Shown: piece by piece, positions 1-64,000 of the stretch
Layout: each line of letters opens with the position of its first letter
Numbering within the stretch: the stretch's first letter is position 1
Assembly: GCA_039545355.1 (NCBI GenBank)
Contig: BCJJ01000022.1
Location: 558,001-622,000, forward strand
Direction of reading: 5' to 3'
Origin: Trichosporon coremiiforme
Lineage: Eukaryota > Basidiomycota > Tremellomycetes > Trichosporonales > Trichosporonaceae
DNA length: 64,000 nucleotides
The notes under the pieces: model-generated
Told to the model about the DNA's origin: nothing
The model's database searches: none
Seen by the model: the letters and a program-made list of their open reading frames with translations, nothing else
Made by a program: the position numbers and the translations under genes

Positions 1-1934
1 CGGTTAGTGGTGGATCGATCACGCTGCAGCGGCCCCGCGCATGTCCGGACCTTCATTCCACAGCCGAACTCAGCCTCAACCCGTGGCTTCACCAGCCGGC
101 CTTGGCCGTCCCCCCAATGCGATGCCTCCGTCGTCCCTCATCCCCCTTCGCCGCTGCTGATCCGCGGATCACTTGTGTGAGTGCATGCATTCCTAGCTGT
201 TACGTTGGCCGCCGATACATCCGCGCTGCGCATGCATAAAGGAGTAACAGCCCCCGATCTGCAGAGGACTTGAAAGTGTCCGTGCTCTAGTAAAGACCCG
301 GGAGACCCGGTGTGAATGTAGTCATTGACGGGCCGGTCGGCCTCCGGCTCTCACGCGCTACATTCAAGCTGCTACCATGCTACCTTAACGCGGTACAGCG
401 GTACAGCGGTACAGCGATTGACTCAGACTCTAACCTGCTTCCGGAGCCGAGCGACGAGTCTGGCGGGGACGATCATCGGTCTACGCGGGCAACCAGTGCA
501 CCCATGTGCTAATTCCGTCTTCTCAGTCTCACATCCGAACAACATCCGGCCCGTTTCTGTCTCGTATGCCCCATGTGTCCTGCCCGGCTGCCGACGCATG
601 TCGACGCCTGCTGTGCAATTGAGCACGAGCCAAGTGTCTCTTCGGTGCATGCTCGACCTTCCTCCTCCTCGGGCTCGCTGGCCATCTGGCCACCGGGCTG
701 ATTCATCACTGACGCCGCTGACATGGCGCCTCGAAGCTGTACCACTGAGGTGCTCGCCGTCGCCGAGGTGCACATGGGTGGCACCCTAGATCCATCGCAG
801 TCGATGCTCCGTCATCCGCGCGCTCCGCGACGCACTAGGTCCTCGCTCGGAGTACCAGCTTCACGCTTTGAACGCCGTTCCGGCGATACCCTTCCATGCC
901 TCTGGTGCTCTCCACCCTTGGTGCCAGGTAACCGACGTCGATCAACAGAGATCGCAGACGGCATGACTAAGATAAAGAGAACCGATCACAACATCTGAAG
1001 CTATATCGAGCAGCGCATATCTCGCCTATCCCCCGGGCTGCCGGCGGGGGCAAGGCCTGGAGCTTCACCATCAGTCATCATCGCACTCCGGCATACCGCG
1101 CACTATGCCTAACGATAGATCCACTGTAGCCGCCTTGAGCTCGCTGAACCGCCCAGCGGCGGTCGCCGGGGGATCCCTCGTATTTCCACACTATGCGGAA
1201 CTGCTCCGCGGCGATCATTCCTCGCCACTCTCGCCAACCGTGCCCGCATACCGCTTACGACAAGGGAGATGGGGGCTGGCTGGCCGTGATTCCTCGGACT
1301 CAGGATCGGAGTGAGAAAGAGAAGAGGACCGTTGGTCGTGTTGTCGGACTTGGAGGCCCGGGCGCCGATCCGTCACCTGACTTCGAGGGGCATGTGGCAC
1401 AATGGGCACATGAGACATGATCGTCAGGAGACACAATCGAGGCTCGTCTCGACTTGTCGAGGGCGCAGTTGTCCTTCAAAGGGGCCAAAGGGGGTGGCCA
1501 CGCGGCGTTGAGCACAAGAATCTAACACATCTTGGATGCATGACGTGGAGTTCGTGGAGTCAGACGAGAATTGAGAACAGCACTCCCCGATCCTTGTCCA
1601 ACTCGTTTCCGCCAGTGCTTCACGGTTGCTACAGTGAAACAAGTGAGTTTGTTTCCTGCGTGCGATTAAATCTCAGTTGGATTGGTCGTTGCTTGCCCAG
1701 AACTCAGTCTGTTGGTTGCCAGCGTCTCTTTTGGCGATGCCCGTCCCGCTGTGAGCTACGCCCGTACGTTGAGCTCACCCTAGTATCTGAACTCCACCAA
1801 CGGACCCGTCTGGAGATGTGACCTTCGGCCCAGCAACCTGGACCAAGTCACTTGGTCGCAGAGCACGCCTCTCTGCGAAGGAAGCCAAGCGTCATGGCAC
1901 CGAGAGGGAAACACACCAGGCGCAGATCGACGTC
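1..1934. other. No recognisable gene
   Basis: No open frame here has family resemblance or a convincing exon chain. The longest frames overlap one another on both strands and look random. One short tandem repeat is visible at about 391-414 (three copies of CGGTACAG). A lone intron-like string lies near 1650-1675 (GTGAGT ending in CAG), so the array that begins at 1935 may have outlying units here. Confidence 0.6.
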
Positions 1935-4900
1935 GTGAGCTAGTCCATACTCAATCGGCTAACCTCAGGTCAATGCAAATAGACCGTCGTCAGCGTCAAC
2001 TAACTTCAGGCAGCGGGTCGTTCGCGCCTAAGCAGACCGCAGCATTCAACATCAGCACACAGCACGGCACAGCTTGTCATGCCAGCCCCCCGGCGGCTAC
2101 GGTGTTCTCCAATGTCGCGGGGATGTAAGCTGCCAAGCGACGTCGTTGAGCTGATTACCGTTGACGTCCCATGGCGGTGGCTTTGGTGCTACTTTAGACA
2201 CAGACGTAGCTGACGAGCAGAAGCTCCTCACAGCAGACAATGTCACGCCACCTCAGCCAAGTAAGCTGTCACGAGCGACACCATCAGCTAATGTCAGAAC
2301 CCGGCTTCGAACGACCAGAGCGAGGTCGAGGTGAGCTGCCACGTTCCCTGGCTAGCTGATGCGCAGACACCGTTCCGTCGTTGGAATGGCAGACCCCATC
2401 ATAATCGGTGTTCAGCTGCAAATGGCCTGTTTGAGCTGACAATCCAGTTTGGGGCTGCAACTCAATGAGTTCTAAATAGACGGCTGCGGGGCGCGGTTTA
2501 ATAGCTGAGCGTACAGATGCGTATCCCGACGTGAGTCTTCTTCAGCTGCTGCGGCTATCCGCTCGAGCTAACACGCAGGATCCAGCGTGAGTAGTTCTCT
2601 CACAGCTTGGGGTCGATGCTTCTTAGCTAACAGCAGGCATTCCTGTAGGTCTGACAACTAACCGGTTATACCACCAGCTAATGGCCGGGCCGGGTTCCAA
2701 ACATCGTGAGTTGCTCGCAGCTGTTTATGAACCAAAGCTCAGCTGACGTCCCAGTCAATCATGCTGTAAGTTCGCGCCAGGTCGCCTACTCTTCTACAAG
2801 CTGACCTCGTCAGTGTCGGTGCGTGTCTCTAGCTTCGGAGTTGTGAACCTGCAGCTGATCCTTCAGCGTCAGTTCTGGTGAGCTGCGGGGGTTTGACGAA
2901 GCTAATCAACAGCAGCCTCTTGCGCTGGAGAGCACCTTCAAGCTTTTCGGACCGTTCCCTAGCTGATAGCCTAGCCGTGGAGAGGCACCCGGCGCAAGGC
3001 AGGACGTTCGTGTGGCATCTCTTAGGCCTGCAGCCTGCAGTTGAACGGTAGGACAGCTACTTCGTCTCGGAAAGCTGATGCACCCAGACTGACACAGAGA
3101 CAGTCACGCTGACGTATGGCTGTCTTCTCCAGTACCAGCTGACATCCTCAGACCCGATGTTGGTAATTTCTCGCCAAGCTTTCAAGAGGACGACGAGCTG
3201 ACAATGCATAACCCCCAGGTCGGTTAACGGACCACCCCTCTCTTAGCTGGCCGACCGGCCAGATGGTGAGTCGCCTTCGCAGCTCCCTGGGGTCCACGTC
3301 TGAGCTGACACTTCAGGTTCGCCCTTGAGCCACGCCTCGAGTCTCGTTGGCGCACAGAGATCTAAGCCTGGAACGGACAAGTGAGTTTTTGATACAGCTC
3401 CACGGTCTGCTGGGTAGAGCTGACACTCACAGCGTCGCGAAAGTGGCGCTACGCCCAGCGCGCCCAGTGCTCCATTCACCCAGTGAGCCTTTGTTCCAGC
3501 AGGCTGCGCTGCTTCTCCCGACTCTGTCCTAGCTATCAGGTGCTCATTCTCAAGCTGACATCTCAGACCCTAACGGGGCAGTAACTGGACGTCGGCTCCC
3601 AGCTTCGGCCCCTCTCGATCGTGCGCTTCCCACACGAAGGTTCTGCTTCCAGTTGCGGTTCGTGTAGCTGACACTTCAGCGGGTCCAACCCGAACGTTTA
3701 GGCGGCACACATCTGGTAGGCAGCTCACCAACAAGCACATGAACTGACTCCAGCCCGCTTCGTGGCAGCTTCAAGCGTGAGGAATTGGCAACTTCGGTGA
3801 CTCCAGAAGTTGATATCAAGGTGAGTGACGCTCAAAGCTGTCGGGCATGCTCTTGCTCCGTAGCTAACATCCAGACTTAGCGGGGAGCGTACGTCGCAGC
3901 TGTGCATCGCTTGCAAGCCCCAGGCTGTCAGTGTGAGTGGCTGCTGAACGGGGCGAGATTCGCAGCTGACGTCTCAGGCTTGGGCTCCCCTCCACTCGAT
4001 TGTCCCTATGATCCTACAATCTCGGCGACAGGTAAGCTCGCCTACCTCCACTCGCTTGAAGCTGACCGCAAGCATCTCTGCCAGTCGCCAGAGTGAGTCG
4101 CCTGCTAGTTACGACCTGCGGTTAGCTGACATACACTCTCTCGGTGCGTGCGCGCAGTAGCTGCATACACAGTCGATGCAGCTGACACTCAGACCTCAAG
4201 CGTAGTGAGTCATACTGTAGCTGTGTCGGCGACGCTACAAAAAAGCTGACTGGCAGTTTACACAGGAGTGCGTTGGTAGCTGCTAAAGAACGATCGTCAG
4301 CTGACTTCAGCGAGGCGGGTAGTTACTTCGAGCCCCGCGAACGATCTTCGTGCGTCAGCTGCACGGTGCCGATCACACAGCTAACTGCAGTCTTCGCCGA
4401 GCTTGCTGAGACTGCATTCAGTGTGAGTCGACAGCTCAAGAGCTTTGTCTGCTAGCTGACTATCCAGACCGGCGCGGGTGAGCGTGGCAGTTGCGCGTTG
4501 GTCAGACAACTGATGATCAGCCTCACTAAGCCATGACCTCGGATCTCTGATTGTCAGGTGAGCATGCCCCCAAGCTCTGAATCTCCGGCCGCAAATGACG
4601 GCAGACCACAGCGGTATCATGAGGATCGATGTCCAAGAATGTGACCGATCGTCAGTGAGTGCCCGCCTCGGCACACCTCAGCTGCACGGACTAGATCATA
4701 GCTAACCGTCAGAGCCATCGGCCCAGCAGATGAAGTACCATCGCAAACAGTTAGGTGAGCTCTGGTACAGCGGTGAAGCTGAAACTAGGTTACTGTACCT
4801 TGTGCAAGACGGCACAGTACGTTGCCAGCTCGATATTCCTCTCCCTATGAGCTGACATCCAGCGCACACATAGGCTACAGTCTTGACACCTACAGCTAAC

Positions 4901-6951
4901 AGACAGCTCCGGAGTTAGCCCTCGGTAACACTCAGCCTTCAGCTTCGCCAGGTAATAGGCTGACATCCAGGGGGTGAGTGGCTTCCAGCTGCGCAAATGC
5001 TTCTTGTAGCTGACGTTCAGGACTGCGTGTCGACAGCTGTGAGCTGAGGTTGTCGCTAGGGGAGCTGACCGCAGACTGCCTGTTGCCCGTAGTGAGTCGC
5101 CAGCTGCCTGCCGCCCGTATAGCTGATATCCAGGTCATATTGGTGGGTCGTCTCCCAGCGGTGCCACACCGCCCGCAGCTGACAACCAGTCTGACTTTCC
5201 AGTGAGCTGCCGATTCCCCCGGCCAAAGCTTAGCTGACACTCAGGTCAGGACTTGTATGCTACACGTGTCGTCGCCGCCAGCTGACAAACAGTGCGAAAC
5301 TATGCGTCTCAGCTACATGTATCTCGCCTCCCAAAGCTGATATCCAAACCATCGTCCCAGAAGTGTGTCGTAGCTGTCGGGCTGGCGATCGTCAAGCTGA
5401 CACCCAGCACTTCTGTGCGTCGCAGCTAAGTATGGGTTCAACTTCAGCTGATTTGCCAGACTGCAAACAGTCCACCGACTGCGCCGAGTGCACATCGGTG
5501 GACAGGTCAGGCAAAGTAGGTCTTAACAGCTTGTCGGGCCGTTTCAAGCTGACCCCAGCCCGTCTGCTAGAGTCGTGAGTCGGCGTAAAGTCGGCGTAAC
5601 AGCTACAAAGCTCTCCTCTAAGCTGACCCCAGATCCGCCAAAGTATAGCTACCCAACGTTGTCCGCAGCTGATACATCGCAGTGAGCTCACTCATTGTGG
5701 AGCCAAGGTGACCCCAGGCCGATCGTGAATCTGCTATCTGTTCGACGGAGGTAGCTGACACCCAGTACCCGTCTGTAGCGTGAGTTGCGCAATTCCGCGA
5801 CAACTGACACCACAGGCCCAACTCGTGAGTCTCACCGCTCGATGATAGGCACGTCTTAGCTGACACCGCGGGTGCATCTGTTGTGAGTCCTCGACAGCTG
5901 TGAACACAAGGCCCAGCTGACCCCACAGTCCGTGAGTCACAGCTTGTCTTCTACCGCGTCGCTGATACCCAGCCAAGTCTGCGTTAAATCTACAGCTTCC
6001 GAAGCACGATACAAAAGCTGACGGTGCAGTCAGCCCAGGTGAGTCGCACGCAGCTGCACAAAGCCCGTTGAGCTGACCATCAGAGGGCCCATTGACCCGC
6101 GTACGTGCGCCTCCAGCTAACAATGCTCGACGTCCCCCCCCAACCCCGCAGCTCAAATCCCTCGTTAGTCTTTCGCAGCTGTGAGCTTTCCCTCGGTAGC
6201 TCATATCCCTGCCCTCCTGTCGGGTGTAAGAGCTACTGGCTTCGCAGCGAGGTGATTACAGACTGGCCGTGAGTTTCTCCAGCTACTCGGCGCTCGATTA
6301 TACAGCTGACAGACCAGGGACCTCGCCGCCGCGTGAATTCCCATCAGCTTTCGGTCTGGTCTCTCAAAAGCTGACCCCTCAGCTTTGTCGTCAGTCACTC
6401 TAGCTAGCTCGTATTTCATAGCTGGTGTGCCAGCCTTAGCAACCGTGTAAGTCTCTGATAGCTGTGCGACCGCACGCTTAGCTGACACCGCAGCGCTGCA
6501 GCTCGTATGTTCGACCAGCTACGACGTCCCCCACGCTACAGCTGACGTCCCAGGACTCAGGCAGAGGCACAACGTAAGTCGACAGCTGATTGTACGTGTT
6601 CTTGGAGCTGACACCCAGTGCCGTATCGGTATGTATTTGCAGCTGTGGACCAGGGGTCAGGAGCCGAAATTCAGAATGGCCTTGCCTGCCCCCCTGCCTG
6701 CGCTCGGAGCGCAGTGAGGTGTTCTCGAGTGTGATCGCTGATCCCTGCTGTGAGTCGTTTGCCAGCTCGCTGGCGTCTCCCGATAGCTGACCCCCAGCCT
6801 CTTTCGCATGTGCGGGTATGGCCGCCGAGGGATGTCTGGTGCCACCGGACGATCAGGAGCTCTACCAATTGGCGAAAGCGTATGCAAGGACTTGTCGTGA
6901 GTCACATCTAGCTGAATGCCCCTCTGTGCCAGAAGCTGACCTCAGAACCCT
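1935..6951 (+). other. Dense array of intron-like units with microexon-sized spacers
   Basis: Across about 5 kb the + strand repeats one layout: a donor (GTGAGT, GTGAGC, GTAAGT, GTGCGT), a CAGCT roughly 6-12 nt later, 15-20 variable bases, then AGCTGAC or AGCTAAC, and CAG 3-6 nt after that. By eye I count about 38 AGCTGAC and more than 20 GTGAGT. Units are about 34-60 nt and are separated by 3-56 nt of unrelated sequence. This matches the intron consensus used by the ordinary genes of this window (GTRAGT, CTRAC, CAG). Outside the consensus elements the units are not alike, so this is not a simple satellite. The strand bias is complete. The 3' part (after about 5830) contains weak donors and at least one unit whose AGCTGAC is followed by CCGCG rather than CAG. 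Best reading: a microexon gene or its decaying copy. Alternative: an amplified intron-derived (introner-like) repeat. Confidence 0.75.
4173..5574 (+). CDS. Central part of a putative microexon gene, product unknown
   Basis: Spliced exons proposed: 4173-4204, 4257-4275, 4311-4349, 4391-4422, 4468-4477, 4521-4557, 4612-4654, 4715-4754, 4789-4816, 4863-4879, 4907-4924, 4971-4973, 5021-5038, 5075-5091, 5134-5142, 5190-5201, 5245-5265, 5293-5318, 5408-5414, 5460-5515, 5559-5574. Joined, they give about 166 codons without a stop after two leading bases. The conceptual protein includes AELAETAFSTGAASL and a small cysteine and histidine-bearing stretch (GYCTLCKTAHAH). I recognise no family. Neither a start nor a final stop is assigned, because the chain becomes ambiguous on both sides. 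Weak points: two acceptors were chosen as the second of nearby AGs (4611, 4714), two introns are only 27 nt (4880-4906 with a poor GTCTTG donor, and 5266-5292), and one exon is 3 nt. The frame is evidence of coding but was found with some freedom of choice. Confidence 0.4.
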
Positions 6952-7002
6952 TCTCTTCCATCCGCGCGGTGCTCCGGCGACCTACCCTCCCCCCCCCCTC
7001 CC

Positions 7003-7057
7003 NNNNNNNNNNNNNNNNNNNNNNNNNNNNNNNNNNNNNNNNNNNNNNNNNNNNNNN
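7003..7057. other. Assembly gap (55 N)
   Basis: A run of N follows a C-rich stretch (6987-7002). It cuts off the 3' side of the intron-like array, so the end of any gene there is not visible. True gap length is unknown. Confidence 0.98.
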
Positions 7058-7146
7058 CTGGAGCTGCGTCAGTGAGCAAATCTCCCTTCTGTGGTCCCAG
7101 ATAATCCCAAATGCAGAAACCCGATGCAATGCCAATGCCAGTCTAG

Positions 7147-8170
7147 TTAGTCCCACTTGATCTCCGGGTCCTTCTTGAACTCCTCGTACGCCTCGCGGTT
7201 GAACAGAGAGAGTTCCGTCTCGTTCTCTGCCAAGGTCAGCTACACTTCATTTCCCTCCGAGCTGCGCGAAGAAGCAGCCTGGACTCACCACACCCAACAC
7301 TCTGCAGCGTCGCCTCGGGGTCGGACAGGATCCAGTCGTCGTGGTCCAGGTTGATGATGAGGTTCATGGTCTGTCGTTCAGCTGGTGGGCAAAGCAAGAA
7401 AGCTAGGCGAGGGGAAGGCTCACCTTGTGTCCATGCGCGGCAGTGTACTTCTTGAGCGTGTCCAGCTCCAGTTTCCGGTACAACTTGAAGCCGACCTGGC
7501 TCTGGATCTCTGCGTCGTCAGCTTCTGCATGCGTTGTCAGGCAGCTGTAAACGTCGGAGCGAGGAGGGGAGCTGCTACTGCCCATAGTCACGAGGAAAAC
7601 AGGGCCAGAGGACACCGAAGACGCCGAGCACGTCAGAGCGCCAGAGATGTGACGTGCGCGGCGCAAGGATCTGAGACATTGGGGCGTGCGCGCCCTTTCG
7701 GTTTCCCAGCGCATTCGAGAGCATTCCGCAAGCTGACAGATATGCAGGTGCTCGTCTGCAGCTGGCCAGTCGAGGTGGCCGCGGTTGCAGAGCTCGGGTG
7801 CGGACGCGTGCCAGGGTGGTCCGGGTCGTCTGTCGATCGCCGGCGCTCAGCGTTGACATGGTCGGCCAGCTCGTTGCCCGTAGCTCCTCAGCGCCGACCT
7901 CTATGGGGGAAGCAGTTCTGGCTCCTCCTTCTTCAAGCACCAGCCGCTATCACTCCTCGCTCCTCGCTGCGCTCGGAGCTCGCCATACTAACCCTGCTTA
8001 CACCGCTCAATGAGCCCGGCAACAGTCATAGTCGTCAGGTCGAGGTCCTTGAGGACCAAGTTCTTGCACGTCCGGAAGGGGAAGCTCTTGATGACGCGCA
8101 CCGTCAGCGTCGCGTCCGTGACGGGCTTCATCTCCTGCGCGAGGAGCTCGTGGTTGTTGTCGTGCGACAT
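7147..8170 (-). CDS. C2orf76/UPF0538 family protein, about 141 aa
   Basis: Exons, read from the start, are 7993-8170, 7424-7509, 7289-7370 and 7147-7226 on the minus strand, giving 141 codons. The order of conserved blocks follows animal C2orf76: a TLTVRVIKSFPFRTCKNLV strand near the N-terminus, LELDTLKKYTAAHG in the middle, an acidic NLDHDDWIL block, then an ETELSLF...Y..F strand and a C-terminal IKWD. The human protein is about 126 aa, so length fits. The fold is probably ubiquitin-like and the function of the family is unknown. The first intron (7510-7992, 483 nt) is unusually long for this genome and uses a GTTAGT donor; GTAAGC at 7996-8001 would give a stop at the junction. The other introns are 53 and 62 nt. 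The gene lies just beyond the gap and is read toward it. Confidence 0.72.
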
Positions 8171-9478
8171 GGTCTCGACTTCGCACTGTTGGCTGTGGGT
8201 GATTCGGACGGGAAGGGGCGGTTGGGGGTAGGGGAGGATCGGGGAGATGGAAGGAAATCGGAGAGCGCTCCGAACCTGGTGCACTGAAGTGTAGAGGTTA
8301 GGGGTTAGATAGGAGTGAGAAGGAAGTGAGCGAGAGAAAGAAGACGAGGAAGACAGGTTTGTTGACATTGAGGGCCAAGCGGACTGGGTCGACTGACGTC
8401 GGGAAGTGTCGAAATTTCCGGTCGATCGTCCAGGCCCCGGCCAGCCCTGCCCGGGCACTGTGCCGGCCAGGACTGCTGGGACAGGTCGCCGGCCAATGCT
8501 GGCTACCTCTGCCCCGTATGCTCTACGTAGGCCAAGCCTGCGCATCCGAGCACCCCGCACCTTCCCCAGCCTCCGGCTAGCCATCAGCATGTTGGACAGG
8601 TTGGTGGGCGTCTGTTGACCTCAATGAACACCTAGAAGTGCGCCCGCCGCTCACTCATTCTAGGAGCAGACGCCTCTCCAGCCTTCGTTCTTTGCCAGTT
8701 CTGAAAGTTCTGCCGGTTCTGGTCGATCCAAACTGTCTCAAGATGGCAACTTCCTCGCTGCAAACGCTGGTTGGAGTTGGAGTCGGTGGATATGACAGCG
8801 GGCGTGTGACGTGGCCTCCGGCCTGCCCATGAACGGATGAGATACGAGAACTGGGGGGGCCAAGACTAAACCGTTACGCTCGTCACCCGCTGTCCAGTGA
8901 CCCGTAGCGTCGAGTGCAGACGCGTGCACGTCACGCTGGCCTCTTGTGCACGCTCCACAGTCTGGAGTTACCTAGCACCATAGCTTCCAGACCCACCCGC
9001 ACGCCTCATTGCAGCCGGTCCAGCCTTCGAGTGCATATCTGACAACCAGGTACGCGCTTATCAATACTCAGTCCATTGCACCGTCGCGTCTCGCATCTCG
9101 CGCTTCGCGTCTCGTCCAAACGCGTACCTAACACCTCACGCATGCAGGACCACCTAATCCCATTGCGGAACTCGTGACTCCCATCTCGTGATTATCGCGA
9201 TCCCCCCCGCTTGGACAAACACCAGATAAACTTCTCACTAGACTTCATCACGCAAAAGAAAATCATGCACACCATGGGATCTGAAATAATATTCATTTAC
9301 TGTGGTGGCTTACGAAGAAGGGAAAAGGAAACGACGAAATTAAAAACACTCCACGCGGGTAGCGCTGAGCAACTATTGCCACTTGAGACAGATGCGAGAG
9401 GTGTGAAAGCCATGGAAATCAAGGATGCCTCAAGGGATGCCGGCTGCTGCATCTCGTCGACCGCGTCCCACTACACAC
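8171..9478. other. Intergenic region
   Basis: Presumably the promoter and 5' UTR of the C2orf76-like gene and the 3' UTR of the 14-3-3 gene. No coding chain, RNA gene or repeat is seen. Confidence 0.6.
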
Positions 9479-10367
9479 TTAGGCGGCAGGAGCCTCCTCC
9501 TTGGCATCGTCGTCCTTCTTAGCGTCCTCGGCTGTTAAAGCGTCAGCTTGTCATCAGATTCTGAGCGGTCTTACCAGTGTCCTGCATGTCAGAGGTCCAG
9601 AGGGTGAGGTTGTCACGGAGGAGCTGCATGATCAGGGTGGAGTCCTTGTAGGACTCCTCCGAGAGGGTGTCGAGCTCAGCAATGGCGTCGTCGAAGGCCT
9701 GCTTGGCGAGGTGGCAGGCGCGGTCCGGGCTGTTAAGGATCTCGTAGTAGAAGACCGAGAAGTTGAGGGCGAGACCAAGACGGATGGGGTGGGTAGGGGG
9801 GAGCTCGGTGACGGCGACGTCGGAAGCGGCCTTGTAGGCCTCAAGCGACTTGTCGGCAGAGTCCTTCCTCTTCTCACCGGTGGCGAACTCGGCGAGGTAA
9901 CGGTGGTAGTCACCCATCATCTTGTGGTAGAAGACCTTGGACTCGCCAGAGGCGGCCGAAGGGATGAGGTGCTTGTCGAGGACCTCGAGGATGTCCTTGC
10001 AGATCTTAGCAAGCTCAGACTCAATCTTCTCCCTGTAGTTCTTGATCATGGCGACCTGGGCCTCGTTGCCCTTGGACTCCTCCTTCTGCTCGATGGAGGA
10101 AACGATGCGCCACGAAGCACGGCGGGCACCGATAACGTTCTTGTAGGCGACCGAGAGGAGGTTGCGCTCCTCAACGGTGAGCTCCTTGTCTGAGGAGGCG
10201 ACGGCCTTCATGTTCTCGACCATCTCTGAAGGCGGGTATCAGCAGGCCGCTGTCTAATCCGTCGAAACCACGCCAGAAGCGCGGAAAAAGCAATACTCAC
10301 CCTCATAACGCTCGGCCTGCTCAGCGAGCTTGGCGAGGTAGACGGAATCTTCGCGGCTGGTGGTCAT
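9479..10367 (-). CDS. BMH1: 14-3-3 protein, 256 aa
   Basis: Three exons (10301-10367, 9575-10225, 9479-9531) give 256 aa. 14-3-3 proteins are dimeric adaptors that bind phosphoserine peptides and control signalling, metabolism and cell-cycle proteins in the cytosol. The classic signatures are present: [14 protein letters not shown] around the phosphate pocket, YHRYLAEF, the FSVFYYEI helix, and [19 protein letters not shown] near the C-terminus. The short last exon encodes an acidic tail ending in APAA, as usual for fungal members. The introns are 75 and 43 nt with CTGAT and CTGAC branch sites. The start is fixed by the standard N-terminus [21 protein letters not shown]. Upstream lies an unusually long non-coding stretch, which could contain a UTR intron because an acceptor-like ACAG abuts the start codon. 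Confidence 0.96.
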
Positions 10368-13300
10368 CTGTTGGGTCGAATTTGACGATTGTGACGTATG
10401 GAAAGCAGTGGAAGTTCGATGTACGATATTGGAAAGAGGTGCAGTGTTAAAAAGAAGCGGGTCAGCATTTTGGTCTCACAAACAGGTGAAAGTGATGGCG
10501 CGGCGCGAGGAGGCGTGTGTTGACGACCGTGGGCCACCGTGGCATCCGCTCGCACTTCCAGATAGCATCGGATAAGGGGGGGGGGAGTGTATTGCCTTTT
10601 TCCTCCGCACCCGTTACCCCGCGCGTGTGCACCAATTCGCGTGACTCGGTACAAGTCTCGCACGCGCGAAGCAACAACATGCTGCGTGCAATCGGAGCAT
10701 GGATCCTGTCTGGTTTGTGCGTGCGGATGGGGGTTGTTGCGTTCCAAGACGTTTCTCTCCGCCCCGCTTCAATCCCTTACCCCACGGTGACTCGTTCCCG
10801 CGCGCCCCCTGCTCTCGCCGGCCACGTATTCAGGAGCACTTACACTGATGACGGATTCTGTTGCAGCGATCCCAATGAATGCAGGGTTTGAGAACAGACG
10901 TGAAAGTGGTTGATGAACAATGTGTGGACAGAAGGCGGGCGAACGAATGGGACGAATGACGAGGAAAGGTAAGCGTCAGCGCAGTCCGTGATAGTGACAA
11001 TGGGGGGTGCGGTTTCAGAGATAGGCGTGCTTCGGCGACGCGACAAAAGGCTGCCAGCGAAAAGCCCAACCGGTCTGCGCGTAGGCGGAACGGGTAGTGC
11101 GAGTCCGAGCCGTTTGTTGACGCGTACAGATGCACGACTGAGCACGCGCAGGCGTGATGGTTCAAACAAAGAGGGGAGGACAAAAAGAGGGTGACGGGGC
11201 GGCGGCGAGGGCCCAACAAGCGACAAGCATCATCCGTTCCGTTCCGCGCGTGGGCCGATGTTGGGAGTCGCCGAGGTGCCGTGTTGTGCTGTAGTGGTGA
11301 CTTACAAGGTTGGGGAGGGTGAGGAGAGTTGGGGGGGGAGATGGATGAGTGGATGAATGCAAAGGATGGATGGGTGTGAGGAATGGAAGGTAAAAGGAGA
11401 GAGTGATGGTGGTGATAGGAGGTGCGTATGGTGTATGGTGACGGGGAAGGTGGACGGTGGAAGGTGGGTGCAGGCAGTAGGCAGGTCAGGCAGGGGAGGG
11501 TGCAGTGCAGTGTGCCGTTGCCCTATACCCAATGGCCCTATGGCCCCTTTACTTTGGTCGCTGGCCGTTGGCGGTTGGGCGATGCGACTGGGCGGTTGGG
11601 CGACTGGGCGACTGGCCACTGGCTGAGAGCGCTGAGAGCTGGGAGCGTGGCCGTGGGCATGGCATAGGCGAGCGGGCCAGGGGCATGGCGCCTGAGGAGC
11701 TGAGGGCTGAGGAGGCCCGGCGGGGGTGTGTGGGAGTCGGCCAGCGCGGCCACAGAGCTGCAGAGCAGGGGAGAGCAGGGGCCTGGTGGTCGGTTGGTAG
11801 GCTGCCCAGGGGCAATCGCCCAGACTGGCAGTTGAGTCGACCTAGTCTCAGGGCCTTGCACCTAAAGCCTCAGGCCCAGGGCCGCGACAGACATCAACAC
11901 ACAACAGCAGCCGCACCGCGCACACCGCGCACCGCACTCCCACCAGCCATGCCAGCCATGTCAGCCATGCCAGCCATGCAAAGCAACCAACAGCCCATAC
12001 ATCAAACACGAAGCTCACAGCTGAATGCATGCATGCCATGGCGTATTCCTCCACCGCTGCAGTCAATAATTGCGTACTCAGCCGATCCGAACCCCGGCGT
12101 CAACTGTCCCGCAACCTAATAGGCGTGCAAACAGGCGGGCGCTCCTTAGTCTCGCAGCGCGCAGCTCACCTCCACCCTCCGTGCTCGACGACGCTCACAC
12201 GCCCAGAGCCTCCAGGCCACGACATTGTCGCAGACTGTGCATGCGTGCATGCGTGCACTCTACGTTCCTCGGTATCGCACTTGCGTTTCCAGCTTGCAGT
12301 TCTTGCCCGTGCCAGCCGTATCGTGGCCGCTGCTGCTCACTCAGCCAAAGCTTGCGGCCACCGGCAGTGGAAGTTGCCTCGCCGAGTTCAGAAGCTTGTA
12401 CGCGTATATACAACCGCCCAGGTTCCTGTCAACCCACAGTCCACTGCCTGCCCAGGTTCCTGGGATCGCCTCCTAGCACAGACCCTACGCGATCCCCGGC
12501 GCTGCTGTTCATACGTCCCTCGTTTGTACTGAATGCATGTTCCGTGTTCTTTGTGTTCCGGGCTGCATTGAACAGCCTTGCCGACCAACACTGCCGAACA
12601 TCCGAACTTGTGTACATGTCCGCCGAGCTTAGGTTTAATGTTCTCCCTGTCTAGGCTTACTCCTTAGTGGCCTCCTGATTGTCTGACGACCACTTCGAGT
12701 CGAGGATCGAGGAGGAATGACCCCCCGACCCCCGAGCCGCGCGCCGCGAGACCGTCAGCCCGTGAACACTTAGGACGGCCAGGAGCGAGATCCAAAGACG
12801 AGAGAGGAAGGAGGGGGAAGGGGCCGCGCCGCGGGCTTGTTACGTGGCAGCATCTCCTGGACATGCTCGATTGTCATTGGGCTATTGTCGGCAGCAGGAG
12901 CGCGCACGACGCGGGCGCTAGCCATGGTGAAGGGGGTTGTGAACCGAGGGTCGACGAGACCCTGCCACTAAGAATAGTACCGAGAAAACGCCGTGACGTG
13001 CTTGACTCACTGCGCGACGTCATGCCTCTTGGCCTTCCTGGCTGCGATCCTGACCACGTTTCGTGATGGCCCCGGTGTGCAGGCCCAGGCTGCCCAGGTG
13101 GTTGGCGCTGTTAGGCATGCGATCGAGCTACTGGAGCCTGGCATCGCGACCAAGGTGTGGGCTGAATTCCCGGGTCCAGCTAGTCTCCCGTTGTCTATAC
13201 AACTTTCCTAATGAGATTTAGAAGCCTTCAGGGCCATTTAGGCTCTGGCCACTTACATCGTTCAGCAGGTCACTTTTGGGTCCGCGCTGGCCAGGAATGT

Positions 13301-14108
13301 CCAGGAACATGCTCGTTCCTCTTACGTCGATGCTGGCTGTTTGGACGCGCGGGGACTGGAGACTCGAGACTCGCGACGGCCACCGGACATCGCATCCTGG
13401 CCAATATGGGCATATGGGCATCCTGACATCCCCGCGACAAGGATGGATCGGCGTAGCCAACCACGACGTTCATATGCATCGACGAGCTGTCAAGGCTATC
13501 GCGAGCCAGTCACAACGGTCGGTGAGTCCCCGCATACGGCTGGGGACGGCAGTGTCCCAGATAGAAGTGGGGGAATTAGCACAGCCGGCGGGCCAGACGC
13601 CAGATACGGTCCGCGACATGACTGTGCACTATCTCGGCCGGCCAGGCTGCATCATCGGGCAGTCGTTTTCGCGGTCACCTTAGCGTCAACGGGGGAACCA
13701 CCAGCCCAGCTGTGCCCAGTTAGCCCAGATCTGGCCGGCCATGCATGCCGTGCCCAGACCAGACCATCCAGACCAACAACGACTCATCACACCTCACCTA
13801 GACATTTTTACATCATCCTTCAACCACCTTCCACACGTCCTTTGATCCACACCCTCCTTCTGCACACGACTCGAACCCCGACTCCGCCGATTGCATACCC
13901 GTCCCCGGCCATCGCCATTCGTCCTTTCCGTGCATCCGTTCGTCGTTTGCCACCCAAAACATTACTCGATCCCCCGGCAAACCTGAGACCGCTCTTGCAA
14001 CTGTCCAAGCTTCCAAGCCCAGCCCCTCTGTCCGTGCCGCCGGCGGCCCCTACCTCAACCCTTTGTAATTGATCTCCACACTCTGTCACTCATCGGAACG
14101 TGCACATC
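10368..14108. other. Long intergenic region (3.7 kb) with simple repeats
   Basis: No exon chain could be supported on either strand. A 9-10 bp repeat (GGGCGACT/GGGCGGTT type) lies near 11571-11616, and a repeat of CCAGCCATG units at about 11944-11980. The part next to 10367 is pyrimidine-rich on the minus strand, as expected for a promoter and 5' UTR of the 14-3-3 gene. The part before 14109 is C/T-rich on the plus strand, as expected for a 5' UTR of the next gene. Open frames here are low-complexity and overlap on both strands. Confidence 0.55.
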
Positions 14109-15834
14109 ATGTCGTCTAACATGGTTCCCCAGGTATGTCGTAAACCTCTCGCATGGCAAGACCGACCGGGCACCGATAACTGACGTCTTCACAGGAGGAA
14201 CTGCCGATTCTCGAGGCCTTCATCAACATTCGTAACCGTTTGACGGCCCTCAAGAAGGTGAGCTGCCCGCAGCGACGACGGTCTTGGCGTCACAGTTACT
14301 GACATCAACCACAGGACAGCACCCGGTTCATCAGAGCCCAGGATGTCATGTCGATCTACAACCAGATTATAAAGCAACGTGTGTACCTTCGGCTCTCCGA
14401 TGTGTAGGAAAACCTGACCAAGCCAGTGACAAAACTGAACGCGATCCGCGAGGAAGCCTCCGAGTCCGCGTTACAGAGCAACCCGAGCAACCCGCCAAAG
14501 TCTACATACGAGCCCAACCGTGTCGACACCATCATCGCCGATGTGTTCTCGCTTATCAGTCTGATGTTCCTCACTGTCGGCAAGAGCAGGGAGAGCCCAG
14601 CCGTGTACTGCCAGATTGCCAGCATGAGGGTGAGTCCATCGCGATCGGAACATATCGCTGACCAAGCAGCAAATCCTGAGCCACATGGACGAGTCTGGTG
14701 TCTATACCGAGGCGTATCTGCAGGGATTTAGGGACCGTCTGGAAGAGCTGAAGACCATCATTAAGAACGACCGCGAGGAGGGAAGACATCCGGAGCCCGT
14801 CCTGAAGTACATGCAGAAGAAGCTGGAGGGAACTGGTGAGTTACTGCCCTGTCCCATGGGACAATCAGCTGACGATCGTAGAGGCCATTCTGAACGATCT
14901 GATGGAGTCTTTGTCGGTGTTGTCGATCGAGCTCGTTCCTATTCACAACCGCCTCGTTGCTATCCGCAAGCAGCTGACGGCCCTGGCTACCGAGCCAAAG
15001 GTCAACAAGGCTGAGCTCAAGGCTATCCTCGAGGAGCTCCGCAAGATTGATTCGTAAGTGTCCCTGGCCTATCTCCGCTGTGCACACCACTGATGACGTT
15101 CGCAGGAAACGTGTCGATGGCAAATTCCTTGGTCCGGGCGGCTCCTCGGTTCCCGAGGGACAAGCCCTGCTCAGCGGATTAATCGATTCGTGCTTCGACA
15201 TTGTCCAGGACATCAAGGCGCGCGAGCACGAGGAGAACGTCAGCCCGCCGCTGAAGCCCATCTGGGAGCGTCTCACGACGATGAAGCAGCAGCTCGAGCA
15301 GCTCAGTGAGTATTCCGCCATGGCTATTATACACCGCACGTGTAGCTGACTCCAGCCCTTACGCATCGTTGGACGCTGCGTGAGACGGATCTGTACAACT
15401 ACCTGCTGTCGCTCCGCGAGATTGACTCGATGCGCGTGGACGGCAAGTTTGTGGACGCGGACGGCAACAAAGCCGAGGGACAGTACCTGCTTCTCTACCT
15501 GCTGCGCCGCTGTTACGGTCTCATCTACCGCCTCATGTCCGAGTCTGAGCCCATCTCCGAGGAGCTGATGCCGATCGCCAACAAGCTCTCGACGATCAAG
15601 AAGTGTCTGAACGAGGTGCACAAGTACGGCGGACCATACAGCCCCCGCGACCTGTACCCGTACCACTTGGCGCTGCACCAGATCGACTCGATCCGCAAGG
15701 ACGGCAAGTTCCACGCCGACGACGGCAGCGTGCCCGAGGGCCAGGCGATCCTGAACGCCCAGCTGTCCGAGGCGCACGAGCTGCTCGAGATGCTGAAGGA
15801 GAGCATGTCGGAGGATGACGATGACGACGAGTAG
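14109..15834 (+). CDS. DUF2408-type fungal protein, 456 aa
   Basis: Eight exons: 14109-14132, 14195-14257, 14315-14378, 14427-14629, 14670-14835, 14882-15053, 15106-15305, 15356-15834. Together they give 456 aa with all phases consistent. The protein is helical and carries three copies of an IDS.R.DGKF...PEGQ block, in exons 7 and 8 (near 15106, 15424 and 15688), plus an acidic DDDDDE tail. I recognise this as the fungal-conserved family around Pfam DUF2408; no function is established to my knowledge. The triplication suggests three homologous helical bundles. The first exon has only 8 codons, a common trait here. The introns use GTGAGT/GTAAGT donors and CTGAC branch sites. Confidence 0.72.
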
Positions 15835-16165
15835 GAGGTTATTAGGCGAGGGAGTTAGTATTTTCGGAGGACACTGCATGTTTCACGCCGCTGGGAGCGA
15901 GCGTTGTAGTATTAAAAAGGCATGGATACACCAATCAAAGAAAGAGCGAGCGTTGCACAGGAGTAATAGCATTGCGTAACGCAGCAGTCAGCTGGGCAAG
16001 ACGAGATGTTCTTTGTGTGTACCTGGTAAAAGCAAGCAGAGTTGTCAGGTGGACAGGCTCGGTGGAGGTCGATCCGGCCTGCGAACGATTTGCCGCCGCC
16101 ACCATCCGCCCGACCGCCGTCGGCTCGCTGGTAGGCTACTTTTTTTCGCTGGCCGGTCCGCCACC
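15835..16165. other. Short intergenic region between tandem genes
   Basis: 3' UTR of the DUF2408-type gene and promoter/5' UTR of TIM54. A T-tract lies at about 16140-16146, just before the proposed TIM54 start. Nothing else is seen. Confidence 0.6.
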
Positions 16166-18090
16166 ATGCATACTCACCATCCACGAGCCATGTCGGAGCA
16201 GCCTCCGACGACGCCGGGCGGCTCTGGTGCCTCCACACCGGGGTCAGCCCCTTCGACTGCGCCTTCCGCCAGCACCGCCGCGCCTTCCGCCTCCTCGACG
16301 ACCGGCACTTCGACCGCCGGAGCAGCCGACGCCGCAAAGGACGCGGCAAAGAAGGGGCCGCAGGAGCTCAAGGGCTTCCGCAAGAGTCTGGAGCACACTG
16401 GCCTGCCCAAGTCGGTGATCAACTGGAAGCCGCGCCTGCCGAGCCGGAACTGGTGCATCTTCCTCACTGTCGTCGGCACGATCAGCTACATCTACTATGA
16501 CGACCGGAAGCAGGCCAAGGACATCCGCAAGCGCTACGAGGACGCTGTGCGCCCCATGGCCAACGTGCCGCTCAAGAACACGCTCGAACTCCCCCGCAAG
16601 GTCACGGTGTACGCTGCGCGATGGCCCGAGGACGACGAGAGCGACCGTGGTCTCCTGTACTTCAGGAAATACGTCAAGGTGAGTGTTTCCGCGGGCTTCG
16701 ACGGCTATGACGTCCTCTCTGGGGAAGAGGGTCGTGTGCATATGCTCGGAGTCTAGCTGCCTCGCACCTTTCCTCAGCTAACGTGCAGCCGTACCTCGCC
16801 GCCGCCGCGATTGACTACGAGCTGGTCCATGCGCCGCTGTACGGCTCCGTCGCGCGCATCGTCCGCGCCAAGGTGCTGAAGGCGCGCCGCGAGGCGCTGA
16901 ACCTGAAGGAGGGCGACATTCTTGGCCCGATCGAGAAGACGGAGAAGGAGGTTGAGCTGGAGCGGCAGGCGAACGAGGGCGGCGTCGTCATCATGGGCCG
17001 CCCGACGATGAAGGAGTACCTCGCGGGCCTGGCTGCGGGCTGGGGCAACGGCGTCGGAGAGTGGGTGTGGGAGGACAGCGTGAAGAGCACTCTGGGCGAC
17101 GAGCCGTTCGCGGACCCTCCGAAGGAGGAGGTCGCCGTCGAGACTCCGGAGGGAACGGCCGTCGCCGCTACTCCCGCTGCTCCTGCTGCTCCCGTGGTTC
17201 CCGCCGTTCCGGCAGGAGGCGTGCAGCACGTCGGCCTCCCGACGAACCCGGCGACCAAGCTCTCGCTCCCCCCCGTCGAGGACGACGAGCCGGTCAAGAA
17301 GTCGTGGTGGTCTGGTCTCTTCGGCCACGGCGGGCGCAAGGCTCCCCAGCCCCAGACGCCCAAGGAGCCGGAACAGCCCAAGAAGTTCGAGATCCCGCCC
17401 AACTGGCACGAGCCGCCGACGCCCCTCCCGCCCCATGCCCCCGTCCTGCTCGTCGACTGGTGCAACCACCTCGGCTTCAAGCAGATCCCGTACATGATCT
17501 ACGACTTTTTCACGGAGCACAAGCGCGTCAAGGCCGGTGCCGAGGCCGCCTACGCCCTCATCACGGAGCAGGTGCGGCCCTTCGAACCGCCCAGCGTGAC
17601 TGCCGAGGTCGCCGTGGTGGAGGACGCCTCCGCCCTCGCCGAGGGCGAGGCCGTGCCCTCTGCGACTTCGATTGCGGGCCATCAAGGCGGCGACCTGGAC
17701 TTTGACACGCAGTTCGAAAAGTTCTACAAGAAGGACTATGCCAAGACGCCCGAAGACGTCGAGAAAGAGCGCGAAAAGTACTACACTGAGAAACTGCCCA
17801 AGCGCGTCGAGGCCGCCAAGGCCTTTGCGCGGGGTGAGCGCGAAATCACCCCCGAGGAGCAGAAGAGCGACAAGCCCGTCGAGACGGTCCAGATCCTGCG
17901 CGAGGAGAGGAACAAGAAGGAACTCCGCTGGGAGGGCAACCTCGAGGGATGGGCTATTGTCAAGCCCGAGACGCCCGTTGCCTGGGACCCCCGCTTCGCT
18001 GGCTGGCTCAAGATGTACCAGGCCGCGCCCGAGAGCCTCGACGCCGTCATGAGCGTCCCCGAGAAGGACGGACAGAGCCGCATCGAGTAA
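16166..18090 (+). CDS. TIM54: Tim54, mitochondrial inner-membrane TIM22 complex subunit
   Basis: Exons 16166-16678 and 16789-18090 give 604 aa. A second in-frame ATG at 16190 would give 596. Tim54 belongs to the TIM22 carrier translocase in the mitochondrial inner membrane and supports assembly of Yme1. The hallmark is seen after an Ala/Ser/Thr-rich N-terminus: LPSRNWCIFLTVVGTISY, a single membrane span, followed by a basic YDDRKQ stretch and a large intermembrane-space region. The match of PRKVTVYAARWP and the exon-2 LAAAAIDYELV block to the family is good. The insert rich in Ala/Pro (about 17140-17215) is likely disordered. Start 16166 has a strong CCACC context. The gene ends 191 bp from the convergent EST1-like gene. 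Confidence 0.88.
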
Positions 18091-18113
18091 GCGAGTCGCG
18101 AGTCGCGAGTCGC
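18091..18113 (+). repeat. 7-bp tandem repeat after the TIM54 stop
   Basis: Three copies of GCGAGTC directly follow the TAA stop of TIM54, in the short space shared with the convergent EST1-like gene. Confidence 0.8.
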
Positions 18114-18281
18114 GAACGTAGCGAGCGCGAGCTGATCGCCCCCTTCACTCCCCTTCCTAGGTCGTCGAATTGGGACAGAGGAAGAGGACAGAGTAGTTAG
18201 TAGTTTTAGAATACCATCTTGCAATGCATCACTTCCCATTCAGCCATCTCCTGCATCTCAGATGTCTATGATAAACCCCTC

Positions 18282-18345
18282 TCACTGGGCGTACGACCAC
18301 TGCCCTCCCGCTCCGCCACTGCCTCCGCTCGCCGCGCGCTGCTGC

Positions 18346-18417
<72 letters not shown>

Positions 18418-21400
18418 GCAAACTGCGCCGCGTTCCAACTATCCGTTCTCTGCGGTCCGGCGGCCGGGGGACCCCATATCGACCCCGAGCCGCCTGTTGG
18501 CTGCTGCGGGGATTGGGACCACGTGCTCTGAAGCCCGGGCGGGGGCGCGAGGCCCGGTGGCGGTCGCGGCGCGCCTCCGACGCTGCCGACGCTGCCGTAT
18601 GCCTGGTTCGGCCCGGCGTACTGCGCGGACGACCCGGCACTGCCGAACTGTCCCGAGCCGCTGCCGCTGCCGAAGCCTTGGCCGCCGAACGACTGGCCCG
18701 GAGGAGCGAACCCTTGTCCGCTGCCGGGACGGTAGCCGTACTGCTGCCCGTGGCCGTGCCCGTGGGCGCCGAAGCCTGGCGGCGCGCCCGGCCCTGGGGG
18801 CGGAGTGATGCCCGGTGGTGTGGGGCCGGGCGGTGTCAGTCCCGGCGGTCCGCGGGAGTCGCTCCACTGCCTCCCCTCCCAGGAGGGGCGTTCCCACTGT
18901 CCACTGGGACGCGCGCTGTTAGGCGCACTCTCCCACTGTCCGCTCGCCTGTCTCGATCCCACGCCGGCTGGGGCATCCCATCCCCGCTCCCACTGTCCGC
19001 TCGGGCGGGCGCTGTTCGGCGCACTCTCCCACTGCCCGCTGGCGTGCCGCGAGCCGCCCTCCCATTGCCCGCTCGCTTGGCGGGATCGCACCCCCGTGTC
19101 CCACTGTTGTGAGGGTTGGCGGGAGGTCGACTCCCACTGTCCCGGCGGTCCGGAGGCGCTCGCGCGCGCGTCCCACTGCCCGCTGTCGCGCTGCCGGGCC
19201 CGCTGCATGCCCTTCTGGCTCTCTTCGCGGGACATTGTCCAGATTGTTTGGCCGCCGCCGTCCATCCCCCCGAACAAGAGGGAGGGAGGTCGTCGGTCGC
19301 CGGGTCCTGGCGAGGGCGCGAGAGTTAACGACTGCAGCAGACCTTGCGCTGTCGTCGCTGCTGAGACGGGAGGTACGACGGGCGTGCTCGTGCTGGGGTT
19401 AGTTGAAAGTTCGACATCGTGCAACTTCTAGCCTGAAGCAGCTCAAGCTCACCTATTGCCCCATAAAATGACCTCATCGTCGTCGTCCGCCGACGCCGCA
19501 CCGACACTGATCCCGTCCGCACCCAGGCTCGCGCGCATAGCAAGGCTGACGGGGTCATCCTCCGTCTCAGCCTGGGACTGTATGTCGACCGCCTGCGCAA
19601 CCTGATTGTCGAGATTGCTGAGTGCGCGAAGTCCGACGTCCGTCTGCATGAGCAGTTTGACGTCCACGAGCAAGTCGGCGAGGCGCATAAGCTGTTCCTC
19701 GTTCGGGTGCACCTCGCCGTTGCTCGGCGGGAGTTCCTCGTCGTTACTAGCGGCGGCGCGGTGGCCCCGGAGCGGCGCGAAGCCGCGCATATCGCGGTCC
19801 TCCTCGAGCGGCTGGTCGAGCTCCGGCAACTGCGCAAGCGGGAAGACCTGCGCCAGGGCGAACATGAGCCGCTTGTACGAGCTCCAGAAGCTCGTAACAC
19901 TGCGCGCGACCTCGAGCGATGCCGGCGCCAGACGCCCGACGTACTCGATGTGGGACTTGAGCCAGCGCGACATGATGCGCAGGCTCGGTAACAGTCGCCG
20001 CAGGACTGCGGTGATGCGCTGCGCGAGCGGGACCTCTTCGTCCTCGTCTACCACTGCCGAGTCGTCCGCGTTCACGAGCGCCAGCGCCTCCTCGGCCTCC
20101 TCGGCCGCGACGACGACGAGGCTCGTGAAGATGCTCATGAGGAAGATGAGCGACAGGTTCTCTACGACGTGTCGCCGCTCGGCACCGTCGCCGGCGGTCG
20201 AGTTCGCACCCAGTCGAGCTTGCCAGTGTGACCCGATCGCCATCGCCGTCGTCTTCACAATCGTCTCGGACAGGAGCTTGCGCTCGCGCAGGAGACGGGC
20301 GAACGCAACGGTAACCTGCGAGCACAGCGCGTTGAAGTGGCTCGTTCTGCTGTCAGTTAGATCCGTCGCCCACAACTCACCCTGCTCGGATGAACAGAAT
20401 CGACACGACCGTCAGCAGGTCGCGCTTGAAGACATCCGTCTCCTCTTGGCTCTCCTGCTCAGCCGCAGCCGCCTGTTGCTCCCCGTTCTCGACAGCGCTG
20501 GCTGCATGGCGCTGCGACCGCCACTTGTCAAACACCTTCTTCAGCACCCGCTCCAGGTTCGCCTCGCCGCTCGGGAACGGTAATCGCACCTCGAGTGCGC
20601 GGAAGTAGTGGTACGTGCAGTGGAAATTATCGCCGAGGTAACCATCGATAACAGCTAGCTGGTTGAAGGCGGTGCCTGTGGGTCAGCGACGAGATGATCA
20701 GAATGCAAGCTCACCGTTGTCAGGCTGCAGCCCCCGCGCGACCTCGTAGTACATGATAGCCTTATTGAAGCGCTCTGCCGGCTCACGCCCGTTCTTGGCG
20801 GGGGCACCGTCACGCTCCTTGCGCGCCTTGTCCGAGTACTGCTCCTTGTATCGCTCGAGGTCACCTAAACATATGAGCCCCTTGTAGACGATATCGATCT
20901 TCTTGTCGAGCTCCTCCTTGCTAAGATGGGGCGCGAGGGCGGGGTCGTCTTCGGAGTCTTCCCCCGGGCCGACGGGGATGTTGACTTCGGCTAAGTACGG
21001 CGCAGTGCGGTCCTGGAGCCTGTGGAAGGTGACGATGCGCGTGATGAGCGAGTGGTAGAATGCGGCCTCCTTGACGAGAGCCTGGCGGAAGCGGCTCAGC
21101 GTCGTGCGCAGGTGGGAGAGGGCGTCTTTATTCGCTCTTGCTCCGGACCCGGGAGCGGGCAGCGTCGCCTCGATGCGCGCAACGGCATCGCGATACGCCG
21201 AGATCAGAGTGTACGTCGTGCTGATCCAGAGGAGCTCGATGCTCTGCGCCTGCGGGTGCAGCGGGTGCTGGAACAGGATGCACAAGTATGCGTTTCGTGC
21301 ACTGCGCGCATCAGCGATCGGCTCTCTCGCATTGTTACAGCTGCTGCTGTCGCTCTGCCGCCTTGCTGATGCTGCACGCTGCACTGCCAAGCAAAACATC

Positions 21401-21699
21401 AGGGAATTCGGCAAGCGTCACTCACCGCTGGCGGACATTGAACGCATCCTTCGACCACGGCGTCTGGCTCTTCAGCAGGCCCTTCAGCTCCGTCGTTGCG
21501 TCCTGCGCTTGTCTGTGAAGAAAGGTAAGTCTTGGTGCGCAGAGATGACCCACTGGACTAATTCCGAGGCGGTCGCGGGCTGGGGCTGAGCCGACTGAGC
21601 CTGCGTCTGGGGGTCGTCGACCTCGGGTGTGTCCTCGCGGGAAGAGTGGCCATGGCGGGTCCGCTGTCTCCTACGCGGGTGCGTAGAGGGGCCAGGCAT
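18282..21699 (-). CDS. EST1/SMG7-like telomere or mRNA-decay protein, 1039 aa
   Basis: Six exons from the start: 21554-21699, 21426-21512, 20715-21301, 20381-20675, 19453-20346, 18282-19392. They give 1039 aa in one frame. The family (Est1/Ebs1/SMG5-7) has a 14-3-3-like TPR domain and a helical domain. Members act in telomerase recruitment or nonsense-mediated decay. Seen here: an N-terminal LKGLLKSQTPWSKDAF helix, the family block VYKGLICLGDLERYKEQY, and the TPR pair FNKAIMYYEVARGLQPDNG and FNQLAVIDGYLGDNFHCTY, followed by a long helical region. The C-terminal 350 residues differ: about ten QW-centred repeats (SGQWE type), a Gly/Pro-rich stretch and about 26 glutamines. One intron is only 34 nt (20347-20380). 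Fungi often have a single member, so whether it serves telomeres or mRNA decay cannot be told from sequence. Confidence 0.85.
18342..18417 (-). repeat. CAG/CAA trinucleotide tract encoding polyglutamine
   Basis: An interrupted CAG/CAA run in the last exon of the EST1-like gene encodes about 26 glutamines. Regular alternation of CAG and CAA over most of its length would slow slippage compared with a pure CAG run. On the plus strand it mimics poly-Leu frames, which are not genes. Confidence 0.9.
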
Positions 21700-22165
21700 T
21701 TGGGGTGCGACGGAGCCTGGGTCGGGTGGGGGGTTGTGAGAAGACGGAGGAAGGGCGGTTGGGAGCGGGTTGAGTTTGTGACTTTGTGAATGACGCACCC
21801 GGAGGAACACTGCTCGACCTGGGCAGCCCAATCCGAGCCTGGCGGCAAATCTCAGTGGCAGTCGCTCCTCACGCATCATTTTCATCCCATGCCTCCACCA
21901 CCACCACAACGAACCTTCCATATCCTCTGTAACCCTCCTCGTAACCTAGGGCTCCACGAGGGGTTAGATAGGCTGGGATGTCCTCTATACGTTGCAAGAA
22001 CTGTGCGCAGTGCCCTACTTCGTCAGGTTGTCGAATCGCAGTCACTAGGTGACGCTGGCCACGGAGTAGCGACTATAATCGTACATGCATGAGGTACAAC
22101 CCTCCGTCAAATCTACGGATTCACAACTGTAGCTATGGTATCTCTGCACACTCTCTGCGACGCAC
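21700..22165. other. Intergenic region between two minus-strand genes
   Basis: Promoter/5' UTR of the EST1-like gene and 3' UTR of the DUF262 gene. An in-frame ATG further upstream (21921) exists for the EST1-like gene, but the Trp- and Met-rich extension does not look like protein. Nothing else is seen. Confidence 0.55.
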
Positions 22166-23552
22166 TCAGTACGCGTTCAACCGCAGGCCGTTGACCACAT
22201 CCGACGCGCGCGCATGCCTGTGCGTCGGCGCGTTGTCGATGTACGTCCCGTCCTGCTCCTCTTCCCGTCGTCGTTTCCTGCTCATGTTGGCCGTGAGCTC
22301 GGGGTGTTCCTCAATCGCAGCCCTCTCTCCGTTGATGCGCTTGTTAGGCACAGTCTTGTCCAGGAACTCGTACAGGTCCTTGTGGATGTTGGTGTTGGCG
22401 CGAATGTCGACCCACTTGCCACGGATGTACTGTCGCATCTCGCCGATCTCGGACGCGAGCCTCGCTGTGGAGAGCACGTTCATGCGCTTGTAAACGAGGA
22501 GACAAGCGAACCAGAACTCGACGGGCGCCACGCGTTGCTCAACAACGCCGAAGGACATTTGGAAGAAGTCACGAGCAAGGTGGAGGAGAATGGTGAGCGC
22601 TGCCTCGACCTTCCACCGGAACGCCTGCTCGGGAACGATGCCAGAGTTGAGGAACTTGTCCTCCGAGTTGGCCGTCGGCACGGTGCGCTTCCCATCGTAC
22701 GCCATGTACACAAACGCGGTGAGTATTTGGAACGAGCGCGCACGCTTGACGTCAAACTTGTCGAGGTACGCAACGAAGCCGTCGTCGGCGGTGATGAAGC
22801 GCTTGTCGAGGTCGCGGATCCAGGCCGACATCTCGCCGCCAAGCGCCTGCAGCCTTTCGGCTGACGAGAGCGGCATACCGAGCTGGACACGCTGGAAGAT
22901 GTCGCGCTGTTCCTCCTTTGTCGGGTTCGGGTACTCGACGACCTGGAGCGAGATCTGATCAAACTTGCGCTTCAGCGCCGGGCTCAGCATCTGCCCACCA
23001 CGCACGCCGTGCGCAGTGTACCAGAACTTGTGCCCACTGGGAGACTTAAACGGGATCTTGCCGTCGTAGAAGTTGAGCACCGAAGTACATCGCTGCTTGC
23101 CGTCGATACACACGCGCTCTTCCTCCCCCGTGTTCTCGTTATAGTCGACGGCGAAAATGACTGGCGGCACATAGTAGTTGAGGAAAAGCGACTCGATCAG
23201 GCCCGACTGCTTTTCCTTCGACCACACGACTTGTCGCTGGTAGTCTGGCTCGAGGTTGACGCCGCCCGTGTGAATGAGATCTGAAAGTCAGCCGACGCGA
23301 CGCGCGATGGCAGGGTGAACATTCATTTGGGTGGCGAACCGTCAAGAAGGAATGCTACGTACCATGCAGCTGCCGCAAGTTGACCGTTTTGTATCGCGGC
23401 TCCTGCAGCTGTCCCTTCAGAATCTGGCTCGTCTCGAGGTGGGAGGGCTTGGAGTCCTCGCCGTCGGAGAGGAAGAGCTCGTCTCCCTCATCATCGGAGA
23501 GCTGGTAGTCGGCCCGAGCCGCTTGCTGGCTCGTGGTGCGCCGGGGTGACAT
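22166..23552 (-). CDS. DUF262-domain protein, 434 aa
   Basis: Exons 23363-23552 and 22166-23280, separated by an 82-nt intron, give 434 aa. After an acidic, disordered N-terminus (to about residue 45) comes a DUF262 domain, the nuclease/NTPase fold of bacterial GmrS/ParB-like proteins. The marks are NLEPDYQRQVVWSKEKQS, LIESLFLNYYVPPVIF and the catalytic-type motif CIDGKQRCTSV (residues about 121-131). In bacteria the domain hydrolyses nucleotides in modification-dependent restriction (GmrSD). Eukaryotic copies exist in fungi but their role is not established. The C-terminus is basic (KRRREEE region) and could be a nuclear localisation signal. No restriction partner is nearby. I see no truncation. 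Confidence 0.82.
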
Positions 23553-23900
23553 GGGCGGCGTGGGGAACGCTGCTGCCACGAACGGATGGGGAGAGAGGGA
23601 ACGGGCGAAAGGAGGTGGGCGTCGCGAGAGGGAAGGGAGAGAGAAGGGGGAGAGAAGGGAGAGGGTGGATGGGATCGCGTTAATGAGAAGGACGGATGCC
23701 AAAACAATGTCGTCAGGGGAGTGCGCCCATAGCCGCATACAGGCGCCCTATGGACCGAAATCTCAGTGCGCTCCATGTCGTCGCGTCAACATACCCCGCC
23801 TCCACTTTCACCTCAGCTGAAGACTCGGTCCAGTCACACTCATCTACGCTCCTTCTCTGATTCTCAGAATAGACTGTGATGCATGCAAAGAACCCATAAA
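23553..23900. other. Intergenic region
   Basis: 5' region of the DUF262 gene and 3' UTR of SRP68. The first 130 bp are purine-rich on the plus strand (pyrimidine-rich on the transcribed sense strand), typical of fungal promoters in this window. Confidence 0.6.
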
Positions 23901-25816
23901 CTATCCACGGCCGAACCATCCTCCAAGCCAGCCCTTCTTCTGCTGAGGCTGATCCTCCTCCTCCTCCTCCTCTTCCTCCTGGTGCTGGACCTGCTGCTCG
24001 ATGCTGGGCGTAGCCTGCCTCGTCTCGCGAACGGGCGCCTTGGGAACCGGCGCCGGTTTGGCGGGCTGGCTCTGGCTCTGCTGGACCTTCGGCGGCGCAC
24101 TTCCAGCCAGCTCGAGCAGATCCTCCATAGGCAGATCGATGTAGTTGAACGCCGAGTCGAAGAAGACAGGCTTGGTCACAGTCTGCGCGAACAGTGCCCG
24201 CTTCGCCGCCAGGCTGAGCGCCTTGACGTCCTGCTGCAGTTTGGCTGCCTGCTCGGGCGTGAGCTGGACCACCTCCTCGGCCAGTCCACCCTCCTTCAGT
24301 ACACGAGCTGCCGTGTCGGCACTCTGCTGCGCGGACTGGAGGAGCTCGACGGCGGCAGCGTACCCCGGGTTGGGGAAGAGACACTGCAGACGGGCGAGCG
24401 TGTACGCCTTCGTGGCGGCGTAGTACGCCTCAACCGTCTCGGCGGCACGGCGCGCGCCCTCCCGCTCCTCAACAAGGGGAAGGCCGCGAATCTGCCGCAT
24501 GCTCTGGAGCACCGTGTCGTACAGCTTGACGACGCCCGAGAGCACCTTGACGGCCGCCTCGACGCGTGCACGACCGCCCGCAATCTTCATGGCGGTCGGG
24601 TCCTCGGGGAGCGCATTCGTCGTACCGATAAGCGAGTCGACGAGCAGCAAGTCACGGCGGATACGGTGCGCCAGCAGCTCGAAGGAGATGTACTGGTGCG
24701 CGGTCTGCGCCGCGGCGGCGGCGGTGGACTGGCCAGCGGCACCAACCTGGTCGTCGAGGAGGCGGCGGGCGACCGCCTCCGCGTCGCCGAGAACGCCGAG
24801 CAAACGGTCCCAGGCAGCCATGCCGCCCTTGCCCTTCCCGCCCTGGGCCTTGGCGAGGCGCGCCTGGGCGTCCTGAACGCGGAGCATCGCATCGACAATC
24901 TCGGCAGAGCGGAACTCGACCTTCTGGCCCGCGAAGACGACCTCGTCGAGCGTCCGGCGGCCGGCCTCCATCTCGCCCGCCTTCGTCTCCTCCCTCAGTC
25001 CCTCAACGAGCTGGGCGAGACCGGGGAGAGCCTCCTCGCGCATAGCGGGCTCGATGTCAGCGACGACGGCGTCAATGTCGTGGCTCGCAGCGTTGCCGAG
25101 CTTGTAAGCCGAGAAACGGACGAGGGGGTCGTAGGCGTCCGAGAACTCGACGGCGAGCGCCTGGTCGTGACTGTCGCGCGCGGCGGAGGCGAGGGTGTCA
25201 AGGAGCTCGCGGCGGGCAGCGAGCGCAGCGAGAACGTCGGCGTATTGAGCGCGTTCGAAGGCAAGCTCAGCCTTGACGGAGAGGTAGTAGATGCTAACCT
25301 CGGCCTGGGTCTGGAAGTTGATGCTGGCGCCGTTTTGAGCCAGGGCGGAGGTGATGTCCTGCAGCTCGGTCGCGTACTTGGCCGCCTTGCGGAGCCAGGA
25401 AATCTGCTCCTTGCGCGCAGTACGGGGAGCGCCCTGCTTCGTCGCGAGAGCCTTTAGCTCGTGCGAGTAGGCGAGCGCACGCTCGGCGGAGAAGAGCAGC
25501 AGCTGCAGGTGCTTGGCGTCCTTGACTGTCTCGGGGGTGAGTGCGGGGGCAGCCTTGAACTGCTTGCCCTTTCCGTTCGTCAGGCCAGTCGACTGCCTCA
25601 GTCGGTGCAGCTTGTTCGCGCAGTGGTGGCTGCAAAGTTAGCTAGGGATCTGGACAGCTGAAGCGAGGAAGACGCACCGGTACCGCTCATTGTCGCCATT
25701 GCGGAGGCCGTAAACGGCGCGCTCGCGCGAGAGAAGGTTGAGAACTGTCTGTCAGCTGTAGTGAAACCATCTACTAGCTCACGCTTGAAGGAAAGCGAGG
25801 GGTTCTCCTTGCCCAT
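23901..25816 (-). CDS. SRP68: Signal recognition particle subunit SRP68, 609 aa
   Basis: Exons 25783-25816, 25678-25744 and 23901-25629 give 609 aa, close to the human length of about 620-630. SRP68 binds SRP RNA and pairs with SRP72, targeting ribosomes to the ER. The N-terminal RNA-binding region shows NGDNERYRHHCANKLHRLRQ followed by a lysine-rich loop and the conserved LLLFSAERALAYSHELK helix. The middle is all helical (TPR-like). The C-terminal end carries a Gln/Glu-rich tract and finishes in GWLGGWFGRG. Two introns of 38 and 48 nt lie in the first 110 coding bases. The start is fixed by MGKENPSLSFKR. The gene is divergent to LSM7, with 259 bp between start codons. Confidence 0.9.
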
Positions 25817-26075
25817 GATGAGTGTTGTGGTCAGACGATCGAGGTGAACCGCGTCTTCCTTGGCGGTGGACGTCAGACCCGGCTCGCTCTACCCTGGCTA
25901 GATTCCGCTGGCAGTGGCTTTGGCTGATTCAATTTCGGTGGAGGGCTGATTTGCTTCCGCACGTCATGTTGTTCCACCATCCATACCTCCCATCCAGAAG
26001 GAGGTCAATAGTCGTGCTCGCTTGCTCGCTGTCTGCAACTCATCCTCCCCACCCTCACCCTAACTAACAATCAAC
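25817..26075. promoter_or_regulatory. Shared divergent promoter of SRP68 and LSM7
   Basis: Only 259 bp separate the two start codons, so both promoters must lie here. The LSM7 side ends in a C/T-rich tract followed by TAACTAACAATCAAC before the ATG. No TATA box is evident. Confidence 0.6.
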
Positions 26076-26653
26076 ATGTCTTCTCGAGTAAGCTGGAGTG
26101 ATCGGTGGGGTAAGCTGACAGACAGGGAGGTCGCGGTGGCGGCCGAGGCGGACGCGGCGGAAAGCAGGACGGCGGCGAGCGCAAGAAGCGGGAATCCATC
26201 CTCAACCTCGCGCAGTATGTCGACCAGAGCATCCGGGTCAAGTTCCTCGGAGGACGGGAAGGTGCGTACGCTGCGCCGCTAGGCGCTGCTGCCGAGCGGT
26301 GCCGCTGCCTGCGAAAGCAAGCTGAGCTGTCGTCAAGACGCGACAAGCTGAGGTCTTGGTGTGTGAGCTGACAACAGTCACGGGCGTGCTCAAGGGCTAC
26401 GACCAGCTCATGAACCTGGTCATGGACGAGGTTGTCGAGACGTATGAGAGTGAGCTTACTTGCGCGCCGTCAAGCTAACAATAGACGACGCCATGCCCCC
26501 GCGCAACCTTGGTCTCGTCGTTCTCCGCGGCCCGAACGTCGTGCTCATCTCGCCGACCGACGGATCAGCCGGTGAGTATGCGTAGACGCTAGCTATTTGA
26601 TCAGGTTTTGGAGCTAACAGTGCACAGAGATCGAGAACCCGTTCGGAGCGTAG
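26076..26653 (+). CDS. LSM7: U6 snRNA-associated Sm-like protein LSm7, 110 aa
   Basis: Five exons: 26076-26087, 26126-26261, 26378-26449, 26485-26571, 26628-26653. The product of 110 aa is a subunit of the Lsm1-7 (mRNA decapping) and Lsm2-8 (U6 snRNP) rings. Sm1 is seen as IRVKFLGGREVTGVLKGYD and Sm2 as LGLVVLRGPNVVLISP. The family start KRESILNLAQYVD is present. Ahead of it is a Gly/Arg stretch (GGRGGGRGGRGG), which is longer than in yeast and resembles an RGG RNA-binding tail. The first exon has only four codons. Introns are 38, 116, 35 and 56 nt. It converges on MED14 with 95 bp between stop codons. Confidence 0.95.
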
Positions 26654-26748
26654 ACATTAGTGTAGAGATAATGGCAAAAGATTGATGCATCATGTATTCT
26701 ATCCTCACGGCGGCCCGGCTCGCGGCACGGGCAGCCTCTCACCCCTTC

Positions 26749-29700
26749 TCACTTGGCCGGATACGCGGCCACCTGCGTCTCAATATCCGCCACCATGGCG
26801 CGGAGCACGTCCTGGAGCACGGTCGCCGCGCACATGAGCGTGGCGCCATTATCCAATTTAATAGCAGGGGGCAGGGGCATGCCGACCGCGCGGCCGTTTG
26901 CGATCTGGACCTGTTTCGCCTTGGGTGTGCGCTGCAGGTCGGCGCGCGGCGTCTTGGGCGTCTTGGGCGTGATCGCTACTCCCGGCGTGCTCATGGCCGG
27001 CGTGCCGACCTTGGCAAGCCGTGCGGCCTGGTATCCCTTCTGCACGACGCGGTCAAAGTTGGGAATAGGCGTAAGCACGCCACAGCTGAGGTCGACCTGC
27101 TCATTGGGCGGGCGGGGGCGGGCGCCGTCCGATAACAGGAAGGAACGACAGTTGCCACTGAGAGTAATGTCGAGAGCGAAACGGGTCGTCCCGAATTGGT
27201 CCCAGACGAAGCGGTAGTCGAACACTGATCGCACGACTAGGGCCGGGAACTCGCTCGCGCTCTGCGTCCGCAGCGTCTCCTGTTCCAGGAGCAGGGGGAG
27301 GGTCGCGCGCAAGAGACTGATAAACTGCTTCCCGTTGCTGCCCAGGGCGTCGCGGACGTAGGACGGTTGCGCGGTGAGCTCGTTCAGGTGGTGCGAGAGC
27401 AGGGGCGCGAGCAGCTGGTGCGGGCTCGCGCTCTCATCACTCTTGAAGAAGGACACCTCGTACGAGTCGCTCGTGGGCGTGTACGTGATCGCGACCTGGA
27501 AGCCGTCCCAGTACTGCAGCGTCGCGGTGCAGAGGTCGAAACTGAGCATGCGCACGTCGCGGTACGCCTCGGTCTTGTTGAGACGGTTGACCTCGCCGGC
27601 GACAATGATGACCTTGGACAGGCGCTCCCACTGTTCCAGGAAGTCGGGGACGCACTTGGCAATGTTGGGCGCGTGGAAGCGGACCGTTGACGTGGCCTGG
27701 TCGTACTTGATCCCCTCGGCGCGAGAGGCTGAAGAGGACGCAGGGTCCACGCCACTCGCGGCCGCCTCGTCGTTGCTCATCGACGCTTGCTGCAGGCGCA
27801 CAATCGTCTCGGCACTGCACTTGGACCCCTTCCACCAGTCCTTCAGCACAAAGTAGACCTGCGGCGCCGCCACCTCGGTCGCCCGCCCGTCTTTGAACAG
27901 GTCGCTCGCGTTCACGCAAATGTACGGCACCATGCCCGCGAGCGCGGAGCGGCTGAACGGCGCAGGGAAGTCGGACTCGTCCGGATACCGCGGGATGTAG
28001 GGGATGCCGCGGTCCTTGAGCTGCTGCTCGACAATGGTCTGCGCAACGAGCGCGTTGCAGTAGAAGAACATGTCGCGCAGATCTTTCGCCTTGACATCGA
28101 AACGGCACTTGACCGCCTGCGCCTGCTCGGCCTGGGCGTCGTTCCAGGCGTCGCTCGCCTGCTGCACCTCGTCCTCGTCCCGCGCCCGCTTGTGCGCCTT
28201 TGTCCGCCGCCGCTCCATCAGCTTCTGCAGGTCGATCGGCGTCCGATCCCCGATGGCCATGCGGTATCCGCCGTTCTCCATCGGAACGCGGAGCAGCCAC
28301 AGCAGCTCGTACGCGACGCCCTCTGGGGTGATCTTGGACACGAAGTAGTGCGACTGGCTCACAGCGAGAGGTACGAAAATTGTCGATGACGGCTGCAGGT
28401 CCGTCTTGGTGAGCTCGTGCGAGCGCAGCGGGATGCGCCGCGTCGGCTGCATGCCCAGCTGCCGCATCTTGTCCTCGATCGTCTCGAGGATCACGGCCGT
28501 GATCAACCGGTGCAGGTCGTCGGCGAGGCGCGTCTTCTGATCGTTGACCGACGCAGTGGCGAGCTTGGTCTGTAACAGGCGCTTGTTCTCGAGCACCTGT
28601 CCGCTGTCCTTCATGCTGTCCTCGATCTCGATGAGACCCGTCGTCGCCGACACGGACACGGTGAAGTGAGCCTCGCCCTGCGTGGGCGGGAGCGGGATGA
28701 TGAACTGCACCGGGCGAGCAGCGGACTCGGACTCGACGAGCTTGGGGAGGTTGAGCGGATCGAGAGCGAGGCGGGGGTTCGCAAGCAGTGGCGAGAACGT
28801 GGAGCGCGCAATGAACGAGGCGTGAGCCTTTGTCGCCGTTCCCAAGATCTCCTTCATGCTGAGTCCGGCAGAGTCCTGTGTCGCAGTCAGTAGCTGCCTC
28901 AACGAGGAATGGGGCGAATTCAAACTCACGATCCGTAGCAGCGATCCGTCCATCTGGTTGCCAGCCTTGAGGCCGCCGCCGGTCCCGGCGTCCCCGACCG
29001 TCCATTTCACCGAGAGCTCGAGCCCAACGGGGCGATCGGCAGGCACGTCCGAGCCAGCGGAGACTTCGCGGAGGAGGCGCTCCGCGTCGCTGATCGGCGT
29101 CTTACTTTCCGTGATCGCAAAAGTGATGACGCCCCCGACGATCGGCGTGCTGGGCCCTCCGGGTCGCTTCTGGCCTGGCGCCGTCTGCCGCGGTCGCACC
29201 CAGTACTTGAGCGTGAGCTCCTTTTTGGCGCGGTCAATGTCGACGATGAGCTGGTTCCGGTAGGTCTGCTGCGAGAGCGTGAGCGCCTGTGAGAACAGCA
29301 CCTCGAGCTGGTACGAGAGCGACAAGTGCTGCAGGAAGTTGGTCACCCGCACAAGCGGCGCGTCCACCGCCCCCTCCTTGCCCTCTGGTATCGGTCGCGG
29401 CTCGAGAATGTCCTTGTTGACCATGTCGAGGATCTGCTGCCGCTCGTCTGGCGCGAAGCCCTTCTTCTGGCCCTTGGCCGTCCACTCCCACTCGACTCCC
29501 GTAAGCCACCACCGCGCGTCGTCGTCGAAGCCGGCGACGGTCAGCTGTGCGCGCCATCCCGCCTCGCCGCCGCCACGGACATATGCTCGTCCATCAGCGA
29601 CCTTTTCAACAACGAGGCTCGGCGGGAGGTAGTCGAGGCACCGTAACCGATACAGGAGATGTTCGTTCAGCTTCTCGACCGTGTCGAGGACAGTGGCGGG

Positions 29701-30487
29701 TTTCAGCTTCGGGCGGGGAACAAAGCTCTCCTCGAGCATGCTCGGCAGGCGGGTGTAGTTGCCAGAGCTTCGGAGCGACATGGCCGTCAAGAGGTCCGCG
29801 TTGCGCTCTCGCAGTGTCTCGACCATACTGGTGACATGGCGGATGTGGTCGATCGCGGCCTCGTGCTGGGCGTTCTGGTGCTCGAGGAACTGCTGTATCC
29901 TCCTCGCGTCCGTGACCTTGCCGCGTTGCTGCTCCTCGGGTTTCTTAATCGGAAGAGAAGACGGGCTGGTGTCGTTTGACTCGCCATTCGAGTGCGGGGT
30001 CGGGAAGGAGTGCGCGGCGATGGCGAGCTGGGAGCTCGCCGGCGCGCTCGAGGGCATGTCGACCGAAGCCTTCCATCGCAGCACCGCGAGATACTTGAGC
30101 ACCGCCTGCCTCGTCGACTTGGCGTACTCGATGATCTGCTTCGGCTTCTGCCGCATTGCGAGCGGCGGGAGCCTGTTTGTTCAGCTTCGAAGTGCTGTTG
30201 TATACTCACGTCTGCTCAACGAGCACCTTCATGTCGCCATATCCCTTGCGGGAGAGACGGTCAAGCATCGGACCAAGAGGCACATTCTCCGTGTCCCAGT
30301 ACGGCGGGAGCTCCTCGTCAATCTGCTCCGGCGTCGGCGTCGGATACCGGAAGTACGGGTTGGGACCGAGTTGCGGATTCCTGCTAGACGACGCGACGGG
30401 CTGGGGGAGCTGGTGCAGGGCAGCTGGAGGCTGCGTCGGTGGGCCCGAGGGGCTCTGCGCGCCGTCCGGCACGCGCGAGTACGACAT
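26749..30487 (-). CDS. MED14: Mediator complex subunit 14, 1215 aa
   Basis: Exons 30210-30487, 28930-30172 and 26749-28875 give 1215 aa. MED14 (yeast Rgr1) is the backbone subunit linking the head, middle and tail of Mediator in RNA polymerase II transcription. The conserved N-terminal block is split by the first intron: DMKVLVEQT continues into LPPLAMRQKPKQIIEYAKST and LKYLAVLRW. This is the MED14 hallmark. The N-terminal 90 residues are Pro/Ser-rich. The second intron (28876-28929) is 54 nt with GTGAGT, CTGAC and CAG, contains no stop and is a multiple of three. If retained it adds 18 residues (1233 aa). The divergent neighbour is FAD synthase. Confidence 0.92.
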
Positions 30488-31098
30488 GGCCGAGAGCTCG
30501 ATGTGGTGGGGGTCGAGGTGGCTCGGTCAGGCGAGAAGTCGGTCGAAGGCGGAGCGAGATGGGTGGAGGGGAGGCCGGAAGGTCGGGGGCCAGGTTTTGA
30601 TGGGAAGGGATGTGGAGGGAGCAAGGGGGGTAGTGTACAGGCCTCAGGAGGTGGATGTGGGCATTCTTTTGTTGGTGGGGCGTGGTGTTGATACAATGGG
30701 GTGCACGATGTCGATGGAGTGAGTTGTTGGTTGATGGGTGTGGTTGTCTGTTGCAAGAACGGAGGCGACAGACGAAACCGACATGACCCAGGCTCAGGCT
30801 GCTTGGCTGCAGGCGGACGAGGGCGAGAACACTGCCAGGCTGCAGGCGGGTGACAGTTAGGCCCGCGGAAGTAAATCTGCCCAGCCTGCACACCTGCAAC
30901 ACGCCTCGCACGTGGCCCGGACCCGTGTCTACCGTCTGCCGCCAGCGCCGCACGCCGCATCAACCCGGCAATCCGCGCTTACCCAGTCTCGCTAATCATT
31001 AAGTCGGCCCGCAACAGCGCAAAAGTGTGTCTTGACTGTCACCTTCCACACCCTCCACGCCTCCCGACAAACGACCCGCAACGACACACACCAAAGTC
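30488..31098. promoter_or_regulatory. Divergent intergenic region of MED14 and FAD synthase
   Basis: 611 bp separate the start codons of two oppositely directed genes. The MED14 side is purine-rich on the plus strand. The region between about 30780 and 30950 contains several GCAGGC/CTGCAGGC boxes. No TATA box is clear. Confidence 0.5.
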
Positions 31099-32937
31099 AT
31101 GCGCAACCGCATCTCTGGAGAGGAGCTCCACCGCGTCCTCGACAGGGCTCGTGTCAGGGACGCCCTCGGCCAGAAGATTGAAAAGGCGATAGAGCTTATC
31201 GACGGCGTGCTGGAGGATTTAGGGTGAGTCGAAGGAGTGAGCGCAGCGAGCGGCATGAACGGCGAGTGGCAGTGAATCGCATACGGCTGGACACTGTGTG
31301 AAGCAGCAGTCTTCAGACTGGTTACAGCTGCTTCTCTACCTGATGGGCCAGCTAGGTTTAAACGATCTCGCTGGAACTTAGGCCGAAGGACAAGCTCGGA
31401 GCTTGCCGACGACGACTGCTGGACCCGGACTACTTTGCCTGACGATGGCGAGATAGCTATTATTCTATGGGCTTCGGCATCGTCGGCGGTACGAGCGTAG
31501 CCCAAGCTGGGCATGGAGCTGTATGCTCGCCCGTTCTCCGAAGCCCTTCTCGGCGCTCCCCGTCCACACCTTTCAAAGCTATTCGCAGTGCGACAAGCTA
31601 ACGCCGCAGCGAGGAAGCAGTCGCCCTCTCCTTCAACGGCGGCAAGGACTGCACCGTCCTGCTCCACATCTTCGCTGCAGTCCTCTACGCGCGGCACACG
31701 GGCGTCGACCTGCCGCACGCCGCGATGCCCGACGTCTCCGTGCCCAGCTCGCCAGTCCAGGAGAAGGAGCCCACAGACGAACAGCGGTGTATCTGGGACC
31801 GACCCCTCGCTGCGCCGCCACCCCTCCCGCCCATTCCGAACTTGGATCTGAGGGGACAATCAGAGCACGCGACGCACCACGAGCCGACCTGTTCGCCCAG
31901 TCCTGAGCCTGATTCGCCTATGTCGCCTGGTGTCGACTTGGGCACGTCGGTGGGCTCGCTTGGAGAGGTCATCTCGGGCAGCGCGGGCAGCGTGGGTGGT
32001 GTGTCCCACGCCGGACATCCAGGACGAGTGGGCGAGACGGACGAAGAACGAAGAAAGCGGAGAGAAACCCGTCGGAAAGAGCGCGAAGCGGCCAGAGAAA
32101 GCCGACGGAAACCACGCCAGCTCCTGCGCAGTGTGTACTTCACCGCACCGAACCCATTCCCGGAACTGGAGGAGTTTGTGCTTTCCGAAGTACAGCTCTA
32201 TGGCCTGGATTTGTACCGTTTCGGAGGGGGCATGAAGGCTGCCCTTGGGGCGTACCTCAGTTGCGAGGGGGGGAAGGACATCAAGGCGATTCTTCTGGGA
32301 ACAAGGCAGAATGATCCAAACGGAAGTAAGTGGACCGGAGCGAGCGCAGCAAGCGTAGCGAGCGGAGGGCACGCTGGTCCCTTCCGCTTCACAGTGCCCC
32401 TCTGTATCGCTTGAGTATCGCTTGAGTTATCGCTTGAGTATCGCTTGAGAAGGGCGATCACCCAGGTTGGAAGTGCTAAGGCTGACCAACATCACAGAGG
32501 TGGAGCCACTGGCGCCCACAGACCCTTCGTGGCCGCAAGTGCTCCGCGTCCACCCCGTGTTGGACTGGAGCTACGCCGAGGTCTGGGATTTCCTCCGCGA
32601 GTTAGACGTGCCGACCTGCGTGCTGTATGACGAGGGCTACACCTCTTTGGGAAGTACGCACAACACGTTGAGGAATCCGCTGCTGCGGAATGACGATGGG
32701 AGCTATAAGCCCGCTTGGATGCGTACGTATCTGCATGAGAGAGGGGGGGTTGTGCATAGCTGATGGACAGTCACCGACCCGAATCAGGAGAGAGCAGGCC
32801 GCATCAAGTCCAAACCGCCTACGGCCTGTCCGACTCCCTCGATTACGCCCGTCCCGACTCCAGCGGCAGCTGCGGCAGCTTCGGCAGCTCCAGCACCCCC
32901 GGCAGCCCCAGCAGCTCCAGCGCAGCCGGCCCCATAG
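31099..32937 (+). CDS. FAD1: FAD synthase (FMN adenylyltransferase), 410 aa
   Basis: Exons 31099-31223, 31610-32325, 32498-32722 and 32771-32937 give 410 aa. The enzyme joins FMN and ATP to FAD and belongs to the PAPS-reductase/ATP pyrophosphatase fold. Seen: the P-loop-like SFNGGKDCTVLLH (about residue 49), FFA-like LYGLDLYRFGGGMK, KAILLGTRQNDPNG, and HPVLDWSYAEVWDFLREL followed by YDEGYTSLGS, which bind ATP and flavin. The last exon gives LTDPNQERAGR, which fits the family C-terminus; without that splice the frame would end a few codons earlier. Between about residues 80 and 205 sits a Ser/Pro- and charge-rich insertion absent from yeast Fad1 (about 306 aa). The C-terminus has an Ala/Pro tail. 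Intron 1 (386 nt) is long for this genome. Confidence 0.9.
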
Positions 32938-33330
32938 ACCTCACCTGCTTGTCGTCCTCATAGCCTAGGTCTTGCATCGGAGATGCCACAGACGTATCCC
33001 ACACAGACGCAAGTGTACACTAAAACGATGCATTGCATGAGCTCCATGGCTTTTACGTTGTAGACTTCAGTACCAAAACCCAGCACCCAAACTTAAACCT
33101 CATACCCAAACCTAGCACCCAAACTGAGAATAAAAAGAAACTTGTATTTGCTGTTGTGTGTTGTGTGAAATTGTCGAAAGCCTCCAGATCGGTCACTGTC
33201 CTATCGTCCTGACGTCCTAACGTCCTCCGCTGCATCCCGCTACGCCTCGCCAGCTTCACTGGGCACAGACGCGGAGAGCCGGACGGAGAGGGCGCGGCAC
33301 TCGTTCGGCAACGGTGCGAGCACCGTCACC
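32938..33330. other. 3' intergenic region of two convergent genes, with short repeats
   Basis: Holds the 3' ends of FAD synthase (+) and the RRM gene (-). At about 33066-33130 there are four irregularly spaced copies of a CCCAAAC/CCCAGC element (for example CACCCAAAC and TACCCAAAC). On the minus strand they read GTTTGGGT, which is only loosely telomere-like. Confidence 0.6.
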
Positions 33331-36023
33331 TCACTTCGTGCCGGCCGCCACTTCGCTCCAGCTCGCGCGCCTGTCCATGTTCCACGCATTCGGGGCGCGC
33401 GCCTCGTCGAGACTGCTGCGGCCGTTGGGCGGGCTCTTCTTGCTGTCCTCGCTCGAGTCCGTCTGAGCGAGCTTGCTGCCACCGGGCGCGAGTTTGCTGC
33501 CCGGCGCGAGCTTGCTACCGACAGCACCTCCGCGAGCAACAGAGCCTCCACGAGCACCCGTCGCGCCCACGGCGCCGGTCTTGCCGCCCCGCTTCGTCGG
33601 CGTGTCGCCGTCAATCTTCAATGCCGCCGTCGAGCCTAACACTTCCTCGATGCTTTGGTCCGGATCCAGACGGGGGAAGTAGTCCTGGCTCATCTCTGCA
33701 CCGGGGGGTCCAGCGGCAGAATGCGGCTGGTTGTTCGGGAACGCCTGCGTTGTAGGCGTGCTCAGTGCTGCAGAGCCGGAGGGCACGACGGGCGCACCTG
33801 GGGCGGCGTTCAGGAACGGCTGCTGGTGGTAGATCGGCGATGTGACTGGCAGTCCGGGGCTGAAGGGCCCAGCACCGGGAGAGAGGAACTGGGGATGAGC
33901 GGGCGGCGTTGACGGGTACGCGTTGAAGACGAAGCCGGGCATCGAGGGCGTCATGGGCGGCAGGACGCGGGTCTGGAGCGGGCTGAGGGGGTTCATCTCG
34001 CTCAGATTCGGGAAGGGCGGCAGGCTGATCGGCCCGGGGTGCTTGGCCTTCTGCTCGTCTGAGGAGCTGGACGTGTTTCGCTGGGGCGTCACTGGTGCCG
34101 CCGACGAGCCCGTGTTCAGCTGCCATGGCACGCGGCCGGTCGGAGACGTGCTCGACGACGGGCCGGCGGGCAGCGTGTCCGAGGGCGCGGGCGCAGTCAG
34201 GCTCAGGCTGGGCAGAGACGGGTCGCCCCACACTGGCGGAGAGGGCTTGGTGCCGAACATCGGGAAGGGATCGACGGGGTGGATCGGCTGGATCTGCTTG
34301 TCCTCGAGAGTCTTGCGCTCGGTCTGCACGTGCAGGATGCGGCCGTCGACCTCGTGTCTGCTAGGTCAGCTTGGAGTCAGAGTCAGACAAAGCTACTTAC
34401 CCGTTGAACATTCCGACAGCCTTCTGGGCGTCCTCCTTCGAGGCAAACAAGACCGTGCCGAAGCCGCGCGACTGTCCATCCGGGGCCGTCGCAACGTCGG
34501 CCCGGATCACGGCGCCAGCGGGGCGGAACAGATCCTTCAGGTCCTGCCACTGCATGGTTCCCGAGAGCTGCAGAGTCAGTTTCAACATCAGTCCAAACAA
34601 ACTCACATTCTTCACGAAAACAACACGGTCATACAGCGTGTTGACTGCGCCCAGGTCCTTCGCCTGTCCCGCGAGGCCGTTCATGTTGATGGGCGGGGTG
34701 AAGCCGGGGTGCAGGCTGGGATTCGGTGCCTCGAGCCCGTTTGACAGGCGGCGGTGCGGCTCCTCCGGACCGACCTGGCCGACCTTGCCGGCTCCGAGCG
34801 CTGCGGAAGACGCGCGGCCGAGAGGCATGATTCGCGGGGTCGTGTCACTCGAGTCCTTCGGGGCGGGAGAAGCTGAGCGCTTCCCACCCGCACCAGCGAG
34901 CCCGAAGCCAAGGTTCCCGGGTGACGTACTACGCGGAATCCCCGCAGCAACCTCACCCAGGCTACCGAACGGCGCCAGCGTGTCCCGGGCTCCACCCCAG
35001 CCGACGGCACCATGAGCACCGGCACCTCCCTGCCCGGCTGTCAGCGATCCCGCCAGAGGCGACTGGCCGATCGGCGGGACTGCCGCTCCATGCCCATGCA
35101 TGGCCGGTCCGCGACCGAAGCCCTGGGGTCCAGCGCCGTGCGGAGCGTGCGAGTTCATGTGCGGCGGGAAACCACCGAAGGGAGGGCCGTGATGAGGCGG
35201 TCGGCCACCGCCCCAGCCACCACCAAAGTGCTGCATGGGCGGAGGATACCCGTACATCTGCTTGTGGTGGACATGCGGCTGCGGCTCGTACTCTGGCGGC
35301 AATCGGTCAGGTCGAACCTCGAGTGTGCGGGTTTGCCAGGTGAACCCGTTGAACCGATCTGCGGGTTAGAACAATCTTCCGCGCCGATCCGCGACTTACC
35401 GATCGCACGAGCAGCGTCTTCTCTGCTGCCCATGAGCACGTTGCCGTAGCCTCTGCTACGGTTGTCCGGTCCGAGGCTGACATCGGCGCGCAGCACAGTG
35501 CCAGCCTTGCGGAACAGGTCCTTCAGGTCCTGCCAGCGGACTCGATACGGGAGCTAAGAGTTAGAAGAGTCGTCGTACAGGAACTCACGTTGCCAACGAA
35601 GAGGTTGACCCGGCCGTCCGAGCCGATAGCTGATGGCAGGATGTTGGTCATGAGAGGAGTGAGGGATCGGGTCGACGCTGTAACATTAATAAACGAACTG
35701 CACGAGCCTGAAGCGGGTGACTCACTTTCGATGGCTAGCTCCATTGGCGGCGGGGCAGGCGGTGCATTCGCCATGGCCGCAGCAATCACTGCATCGATTT
35801 CAGCCGAGGTGGGAGGTTGACGCATCGAACCTCCGGCGCCGCTGCTTCCGCCACTGTCTGCGATACGGTTGCTGATTCCGGGACCGGTTCCGGACTGCGA
35901 CATGAGGTCAGCGCGTGGACGCAGAGAGGGGCTGTTCAGACACACCATGTCCGAGTTTCCGTCATGGTGGGGCACGCCAGGCGGTGTTGCCCGCTGCGAA
36001 CCCACGTCTGCGGGGGAGCCCAT
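33331..36023 (-). CDS. Tandem-RRM RNA-binding protein, 829 aa
   Basis: Six exons from the start: 35726-36023, 35589-35677, 35400-35553, 34607-35358, 34401-34567, 33331-34360. They give 829 aa. Two RNA-recognition motifs are clear. RRM1 lies at about residues 122-195 (RVNLFVGN as RNP2, RGYGNVLM as RNP1). RRM2 lies at about 425-505 (RVVFVKN as RNP2, [10 protein letters not shown] as RNP1). Both share [16 protein letters not shown], typical of Gbp2/Hrb1-like fungal proteins that bind mRNA and shuttle it to the cytoplasm. Between them is a Gly/His/Pro-rich linker. The C-terminus is Pro/Ser-rich with a Lys/Gly repeat ([14 protein letters not shown]). Introns are 35-48 nt and several split RRMs at loops. 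Precise orthology is not certain. Confidence 0.82.
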
Positions 36024-39000
36024 GGCCTGGTAGGCTGATGGAGCGAGCGCGTTTGGTGCGCGATGCGTTGGAAGGACGGAAGGAGAGGTGGTAGGGCAGT
36101 CACCCTAGCAAGCTCAAGCTTCGGCTTCGCCCCAGGTCGGTTCTCGAAAACGTACGTGTGCTCTCAAAGCTAATAGGGAAATTCAAAAAGACGGGTACGG
36201 CGTGGTCGAATGGATGCTTGTATCCATCCGATTGCGCAGTGCGAGTCTTAGTTGGGCCGAACGATTGTGCGAATGCGAATGCGAACCGACCGGTTTGGTG
36301 TGTCGTGGAAGAAGGCCGGTCGGGATAATCTTGTCACGATGACGCGCGTGCAGGTTCAGGCTCGGTCGGTTTGATGCGAGCTGCGAGTGGTGGGTCGCGC
36401 CGAGGTCAGAAACTGATTCGGCTGAAACGACACGCGAGACGACACCGAACTTGCGCTGGCAGGGGGGAGGGAGTAGAGTGGAGCGAGTGTGAAGAGTGAA
36501 GCTGGGACAGTCGGAGAACACAGACGCAGAGCCCAAGACTGAACGGTGAACAATGACGATGGAGCCCAAAGACGAGAGAGTCACCACAAGTGCGGATGAG
36601 TGAAGGAGAGTGAAGAGCCGAGGCGAGCCGTTGAGAAGCGAGTCAAGGCGGGGTGAGCAGATAAGGTGAAAGGGGAACACAAAGCCCAAGAAAGCGGAGA
36701 GTGCGGGGAGGATGTGTGTGTGGATAAGCAAGGACTGTCGAGTGGAATGAAGATGGTGGTGGTGGTGGTGATGGATGACGGACGAAGGGTCCAGAGACTC
36801 AGGTGAGGTTTGCAGGGGTAGGGAGGAGTGGGAAAGTGGCCCGCATGCAGGCAGTGTGCAGACGGTCGGGTGGATGACCGGGAGCTGAGCGTATGGGCGC
36901 GGTGGAGGGAGCCCAAAGGGCGCTGGAGTACGGAATGCTGGTCCAGCACATGTGCGGCAGGTAAGCTGCGCGAGGCGGGGCAACGGGGCAGCTGCCTGGC
37001 TCCGCTGGCTCACAGTCGGCGTCGCTCTACGCTCTACGCAGGCACACCCGGTAAAACGGTCTCTGCTGACACTTGGCTCGTCGCGAGCATCGAGGATCAA
37101 GGAGCAAGGCTGCTCCATATCCCTGTATTCCTTCGCCCATACGACAGCATACGCTTGCTCCTGGCTTAATGAGGTTGTTAATCGATCCACCCAGCGCTAC
37201 GACAGACCATTTGAAACGTAATAGGTTGCCAGGAGGCGCCGCCCCTTTGCCTTCCCTGCGGCCCTGCAACGCCCCCCTGCTGGCCCTGCTGGCCCTGCTG
37301 GCCCTGCTGGCCCTGCTGGCCCTGCTTCCCCCCTGTGCGCCTAGAGGTCGTGGCGTCACTGAAACTGACACACGCAGTCGACCATGCTGAGCCATTCAGC
37401 CCAGTCTGGCCAGGCGCGAAGCAGCGCACGCGTCCGCAGCTGCCTGCTTGACCTGTCTCGATCGGTCTTCGCTACAGCAATGCAAAGCTCCGCAGCGCGG
37501 AGCCGCGAGCGAATGAGACACGCACATTCGGCATCGGCGTGCTCGGCGCACCGGCGGGGGCGCGTCGGCAGGGCTCAATGCAGAGCTGCAGAGCTGCAGA
37601 GCGGCGGGCGTGAGGCGTGAGGCGTGTGGTGCGTGCTGCGGCCGCCGTGCGCGCCGTGCATCCGTGAGTGGAACAAGTCGAAGCGTCAAAAGGATCGGCT
37701 AGGTGATAGGTCGGCATCAACCAACTGCGTCATAACCGCTTGTCATTCTCACCCTTCCTTCCGGACTAAGCTACCAAGAGTACTAGAGGGCATCCGTCAT
37801 CGCCGCTTGTACTGCCCAGCACCAGCGCACCAGCGTCCAGGAATAGAACCCTGAACGCAACGTCGGTCGGTTAATCACAACGATCACAGGCACTGCCCAT
37901 CGCGCACCGCTCCGCAGGCCGCAGGAGCGCATGACCAGATAACCGGTTCCAGTCATCCTTCCATGCCGTCAGGTAGCCAGGAGGCAGGAGGACAGCTTGA
38001 CCACGCTGATCCGCGTCATTGTTACCAGACACAAGTACCCCGGAGCCTTCAAACACAAGCTGGCTGCTGGCTGATGGGCTGCTATGGCCGAGGCGCTGAT
38101 GCACGGCAGTCCCCGGCAGTGCTCACTCAGCGACAATTGAATCGGGACGCCCAGCCTGCACAGCTGTGCAAGCTGGTGCGGGCGCGTGCGGGCACTCGCT
38201 GCGGAGACTGAGACCCGCCCACCCGTCGCTCCTCGCACTGGCTCGCCGGCTCGATCTGGACTCTTTGAACGCCGCGGTGAGTGTCGCAGCACTGTGACAG
38301 CGGGGCCCGACACACGCGACAAGGCGACCAAGCCCTTGGCCAAGCTTGGGACAATGCACGTAAAGCTGACCACTTTGTCACTGTTGATCATGCTCTGCAG
38401 CATGCAGCATGAAGCTTGCCGCGAAAGGTGTCTTCCTCGCTTTCTCGTCAAGCTCATCTCTTCGCCACGATAAGCAGTCGCCCGCTGTTCGCTCTCTCGC
38501 TCTACCATGCTTCTCTTAGCGCTGTCTTCCTCCGGTCCAGTTGACCCGGAGCCACAGCCGAAACACACAGTGAGCATACAGCAAGCACGCAGCAAGCGAG
38601 ACAGACAGGCAAGCGAACTAGTGAGCAACTACCGTGCACACGCGCATCCCTGCGCCCCCGCATGGCCCGCATGGAAGTACCCGCCCGGATGGCGCCGTTG
38701 AACCGTATGGGCTTGTTTCGGCGTCGATGATGTCACAAGTCATCACGCCGCAAGCCGATTGCGCCTCTTGTATCACTTCCGGCCGTCCGGTGTGCTGTTC
38801 GATCGACACCGACGCCGCCTCCTCGCTTCCAAAGTTCGCTGCGTGGTGCACTCCATCCGCGCTGATGCCGGGCGCAGCGCACAGCACGCGGCCACGGACT
38901 AGGAGCTAGGCGGCTCAAAAGATCTTGCACGGCTGATAACCGGCCGGCTCCGGACCGGAGGTGATACGCGACTGACCTTTCTCACTCACTTTCGTTCACC

Positions 39001-39629
39001 ACAAACCCGTCTTCCTCGTCTGCAGATACCTCTGACTATTATTTTCCGTCAACCTTTGACTGTGATCACTGACAACTTTCGTGAAACCCTCCCGTCATAC
39101 CCCACCACCCAGAGCTCTCATGTGCACTGCTCCATCGCCTGCCACCCGTTCGCCACGCACGCCCTCGGAAAAGACGGTAAAGCCTGCCAGATCCTTTGGG
39201 CTCTGACTCGGACTCTTCCTTTCCCAGGCATGTTCCCGAGTTCAATACGAAGGCAGGCAGCAACCCCATGACCGTGCTGCACGGCGGCAACCGTCGCTCT
39301 CAACTTCCCACCCACACACCACTTGCTCTAGGGTGCGGCTACGAGGGGGCGACCAGACCCTCGGCAGCTTGCACGCCGCGGCAAACAGACTAGGCTTGCG
39401 GCGGGCTGCGGCGCTGGCGACGAGGAGGCGGAATTTCAGAGGGCCGGCGCCGGCATCCTTCGTAGCGCGCGCAGCATGATCCGTACTGCGTTTACTCGAT
39501 CTCCTGGTCTTACACTGACCTGAGCAACCTCCAGAACATACATCCGCAATTTCACACCGTACACATGCTCACCCACATCACTGCTCCGCCTCTCCGCTCA
39601 CTACACCATCTCCCCTCCAACTAGCGCCA
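36024..39629. other. Long intergenic region (3.6 kb), probably UTR and promoter
   Basis: The first 1.2 kb are pyrimidine-rich on the minus strand and likely form the promoter and a long 5' UTR of the RRM gene. A 335-codon minus frame there (36183-37190) is low-complexity (Ser/Leu/His) and has no family features. The remainder shows no exon chain, tRNA or known element. Confidence 0.55.
37277..37326. repeat. 9-bp minisatellite
   Basis: Five full copies plus a partial copy of CTGCTGGCC in tandem. No gene reads through it convincingly. Confidence 0.92.
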
Positions 39630-40614
39630 TGAACCCGAACTCCTTCGTCGACACCGTCGCAGTCGAGCCCGACTCCGAGTTCGAGCAATTCCTCCCCTCT
39701 TATCGCTCTGTGTTCACCCTGGACAGTCGCTCCTGGAAGGTCTCCAGGCGGATCTTTCCAGTCAGCAGAAACACCAGGAGCCGCACCTACGGTGCCGCCT
39801 CTTCACGATCACGGAGGGTCTCGAGAGCTTGCGCTCGCCGTTCGTAGTCATGGCGGAGCCATGTCTTAGAGACATCAGTTTGGGAGGAGGAAAGGACTGG
39901 AATGACACCGTCATGGGCGCTACGATGGCGGAGGTGCTCGCCCGCAAGCGGCAGGGGGATGTCAAGCCCGGCGCCACGACTACCTCGCGCTTGCCTCAGT
40001 CTACTCAGGAACGGCCCCGCAAGTCCGGCTTCATCCTTCCTGACCTCGCTCTGCTCATGCACTGCCCTTGCGGTGACCCGTTGTGCCCGTTCGCCGACTG
40101 TCGGACCTCAGTCGAAGTCAAGGCCCTCTAGCACATCGCGGACCATCGCCGTATTTGCGAGCGCATCAAGCTGGCCGTGTCACTCTGGAATACTCGGCAA
40201 ACTCTCGACGCTGATGTCCTGTTTCGTCCGTCCTTCAGCAATGCGTCCCTTCACAGGGACTCTTGAGAGCGCTGTGATTGTGAGTGCCAATGCCGACACC
40301 GAGACACCGAGGTATGTTTGCCTGAAACTGACGATATGGTGCTGTTGAGAGCATGGACAAGATCGACAAGCTCGCCGATACTCGCCTGCTCTCAACGATC
40401 GACGGCTACGAAGTGCCCCCGAGCACTGGACTGCCCCGTCGCCTCGTCCGCCGGCCGACCACTCCAGTGGTCTCTTCCAAGTCCGGTCTTGAGCTCGCTG
40501 ATGCCGACCGTCCTTGCTCCGCCCGCCACTGACGCTGGCACAGCCCCGACGGGGACGGTCAAGGGCGCTGCACCCGCCGAGGGATTCCGGGTCTGGTACG
40601 ACATGGACGCCTAA
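39630..40614 (+). pseudogene. Broken paralogue of the gene at 41267
   Basis: Conceptual translation follows the neighbour at 41267-42777 piece by piece but in changing frames. The start (SYRSVFTLDSRS) matches its DRSVF... region. After a shift near 39730 the frame ITEGLESLRSP...ISLGGGKDWND matches LTHGLHSDSP...VKIGGGTALWS. Then SGFILPDLALLMHCPCG matches ACFVLPDLGLMLNCICG, including all four cysteines of CxCGxxLCxxxDC. A TAG at 40129-40131 interrupts an alignment that continues in the same frame (ICERIKLAVSLWN). Another shift follows near 40230-40255. The intron between the two halves is kept at the same place (40280-40349), followed by MDKIDKLADTRLLSTIDGY versus MHSLEKLSNPMLLASIDGF. Similarity ends at WYDMDA. 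A coding explanation would need several extra introns without good sites. Confidence 0.72.
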
Positions 40615-41266
40615 GCTCTTCGGCACTCCGATCAGCCCGCGTTGAGCCTCTTCCTCTCGGTCTGCTCTCACCCACCCACACGCCTCAAGTCACCACGCAG
40701 CCCGACTACCACAATCTCTCGAGTAACACACTTTTAGCATCGCGCATCACCGTCCTTGCCGTCCACACGATCGGTCAAAACACACTCACTGTTGTACTTG
40801 CATAGATATAAAGGCCTCATGCACAGATGCCTGACGACTTGCCGGGCACTCGGTAGCGTTCCCGGTTCATGGATTGATTTGCTGCAACGCATCAGACACA
40901 AGGACTGGGGGTAAACGGTCATCTGTTATCCTGCGCGCATCATAGAGAACAGACTCAGGACGTTTCCCTCAGCCGATTGATGCTTCTCCTCACCGGTGCA
41001 GGGCTGTTGGCTGGAGATGGGGGCCTGGTCCTTGGTAGCTGCGCTCACATTCCTCCGCAGATCCCAGATCGTCACCGAGCGCCACTGTTCGCGATGCGCG
41101 CCTTGCTCGTCACGATGGGTCGCGCTACTCCCAGCCACGCACACTCGACCCGTCCTGTTCGCACTTCCTTACGTACTTGAAGAGCTAGCAACTTGCGCTC
41201 GTAGACTTCGTCTTCGCCCCATACCTCTCCATCCCCTCTACAGCAACAACCCGCGTATCACCTATC
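40615..41266. other. Intergenic region
   Basis: Space between the broken copy and the intact copy, holding the promoter and a C/T-rich 5' leader for the gene at 41267. Nothing else is seen. Confidence 0.55.
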
Positions 41267-42777
41267 ATGCCGCTACATCTTATGGGCCGCCTCTCCAACC
41301 TTTTCTCTTCTCCCGCCCCACCCCCGGCAGCTCGTCAGGAGCCCCTACGACCTCCTTCTTACCCGCCTCCCCCGCCGTACTCAGCTCCAGCCTCCGCTGA
41401 ATGCGCCGATCACAAGCGCTCCGATCACAAGCAGCGCATCTACGACGCCTCCCCAGCCACCGATACGCCGGCCTTACCCTTCGTCCACTCCCTCCGTTCC
41501 TCCGCCACTGACAGCGATCCCGTGGGCCGGCACCTGCTCGCCGACCGCTCCGTCTTCATAGCTGAAGAAGGTAGGCTGCTCTCCCTTCGCAGCGCTCTTC
41601 TCAAGGAACGCGACAGCACCGGGCGGAGTGACACTCTGCACCGCAAGGTGTGGTCTCTGACGCACGGGCTCCACTCCGACTCGCCACTCTGGGTCCAGCG
41701 CGAGCCAACCTTTTCTGTCAAGATCGGGGGCGGGACAGCCTTGTGGTCGACAGAGATGGAGAGGGCACTGAGGGATGTGCACAAGCAGCACACGCAGAGC
41801 AAGGAAGATGAGGGCAGCAGTGGGAGTGGGAGGGGCAACGCGTGCTTCGTTCTGCCCGACCTCGGACTCATGCTGAACTGTATCTGTGGCAACGAGCTGT
41901 GCTATGAGTACGACTGTCTCGCGACCGTGCATGTATCGTCTCTCCCCGACCCCATTTGCGGGGCGCTGGATCGCGCCAGACTCGCCTTTGGACTGTGGCA
42001 CGCGTGGGTGGAGCTCCAAGCCTACCTAGGACCGGTGCCGTGTTCCCTTGACGAGGCTGTTGACGTGAGTATCCTTGTCCTTCGACTCTGACAATACAGG
42101 GTGCGACGCGTGGCATGCACTCACTGGAGAAATTGTCCAACCCCATGCTGTTGGCGAGCATCGACGGCTTCGTGCTCCCCGCCCCCATCCAGCTCCCTGG
42201 TCCGTTTGGCCCGGCCCTCCCTCAACGTGTGAAGTGGGACTATGACGCCACCGCCTACCTCCCGCAGTGGTCCGAGAGGAGGGTAGACCAGCGCGCTCGC
42301 TTCCTGCTCGCCCGAGCGCTCGTGACCGCAGTCGCCCTCGAGGAAGCGTCGAGTGCGCGCCGCCACGCCGTCGTGCTCGGAACCCGCTTCACGCGCGTCT
42401 TGTTGGGTGGCACCCACGTCGTTGTCGAGCTCAACGCTCCCGATGTGCCTATCGATACAGTGTGCATTCGACCCGTGCGCCAGCTTCTCGCCTCGGTATG
42501 CTACGACAGCCTCGCGCAGGAGCTCATGCACGGCGACCAAGTGAATCTGGGTGCGGTTCAGCGCTACCTCGACCTAATCGCGCAGGCGATCTACGCCCGC
42601 CGCTCGACCTGCTGGGGCGAGCACACGGGCAAGTCGTACGACCAAGGTCTGACCTTGAAGCTGGGCCCGCAGCACGCTTCCCAGGCTTCCACCCCTAGTG
42701 CAATCGACGAGCTCGACAAGCCAATGTCCGAGGAATGGACCGGCTCCTGGCCGCGGATGCGGAGAAGTCTCCCATGA
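41267..42777 (+). CDS. Uncharacterised protein with CxCGxxLCxxxDC motif, 491 aa
   Basis: Exons 41267-42064 and 42100-42777 (35-nt intron) give 491 aa. I recognise no family. The N-terminus is Pro/Ala/Ser-rich and likely disordered (to about residue 80). A middle segment has VKIGGGTALWS and then LPDLGLMLNCICG, where four cysteines (CxCGxxLCxxxDC, near residue 205) could bind zinc. The second exon encodes a mixed region with MHSLEKLSNPMLLASIDGF and later a long helical part (RARFLLARALVTAVALEEA). No signal peptide or membrane span is evident. A damaged copy of the same gene lies directly upstream in the same direction, so the pair arose by tandem duplication. The shared cysteines and the shared intron position support this being a true coding gene. 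Confidence 0.78.
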
Positions 42778-42928
42778 CGGTGGACTACAGTCAGTCGGGG
42801 AAGTCCTAAGCTATGCCGAGTCAGTCGAGCTTCGGTGTGTAGAGTTTCCAGTCATGCTGTGTAGTCAAGTCGTGTTGTAAATAAGTGAACGTCAAGTGGG
42901 GTCGTCTATGTATTCATACGTGCGCTAT

Positions 42929-45308
42929 CTAGAACAAGCCAAGGAGGTCCTCCTCGGCCGACTGGGGCTTATTATTTGTGGGCGGTTGGGGCTGGGGCTG
43001 TACTGGTGACGCCGCCTTGGTGGGGCTGACACTACCAAAGTTGAGGCTCGCGAAGGGGTCCGCGTTCTGCTGCTGCTGCTGGTGCTGTTGCGGCGCCGGG
43101 CTGGCAACAGCCGGGCTCGCGAACCCAGGACTAGCGAATCCCGGGGAGGGTGCTGAGGGCGCGACAGAAGTCGACGAGAACAGGTCCATGAGCTCGTCGA
43201 GGGGATTCGTGCTCTTGGCCACGTTCGTGATGGTCTGCTGGCTAATCCCACTCGCGCTCGGCGCGCCCAAGCTTGCCAAGTCGGCAGAGGAGCTTCCGGC
43301 CTCGGCGGCGGGCTCGTCGTCAAAGTCGAGCAGGTTCTCGGTGCGCTGCGCATTGACGACGGTCTGGAGCGCGCGCTCGCGCCCTTCGTCCTCGTCCTCC
43401 CTCTTCACGTCCTCGGCGCCGAGTCTGCCCTTGCCGATGAAGGTCGCTGCTGGCTTGTGGTACACCGACGCCAGGGACGAGATTTCGGCCACAAGCTCCT
43501 CCAGAATGGCCGGGGAGACTGTCGTCTGCGGCAAGGAGATTGGCGGACGCGCGGCGAGCACGACGCCCTTGGCTGCTGCTGGGTCGGAAGACAACAGGCG
43601 CCAGTAAATGTACGCGCGGTCGCGGACGTCGGCGGAGTCGCAGTCCTTGGTCGCCGCCTGCAGCACGGCCTGGACTATGCCTTGGCTCTCGTCCGGTTTC
43701 TTCAGGAACAGCTTCACGATCGCAGTCAGCGTTTGCAGCTGCACCGCGTAGCTTTCCTCCTTGAACGACTCGAGGAAGGTGCCCAAAAGCTCGTCGGCGT
43801 TCTCGATCTTCTCGGCGTACTCGCCCACGATCCAGATGAGGGACGCGCGCGCCTCGGGCTCGTCCAGTTCCTCGAGCGACCCGCACAGGGCAGGGATGAT
43901 GCCCTCGTAGCTGTGGGGGTACTTTCGGAAAATGTCCTTGATCACGATCACGGCCTCTTGCACGACGTACGACACGCGCGTCTCGATCAGCTCCATCAGC
44001 ACGCCGACGCAGCGCTCCGCCGCGCCCTCGATCTTGATCGCCGCCTGCCCGATGGCGCGGACGGCCTTGCGCACAAAGTCGACGTCGACCTCGGACGCAT
44101 ACTCCTTCAGCTCGGAAAGCAAGATGTCGACGTTGCGCTCGGTCGCGAGGCGCACCATGATATCCAATTTCTCGACCTTGACGTACGGCGGGTCGTTGTA
44201 CTTGCAGAAGAAGACGCGCATCTCGTTCTGCAGCAGCTCGGGGCGCTTCTGCAGCAGCAGGTTGATGTTGCGCAGCGCGACCCACTGCACTTCCGGCGCA
44301 GACGAGATGAGGGTGACGAGCGGCGGAGCCATCTTGCGCGTCAGGTTCTTCAGCAGGTCCTCGCGCTGCACGTGCTTGATGTGGATCATGATGACGCGGA
44401 TCGCGCCGAGGACGACGGCGGCGTTCGCGTGCTGGAACTGCGGCATGACACGCTCGCAGATGTGCTCCGCCTCGTCAATGTCGTTCGTCCTGTACCTGCT
44501 CAGCGTGGAGAGGATGGCGATACGGCCCCACTCCGAGCACTCGTTCAGCGCGACCAGTAACTTGGTGAGCGTTGACTGGTCGATGACGAAGAGCGACTTG
44601 TTCGGCGCATTCTCGTCCTCGCTCTCGGGCATCGCGAGAGCCGCCTCGTGAATGTCGGCCAGGGCCGTGACGGCGTTCGCAACGACCATCGGGTTTCCAT
44701 CGCCAACGAGGTCGCGCAGCGTCTCGATGAAGCCGTACTCGAGGCACATTTCCGGCTTCAGTTCGAACACCTTGGCAACGCACAGCGCTGCCGTCTTGCG
44801 CACATACGGGTTCTCGTCCCGGAGACACCGCGACAGGGGCGTAGCGAGGTAGCTCAGGATCTTCTCCGCACGCAGCATCGCCATCGTCCTAATCGCCAGA
44901 GCGCGGATGAGCGGGTTCTGATCCTCCGTGTCCTGTATGTTAGTTACGTCCTAGGGATGGGTACTGCTGACTCACCTTGACGAAAGTGTTGACGGCGAGA
45001 ATAACAAGCTCAGGCTGCGTCTTCGCATAGTTCATGAGGTAGAGATAGACGAGCTTCTTCTGCTCCAGGTCGTCCGTTTGCTGTCGTCAGCTTCACCACT
45101 ACGGAAGAGCTCACCATGTTCTTGACGACATCAGGGAAGAGGCCACTGCAGTCCTTGCCGATCGTGTGGTTCGCAATGACCCGCTTGATGGCATCGGCTC
45201 GCCGGTCGCGGTACTCGCTGTTGAGCTGCTGGCGCAGCTCCCAGTTCTCGCCTGTCATTAGCTCTGGTACGCAGTGAAAAAGCTACCTTTCCTGGGAGGA
45301 GCAGCCAT
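42929..45308 (-). CDS. Beta-adaptin of a clathrin adaptor complex (AP-1/AP-2), 755 aa
   Basis: Exons 45287-45308, 45115-45251, 44976-45080 and 42929-44932 give 755 aa. Beta-adaptin is the large chain of AP-1 or AP-2, shared or similar between them, that binds clathrin and dileucine cargo at the trans-Golgi network or plasma membrane. The HEAT-repeat trunk is standard: [65 protein letters not shown]. The hinge carries a clathrin box, LLDFD, and Gln- and Pro-rich stretches. The protein stops soon after at EEDLLGLF, so the C-terminal ear of animal beta chains is absent, as in yeast Apl2 (about 726 aa). Two introns are only 34-35 nt. AP-1 beta is the likelier identity. Confidence 0.9.
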
Positions 45309-45651
45309 GGTGTCGTTGCGTGTCGTGCGTTGGGTCCGAGAGAGTTGTCAAGGCGCACTGTCAGATCGGCCAGGACGAGAACATTGAGGTGCTGGCGGCG
45401 GCGCTGGCAGCGACGCGCTGACGCTGGAGACGCGGATTGATCCCGCTAATCGGGTACGTTAATGTGCGTCCCTTATCTCTGTCTTGTGATCGGCACGAAA
45501 TTTCTATTCCACGACCCTTCATTTCCTGTTGCCGCCGGGTCCTGCAGACTGCGTCTAAATGCTAAATGATGCATGCATACGGACACAGGGTTTGCGATAT
45601 GGAGCTACTGAGATTATACTGGCAAGATAACAATGAATGATCTGGGTGTGT
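45309..45651. other. Intergenic region
   Basis: Promoter of the beta-adaptin gene and 3' UTR of the acyltransferase gene. Nothing else is seen. Confidence 0.6.
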
Positions 45652-46808
45652 TTACTGCGCGACAGCGCCGGCATTCGGGCGCTTCAGGAGCACAGCGTCG
45701 CCCTCCATCTCGTCCTCGGTAGTGCTGGGGCTGGAAGCCTTGGCCTCGGGCTCGAGCAGCTTCTCGGGTGCAGAGTCGAGGACGGCCTCGGGCTGGAACT
45801 TCTCCTCGACGATGTCGTCGACAGGTGCTTCGATGCCCTTGGCCGACGTGGATATCTCGCGCAGCGTCGCGAGCATCTGTTCCCGGGTCTTCTCGAGGAG
45901 GTCGTTGACGTCGTCAGCCGTGAGGCCCTTCGTCGGGATCGGAGGAAGGACTGGCTGTTAGCTACCCAAGATCTTGACAGCTTAACTCACCCTTGACCTT
46001 GAGGTTGCCCGGGTCGAGACGGGTGCGTCCGTCGAAGAGGTGGTGGTAGTTCTCGCAGACGACGGGAACGATAGGAATCTGCGCCTGGACGGCGAGGTGG
46101 AAGGCGCCCTTCTTGAACGGCAGAAGAGCGGGCTCGGCGTGGGAAGCGCGAGTGCCCTCGGGGAAGATCCAGAGTGAGACACCGTTCTTCTTCATCTGGT
46201 CGCCGGCCTGCTGGACCGTCTTGAGGGCGTTCTTGCGGTTCTTGCGGTCGATGAAGACGGCACCGGACAACCACACTCATTGTAAGCGGCGGAAAGACAC
46301 ACGGACCTTCGGGTCAAACTCACTGAACTGGCCCAGGACGGGCGACCACTTGAGCTCCTTCTTGGCCATGATAGATGAGCGCTTGGGAAGAATCTTGCCG
46401 AGGTAGAGAATGTCAAAGGCCGACTGGTGGTTGCCAATGATGACGGCCGACTGCGGGTTGCCGTTGTTAGCGGTGAGCAGCTTCTTAATATGCTCCTCGC
46501 CCTCGACCTCGCAGGTGACGCCGATAAGGGGACTACAGATCTGGTAGAATGAACGAGCGACATAGTAGTTGATGTTGAAACGCTGCACGTCAGCTCTTCG
46601 GAAAAAAGTGAAAACTCACCTGGCCAGTAACACTGGCGAGAACGGAAATGACAACACCCCAGGCGCTGGCTGCACCGAGGGTCGCGATAAAGATCGTGGC
46701 GTTGAAGTAAAGACGGGCTCTCTGGGAGGAGCGGGAAAGAACGCCGAGGGTGGAGAAGGCGACTGCAGACGCGACTGCGAGGGGTTTGAGGATCCAGCCT
46801 ATTCCCAT
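45652..46808 (-). CDS. SLC1: 1-acyl-sn-glycerol-3-phosphate acyltransferase, 343 aa
   Basis: Exons 46620-46808, 46324-46582, 45991-46275 and 45652-45950 give 343 aa. The enzyme acylates lysophosphatidic acid to phosphatidic acid at the ER or lipid droplets. Motifs of the PlsC family are seen: NHQSAFD (NHX4D, about residue 114), an FIDR block, FPEGTRA (about 188), and IPIVPVV. Two membrane spans precede the catalytic domain (residues about 5-25 and 38-60). The third intron acceptor, ATGAG (intron 46276-46323), is less standard than the rest. The C-terminal 90 residues are acidic and Ser/Glu-rich, longer than in yeast Slc1. Reading frame and phases are consistent throughout. Confidence 0.92.
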
Positions 46809-48104
46809 GGTGAATTGAAGGTGAGTAGAGTTGATGAAGGAGTGAAGATGTGATGAGGACAAAGTTGATGGCCCCACGGTGCTCTTTACTCCGGACGCGG
46901 TCTGGAAATCTCCTCGTGCGGTGGAGTGGACTCCCGCACGTGGCTCAGGCACAATGGGGAGTGGCGAGGGATCCACGGTGCATCCACCGGCTTTCTGGCT
47001 GCTAGTTGCCGGCGCCGGTTTGGCTCGCTGACGAATGGCGTTGTACGCGACATGGGTGGCGGCGGCCGCGCTGTAATCTGAACCATGGTTGGAATGCCTT
47101 ATAGCACTGATGCTTAAGTAGTGTGTTGTGTTGACGTTCTTAGCATATGAGGTCATGGGCGTGTGGAGGTCGTATATACAGCGATAACACAACAGCCACG
47201 TTCCCCCACAATCACGACTCCCTATCTCCCCTATCTTCCCTATCTTTATACCTCGTAGCGCGCTAGTCTGAGATCCGTACCATTCTGGCCCACCTACACC
47301 GCGTCTGCCGCGGCACCGCAAAGTTCTCACTCCCCACTTCCCCAGCAAAGCACATGCTGCAACGTGACAACGAGCGTCGTTTCGAGGCGCCAAGCTGAAG
47401 GCGCAACACCTCGAAGCGTCTCACGAGACATGTCAGTCAGACCGCATTCTCCGTCTGCCGTGCGTGCCGACGCTGCCGGGGTATATGCCGACACACGTAG
47501 CGACGTTCCATCTGAAGGAGACAGAGCAAGCGGAAATTAATGAACTGTTTCCCGCAGCGGGGCCGCAGCATGAGCGCAGGTCGCGACGCAAGTAGTAGCG
47601 AGGACGCGAGGTCGAAGGTCGGTCTGGCGGTCTCGATTCGTGACGCCCAGACCTTGATGACCAAAAGCTTGAGCAATGTCCAATGCGGATGCCCGTATTT
47701 GCTGGTGTGTCATGGCATTCCCAGCCACTTGGCACATGGTGCGCGGTGGCCCGCTGGGTGCGTCGCGTGTAGGATCTAGCCGCCGGAAGCACACCAGGTA
47801 GTACTAGCACACGACACACGATACACGACGCCAGGCGCCACGGCGTAGGGAGCGGGCCAGCGGGCCGGCGAAGCCCGTGAGCTCGTATCGTGTAAGCCAG
47901 TGCCTGTTCTGTGCTGCTCGTGTGGGCAGTTGTGTGGAGGAGTGCGAGATGCCGACTCGGCACCCCCGCGGGGGTGTGGCGGGGGGGCGAGAACATGGTC
48001 TCAACGTCATGCCTCGGTGGTGGGCGGGCGTCTACCACTCCGAATGGAAATTAAATCCGGTTCTTTCCAACACGCAGATCGAGAAGCAAGCAGAAGAGCA
48101 GTGG

Positions 48105-48150
48105 CTCGTTACGAGACAGCGCCCCGTAACGAGCTCCACCCCGTTACGAG
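48105..48150. promoter_or_regulatory. Cluster of three CGTTACGAG sites in both orientations
   Basis: CTCGTTACGAG at 48105-48115, the reverse form CGTAACGAG at 48125-48133, and CGTTACGAG at 48142-48150. A fourth CGTTACGA occurs at 48464-48471. Copies upstream of one gene, in both orientations, resemble transcription-factor sites; the factor is unknown. Confidence 0.45.
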
Positions 48151-48304
48151 AGCTGCACGCTATTCTTGGGCTCGGAATGACCCTAAATCCCGTGGGGAAC
48201 GCGGCAAAACTGGGACGAGTGCGACAGGCTTGAGAGCAGAGGGTGCACGTTTAAGCTCCAGAAACAGGAACGTTGACTGATGTCGGCTTCCTGACGACCC
48301 TGAA

Positions 48305-48314
48305 GTCACGTGAC
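48305..48314. promoter_or_regulatory. Perfect palindromic E-box
   Basis: GTCACGTGAC is a perfect 10-bp palindrome with a CACGTG core, the site type bound by fungal bHLH factors such as Cbf1 or Pho4 relatives. It lies about 325 bp upstream of the dioxygenase start codon. Confidence 0.5.
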
Positions 48315-48486
48315 ACACGAGGCATCAGACGCGGCCGGACTCAAATCTCGAGATCGCAACCTACGTCTCATGATGCTTCTTTGTTATCCTCAACGCCGTC
48401 CTTGGTACCCGCGGGCGGGTCATGGACGGCGGGGCGGTGGGGTTGTCACGTCGGTTTGATCCCCGTTACGACCGTTCATTGTAGCC

Positions 48487-48493
48487 TATATAA
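48487..48493 (+). promoter_or_regulatory. TATA box of the dioxygenase-family gene
   Basis: TATATAA lies about 150 bp before the ATG at 48638. A C/T-rich leader with a long C run (about 48560-48573) follows. It is one of the few clear TATA boxes in the window and suggests regulated transcription. Confidence 0.6.
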
Positions 48494-48637
48494 GGCGTGT
48501 CTGCACCGTCAGCTCTGTTCGAAGCAAGAACTCACAGATCTCTCCCAGAAGAGCCACAACCCCCCCCCCCCCTCCTGCCTCCCCCTCACTCCAGCCAGCC
48601 TCCCAACTCCACCCAGCCCTACTCTTCCACTTGTATC

Positions 48638-50345
48638 ATGGTCGTTCGCCTGCCTGCCTCCCGCCTGGCCGCCAACGTGGCCAAGGCGGCGTGGGCGCGC
48701 CCTGCCCCCGTCGCTGTTCGAGGGCTCGCCAGCCCCGCCTCGGACCGGATGGCCGTCAAGGGCAAGCCGTGGTCGAACCCCTACCCCGAGGACCAGTTCA
48801 GCGTGCACCCCCACAACGGCTTCCTGCCCAAGGACGAGCCCCTCGAGAAGCTCCCCGAGGAGTACAAGGAGATGGAGAGCCTCCTCAACCGCATGTCTGT
48901 CAAGCGGAAGGACGGCTCCCCGGGTCTCCTCGCCACGGGCGACTTTGGTGCCGCCGTCGATGCTGAGCTCCCCGAGTACGACCTCACCAAGGTCACTGAC
49001 CAGCGTGTCCTTTCTGGTAAGTTATTCAAGCTGTGCAGTGTTGACACCAGCCCTCTACCGTGACCTCACCTTTGTCGCGTCTGCCTACCTCCTCGAGCCC
49101 TGCAACCAGCAGTACAAGGAGGACGGTACCTACGGACTCGGCCGGCAAACCCTCCCCCGCAACATTGCTGTTCCCCTGAACGAGGTCGCCGCCAAGATTG
49201 GTCAGCGCCCCTTCATGGAGTATGCCCTCTCGTACGCTCTGTACAACTACAAGCGCATCGACAAGTCGAAGCCGCTCGAGTACGATAACTCTGAGCTGAT
49301 CCGTGCCTTCTCCGGCTGCCCGGGCGAGCACGGTTTCATCCTCGTGCACGTGGCGATGGTGAAGCACTCGGGTCCCCTGACCGCCGCCTCGATGGCTGCT
49401 CTTGACGCTGCAGCGATGGGCGACCGCCCCGCCTTCGATAAGGCGATGCAGGACATGCTTTCGTCGTACAGCACGATCAACCAGACGATGGAGACGATGT
49501 GGGGCCGCTCCAAGCCGGAGGCGTACATGTCCTACCGCACCTGGATCTACGGCACGAAGAACCAGCCCATGTTCCCGAACGGCGTCATCTACGAGGGTGT
49601 CTCGGACGAGCCGTTCAAGATGCGCGGCGAGTCGGGTGCCAACGACTCCATGGTGCCCCTCGGCGACAACCTTCTCGAGATCACCGCCCAGATGCCCACC
49701 AACCCCCTCACCGAGGTGCTCCGCGACTTCCGCACCTACCGCCCCCGCAACCACCAGAGCTTCATCAACTACGTCCAGGACCGCGCCTCCGCCGTCGGTG
49801 TCCGCGACTTTGCCCTCAAGAACGCCAACAGCGCCGCTTGGTACCTGGCTAATGTGGACCAGATCCGCCAGTTCCGAAACCGTCACGTGAGTGTGGCACC
49901 TCCACCCATTTTCACAATTCCACCATTTTTTCCACCGCCACCACTTCTTTCCACCTTTCCACACCTGTTTCTACACCTTTTCTCTTCATTCTTCTTGCGT
50001 TCAAGAACTCAGAACTGACATTTTAAGTGGAACTTCACCAAACAGTACATCCTGAAATATACAAAGCATCCCGTTGCGACTGGAGGCTCGCCTATCGTGA
50101 CCTGGCTGCCGAACCAGCTGGACGCGGTGCTGCAGGTGATGGTGGAGACGGACAAGATGATCGACCGCAACGAGCTCGACCCCTCTCTCCAGCAGATGGT
50201 CGACGAGATTGGCCAGCGTGCCGACGCGCAGCAACGTGTGCTCCGCCGTGAGGTCGCCGCGCTGTCGAAGGAGCGTGGAGCGCAGTCTGTCGACGTCGAC
50301 GGTGTCGAGAAGGGCGGACAGGTCAACGAGTCCTACGCCGCGTAA
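48638..50345 (+). CDS. Indoleamine 2,3-dioxygenase family protein, 510 aa
   Basis: Exons 48638-49016, 49051-49886 and 50028-50345 give 510 aa. The IDO family are haem enzymes that open the indole ring of tryptophan, the first step toward kynurenine and NAD. Conserved blocks: RDLTFVASAYLLEPC, YALSYALYNY, HGFILVHVAMVKHSGPLT, RTYRPRNHQSFI and FRNRHWNFTKQYI, where H405 matches the haem-ligating histidine of human IDO1. The histidine is the last codon of exon 2. The ATGGSPIVTWLPNQL block follows. The N-terminal 45 residues are rich in Ala, Arg and Ser with few acidic residues and could be a mitochondrial presequence. That would be unusual for IDO; the diverged IDO-like groups of fungi are the nearest match and activity on tryptophan is not proven. 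Confidence 0.82.
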
Positions 50346-51068
50346 GTGGGCCGTCAGGCGCACGAGAGATGAAGGCTAGCCTCTGGAGCGCCGCCAAGAA
50401 GTTAATGAATCATGACCGAATCTAGCATAGGTTGTAGAGTATGCATTCAGGCTCTTTCTGTGACTATCCGAGGGAGGGGGATCGTGTGGCTACTCATGAG
50501 CGGACTGCTCAATAAGATGGTTGCGGGCCAACAGTTCCCAAGGGATCGCTCGCCCTCCCAATGCAGTTGATTGCAATTGCACGGAGCTTGGCATCTCGTT
50601 CACTTCCTAGTCAGCCAGTAGGAGTCGAGAGGTCTGAGCGATTATCCCTATTCGGGATCGGATCGAGGAAGCCAGCATTTTGGGTGGCTTGCAAGTATCT
50701 CAAGCTGAGCAGGGCTGAGCTCCCACCGGCCACTCTCACGGCACCCAGACCGTCGATCCGAGCTTGCACCCCAGCAGTTTCACCTGTGCACATTGTGCTG
50801 ATGGATCCCGCCGTTACTCCTTTCAGCCATCGAGTCGATGCATGAGTTCTCATCAGCTGGCTGCACTGGAGTGCTCAAAGATCAGTGCACACCGTAGGTC
50901 ACACAAGTCTCACAGTGAACGAGTACCATATACTAGATACTGGCGCCCAGCCGTGCCGCCCAGGTGCCTGGCGCTCAGCGGCAAATTAGATCCCGCGTGC
51001 CTGACATCACATGATGACATCGTCTATCGGCCATCCACGATCGAGAGAGCAGTAGCACACCATCCACC
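50346..51068. other. Intergenic region
   Basis: 3' UTR of the dioxygenase gene and promoter of GMF. No RNA gene or repeat seen. Confidence 0.6.
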
Positions 51069-51672
51069 ATGTCAACACGCACGGTCGACATCCCCGCCGA
51101 CGTCAAGGAGGCGCTGAAGCAGTTCCGTTTCCAGAAGAGCAAGGGCAATGCGGCCATCAGCGGTAGGCTTGGGTAGCGGTCCGTGTAGCTGACTCTAGTG
51201 CGCATTGTCAAGAACGACCTCGTCATGAAGGTTGACGAGGAGTTTGAGGACCAGGACATCGAGGAGATTGCTGAGGGTGAGCTAACATAACCCGAGTCAG
51301 CTGACAGCAGAACTGCCCGAGAACTCGCCCCGATACGTCCTCCTTTCGCATGAGCTTGTGAGCTGGTCCAGTCGGACAGACAGCTGACGACAGAAACACC
51401 CCGACGGTCGTATCTCGTACCCCCTACTCCTGATCAACTGGTACGCTGAGCGGAGAGTCGCATAGTAGCTGACACCCAGGGCCCCCAGCGGATCGCCGAC
51501 AGACTTGATGACGCTGCATGCGTCGTCCCTGTCCTACTTCCAGCAGACGGCCGAGGTCGCCAAGGTGAGAGAGGTCGAGGCTTGCGGGACTGACGATCAG
51601 ATCCTCGAGGTCCGTGACGGTGCGGAGGCGCTGACAACGGATGCGGTGAACGAGAAGCTGCTGCAGAACTAG
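51069..51672 (+). CDS. GMF1: Glia maturation factor homologue (ADF-H domain), 140 aa
   Basis: Six exons: 51069-51162, 51199-51276, 51311-51357, 51394-51440, 51480-51564, 51601-51672. They give 140 aa, the standard length. GMF belongs to the cofilin (ADF-H) fold, but binds the Arp2/3 complex and removes actin branches. Family marks: ADVKEALKQFRFQKSKGNAAI, ELPENSPRYVLLSHEL, HPDGRISYPLLLINW and FEVRD-like ILEVRDGAEALT. All five introns are 34-39 nt and have near-identical CTGAC-to-acceptor spacing, which makes this gene a good local example of the splice signals also seen in the 1935-6951 array. Confidence 0.93.
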
Positions 51673-52068
51673 AGCTGGCGAGCACGTTGTAGATTTCGAT
51701 TTGGTCATTGTCAGCATATGAATACTCAGTCGATCGCACGGTGAGAGCTACGTCTGTGTGGAAAAGCGGAAGCAAATGGACCGTCGTGGTTGGAAGTTTC
51801 CCGCGCCTGCCTTCGTCTCACGTTTGCTCGTTTCCCTGGCTCTGCCATTTTCGTCTTCGAACTCCGTCCTCTTCTGACTACACCCAACATATCCCCCCGT
51901 GCTACCTAATCCATCTCTGTCGCTGCCTTATAATACCGAGCAACCAAGCCCGACTGCTCCCCCGCCCCGACGGCGTGCCCCCGACCGGCCCCAGCCCGTC
52001 CCCTCAGCCCGGCCCTGCCCCACTCCAACATCCGAGTCTGTCGCCACCGTGCACCACCACCCAACTTC
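51673..52068. other. Intergenic region between tandem genes
   Basis: Holds the GMF 3' UTR and the C-rich promoter/5' UTR of the Myb/SANT gene. Nothing else is seen. Confidence 0.6.
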
Positions 52069-54060
52069 ATGGTTGACCCATCCACACCTCCCCGTCACAG
52101 TCATCCCACGCCCGCCCTCTCGTCGCCCGTCACTCCCCCACTCCCCTCGACCCCGACTGCGTCCCACAGGATCCGCTCAAGGAACCCAGCCCACTCCGCC
52201 CCCAAGCAGGGCCAGGATGATGACATTGCCATGCGTACTCCGTCATCTGTGAGGCATTGGGCATCGGAGAGTTCCCCCAAGATCGGATCTGCGTCGTCAT
52301 CCCCGATCCCAACGCCGATGGAGGTCGACTCCAGCGACGACTTTCCCTCCGATGAGCAGCTGAGGGACATCCAGAAGGCGCTGGACGGAGTGTCCGACGG
52401 GGATGCGGCACAGAAGCGAGATGAACTGAAGGACATGGTGAGTCCACACAAACAACGCAGCAGAAACGCTGACATCCAGCTCCAGTCCCTCGTCAACGTG
52501 TACACGAGTCGAGTCCCTTTTTTGCGCGAGCAGGTCGTCGCCCAGCAAGAGACGATTGCGACACTCCAACAACAGGCAAAGCTTTCGCAGTGTATGATCG
52601 GCATCGAGCGGGACAAATTCGCTGCGGAACGTGCGAGCTGGCAGGCCGAGACGCAAGCCATCCTCCGAGCCCGGGAGGCGGAGGAGGCTGCTGGCACCCG
52701 CCCGAAGCGAGTTCTCGACCTCGATGTTGGTTACCACCAGGAGCTCGAGGCTGCCAACAAGCGTCTCGAGATGGACAACCGTCTCATGGCCCCTAGGGTG
52801 AGTTGTGAGCGCGGCGTCGAAACTGACATCCAGCTCGTCGACACTCAGAAGCAGATCGAGTCGCTCGTCAAGGAGCTCCGTCACCTGCGTACGCACGTCA
52901 TGATGAACACGGCGGTGTTTGGCGAGGGCGAGGGGACCGCCCCGCCCGAGCGTTCAGGACGTACGCGGGGCACGATGGGCGATGCGCGCGCGGAGCATCT
53001 CCTTCTTGCGGCCAAGAAGGTGCGGACGATGCGCTCCTCGAACAAGGACGTCGGCCACCTGACTCTGGAGGAGCTGCGCAAGCGCGGAGTCGTCGGACCG
53101 GACGGCGGCGTCGGCTACTCGGAAGGATACGGCGGGGACGATGAGCCCATCGATTCTGACGAGGAGAAGCCGCTTGCGTCTCCCGCCCGTGGGAGCAGTT
53201 CGACGCCCCTCCTTCCCCGGCCGAAGAAGAAGCGCGCCCCGACCACGCCGTCCCGCGCCCGTGGAAACAGGCAGGCGCCAGCTACCACACCAGGCGGCAA
53301 CTTCAACGATCTCTTACTCGCTGCCGAGATGGCGACTCGTCCCGGAACACCAACCCGAGGCCAACCCGCGACCGTTAGCGCCGCTCGCACAACACACTAC
53401 GTCCCATCCACCTTTGAGAGTCCGAGCAAGAAGCCGCGGCGTGCGCGCGAGGCACCGGCGACGGTCGAGTGGTCCTCGCGCCGCATGTGGAACAGCGACG
53501 TGTCGCCCCGTGCTTCGTCGTCAAGGCACGAGGAGGGCGCATCCGCTCTGGATCTTCTGGCGCAGGCCAGTCAGGATGTTGCGACCGGCGGCCCGTCACG
53601 CCTCGAGGGCTCTTCGCGCGGCCACACCCCGCTCGGCCCCGCCATCAAGCTGGACCAGACGCCGACACCCGGGCGCGGGTTCCCGTCCGCCGACGACCCC
53701 TTCGACACCTTTGCCTCGCCGACAGCTGGCGCCGCCGTCCCCGGTCTCGGCAAGTACGTGCACCTCAGCAGCGCGATGCCGGCCCGCCGTGTGCGCAGCC
53801 CGTATCTGAAGTGGACAAAGGAGGAGGACGAGCTCCTCACGCGTGCAGTCATGGAGCACGGCGAGAAGTGGGATCTCGTGTCCAAGTGTGTCCCGACGAG
53901 GAGCTACCACCAGGTGCGCCAGCGATGGTTGCGCAAGACCGGTGCGTTTGACAAGAAGCCAGCCGCTTCGACGACGGATCCCTCGCCTCTCGGCCGCACG
54001 CAAGGAGAACAGGCGAGCCCGACGCCGAAGGGGCGGAACAAGAGGAAGGAGCAGCAGTAG
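52069..54060 (+). CDS. Myb/SANT-domain DNA-binding protein, 637 aa
   Basis: Proposed exons 52069-52437, 52480-52797 and 52834-54060 give 637 aa. The first 120 residues are Pro/Ser-rich. Then comes a long coiled coil (exon 2 into exon 3), rich in Gln, Glu and Leu. A single Myb/SANT repeat lies near the C-terminus (about residues 553-600: KWTKEEDELLTRAVMEHG, KWDLVSKCV, then QVRQRWLRK), with tryptophans at the expected spacing. The tail is basic. This suggests a nuclear DNA-binding factor, possibly a telobox or chromatin protein; the target is unknown. Both introns (42 and 36 nt) end in CTGACATCCAG and are stopless multiples of three, so an unspliced frame of 663 aa is also open. The consensus sites make splicing the better reading. 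Confidence 0.8.
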   Translation: MVDPSTPPRHSHPTPALSSPVTPPLPSTPTASHRIRSRNPAHSAPKQGQDDDIAMRTPSSVRHWASESSPKIGSASSSPIPTPMEVDSSDDFPSDEQLRDIQKALDGVSDGDAAQKRDELKDMVSPHKQRSRNADIQLQSLVNVYTSRVPFLREQVVAQQETIATLQQQAKLSQCMIGIERDKFAAERASWQAETQAILRAREAEEAAGTRPKRVLDLDVGYHQELEAANKRLEMDNRLMAPRVSCERGVETDIQLVDTQKQIESLVKELRHLRTHVMMNTAVFGEGEGTAPPERSGRTRGTMGDARAEHLLLAAKKVRTMRSSNKDVGHLTLEELRKRGVVGPDGGVGYSEGYGGDDEPIDSDEEKPLASPARGSSSTPLLPRPKKKRAPTTPSRARGNRQAPATTPGGNFNDLLLAAEMATRPGTPTRGQPATVSAARTTHYVPSTFESPSKKPRRAREAPATVEWSSRRMWNSDVSPRASSSRHEEGASALDLLAQASQDVATGGPSRLEGSSRGHTPLGPAIKLDQTPTPGRGFPSADDPFDTFASPTAGAAVPGLGKYVHLSSAMPARRVRSPYLKWTKEEDELLTRAVMEHGEKWDLVSKCVPTRSYHQVRQRWLRKTGAFDKKPAASTTDPSPLGRTQGEQASPTPKGRNKRKEQQ

Positions 54061-54573
54061 GAGTAGCAGCAGTACCGTGTACCTATTGTATGCATATGTT
54101 CATAGCTCATAATGCACCTTGTATTGTGAAGTGGTGAGAGGTTTGGGTTGTTGGTGTTGCACGTGGTAGCAGACATTGCGGCGTTCTGGCCTTTTAAGCA
54201 TAGTCTTCGGGGTAGACCGCGGCATGCGAGGATGTATGCAGGGACCGTGAAGCAGAGCCTGAAGCTTAGAGTGAGGTGAGCGTCAGAAGCGAGAAGACAG
54301 AGGGCAGCAGACGAAGGCAGAAAGGGATGGCGACATGGGACAGGATACATGAGGTGCCTTCAGGTTCAGCGGGCGGGTAGTCACATGGTGTTGAATGAGG
54401 TCACCGGAGTTCGCCGGGGGGCTCTCGCGCCTTATCTTGCGCGACTCGCATCACCCACTTACCCTTCCCACTGGCTAACCCCATCCGGACCTTCAACCGT
54501 TACAAGGAGAGAGCACCTCGTGGGTCCACTTTCTCTTCTCCCACATCCTTCATCCATCGATATCTCATCGACG
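54061..54573. other. Intergenic region between tandem genes
   Basis: Holds the Myb/SANT 3' UTR and the promoter of the amidohydrolase gene. In-frame ATGs upstream of 54574 exist (54349), but the conserved protein starts at 54574. Nothing else is seen. Confidence 0.6.
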
Positions 54574-57478
54574 ATGTCCGCACAAGCGCGCTCCAGGCGC
54601 GCAGCCGACATCGAGAAGGCTCCCCTCTACACCGACAACCCCTACGACCATGAGCAGGTCGACCACGACGACTCGGGCAAGAAGAAGGGTCACGCCTTCG
54701 CGTACACCGTGAACGGGCGTCCCGTCCTGTCCCTCGTCATGCACCCCGTCTTACTCTCCCTCGCGACGCTCGTGCTCTTCGGCTACCTCAACTTCCCGTG
54801 GCCTGAGAACCCCCTCCCCGACCACGTCCAGGAGGGCATCAAGCGCTGCGAGGCGATCAAGGCTGGTCCGCCGAACCCCCAGCCCAACGCGGACCGCAAG
54901 ACCTCGGACCGCTTCGTGAAGGGCACGCGCCCCGTATGGCTCAAGAACGGCACGGTGTGGACCGGCGAGAAGAAGGGCGAGCAGGTCCTGCACGAGACGA
55001 GCGTGTGGCTCGAGGGAGGCGTCATCCGTCGTGTCGGGAAGGAAGACGGCGATTTCGCCGACCTCGTTGCTTCCTCGAAGGACAAGGCCGAGGAGGTCGA
55101 CCTGCACGGTGCGTGGGTTACTCCCGGTATCGTCGACCTGCACTCGCATCTCGCCGTCGACCCCTCGCCGAATCTGCGCGGTTCCGACTCGACCAACTCG
55201 TGGAAGCAGGCCGCGCAGCCGTGGCTCCGCTCCCTCGATGGCTTTAACACGCACGACCAGGCATTCAACCTCTCCATCGCCGGCGGTATCACGACCATGC
55301 TCGTCCTCCCTGGCTCGGCTGGCAACATTGGAGGCCAGGCGTTCACCTTCAAGCCCCGCTGGACCGAGGAGAACACCCCGCAGAGCATGCAGGTTGAGCC
55401 GCCCTTTGTGATCCACAATGGAACGTGGGAGCGTACCGGCGCCTGGCGTCACATCAAGCACGCGTGCGGCGAGAACCCGCTTCGCGTGTACGGCAACACG
55501 CGCATGGACTCTGCCTGGGACTTCCGCAAGACGTACGACGCTGGCCGCAAGCTCAAGGAGAAGCAGGACGCTTGGTGTGCCGCGCCCAAGGAGCAGAAGG
55601 AGGCGTTCCCGGACGACCTGCAGTTCGAGGCCGTCGCCGACATTATCCGCGGAAACGTCAAGGTCAACATCCACTGTTACGAGACTGTCGATCTGAACGA
55701 CATGGTCCGTATCTCGAACGAATTCCAGTTCCCCATCTCGTCCTTCCACCACGCGCACGAGGCGTATCTCGTCCCCGACCTCCTCAAGCAGACCTGGGGC
55801 GGAACTCCGGGTGTCGCCATCTTTGCCAACAATGGTGGGTTTGCTGCACTGGTATTTGTTATAGCTGACATCAGCCCGTTACAAGCGCGAGGCGTACCGC
55901 GGTACTCCTTACGCTGCCAAGATTCTGGCCGATGCTGGCCTCTCGGTCGTGCACAAGTCTGACCACCCCGTGCTCGACTCGCGCTTCCTGATCTACGAAG
56001 CTGCCCAGTCGCACGCCTTCGGTCTCAACTTCTCCGAGGCCCTGTCGTCCGTCACGACGCACAGCGCCAAGATTGCCGGCCTCGACCACCGTATGGGCTA
56101 CATTCGCCCCGGCTACGACGCCGACGTCGTCGTCTGGGACTCGTTCCCGCTCACGATTGGCGCGACGCCGAAGCAGACGTACATTGACGGCATCCCCCAG
56201 ATCATTCACCCGCACATCCAGGAGAAGCCTAAGGACGCTCAGAAGATCTCTCCCGCCGGTAACTACGACAAGGAGGCTGCTGAGGCCGTCGCGGCCCGCG
56301 GCGACCCCGACCTCCGCCCGAAGCACAAGAGCAAGCGCGTCCTGTTCGAGAACGTCGAGGGCTTCTACCTGGATGGCTTTGACGTCCAGGGTGTTCCCAG
56401 CCGCGTCGTCGTCGACGGAGGCGAGATCATCTGTGTCGGTTCTGACTGTGCCGTCGCCTCGGGCGAGTACGAGACCGTCGACCTGAAGGGCGGTTCGCTG
56501 CTTCCCGGTCTCATCTCGACCGGCTCCAACCTCGGCCTCGTCGAGATTGCGCAGGAGGAGACGACCTGGGACGGCGTCGCCTACGACCCGGTGCACCAGC
56601 GCGGTCTGCTCGAGGGCATTCTCGTGCGTGGTGCCGACGGTGCTCGTTTCGGTGGCAAGGACCTGCTCATGGCGTACAAGGAGGGAGTCACGACCGGCGT
56701 CACCTGGCCGCTTTCGGGTGGCTTCGTCTCCGGACTGGCGTACTCCTTCTCCACCTCTGCCGAGCACCCGCTTGAGAAGGGCGCGATCGGACACCCCGGC
56801 CCCGCGCTCGTGCTGACGCTTTCGGGAGGGACGACTGACCTGACCGAGAGCGTGAGCACGCGCATTGCGCTGCTGCGCAAGCTCCTGGCCGGCGAGGGCG
56901 TGAAGGGCGAGCTCGCTGAGGCGTTCAAGCGCGCCGCCTCTGGCGAGCTGCGTCTCATCATCCAAGTGTCTTCTGCGGACCAGATCGCAGCCCTGATCAG
57001 GCTGAAGCAGAACGACGCAAAGAAGCTCCAGCTCACCATCTTCGCGGGCGAGGAGGCGTGGCTCCTCGCCGACGAGCTGGCCAAGGAGGACATTGGCGTC
57101 ATCGTTGCCAACCCCCGCCCGTTCCCTGCGTTCTGGGACTCGAGGCGCATCCTCCCCGGCCCCCCGCTCAGCAACCACACCCTCCCCTCGTATCTCGCCA
57201 GCCGCGGCGTCACAGTCGGCCTCGGCATTCACGAGGAGTGCGACGCGCGCCTGACCCGCTTCGAGGCCGCGTGGGCGTATACCGCCGCCCCGCACGTGTT
57301 CTCGAAGAAGCAGGCCGTGGACCTTGTCTCCGGCAACTTGGAGAAACTCCTGGGCTTGAACCTCAAGAGCAAGGCGGACACGGGCTTTGTCGCGTATGAG
57401 GGCGACTTCTTCTCCTTCCAGGGCCGCGTGCGCGCGTCTCGTGCCCCGGGACAGGAGGAGATGCATCTGTTCTTGTAG
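54574..57478 (+). CDS. Membrane-anchored double amidohydrolase, 954 aa
   Basis: Exons 54574-55834 and 55875-57478 (40-nt intron) give 954 aa. A short acidic/basic cytosolic N-terminus is followed by a single membrane span (about residues 49-70, hydrophobic HPVLLSLATLVLFGYLNF), so a type II membrane protein is likely. The first half is a metal-dependent amidohydrolase: VTPGIVDLHSHLAVD (the HxH at about 190), NIHCYETVD, SSFHHAHEAYLV, and SDHPVLDS with the catalytic aspartate. The second half begins again with a family-like start (GGSLLPGLIS) but has TGSNLG where HxH should be, so it is probably a non-catalytic duplicate. Fungal homologues of this layout are annotated as amidohydrolase or carbohydrate esterase family 9; the substrate is unknown. 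The first exon ends at GVAIFANN. Confidence 0.85.
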
Positions 57479-57746
57479 CCGGAGTCTGAGCTGGAGCCGA
57501 AGGCGACGGCGAGGGCATAGGCATTTCCTATCCATAGTGAGAAGTAGAACCCAAACGATGCAGAAAAATGTCTTCAATCATGAGACGCCGTGGCATGAAT
57601 CCCGCCGAGACATCCGGTCGGGCATCGGGTACGTCGGCTAGAAGCAAGGTGACACACTCGGCCTCCCTGAGTGGTCAGCGAGAGCGTCATTTCGGAGCCC
57701 GACTTGCAACCCGCGACTCATCATCACCCATCATCCCACGATAACG

Positions 57747-58823
57747 ATGCGCCGACGCTCTTTCACGGACCAACCCTTGCTCGATGGACAGGGCAACGCC
57801 TCCGTTCCCTCCGAGGCGGAGGTGAGGCGGTGGTGGGACTTTGAGACCATTGCGCCGACGCCGCGGGATAAGCTTAGTCTGAACTTGATCTTTGTAAGTC
57901 ATCTGCTCTGCCGTGCTCTGCCGGACGGCAGAGCTCATCCCTCTCCCCCTCCCCATCCCTTGTCACTCTATGCCAGTTCTCCTTCTGCCTGGCTGCCTGG
58001 CTGCCTGGCTGTCTGGCTGTCTCTGAAGCACGGGCCGAAAGCAGGTTGAGATGGAGAGACCTGGAGGGAAGGCGGGGAGCTGTAAGACCAGACGCGATAG
58101 CTGACATGCAGGCCGGGCTTGCGCTCTTCCTCCCCACAGTCTGGCTCCTCGTCCTCACCGACAACCCCGCCTCCAAGCCCTACTTCACCCCTCACGCACC
58201 TCTCAATGCCCTCGCCATAACTTGTTTCGTCCTCGGCATCGTGCCCGTCCAACCACCCACGCCCGGTGCCGTACTCCGCGCCGAGCGCCTCAGTGCGCAC
58301 CAAGCCTGGCTCCTCGGGCTGGGCATTCCGTGCATGCTTGTCGGAACGGGCTTCATGTGGTACAACAAGGAGAACAACAAAGCGGAACACTATACGACGT
58401 GGCATGCTTGGTTTGGATGTTTGACTTTGACCTGGGCGTTGTTGCAGGCTGCGGCAGGCGCGGGGAGTGTCTGGATGGGTGGGTGGGTGTTTGGCGGGGG
58501 TGCGAGGGCGAGGAGTGTATACAAGTATCACCGGTGAGTACAAAGTTCATTCGTCTCCCAGCCCAAAGTTTCTTCTTCTCAGCCCAAACCGAGGAAGAAG
58601 GGGTATGACAGCTGATGCCTCGAGTTTAGCTGACATCAGCATCTCGGGCTACATTCTGCTCTTCTTGAGCATGTTCACGGCCTTTTTGGCGGGCATGTTT
58701 GCGACCTGGTCCCAGATGCGCGGGTGGAAGGTCCAGCGCGTCCTCGCCTTTGTGGTCGGGCTCGGCATGGTTGCCGTCGGCGTGACTATGCGCGTGCGCC
58801 CGGGCAAGATGCGTCTTGCCTAA
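57747..58823 (+). CDS. Cytochrome b561-type membrane protein, 250 aa
   Basis: Exons 57747-57893, 58112-58533 and 58640-58823 give 250 aa. The protein has six hydrophobic segments: LALFLPTVWLLVL, NALAITCFVLGIV, GLGIPCMLVGTGFMWY, FGCLTLTWALLQA, YILLFLSMFTAFLAGM and VLAFVVGLGMVAVGVTM. Histidines suited to haem binding occur in THAPLNA, LSAHQAW, TTWHAWFG and YKYHR, as in the cytochrome b561/ferric reductase transmembrane family. These proteins move electrons across membranes from ascorbate or similar donors. No DOMON domain is fused. Introns are 218 and 106 nt, longer than usual here. It ends 119 bp from the convergent dehydrogenase. Confidence 0.8.
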
Positions 58824-58942
58824 GCAGCTCTGCCGATCGGCTCCCTCCTCCTTGAGAGTATGCATCTTGTGTCTACTGTGCATGGTTGTGTGTCTGGAGC
58901 TAGGGACAAAGGAGAGAGGAGCTCGGCTCCGCCTCGCTCAGC

Positions 58943-60280
58943 TCAGTACCCCTTACTGAGATCCGCAACGTTGAACGGCCTCTCGCCCCTCCTGATTCTT
59001 TCCGCATTAACGATCGCCAACTCGGCCCCAAGCACCTCTTCCCCCTTTGCATGTCCGCTCAAGTGCGGGGTGACGATACACTTGGGGTGTGTGAACAGGG
59101 GATGTCCGTCGGGCAAAGGCTCGGGGTCTGCGACGTCGATGGCCGCGCCGAAGAGACCCTCGCTGTCGAGAGCTTTCAGGAGTTCCTCTGGGTGTCAGCT
59201 GGACGGAGTCGTTACAGCGTACCGGAAGAAATGAGCGTGCCCCGGCCAACATTGAGGAAGAGGGCTTCGGGCTTGAGCAGGGCTGTGGGTGTCAGCTATC
59301 GTTGTCGTTGCCAGTCACACTAGCTCCAGAGGATGAACTTTCGAGCTCACCGCTCGCGCTTCCACTCACCAAGCTTCTTCGCATCGAGCAAATGCTTCGT
59401 AGCCGGCGTCCCCGGCAGCGAACACACGAGGACGTCCGTGTCCCTCAGGAAGGACTCGAATTGCGCCTCGTCCTTGACCGAGTAGTACTTCTCCGGGATC
59501 GAGCCTGGATGTCAGCTTAACCCAACTATCGTCTCAGCTCATAGAGATACGGGCTTACCGTCCAGATCTCCGGTCCCCTCTGGGGTCCAGTCTTCAAACT
59601 TTGACGCTGTTCCGGTCGAGTTGGCAGCAATGATACGCATCCCGTGCGCCTTTAAGAGACGCGCCGTCTCCCGCCCCAATGCGCCGTAGCCTAGCATTCC
59701 GGCCGTACGGCCCCAGAGCGGGCGGTTGTAGAACTTGCCCACTGGCCCGACTTCCATTTCGTCCGCCCAGTGCTGCTTTTCCTGTCTGTCAGCTGGCTCT
59801 GACGCGCTACAGCTTTCCATCTTCCCCTCTCGTCCGACCATGGACAAGTATACTTACCATCGCAAACCTCGCCATGACATGGTGCTGCTGGCTCAGCGCA
59901 ATTGTCATGCCCACGACCCAGTTCGGGATCGTAAACACATGAATTCCACTTGCGGACGACACTGTCGGTCCTTCCACGCTCGGGTCCCTCTGTGCGAGTT
60001 CCTGGACGAGCCTCGAGTTGGCCAGCGCACCATCAACCCCAGCAGTGGGGAGCTGCACATGTCGCAGCTTCGGGACGTCGCTCAGTCCCAATTCCTTCGG
60101 GGGTCCGGTCCAGTCGCAGAACATGATTTCGACGTCTTTCCAAGTCTCCGCTGGGAGACGTTTCGGAGGCACATCTGGGCCGACCGGAGCATAGTGCACT
60201 GTCTTGAAGGAGGAGCGGAGTTTCTCCAGCGCCGCGGCTGGGAGCGGCATAAGCACCGCGATGGTGTCGAGGCTGGTCAT
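58943..60280 (-). CDS. D-isomer-specific 2-hydroxyacid dehydrogenase, 361 aa
   Basis: Five exons from the start: 59858-60280, 59559-59781, 59370-59504, 59223-59282, 58943-59187. They give 361 aa with matching phases. The family reduces 2-oxoacids to D-2-hydroxyacids with NAD(P)H. Seen: the nucleotide-binding GYGALGR loop (about residue 171) after NRPLWGRTAGML, the catalytic arginine in NVGRGTLIS, the aspartate/glutamate in AIDVADPEPLP and the histidine in VTPHLSGH. This set is complete, so the enzyme is probably active; the substrate (for example glyoxylate or hydroxypyruvate) cannot be told. Introns are 76, 54, 87 and 35 nt with CTGAC branch sites. Confidence 0.88.
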
Positions 60281-60772
60281 GGTTATTGTGGTGGAAGGAG
60301 AGGAAGGAAGAAGGATCAGCTGTGGAGGCGTGGATAGGGGTTGCCGAGGATCGGCGTTCTGCGAAGGTGGACGGTCGGTAACCTGCGGCTGGAAGGGCGG
60401 GTCAGTTCAACGCGTTAAACGCGTACCGATACTTGCCGGGCTGCATCCTGTTCGATCATACCGCGCTACCAGGCGAGAATATGAAGCTGACTGCTCATGC
60501 TGTACATTGCAGCTAGTCAGAATACGATGGAGAAGTTGCCGCGTATGAGGACTTCGACCACTCGACCTGTGCGAGGAAGCAAAGGAAGGACAGGAATAGC
60601 GGAAGCGGGCGTTTAAGCTCAGCGGAGTCACATCAGGCCGTGTGCGATCGACGGCGAGCCGACCGACACCGTGACCGCAACTGCTCACAAGGCTTTGCTA
60701 TACTTCTCTTTCGCACATCATACATTCGAATGACAAAAACGTTGGACCCTACACATACCATTCCAGAAGACC

Positions 60773-60774
<2 letters not shown>
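60281..60774. other. Intergenic region
   Basis: Promoter of the dehydrogenase gene. Nothing else is seen before the G tract. Confidence 0.6.

Positions 60775-60812
<38 letters not shown>
60775..60812 (+). repeat. Homopolymer of 38 G
   Basis: An uninterrupted run of 38 G follows CCCC. It could form G-quadruplexes. Runs of this length are also a common assembly or polymerase artefact, so the exact length is uncertain. Confidence 0.9.
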
Positions 60813-60814
<2 letters not shown>

Positions 60815-61421
60815 GACTGAAGAGGCGCGACTTGAGAAGGAGATCTTCCCCCGCTTACACTTCATCGGTACCAGGAAGGCACGACTACAAATAGGGCCGA
60901 TGGGTGAGCTGGTGGAGTTTGGTAGATGGTCAGCTGACAGTATACAGCGTTGGGGGTCGAAGGGGGACAAGGCCGTCGAGCTGGCCACGGCGACTCGTAA
61001 CGGTGCGCTGCCCAGGCGATGTTGAGCTGACCATCTTCAGGTTTGCAACTCAGCAGCCACGCCTTCACCTTGCCTTAGCTCTTTGAGGCACCTGGAGAGG
61101 CGACAGCAGAGCCTTCCGGCAGGTCCCGTCATGGCCTGGCCACAGCCAGCGAGTCGATCAGCTCCTGAGTATTTGTACCCTTCGCTCGTGCGTGGGCCGG
61201 CAACTAGCGGACCTCTCCGCTGCATGCTTGAGTTGGATCAGCTGATGATCAGGCTGTCGAAGCTTGATATCCGCCGAACGCAGAAATCTGCCGAGGCTTA
61301 CGAACCATCCGGTTGCAGGTGGGCAGAATGTGAGTTGCGCACGAGGCCGCTGGATGTTCTGACGCCTGATGGCCAGGTACTTAAGGTGTGGTCTGAATCG
61401 CGGATCAGCAGCCCGTTGTGA
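60813..61421 (+). CDS. Possible gene fragment, product unknown
   Basis: A chain of three open segments can be joined by consensus introns: 60813-60902, an intron 60903-60938 ending in CTGACAG, 60939-61004 or so, an intron ending CTGACCATCTTCAG at about 61040, and 61041-61421 ending in TGA. The last segment is open for about 125 codons (for example PSLVRGPATSGPLRCMLEL). No family is recognised, no ATG is visible before the G tract, and joints are approximate. It may be the 3' part of a gene whose start lies in or before the poly-G, or chance. Confidence 0.25.
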
Positions 61422-63242
61422 GCGTGGAGAGGTGACACAGCTGGGCAGGATTGCCAGCTGACGATCCGGCGAGGCATCGACGCATGTCTCGTCATGATGG
61501 TCCGAGTTCGAGTAGCAGTGCCCGGCAATGCAATGCTCATTCCGCTCGCACGCAGCTCACCCGACATTCGTTTGGCTGTAACGTGAAACGTCCTCAATTT
61601 GGTGGTGAGTGAGCGCTTCTCCTTTAAATCGGGTAATTGATGGCGACTGCTTCCTACCTAGTCGGCTGGCCGGGACTAGATTGAGAATACCGGTGAACCA
61701 TGGCGGCGCTGTCTTGACCGGCACGCCGACTCCGAAGCGGAGCAGCTGCCGCTCCGCAGCTCTCCGTCTCGGACCCCGTGCACATCAGCTTGGCACATGC
61801 CGTCTATTCCCTGCTTTGCCCCGCCCACCTGTCTGACATCAGCTGTTAGCCTAACACTTTAGCCCCCTGAACCTTGAGCTCGGTTCCTAACGACTGGCCC
61901 CAAGATGTCTAACGGCGACTTTCACCTCGTTAAGAGAGCGGAGGCGGACCTGCGGTTGTCAACAGCCGTCAACAACCGGTCACCTCAGGACAAGCCGCAT
62001 CGAGTTGCCCCACCTATTCCACGGGATCTGCACCACATGATCGCTTCGCTAGAGTCGTTCCTCGCCACCACTGGCAACGTTCACAGACCCTCCGGCAGAA
62101 CATTCATCCGAGGTAGAATGTCTCTGTAGTTGCTGCCGTGAATGCGCTCGGCACGATAGACCCCGTCACCCTGCATGCCCTGCGACAGCATGCTATTGCG
62201 TAAGGCGCAACTCAAACCGAGAGGCACTATTGAGGGCCGCTGCCCACACGTGATGCTCAAGCTCGGACGCCTCAAACAGAGAGAGAACTTTGGCAGAGAC
62301 GGCAAGGAGCGGCAATCTGCAGAGTCGGTCCACGCTTGTGCTGATCGCTTCACATGCCCGCGCAACTGCCGATGGCGTCAACAGTGCCCTCACGCAGGCG
62401 CGGAAAACGATAGCGCTCTTCAATACTCTCCGTGCAGCATGGCCTTTTATGTTTAACTCTGCCTGCTAGGTACGTCTAACTCCACCCCGGTTCAGCGCTT
62501 CCGGCATCGTCCGACTCGGCGAGGAATCGGCCCCAGAAGCTTGACGTCGTTCCTCTCGCTCTTCACCATCTTCAGTGTCATGCTCAAGCCCCCCTTCGGC
62601 CGGTTTACCGGGGTTCATGCCTCGCTGCATCTTTGTGCCGGGAAGTATGGGATCTTGTTACGACAAGACGACTGCAGGCCGCAAAGTCGGCGTCTCAAGA
62701 GTCTGAGGTCGCAAGTGGGCAAGCAAGGGGCATCACATGGAAAACCCTGATACCCAGTTCACGGGGTGGAGCGACCCCGGCGCGCAATTCAAGTCTGCAG
62801 GCAAGACAGCGGAATAAGCTCGAAATCCAGTTACAGTTTAACCGGCCTTCGGACCCTTGGTCCCATTAGATCCAGCATGCTTTACCTCTCTTGGCTCGAG
62901 CGGCAAACCGCGGGCTCGCGGTGCCATTGGCCTCTCCACGGTTCGGCCACCTTTCATCTAGGGCCCCGGGGTACCGGCGTTGGCCCCAGTGCGTCCTACC
63001 CACTAGCCCCACACGAGTGCGCTAACGGCCCTAGAGCCCAAGTTTGGGCGGCCCAGGGCGGCCAGAGGCGCGCAAAGGCAGCCAGCCCAGCAGTCAAGCC
63101 ATGGCTGCTCCTAGGGATGACACGCCTCGCTAGTCGCCGGGTTCCGTCGGCAAGCATGTGAAAGAGATAAAAACAGCGGTGCTCCAGAAGTTGTCCAACT
63201 ACTCTTCCCCTCGTCGATCGATTCACAACTTAGATCAGCGTG
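61422..63242. other. Unresolved region with coding-like stretches
   Basis: A 74-codon frame begins at 61905 (MSNGDFHLVKRAEADLRLS) and looks protein-like. It is followed, in other frames, by further protein-like stretches near 62115-62200 (VNALGTIDPVTLHALRQHA) and 62250-62450 (STLVLIASHARATADGVNS). The introns needed to link them are too short or lack good sites. It could be a decayed gene. The rest, up to the start of the transporter, shows nothing. Confidence 0.3.
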
Positions 63243-64000
63243 ATGGTCGCCGCCCAGGACTACACCGACCTGTCCAGGTCGCAGCTGGTTATCAGCTTCT
63301 CCCTCGTTACATCTCTGGTACGTGCCTCGAAGAGCGACGCGCAAGCTGGCGAAACACCACTTGCTCCTTGCTACGACCATTGCGCCCGCTACAGATGCTG
63401 ACTATCCTAACAGTTCTTCCTCTGGGGTCTCTCGTACGGTCTCCTCGATGTGAGTACCGGCTTCTACTTCCCCGATGACACCTTCGCGGCCAAATCCGCT
63501 ATGGTGACAGCCTGGTCACCACCATGCCGTGGCGCTATGGCGTCATGCGTTCGCAGTAGCGCTGACCTATCCAGGTGCTGAACCAGCACTTCCTCAAGAT
63601 CTTCAATCTGACAGAAGTGCAAACGACGCTGCTGCAGTTCGCGTACTTTATCGCGTACCTAGTAGTCGCCCCTCCGATGGGCATGCTCATGCGACGGATT
63701 GGCTACAAGTGGGGTATTCACATCGGCCTGACCCTGTTCTCGATCGGTGCTATCCTCTTCTGGCCGTCCGCCGTCTACCACCAGTATGGCATGTTCGTCG
63801 CGTTTACGTTCCTGTGCGGTTCCGGCATGGCGACACTCGAGACGGCTGCCAACTCTTACATTGTCGTTCTCGGCCCGCCCAAGTTCGCCGCGTTCCGTCT
63901 GACTCTCGCCCAGTCGTTCAACGGCATCGCCACGGTCATTGGCCCGCTGATCGCCTCGCGCACGTTCTTCAACGAGAATCTCGACCAGGACGGCCACCAG
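63243..64000 (+). CDS. FucP-like major facilitator sugar transporter, 5' part
   Basis: Exons 63243-63317, 63414-63449 and 63575 to the window end give the first 179 codons; the gene runs off the edge. Members of the FHS family (L-fucose/glucose/galactose permease) import sugars with protons through 12 helices. The first helices are clear: FFLWGLSYGLLDVLNQHF (family hallmark around the FLWG motif), LLQFAYFIAYLVVAPPMG, the loop GMLMRRIGYKWGI after helix 2, and TLETAANSYIVVLG. The 36-nt second exon lies inside the first membrane helix. Introns are 96 and 125 nt. The substrate is not certain. Confidence 0.85.

Follow-up and report, generated by a model that had tools for sequence, protein, structure and literature searches.

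Schistosome MEGs and the bicycle genes of aphids are made up of dozens of tiny exons, and change fast in sequence while keeping their reading frame. In fission yeast, meiRNA is a decoy RNA carrying an array of motifs that bind an RNA-elimination factor. In the basidiomycete yeast Cryptococcus neoformans, 1,434 introns are spread over 1,197 miscRNAs, and the most intron-rich gene has 42 introns (excerpts of PMC3990503). Introner-like elements of fungi represent many introns gained, possibly by copying (excerpts of PMC4457414), Saccharomyces protointrons bring splicing outside coding genes, some of it in noncoding RNAs, but are nonconserved and infrequently spliced (excerpts of PMC6726248), and a single functional microexon has been described in Trichoderma (excerpts of PMC11121469). 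RNA-seq of hybrid and non-hybrid Trichosporon in log and stationary phase has also been described (excerpts of PMC6642101). Among the matches listed in our literature search, which mostly covered work outside subscription journals, there was no fungal RNA gene built as an array of microexons or introns.

The locus described here lies in Trichosporon coremiiforme, in a window of 64,000 nucleotides (the whole stretch of DNA that was analysed), where ~5,000 bases of the + strand hold 59–65 predicted U2-type introns packed end to end, at ~13 per kb of genomic DNA and with a median predicted length of 45 nt. We put the probability that this array is a hyper-intronised noncoding RNA gene under selection for splicing as such at about 60%. 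The locus stands next to the DUF2340 and 14-3-3 genes and has the following layout.

1..1482, no strand: intergenic block directly upstream of the array, 75–92% identical between the two copies of the region; the match ends at 1482.
1751..1783, + strand: weaker candidate intron, perhaps the array's first, with a model score of 14 (others 10–26).
1894..1934, + strand: ATG-led open stretch starting ATGGCACCGAGAGGG, a tempting candidate start that precedes the first donor; no counterpart seen by eye at the corresponding position in the homeolog.
1935..6945, + strand: intron array, 59–65 predicted U2-type introns with spacers of median 16 nt.
7003..7057, no strand: assembly gap of 55 N just past the last unit, inside which the 3' end of the array may lie.

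From its first strong donor (1935) to its last acceptor (6945), the array repeats donor, CAGCT, branch site and acceptor in fixed order, and its units present GT donor, branch site and AG acceptor in the sequence and with the workable spacing of U2-type introns. An earlier note on this DNA had counted about 38 AGCTGAC against about 0.3 expected and had described donor, CAGCT, AGCTGAC and CAG as repeating in order. Both observations hold: we count 38 AGCTGAC on the + strand of 1935–6951 (expectation ~0.3, by hand from rounded base frequencies), and a donor-branch-acceptor model places 59 introns in the array, compared with 1–4 in 10 dinucleotide shuffles, or 65 plus one upstream at 1751 at a looser setting. 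That the signals lie on one strand only is true of AGCTGAC (38 on +, 2 on −) and of GTRNGT donors (40 on +, 3 on −), but not of CAGCT (57 on +, 78 on −), which is found on both strands because its reverse complement, AGCTG, forms part of the branch site. Spacers, previously given as 3–56 nt, ranged from 2 to 142 nt in a first parse (the median of 16 nt comes from a later one). A few units have damaged-looking signals, such as a branch AGCTGGT at 6420 and a weak unit at 5304–5360.

The recurrence of CAGCT and AGCTG on both strands would also suit a series of DNA sites (CAGCTG-like) that are bound by protein and are intron-like in appearance only. We regard this as extremely improbable, given the strand-specific donors, the fixed order and spacing, the acceptors, and the same signals in the introns of flanking genes; moreover, other arrays in the genome mostly lack CAGCT (0–14% of introns) and often have AGCT inside the donor instead (at donor +4 to +7 in 150 of 270 introns of ten other clusters, coding ones included, vs. 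66 of 303 calls outside clusters).

Tandem Repeats Finder reported no array over 1935–6951, so the likeness among units is confined to their signals. There was no self-match at E<1e-3 within the array (A) or its homeologous copy (H), and the genome-wide repeat search for similar units that the earlier note had proposed, run with the whole array as DNA query, matched only the array itself. The introner-like amplification that had been put forward, in the sense of near-identical introns, was not seen in this array. Rfam gave no match in the window at gathering scores and none at E≤0.5 in the unspliced form of either copy (L009 and L014, holding A and H), and a tRNA scan of the array returned nothing.

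The array's signals recur in the introns of flanking genes, in agreement with the earlier statement that its units share the splice signals of ordinary genes. Genome-wide, GTGAGT..GCTGAC occurs 3,677 times vs. 251 times reversed, and 303 introns were called outside arrays with the same signals, by an array-trained and hence partly circular model, with perhaps one-third of these calls false by the shuffle rate. We rejected CAGCT as an array-only mark, as ~10% of strong GTGAGT..GCTGAC introns genome-wide bear it (387 vs. 3,677, in two slightly different spacing windows); it is therefore a general but minor element. CAGCT and branch site covary (odds ratio 12.7, p 8e-12), with genome-wide pair counts of 387 for CAGCT/GCTGAC, 22 for CAGTT/AACTGAC, 21 for CAGCT/AACTGAC and 32 for CAGTT/AGCTGAC, at least three of these last 32 places also holding CAGCT. 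Local pairing was scored in 782 called introns (false calls included): 33 of 205 with other branches had their own 4-base complement (18.8 expected), and at 5 bases the excess was weak (16 of 346 introns, 11.9 expected). The genome-wide covariation suggests that CAGCT after the donor pairs with the AGCTG of the branch site, so that each short intron would fold back on this stem and present itself as a single unit.

The genome looks like a hybrid, and its second copy of the region, H, carries a collinear array of 69 predicted introns. Forty-five of 64 introns in A pair in register with H (20.2 ± 3.3 in a unit-shuffled control, maximum 26 in 20 shuffles), while 19 have no such partner. Three places serve as examples.

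2706..2754, + strand: unit with donor GTGAGT, CAGCT, AGCTGAC and CAG, one of two BLAST matches of array DNA to the collinear part of the homeolog.
5516..5632, + strand: two successive units; the spacer that separates them measures 16 nt, against 19 nt in the homeolog, and is recognisably alike in both.
6750..6797, + strand: unit whose donor, CAGCT and branch site are all retained by the homeolog (H 18768–18816).

Measured against a unit-shuffled homeolog (12 shuffles), identity between A and H was 79.0% for branch sites (shuffled 55.5 ± 4.5), 79.8% for acceptors (49.2 ± 5.6), 84.3% for CAGCT (55.1 ± 6.0) and 67.1% for donors (46.3 ± 3.0). In contrast, spacers of up to 40 nt were 47.0% identical (42.4 ± 2.0) and intron interiors 47.8% (42.1 ± 1.7). 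Spacers longer than 40 nt, some of which may conceal missed introns, reached 51.9%, and an earlier parse gave 51.9% for all spacers pooled vs. 46.1% for interiors. Orthologous spacers no longer than 60 nt (23 pairs) were 50.2% identical (interiors 49.6%), compared with 32.8 ± 3.2% in a swapped control, an excess due partly to matched lengths. Among 29 candidate ordinary introns listed between the copies, the 21 judged genic are identical at 256 of 483 interior positions (53%, by hand), and inclusion of the 8 dropped as likely false brings this to 370 of 624 (59%). The spacers of A and H have diverged at about the pace of intron interiors, yet are not wholly neutral-looking. From the ordered signals and the collinear conservation, the reading of the units as introns stands, their splicing being predicted.

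Could both copies be pseudogenes of a dead hyper-intronised protein gene? The lack of a frame (below) and the few damaged-looking signals (6420, 5304–5360) would fit, but a dead gene would lose signals, spacers and interiors equally fast, whereas signals here are 67–84% identical, instead of decaying at the neutral rate, with spacers and interiors (48%) near saturation. We find this very improbable; the decayed copy proposed earlier is unsupported because A and H alike retain the signals.

A coding control exists in the same genome, a Rad51-family gene (L021/L037) with ~24 introns, which is like the array in its intron density (~12 per kb), splice signals and microexons, but differs in being coding, its short exons being 84.5% identical between copies (88.5% over 13 exon pairs, with length differences modulo three of 11/1/1). 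Its signals are 90.6% (branch), 92.6% (acceptor) and 86.1% (donor) identical. Since the signals of the array are less well kept than these, and 19 of its introns are unpaired, either each unit is under weak selection only or there is turnover of units.

The presence of this real microexon gene lends some plausibility to the microexon gene first offered for the array, here taken as a fast-evolving protein gene with coding spacers that change quickly under positive selection, as do the ATG-led stretch ahead of the first donor and the lean of A/H spacer length differences towards multiples of three (13 of 25, ~8 expected and 6 of the 13 being equal lengths; modulo three, 13/5/7 in these 25 pairs, 12/5/6 in 23 and 16/14/5 in an earlier pairing of 35). 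However, by eye the ATG has no counterpart in the homeolog, spacers are hardly better kept than intron interiors, and no reading frame was found across the spacers of A or H by stop avoidance. Here the best spliced frame was sought by dynamic programming and compared with shuffled spacers. At the first of three intron thresholds, shuffles were as good as the real sequence in 24 of 60 cases (A) and 30 of 60 (H). At two higher thresholds, they were as good in 31 and 55 of 60 cases for A and 24 and 29 of 60 for H, and in a later test in 29 (A) and 12 (H) of 50. The test detects simulated long microexon genes (only 0–1 of 30 shuffles as good, in nine of nine runs), and the short Rad51-family gene is not cleanly separated (18, 4 and 23 of 60 shuffles as good over the three thresholds; 11 of 50 in the later test). 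A paired-codon alignment of A and H scored 523, within the 351–550 of six shuffles, and revealed no protein common to both (an earlier alignment, run with no control, scored 198, with 118 of 454 residues alike). Pfam matched nothing in the spliced translations of A and H, and the A translation had no homolog among 7,996 candidates scored. With no frame, drifting spacers, no shared protein and no homolog found, the protein-gene reading fails and was rejected, although we leave it a small chance. Like a long noncoding RNA gene, the array shows no coding capacity.

Other intron clusters were selected visually among the first 100 places in two lists (contigs C1–C5 and C1–C9), a biased sample from which ten were fetched. 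L026 and L027 look like a homeologous, repeat-coding pair, a third cluster is the Rad51-family gene, and seven (L018–L020 and L022–L025) have no known product, the Pfam scan covering five of them (L019, L020, L022, L023 and L024). In the frame test, L019 (4 of 50 shuffles as good) and L023 (2 of 50) could be coding; L018, L020, L022, L035 and L036 gave nothing (14–27 of 50), and L024 (49 of 50) and L025 (47 of 50) did worse than shuffles. Six further dense arrays, of which one (L019) is possibly coding, have 11.9–14.0 introns per kb, each directly downstream of a same-strand gene.

These arrays bear on whether introns might simply accumulate where noncoding DNA is transcribed, through mutation and the duplication of units, serving no positive function and being retained only because an unspliced RNA would be mildly harmful. 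Three of them contain old segment duplications (three self-matches in L018, two in L020 and six in L022; the nine printed span 59–181 nt at 70–81% identity), the members of two homeologous pairs differ about threefold in their number of units (13 and 19 introns vs. 46 and 54, or ~1/3 of the units), and splice-ready sequences occur in yeast noncoding RNAs (protointrons; excerpts of PMC6726248). Against this, order and most signals in A and H outlast near-saturated interiors, and steady selection on many units is therefore needed; we think passive accumulation unlikely.

For the array as a noncoding RNA gene, we infer that splicing itself is the function. Starting at the intergenic block that the two copies share, RNA polymerase II would transcribe the + strand toward the DUF2340 gene, and the spliceosome would excise the units, leaving a ~2 kb spacer RNA of no fixed sequence. 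Selection would then act on spliceosome loading and firing along the nascent RNA, not on the RNA or a peptide. The effect would most likely be a cis-acting one, by which a transcript that runs at the adjacent gene is carried, marked or disposed of. More tentatively, and with somewhat less than even confidence, we propose an RNA gene class that is inside out: introns would be the conserved working parts and exons the spacers, with a dozen to ~65 self-zipping introns packed nearly as tightly as a spliceosome could handle, gained and lost like satellite units and selected for splicing on the nascent transcript. If real, selection on splicing is separable from selection on what is spliced, and two diverged copies in one yeast genome show signals holding with exons nearly free. 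The arrays would also be a test bed for maximal intron density and splicing alone as gene function, and for the recognition of short introns as units folded by CAGCT–AGCTG.

Compared with known systems, the array shares dozens of tiny predicted exons of fast-changing sequence with schistosome MEGs and aphid bicycle genes, in which a frame is kept, whereas none was found here. Its likeness to meiRNA is one of functional style only, in that a repeated motif matters and other sequence is free, the binding factor being shown for meiRNA only. Unlike fungal introner-like elements, as excerpted (PMC4457414), it has no near-identical copies. The miscRNAs of C. neoformans, a related basidiomycete yeast, are likewise spliced RNAs with no obvious coding capacity, the splicing of the array being predicted, but the array places ~65 predicted introns in one 5 kb locus (compared with excerpts of PMC3990503). 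With protointrons it would share splicing outside coding genes (excerpts of PMC6726248); in contrast to their lack of conservation, the array's signals are full and kept between two diverged copies, with 45 of 64 introns in register.

The array of intron-like units at 1935-6945, hereafter A, lies on the + strand: within 1935-6951, the motif AGCTGAC occurs 38 times on that strand versus 2 on the other, and GTRNGT donors 40 times versus 3. An intron model that scores the donor, the branch site and the acceptor, with A and its homeologous array on contig C8 (H) as training set, predicted 66 introns from 1751 to 6945 at its looser setting, 65 of them from 1935 onward. At the stricter setting it predicted 59 introns, versus 1-4 in ten shuffled versions. 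Predicted introns have a median length of 45 nt and the spacers between them 16 nt, giving 13 introns per kb. About half of the predicted introns (27/63 in A, 39/67 in H) carry CAGCT, mostly 5-16 nt from the intron start. Directly past the last unit, after a run of C, lies an assembly gap of 55 N (7003-7057). The neighbouring genes are:

start at about -107 (read by eye), leftward: left neighbour gene, pointing away from A
right of A, convergent with it: DUF2340 gene
right side of A, beyond the DUF2340 gene: 14-3-3 gene

The left neighbour had no Pfam match from its hand-read start. The window spans C22:558001-622000 in an assembly of 42 Mb, and the Med14 protein encoded in the window is 93% identical to that of Trichosporon asahii. 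Against C8, the left flank of A is 84% identical across 8.6 kb and the right flank 83% across about 8 kb (78% across the nearest 0.6 kb), with 250-base windows ranging from 57 to 98%. Since these flanks match the C8 region and near-identical microexon matches, among those listed in a genome-wide search, recur in pairs on different contigs, the genome looks hybrid. Hybrid species have been described in Trichosporon (PMC6642101), and T. coremiiforme, with subgenomes nearest to T. asahii, would fit. The intergenic block at 1-1482, 75-92% identical between copies, ends abruptly ahead of the array region.

Nucleotide similarity to C8 stops at 1482 and restarts at 7097, and between these points is limited to fragments 21-62 bases long, of which two fall on collinear units. 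Between the same flanks and on the same strand, C8 holds the dense array H, with 69 predicted introns. A and H are collinear: 45 of 64 A introns have a branch site within 4 nt of an aligned H branch site, versus 20.2 ± 3.3 introns in register (maximum 26) when the H units were shuffled 20 times.

What is kept between the copies can be set against a coding control:

L021:2637-4813, homeolog L037: Rad51-family gene, about 24 introns spread over about 2 kb, microexons

This gene (Pfam E 1e-91; by eye, DMC1-like) is coding, with an intron density nearly that of the arrays. Between its homeologs, identity is 90.6% at branch sites, 92.6% at acceptors and 86.1% at donors, with short exons at 84.5%, long exons at 88.2% and intron interiors at 45.7%. 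The A-H alignment gives 79.0% identity for branch sites, 79.8% for acceptors, 84.3% for CAGCT elements and 67.1% for donors, with interiors at 47.8% and spacers of up to 40 nt at 47.0%; stretches above 40 nt reach 51.9%, some possibly hiding unrecognised introns. When all spacers were pooled in an earlier parse, they stood at 51.9% and interiors at 46.1%. In the unit-shuffled control, interiors and spacers were 42-44% identical and signals 46-56%. Between in-register introns, spacer pairs of up to 60 nt are 50.2% identical (23 pairs; length differences over the three frames 12/5/6), and Rad51-family exon pairs 88.5% (13 pairs; 11/1/1). By these figures, signals in the array are kept, less firmly than in the coding gene, and its spacers diverge at roughly the pace of intron interiors.

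Forcing a single reading frame cost A a score of 50.2 versus 53.1 ± 11.6 with shuffled spacers, and H 41.2 versus 41.9 ± 9.5. Simulated microexon genes, combining a real frame with A's own introns, cost 1.0-6.9 at that threshold, where their shuffles averaged 20-26. The test failed to set the Rad51-family gene, with its small amount of exon, clearly apart from shuffles (at three thresholds, 18, 4 and 23 of 60 were equally good), and its verdict thus applies only to long arrays. Aligning A with H by paired codons scored 523, inside the 351-550 range of six shuffles; spliced translations had no Pfam match, and that of A no homolog among 7,996 candidates scored. On frame cost, paired codons, Pfam and homology alike, we rejected a protein-coding reading of A.

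The signals argue for introns, the second copy for selection and the drifting spacers for a noncoding nature. Judged from sequence, A is probably (about 0.6) a hyper-intronised noncoding RNA gene, where selection would maintain the act of splicing rather than any product. Most of the doubt about this explanation lies between function and mere tolerance.

Ten further clusters were picked among the matches listed (first 100 places) in two genome-wide pattern searches. Coding genes are the likely content of three: one is the Rad51-family gene, and the others, L026:4153-5207 and L027 (minus strand), are homeologs whose repeated short exons are individually bounded by introns and seem to encode repeats rich in proline and glutamate. 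Among the remaining seven, L023 may be coding (2/50 shuffles as good in the frame test), as may L019 (4/50). The six besides L023 (L018, L019, L020, L022, L024, L025), mostly without sign of coding, have 14-49 introns at the strict setting versus 0-5 in shuffles, and 20-54 at the looser one. In all six, a large same-strand frame lies about 170-930 nt upstream of the array start, with Pfam matches to thiolase, fungal transcription factor, Whi5-like, chromate transporter, kinase and NIPA; A differs in that its left neighbour points away. Arrays also occur in the homeologs of L020 and L018 (13 and 19 introns versus 46 and 54), and L018, L020 and L022 contain duplicated segments; these arrays therefore gain and lose units. 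L018 also contains, at 9341-9433, a tRNA gene (Rfam) within an element of about 140 bases, copies of which, 88-99% identical, are scattered over many contigs and in several cases lie at the end of one.

Read on the opposite strand, CAGCT becomes AGCTG, with which the branch motif AGCTGAC begins. Behind GTGAGT donors across the whole genome, we counted 387 CAGCT/GCTGAC (any preceding base, leaving the covariation table slightly unmatched), 22 CAGTT/AACTGAC, 21 CAGCT/AACTGAC and 32 CAGTT/AGCTGAC places, at least three of the last also containing CAGCT and pairing still being possible there through one G-U (odds ratio 12.7, p = 8e-12). This covariation, a whole-genome signal independent of A, suggests that the element after the donor forms an internal stem with the branch site in introns genome-wide. 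A weaker local pairing test agreed at 4 bases and only just at 5. Of the 270 introns in the ten other clusters, 150 have AGCT within a GTGAGCT donor; in some L018 introns, branch AGCTCAC and donor GTGAGCT form a perfect 7-base inverted repeat, and these parts read the same on either strand. The stem may aid intron recognition; it could instead delay it.

As a yardstick, Cryptococcus neoformans has a single-gene maximum of 42 introns and 3.35 introns per kb of coding sequence (PMC3990503); A has 13 per kb of genomic DNA.
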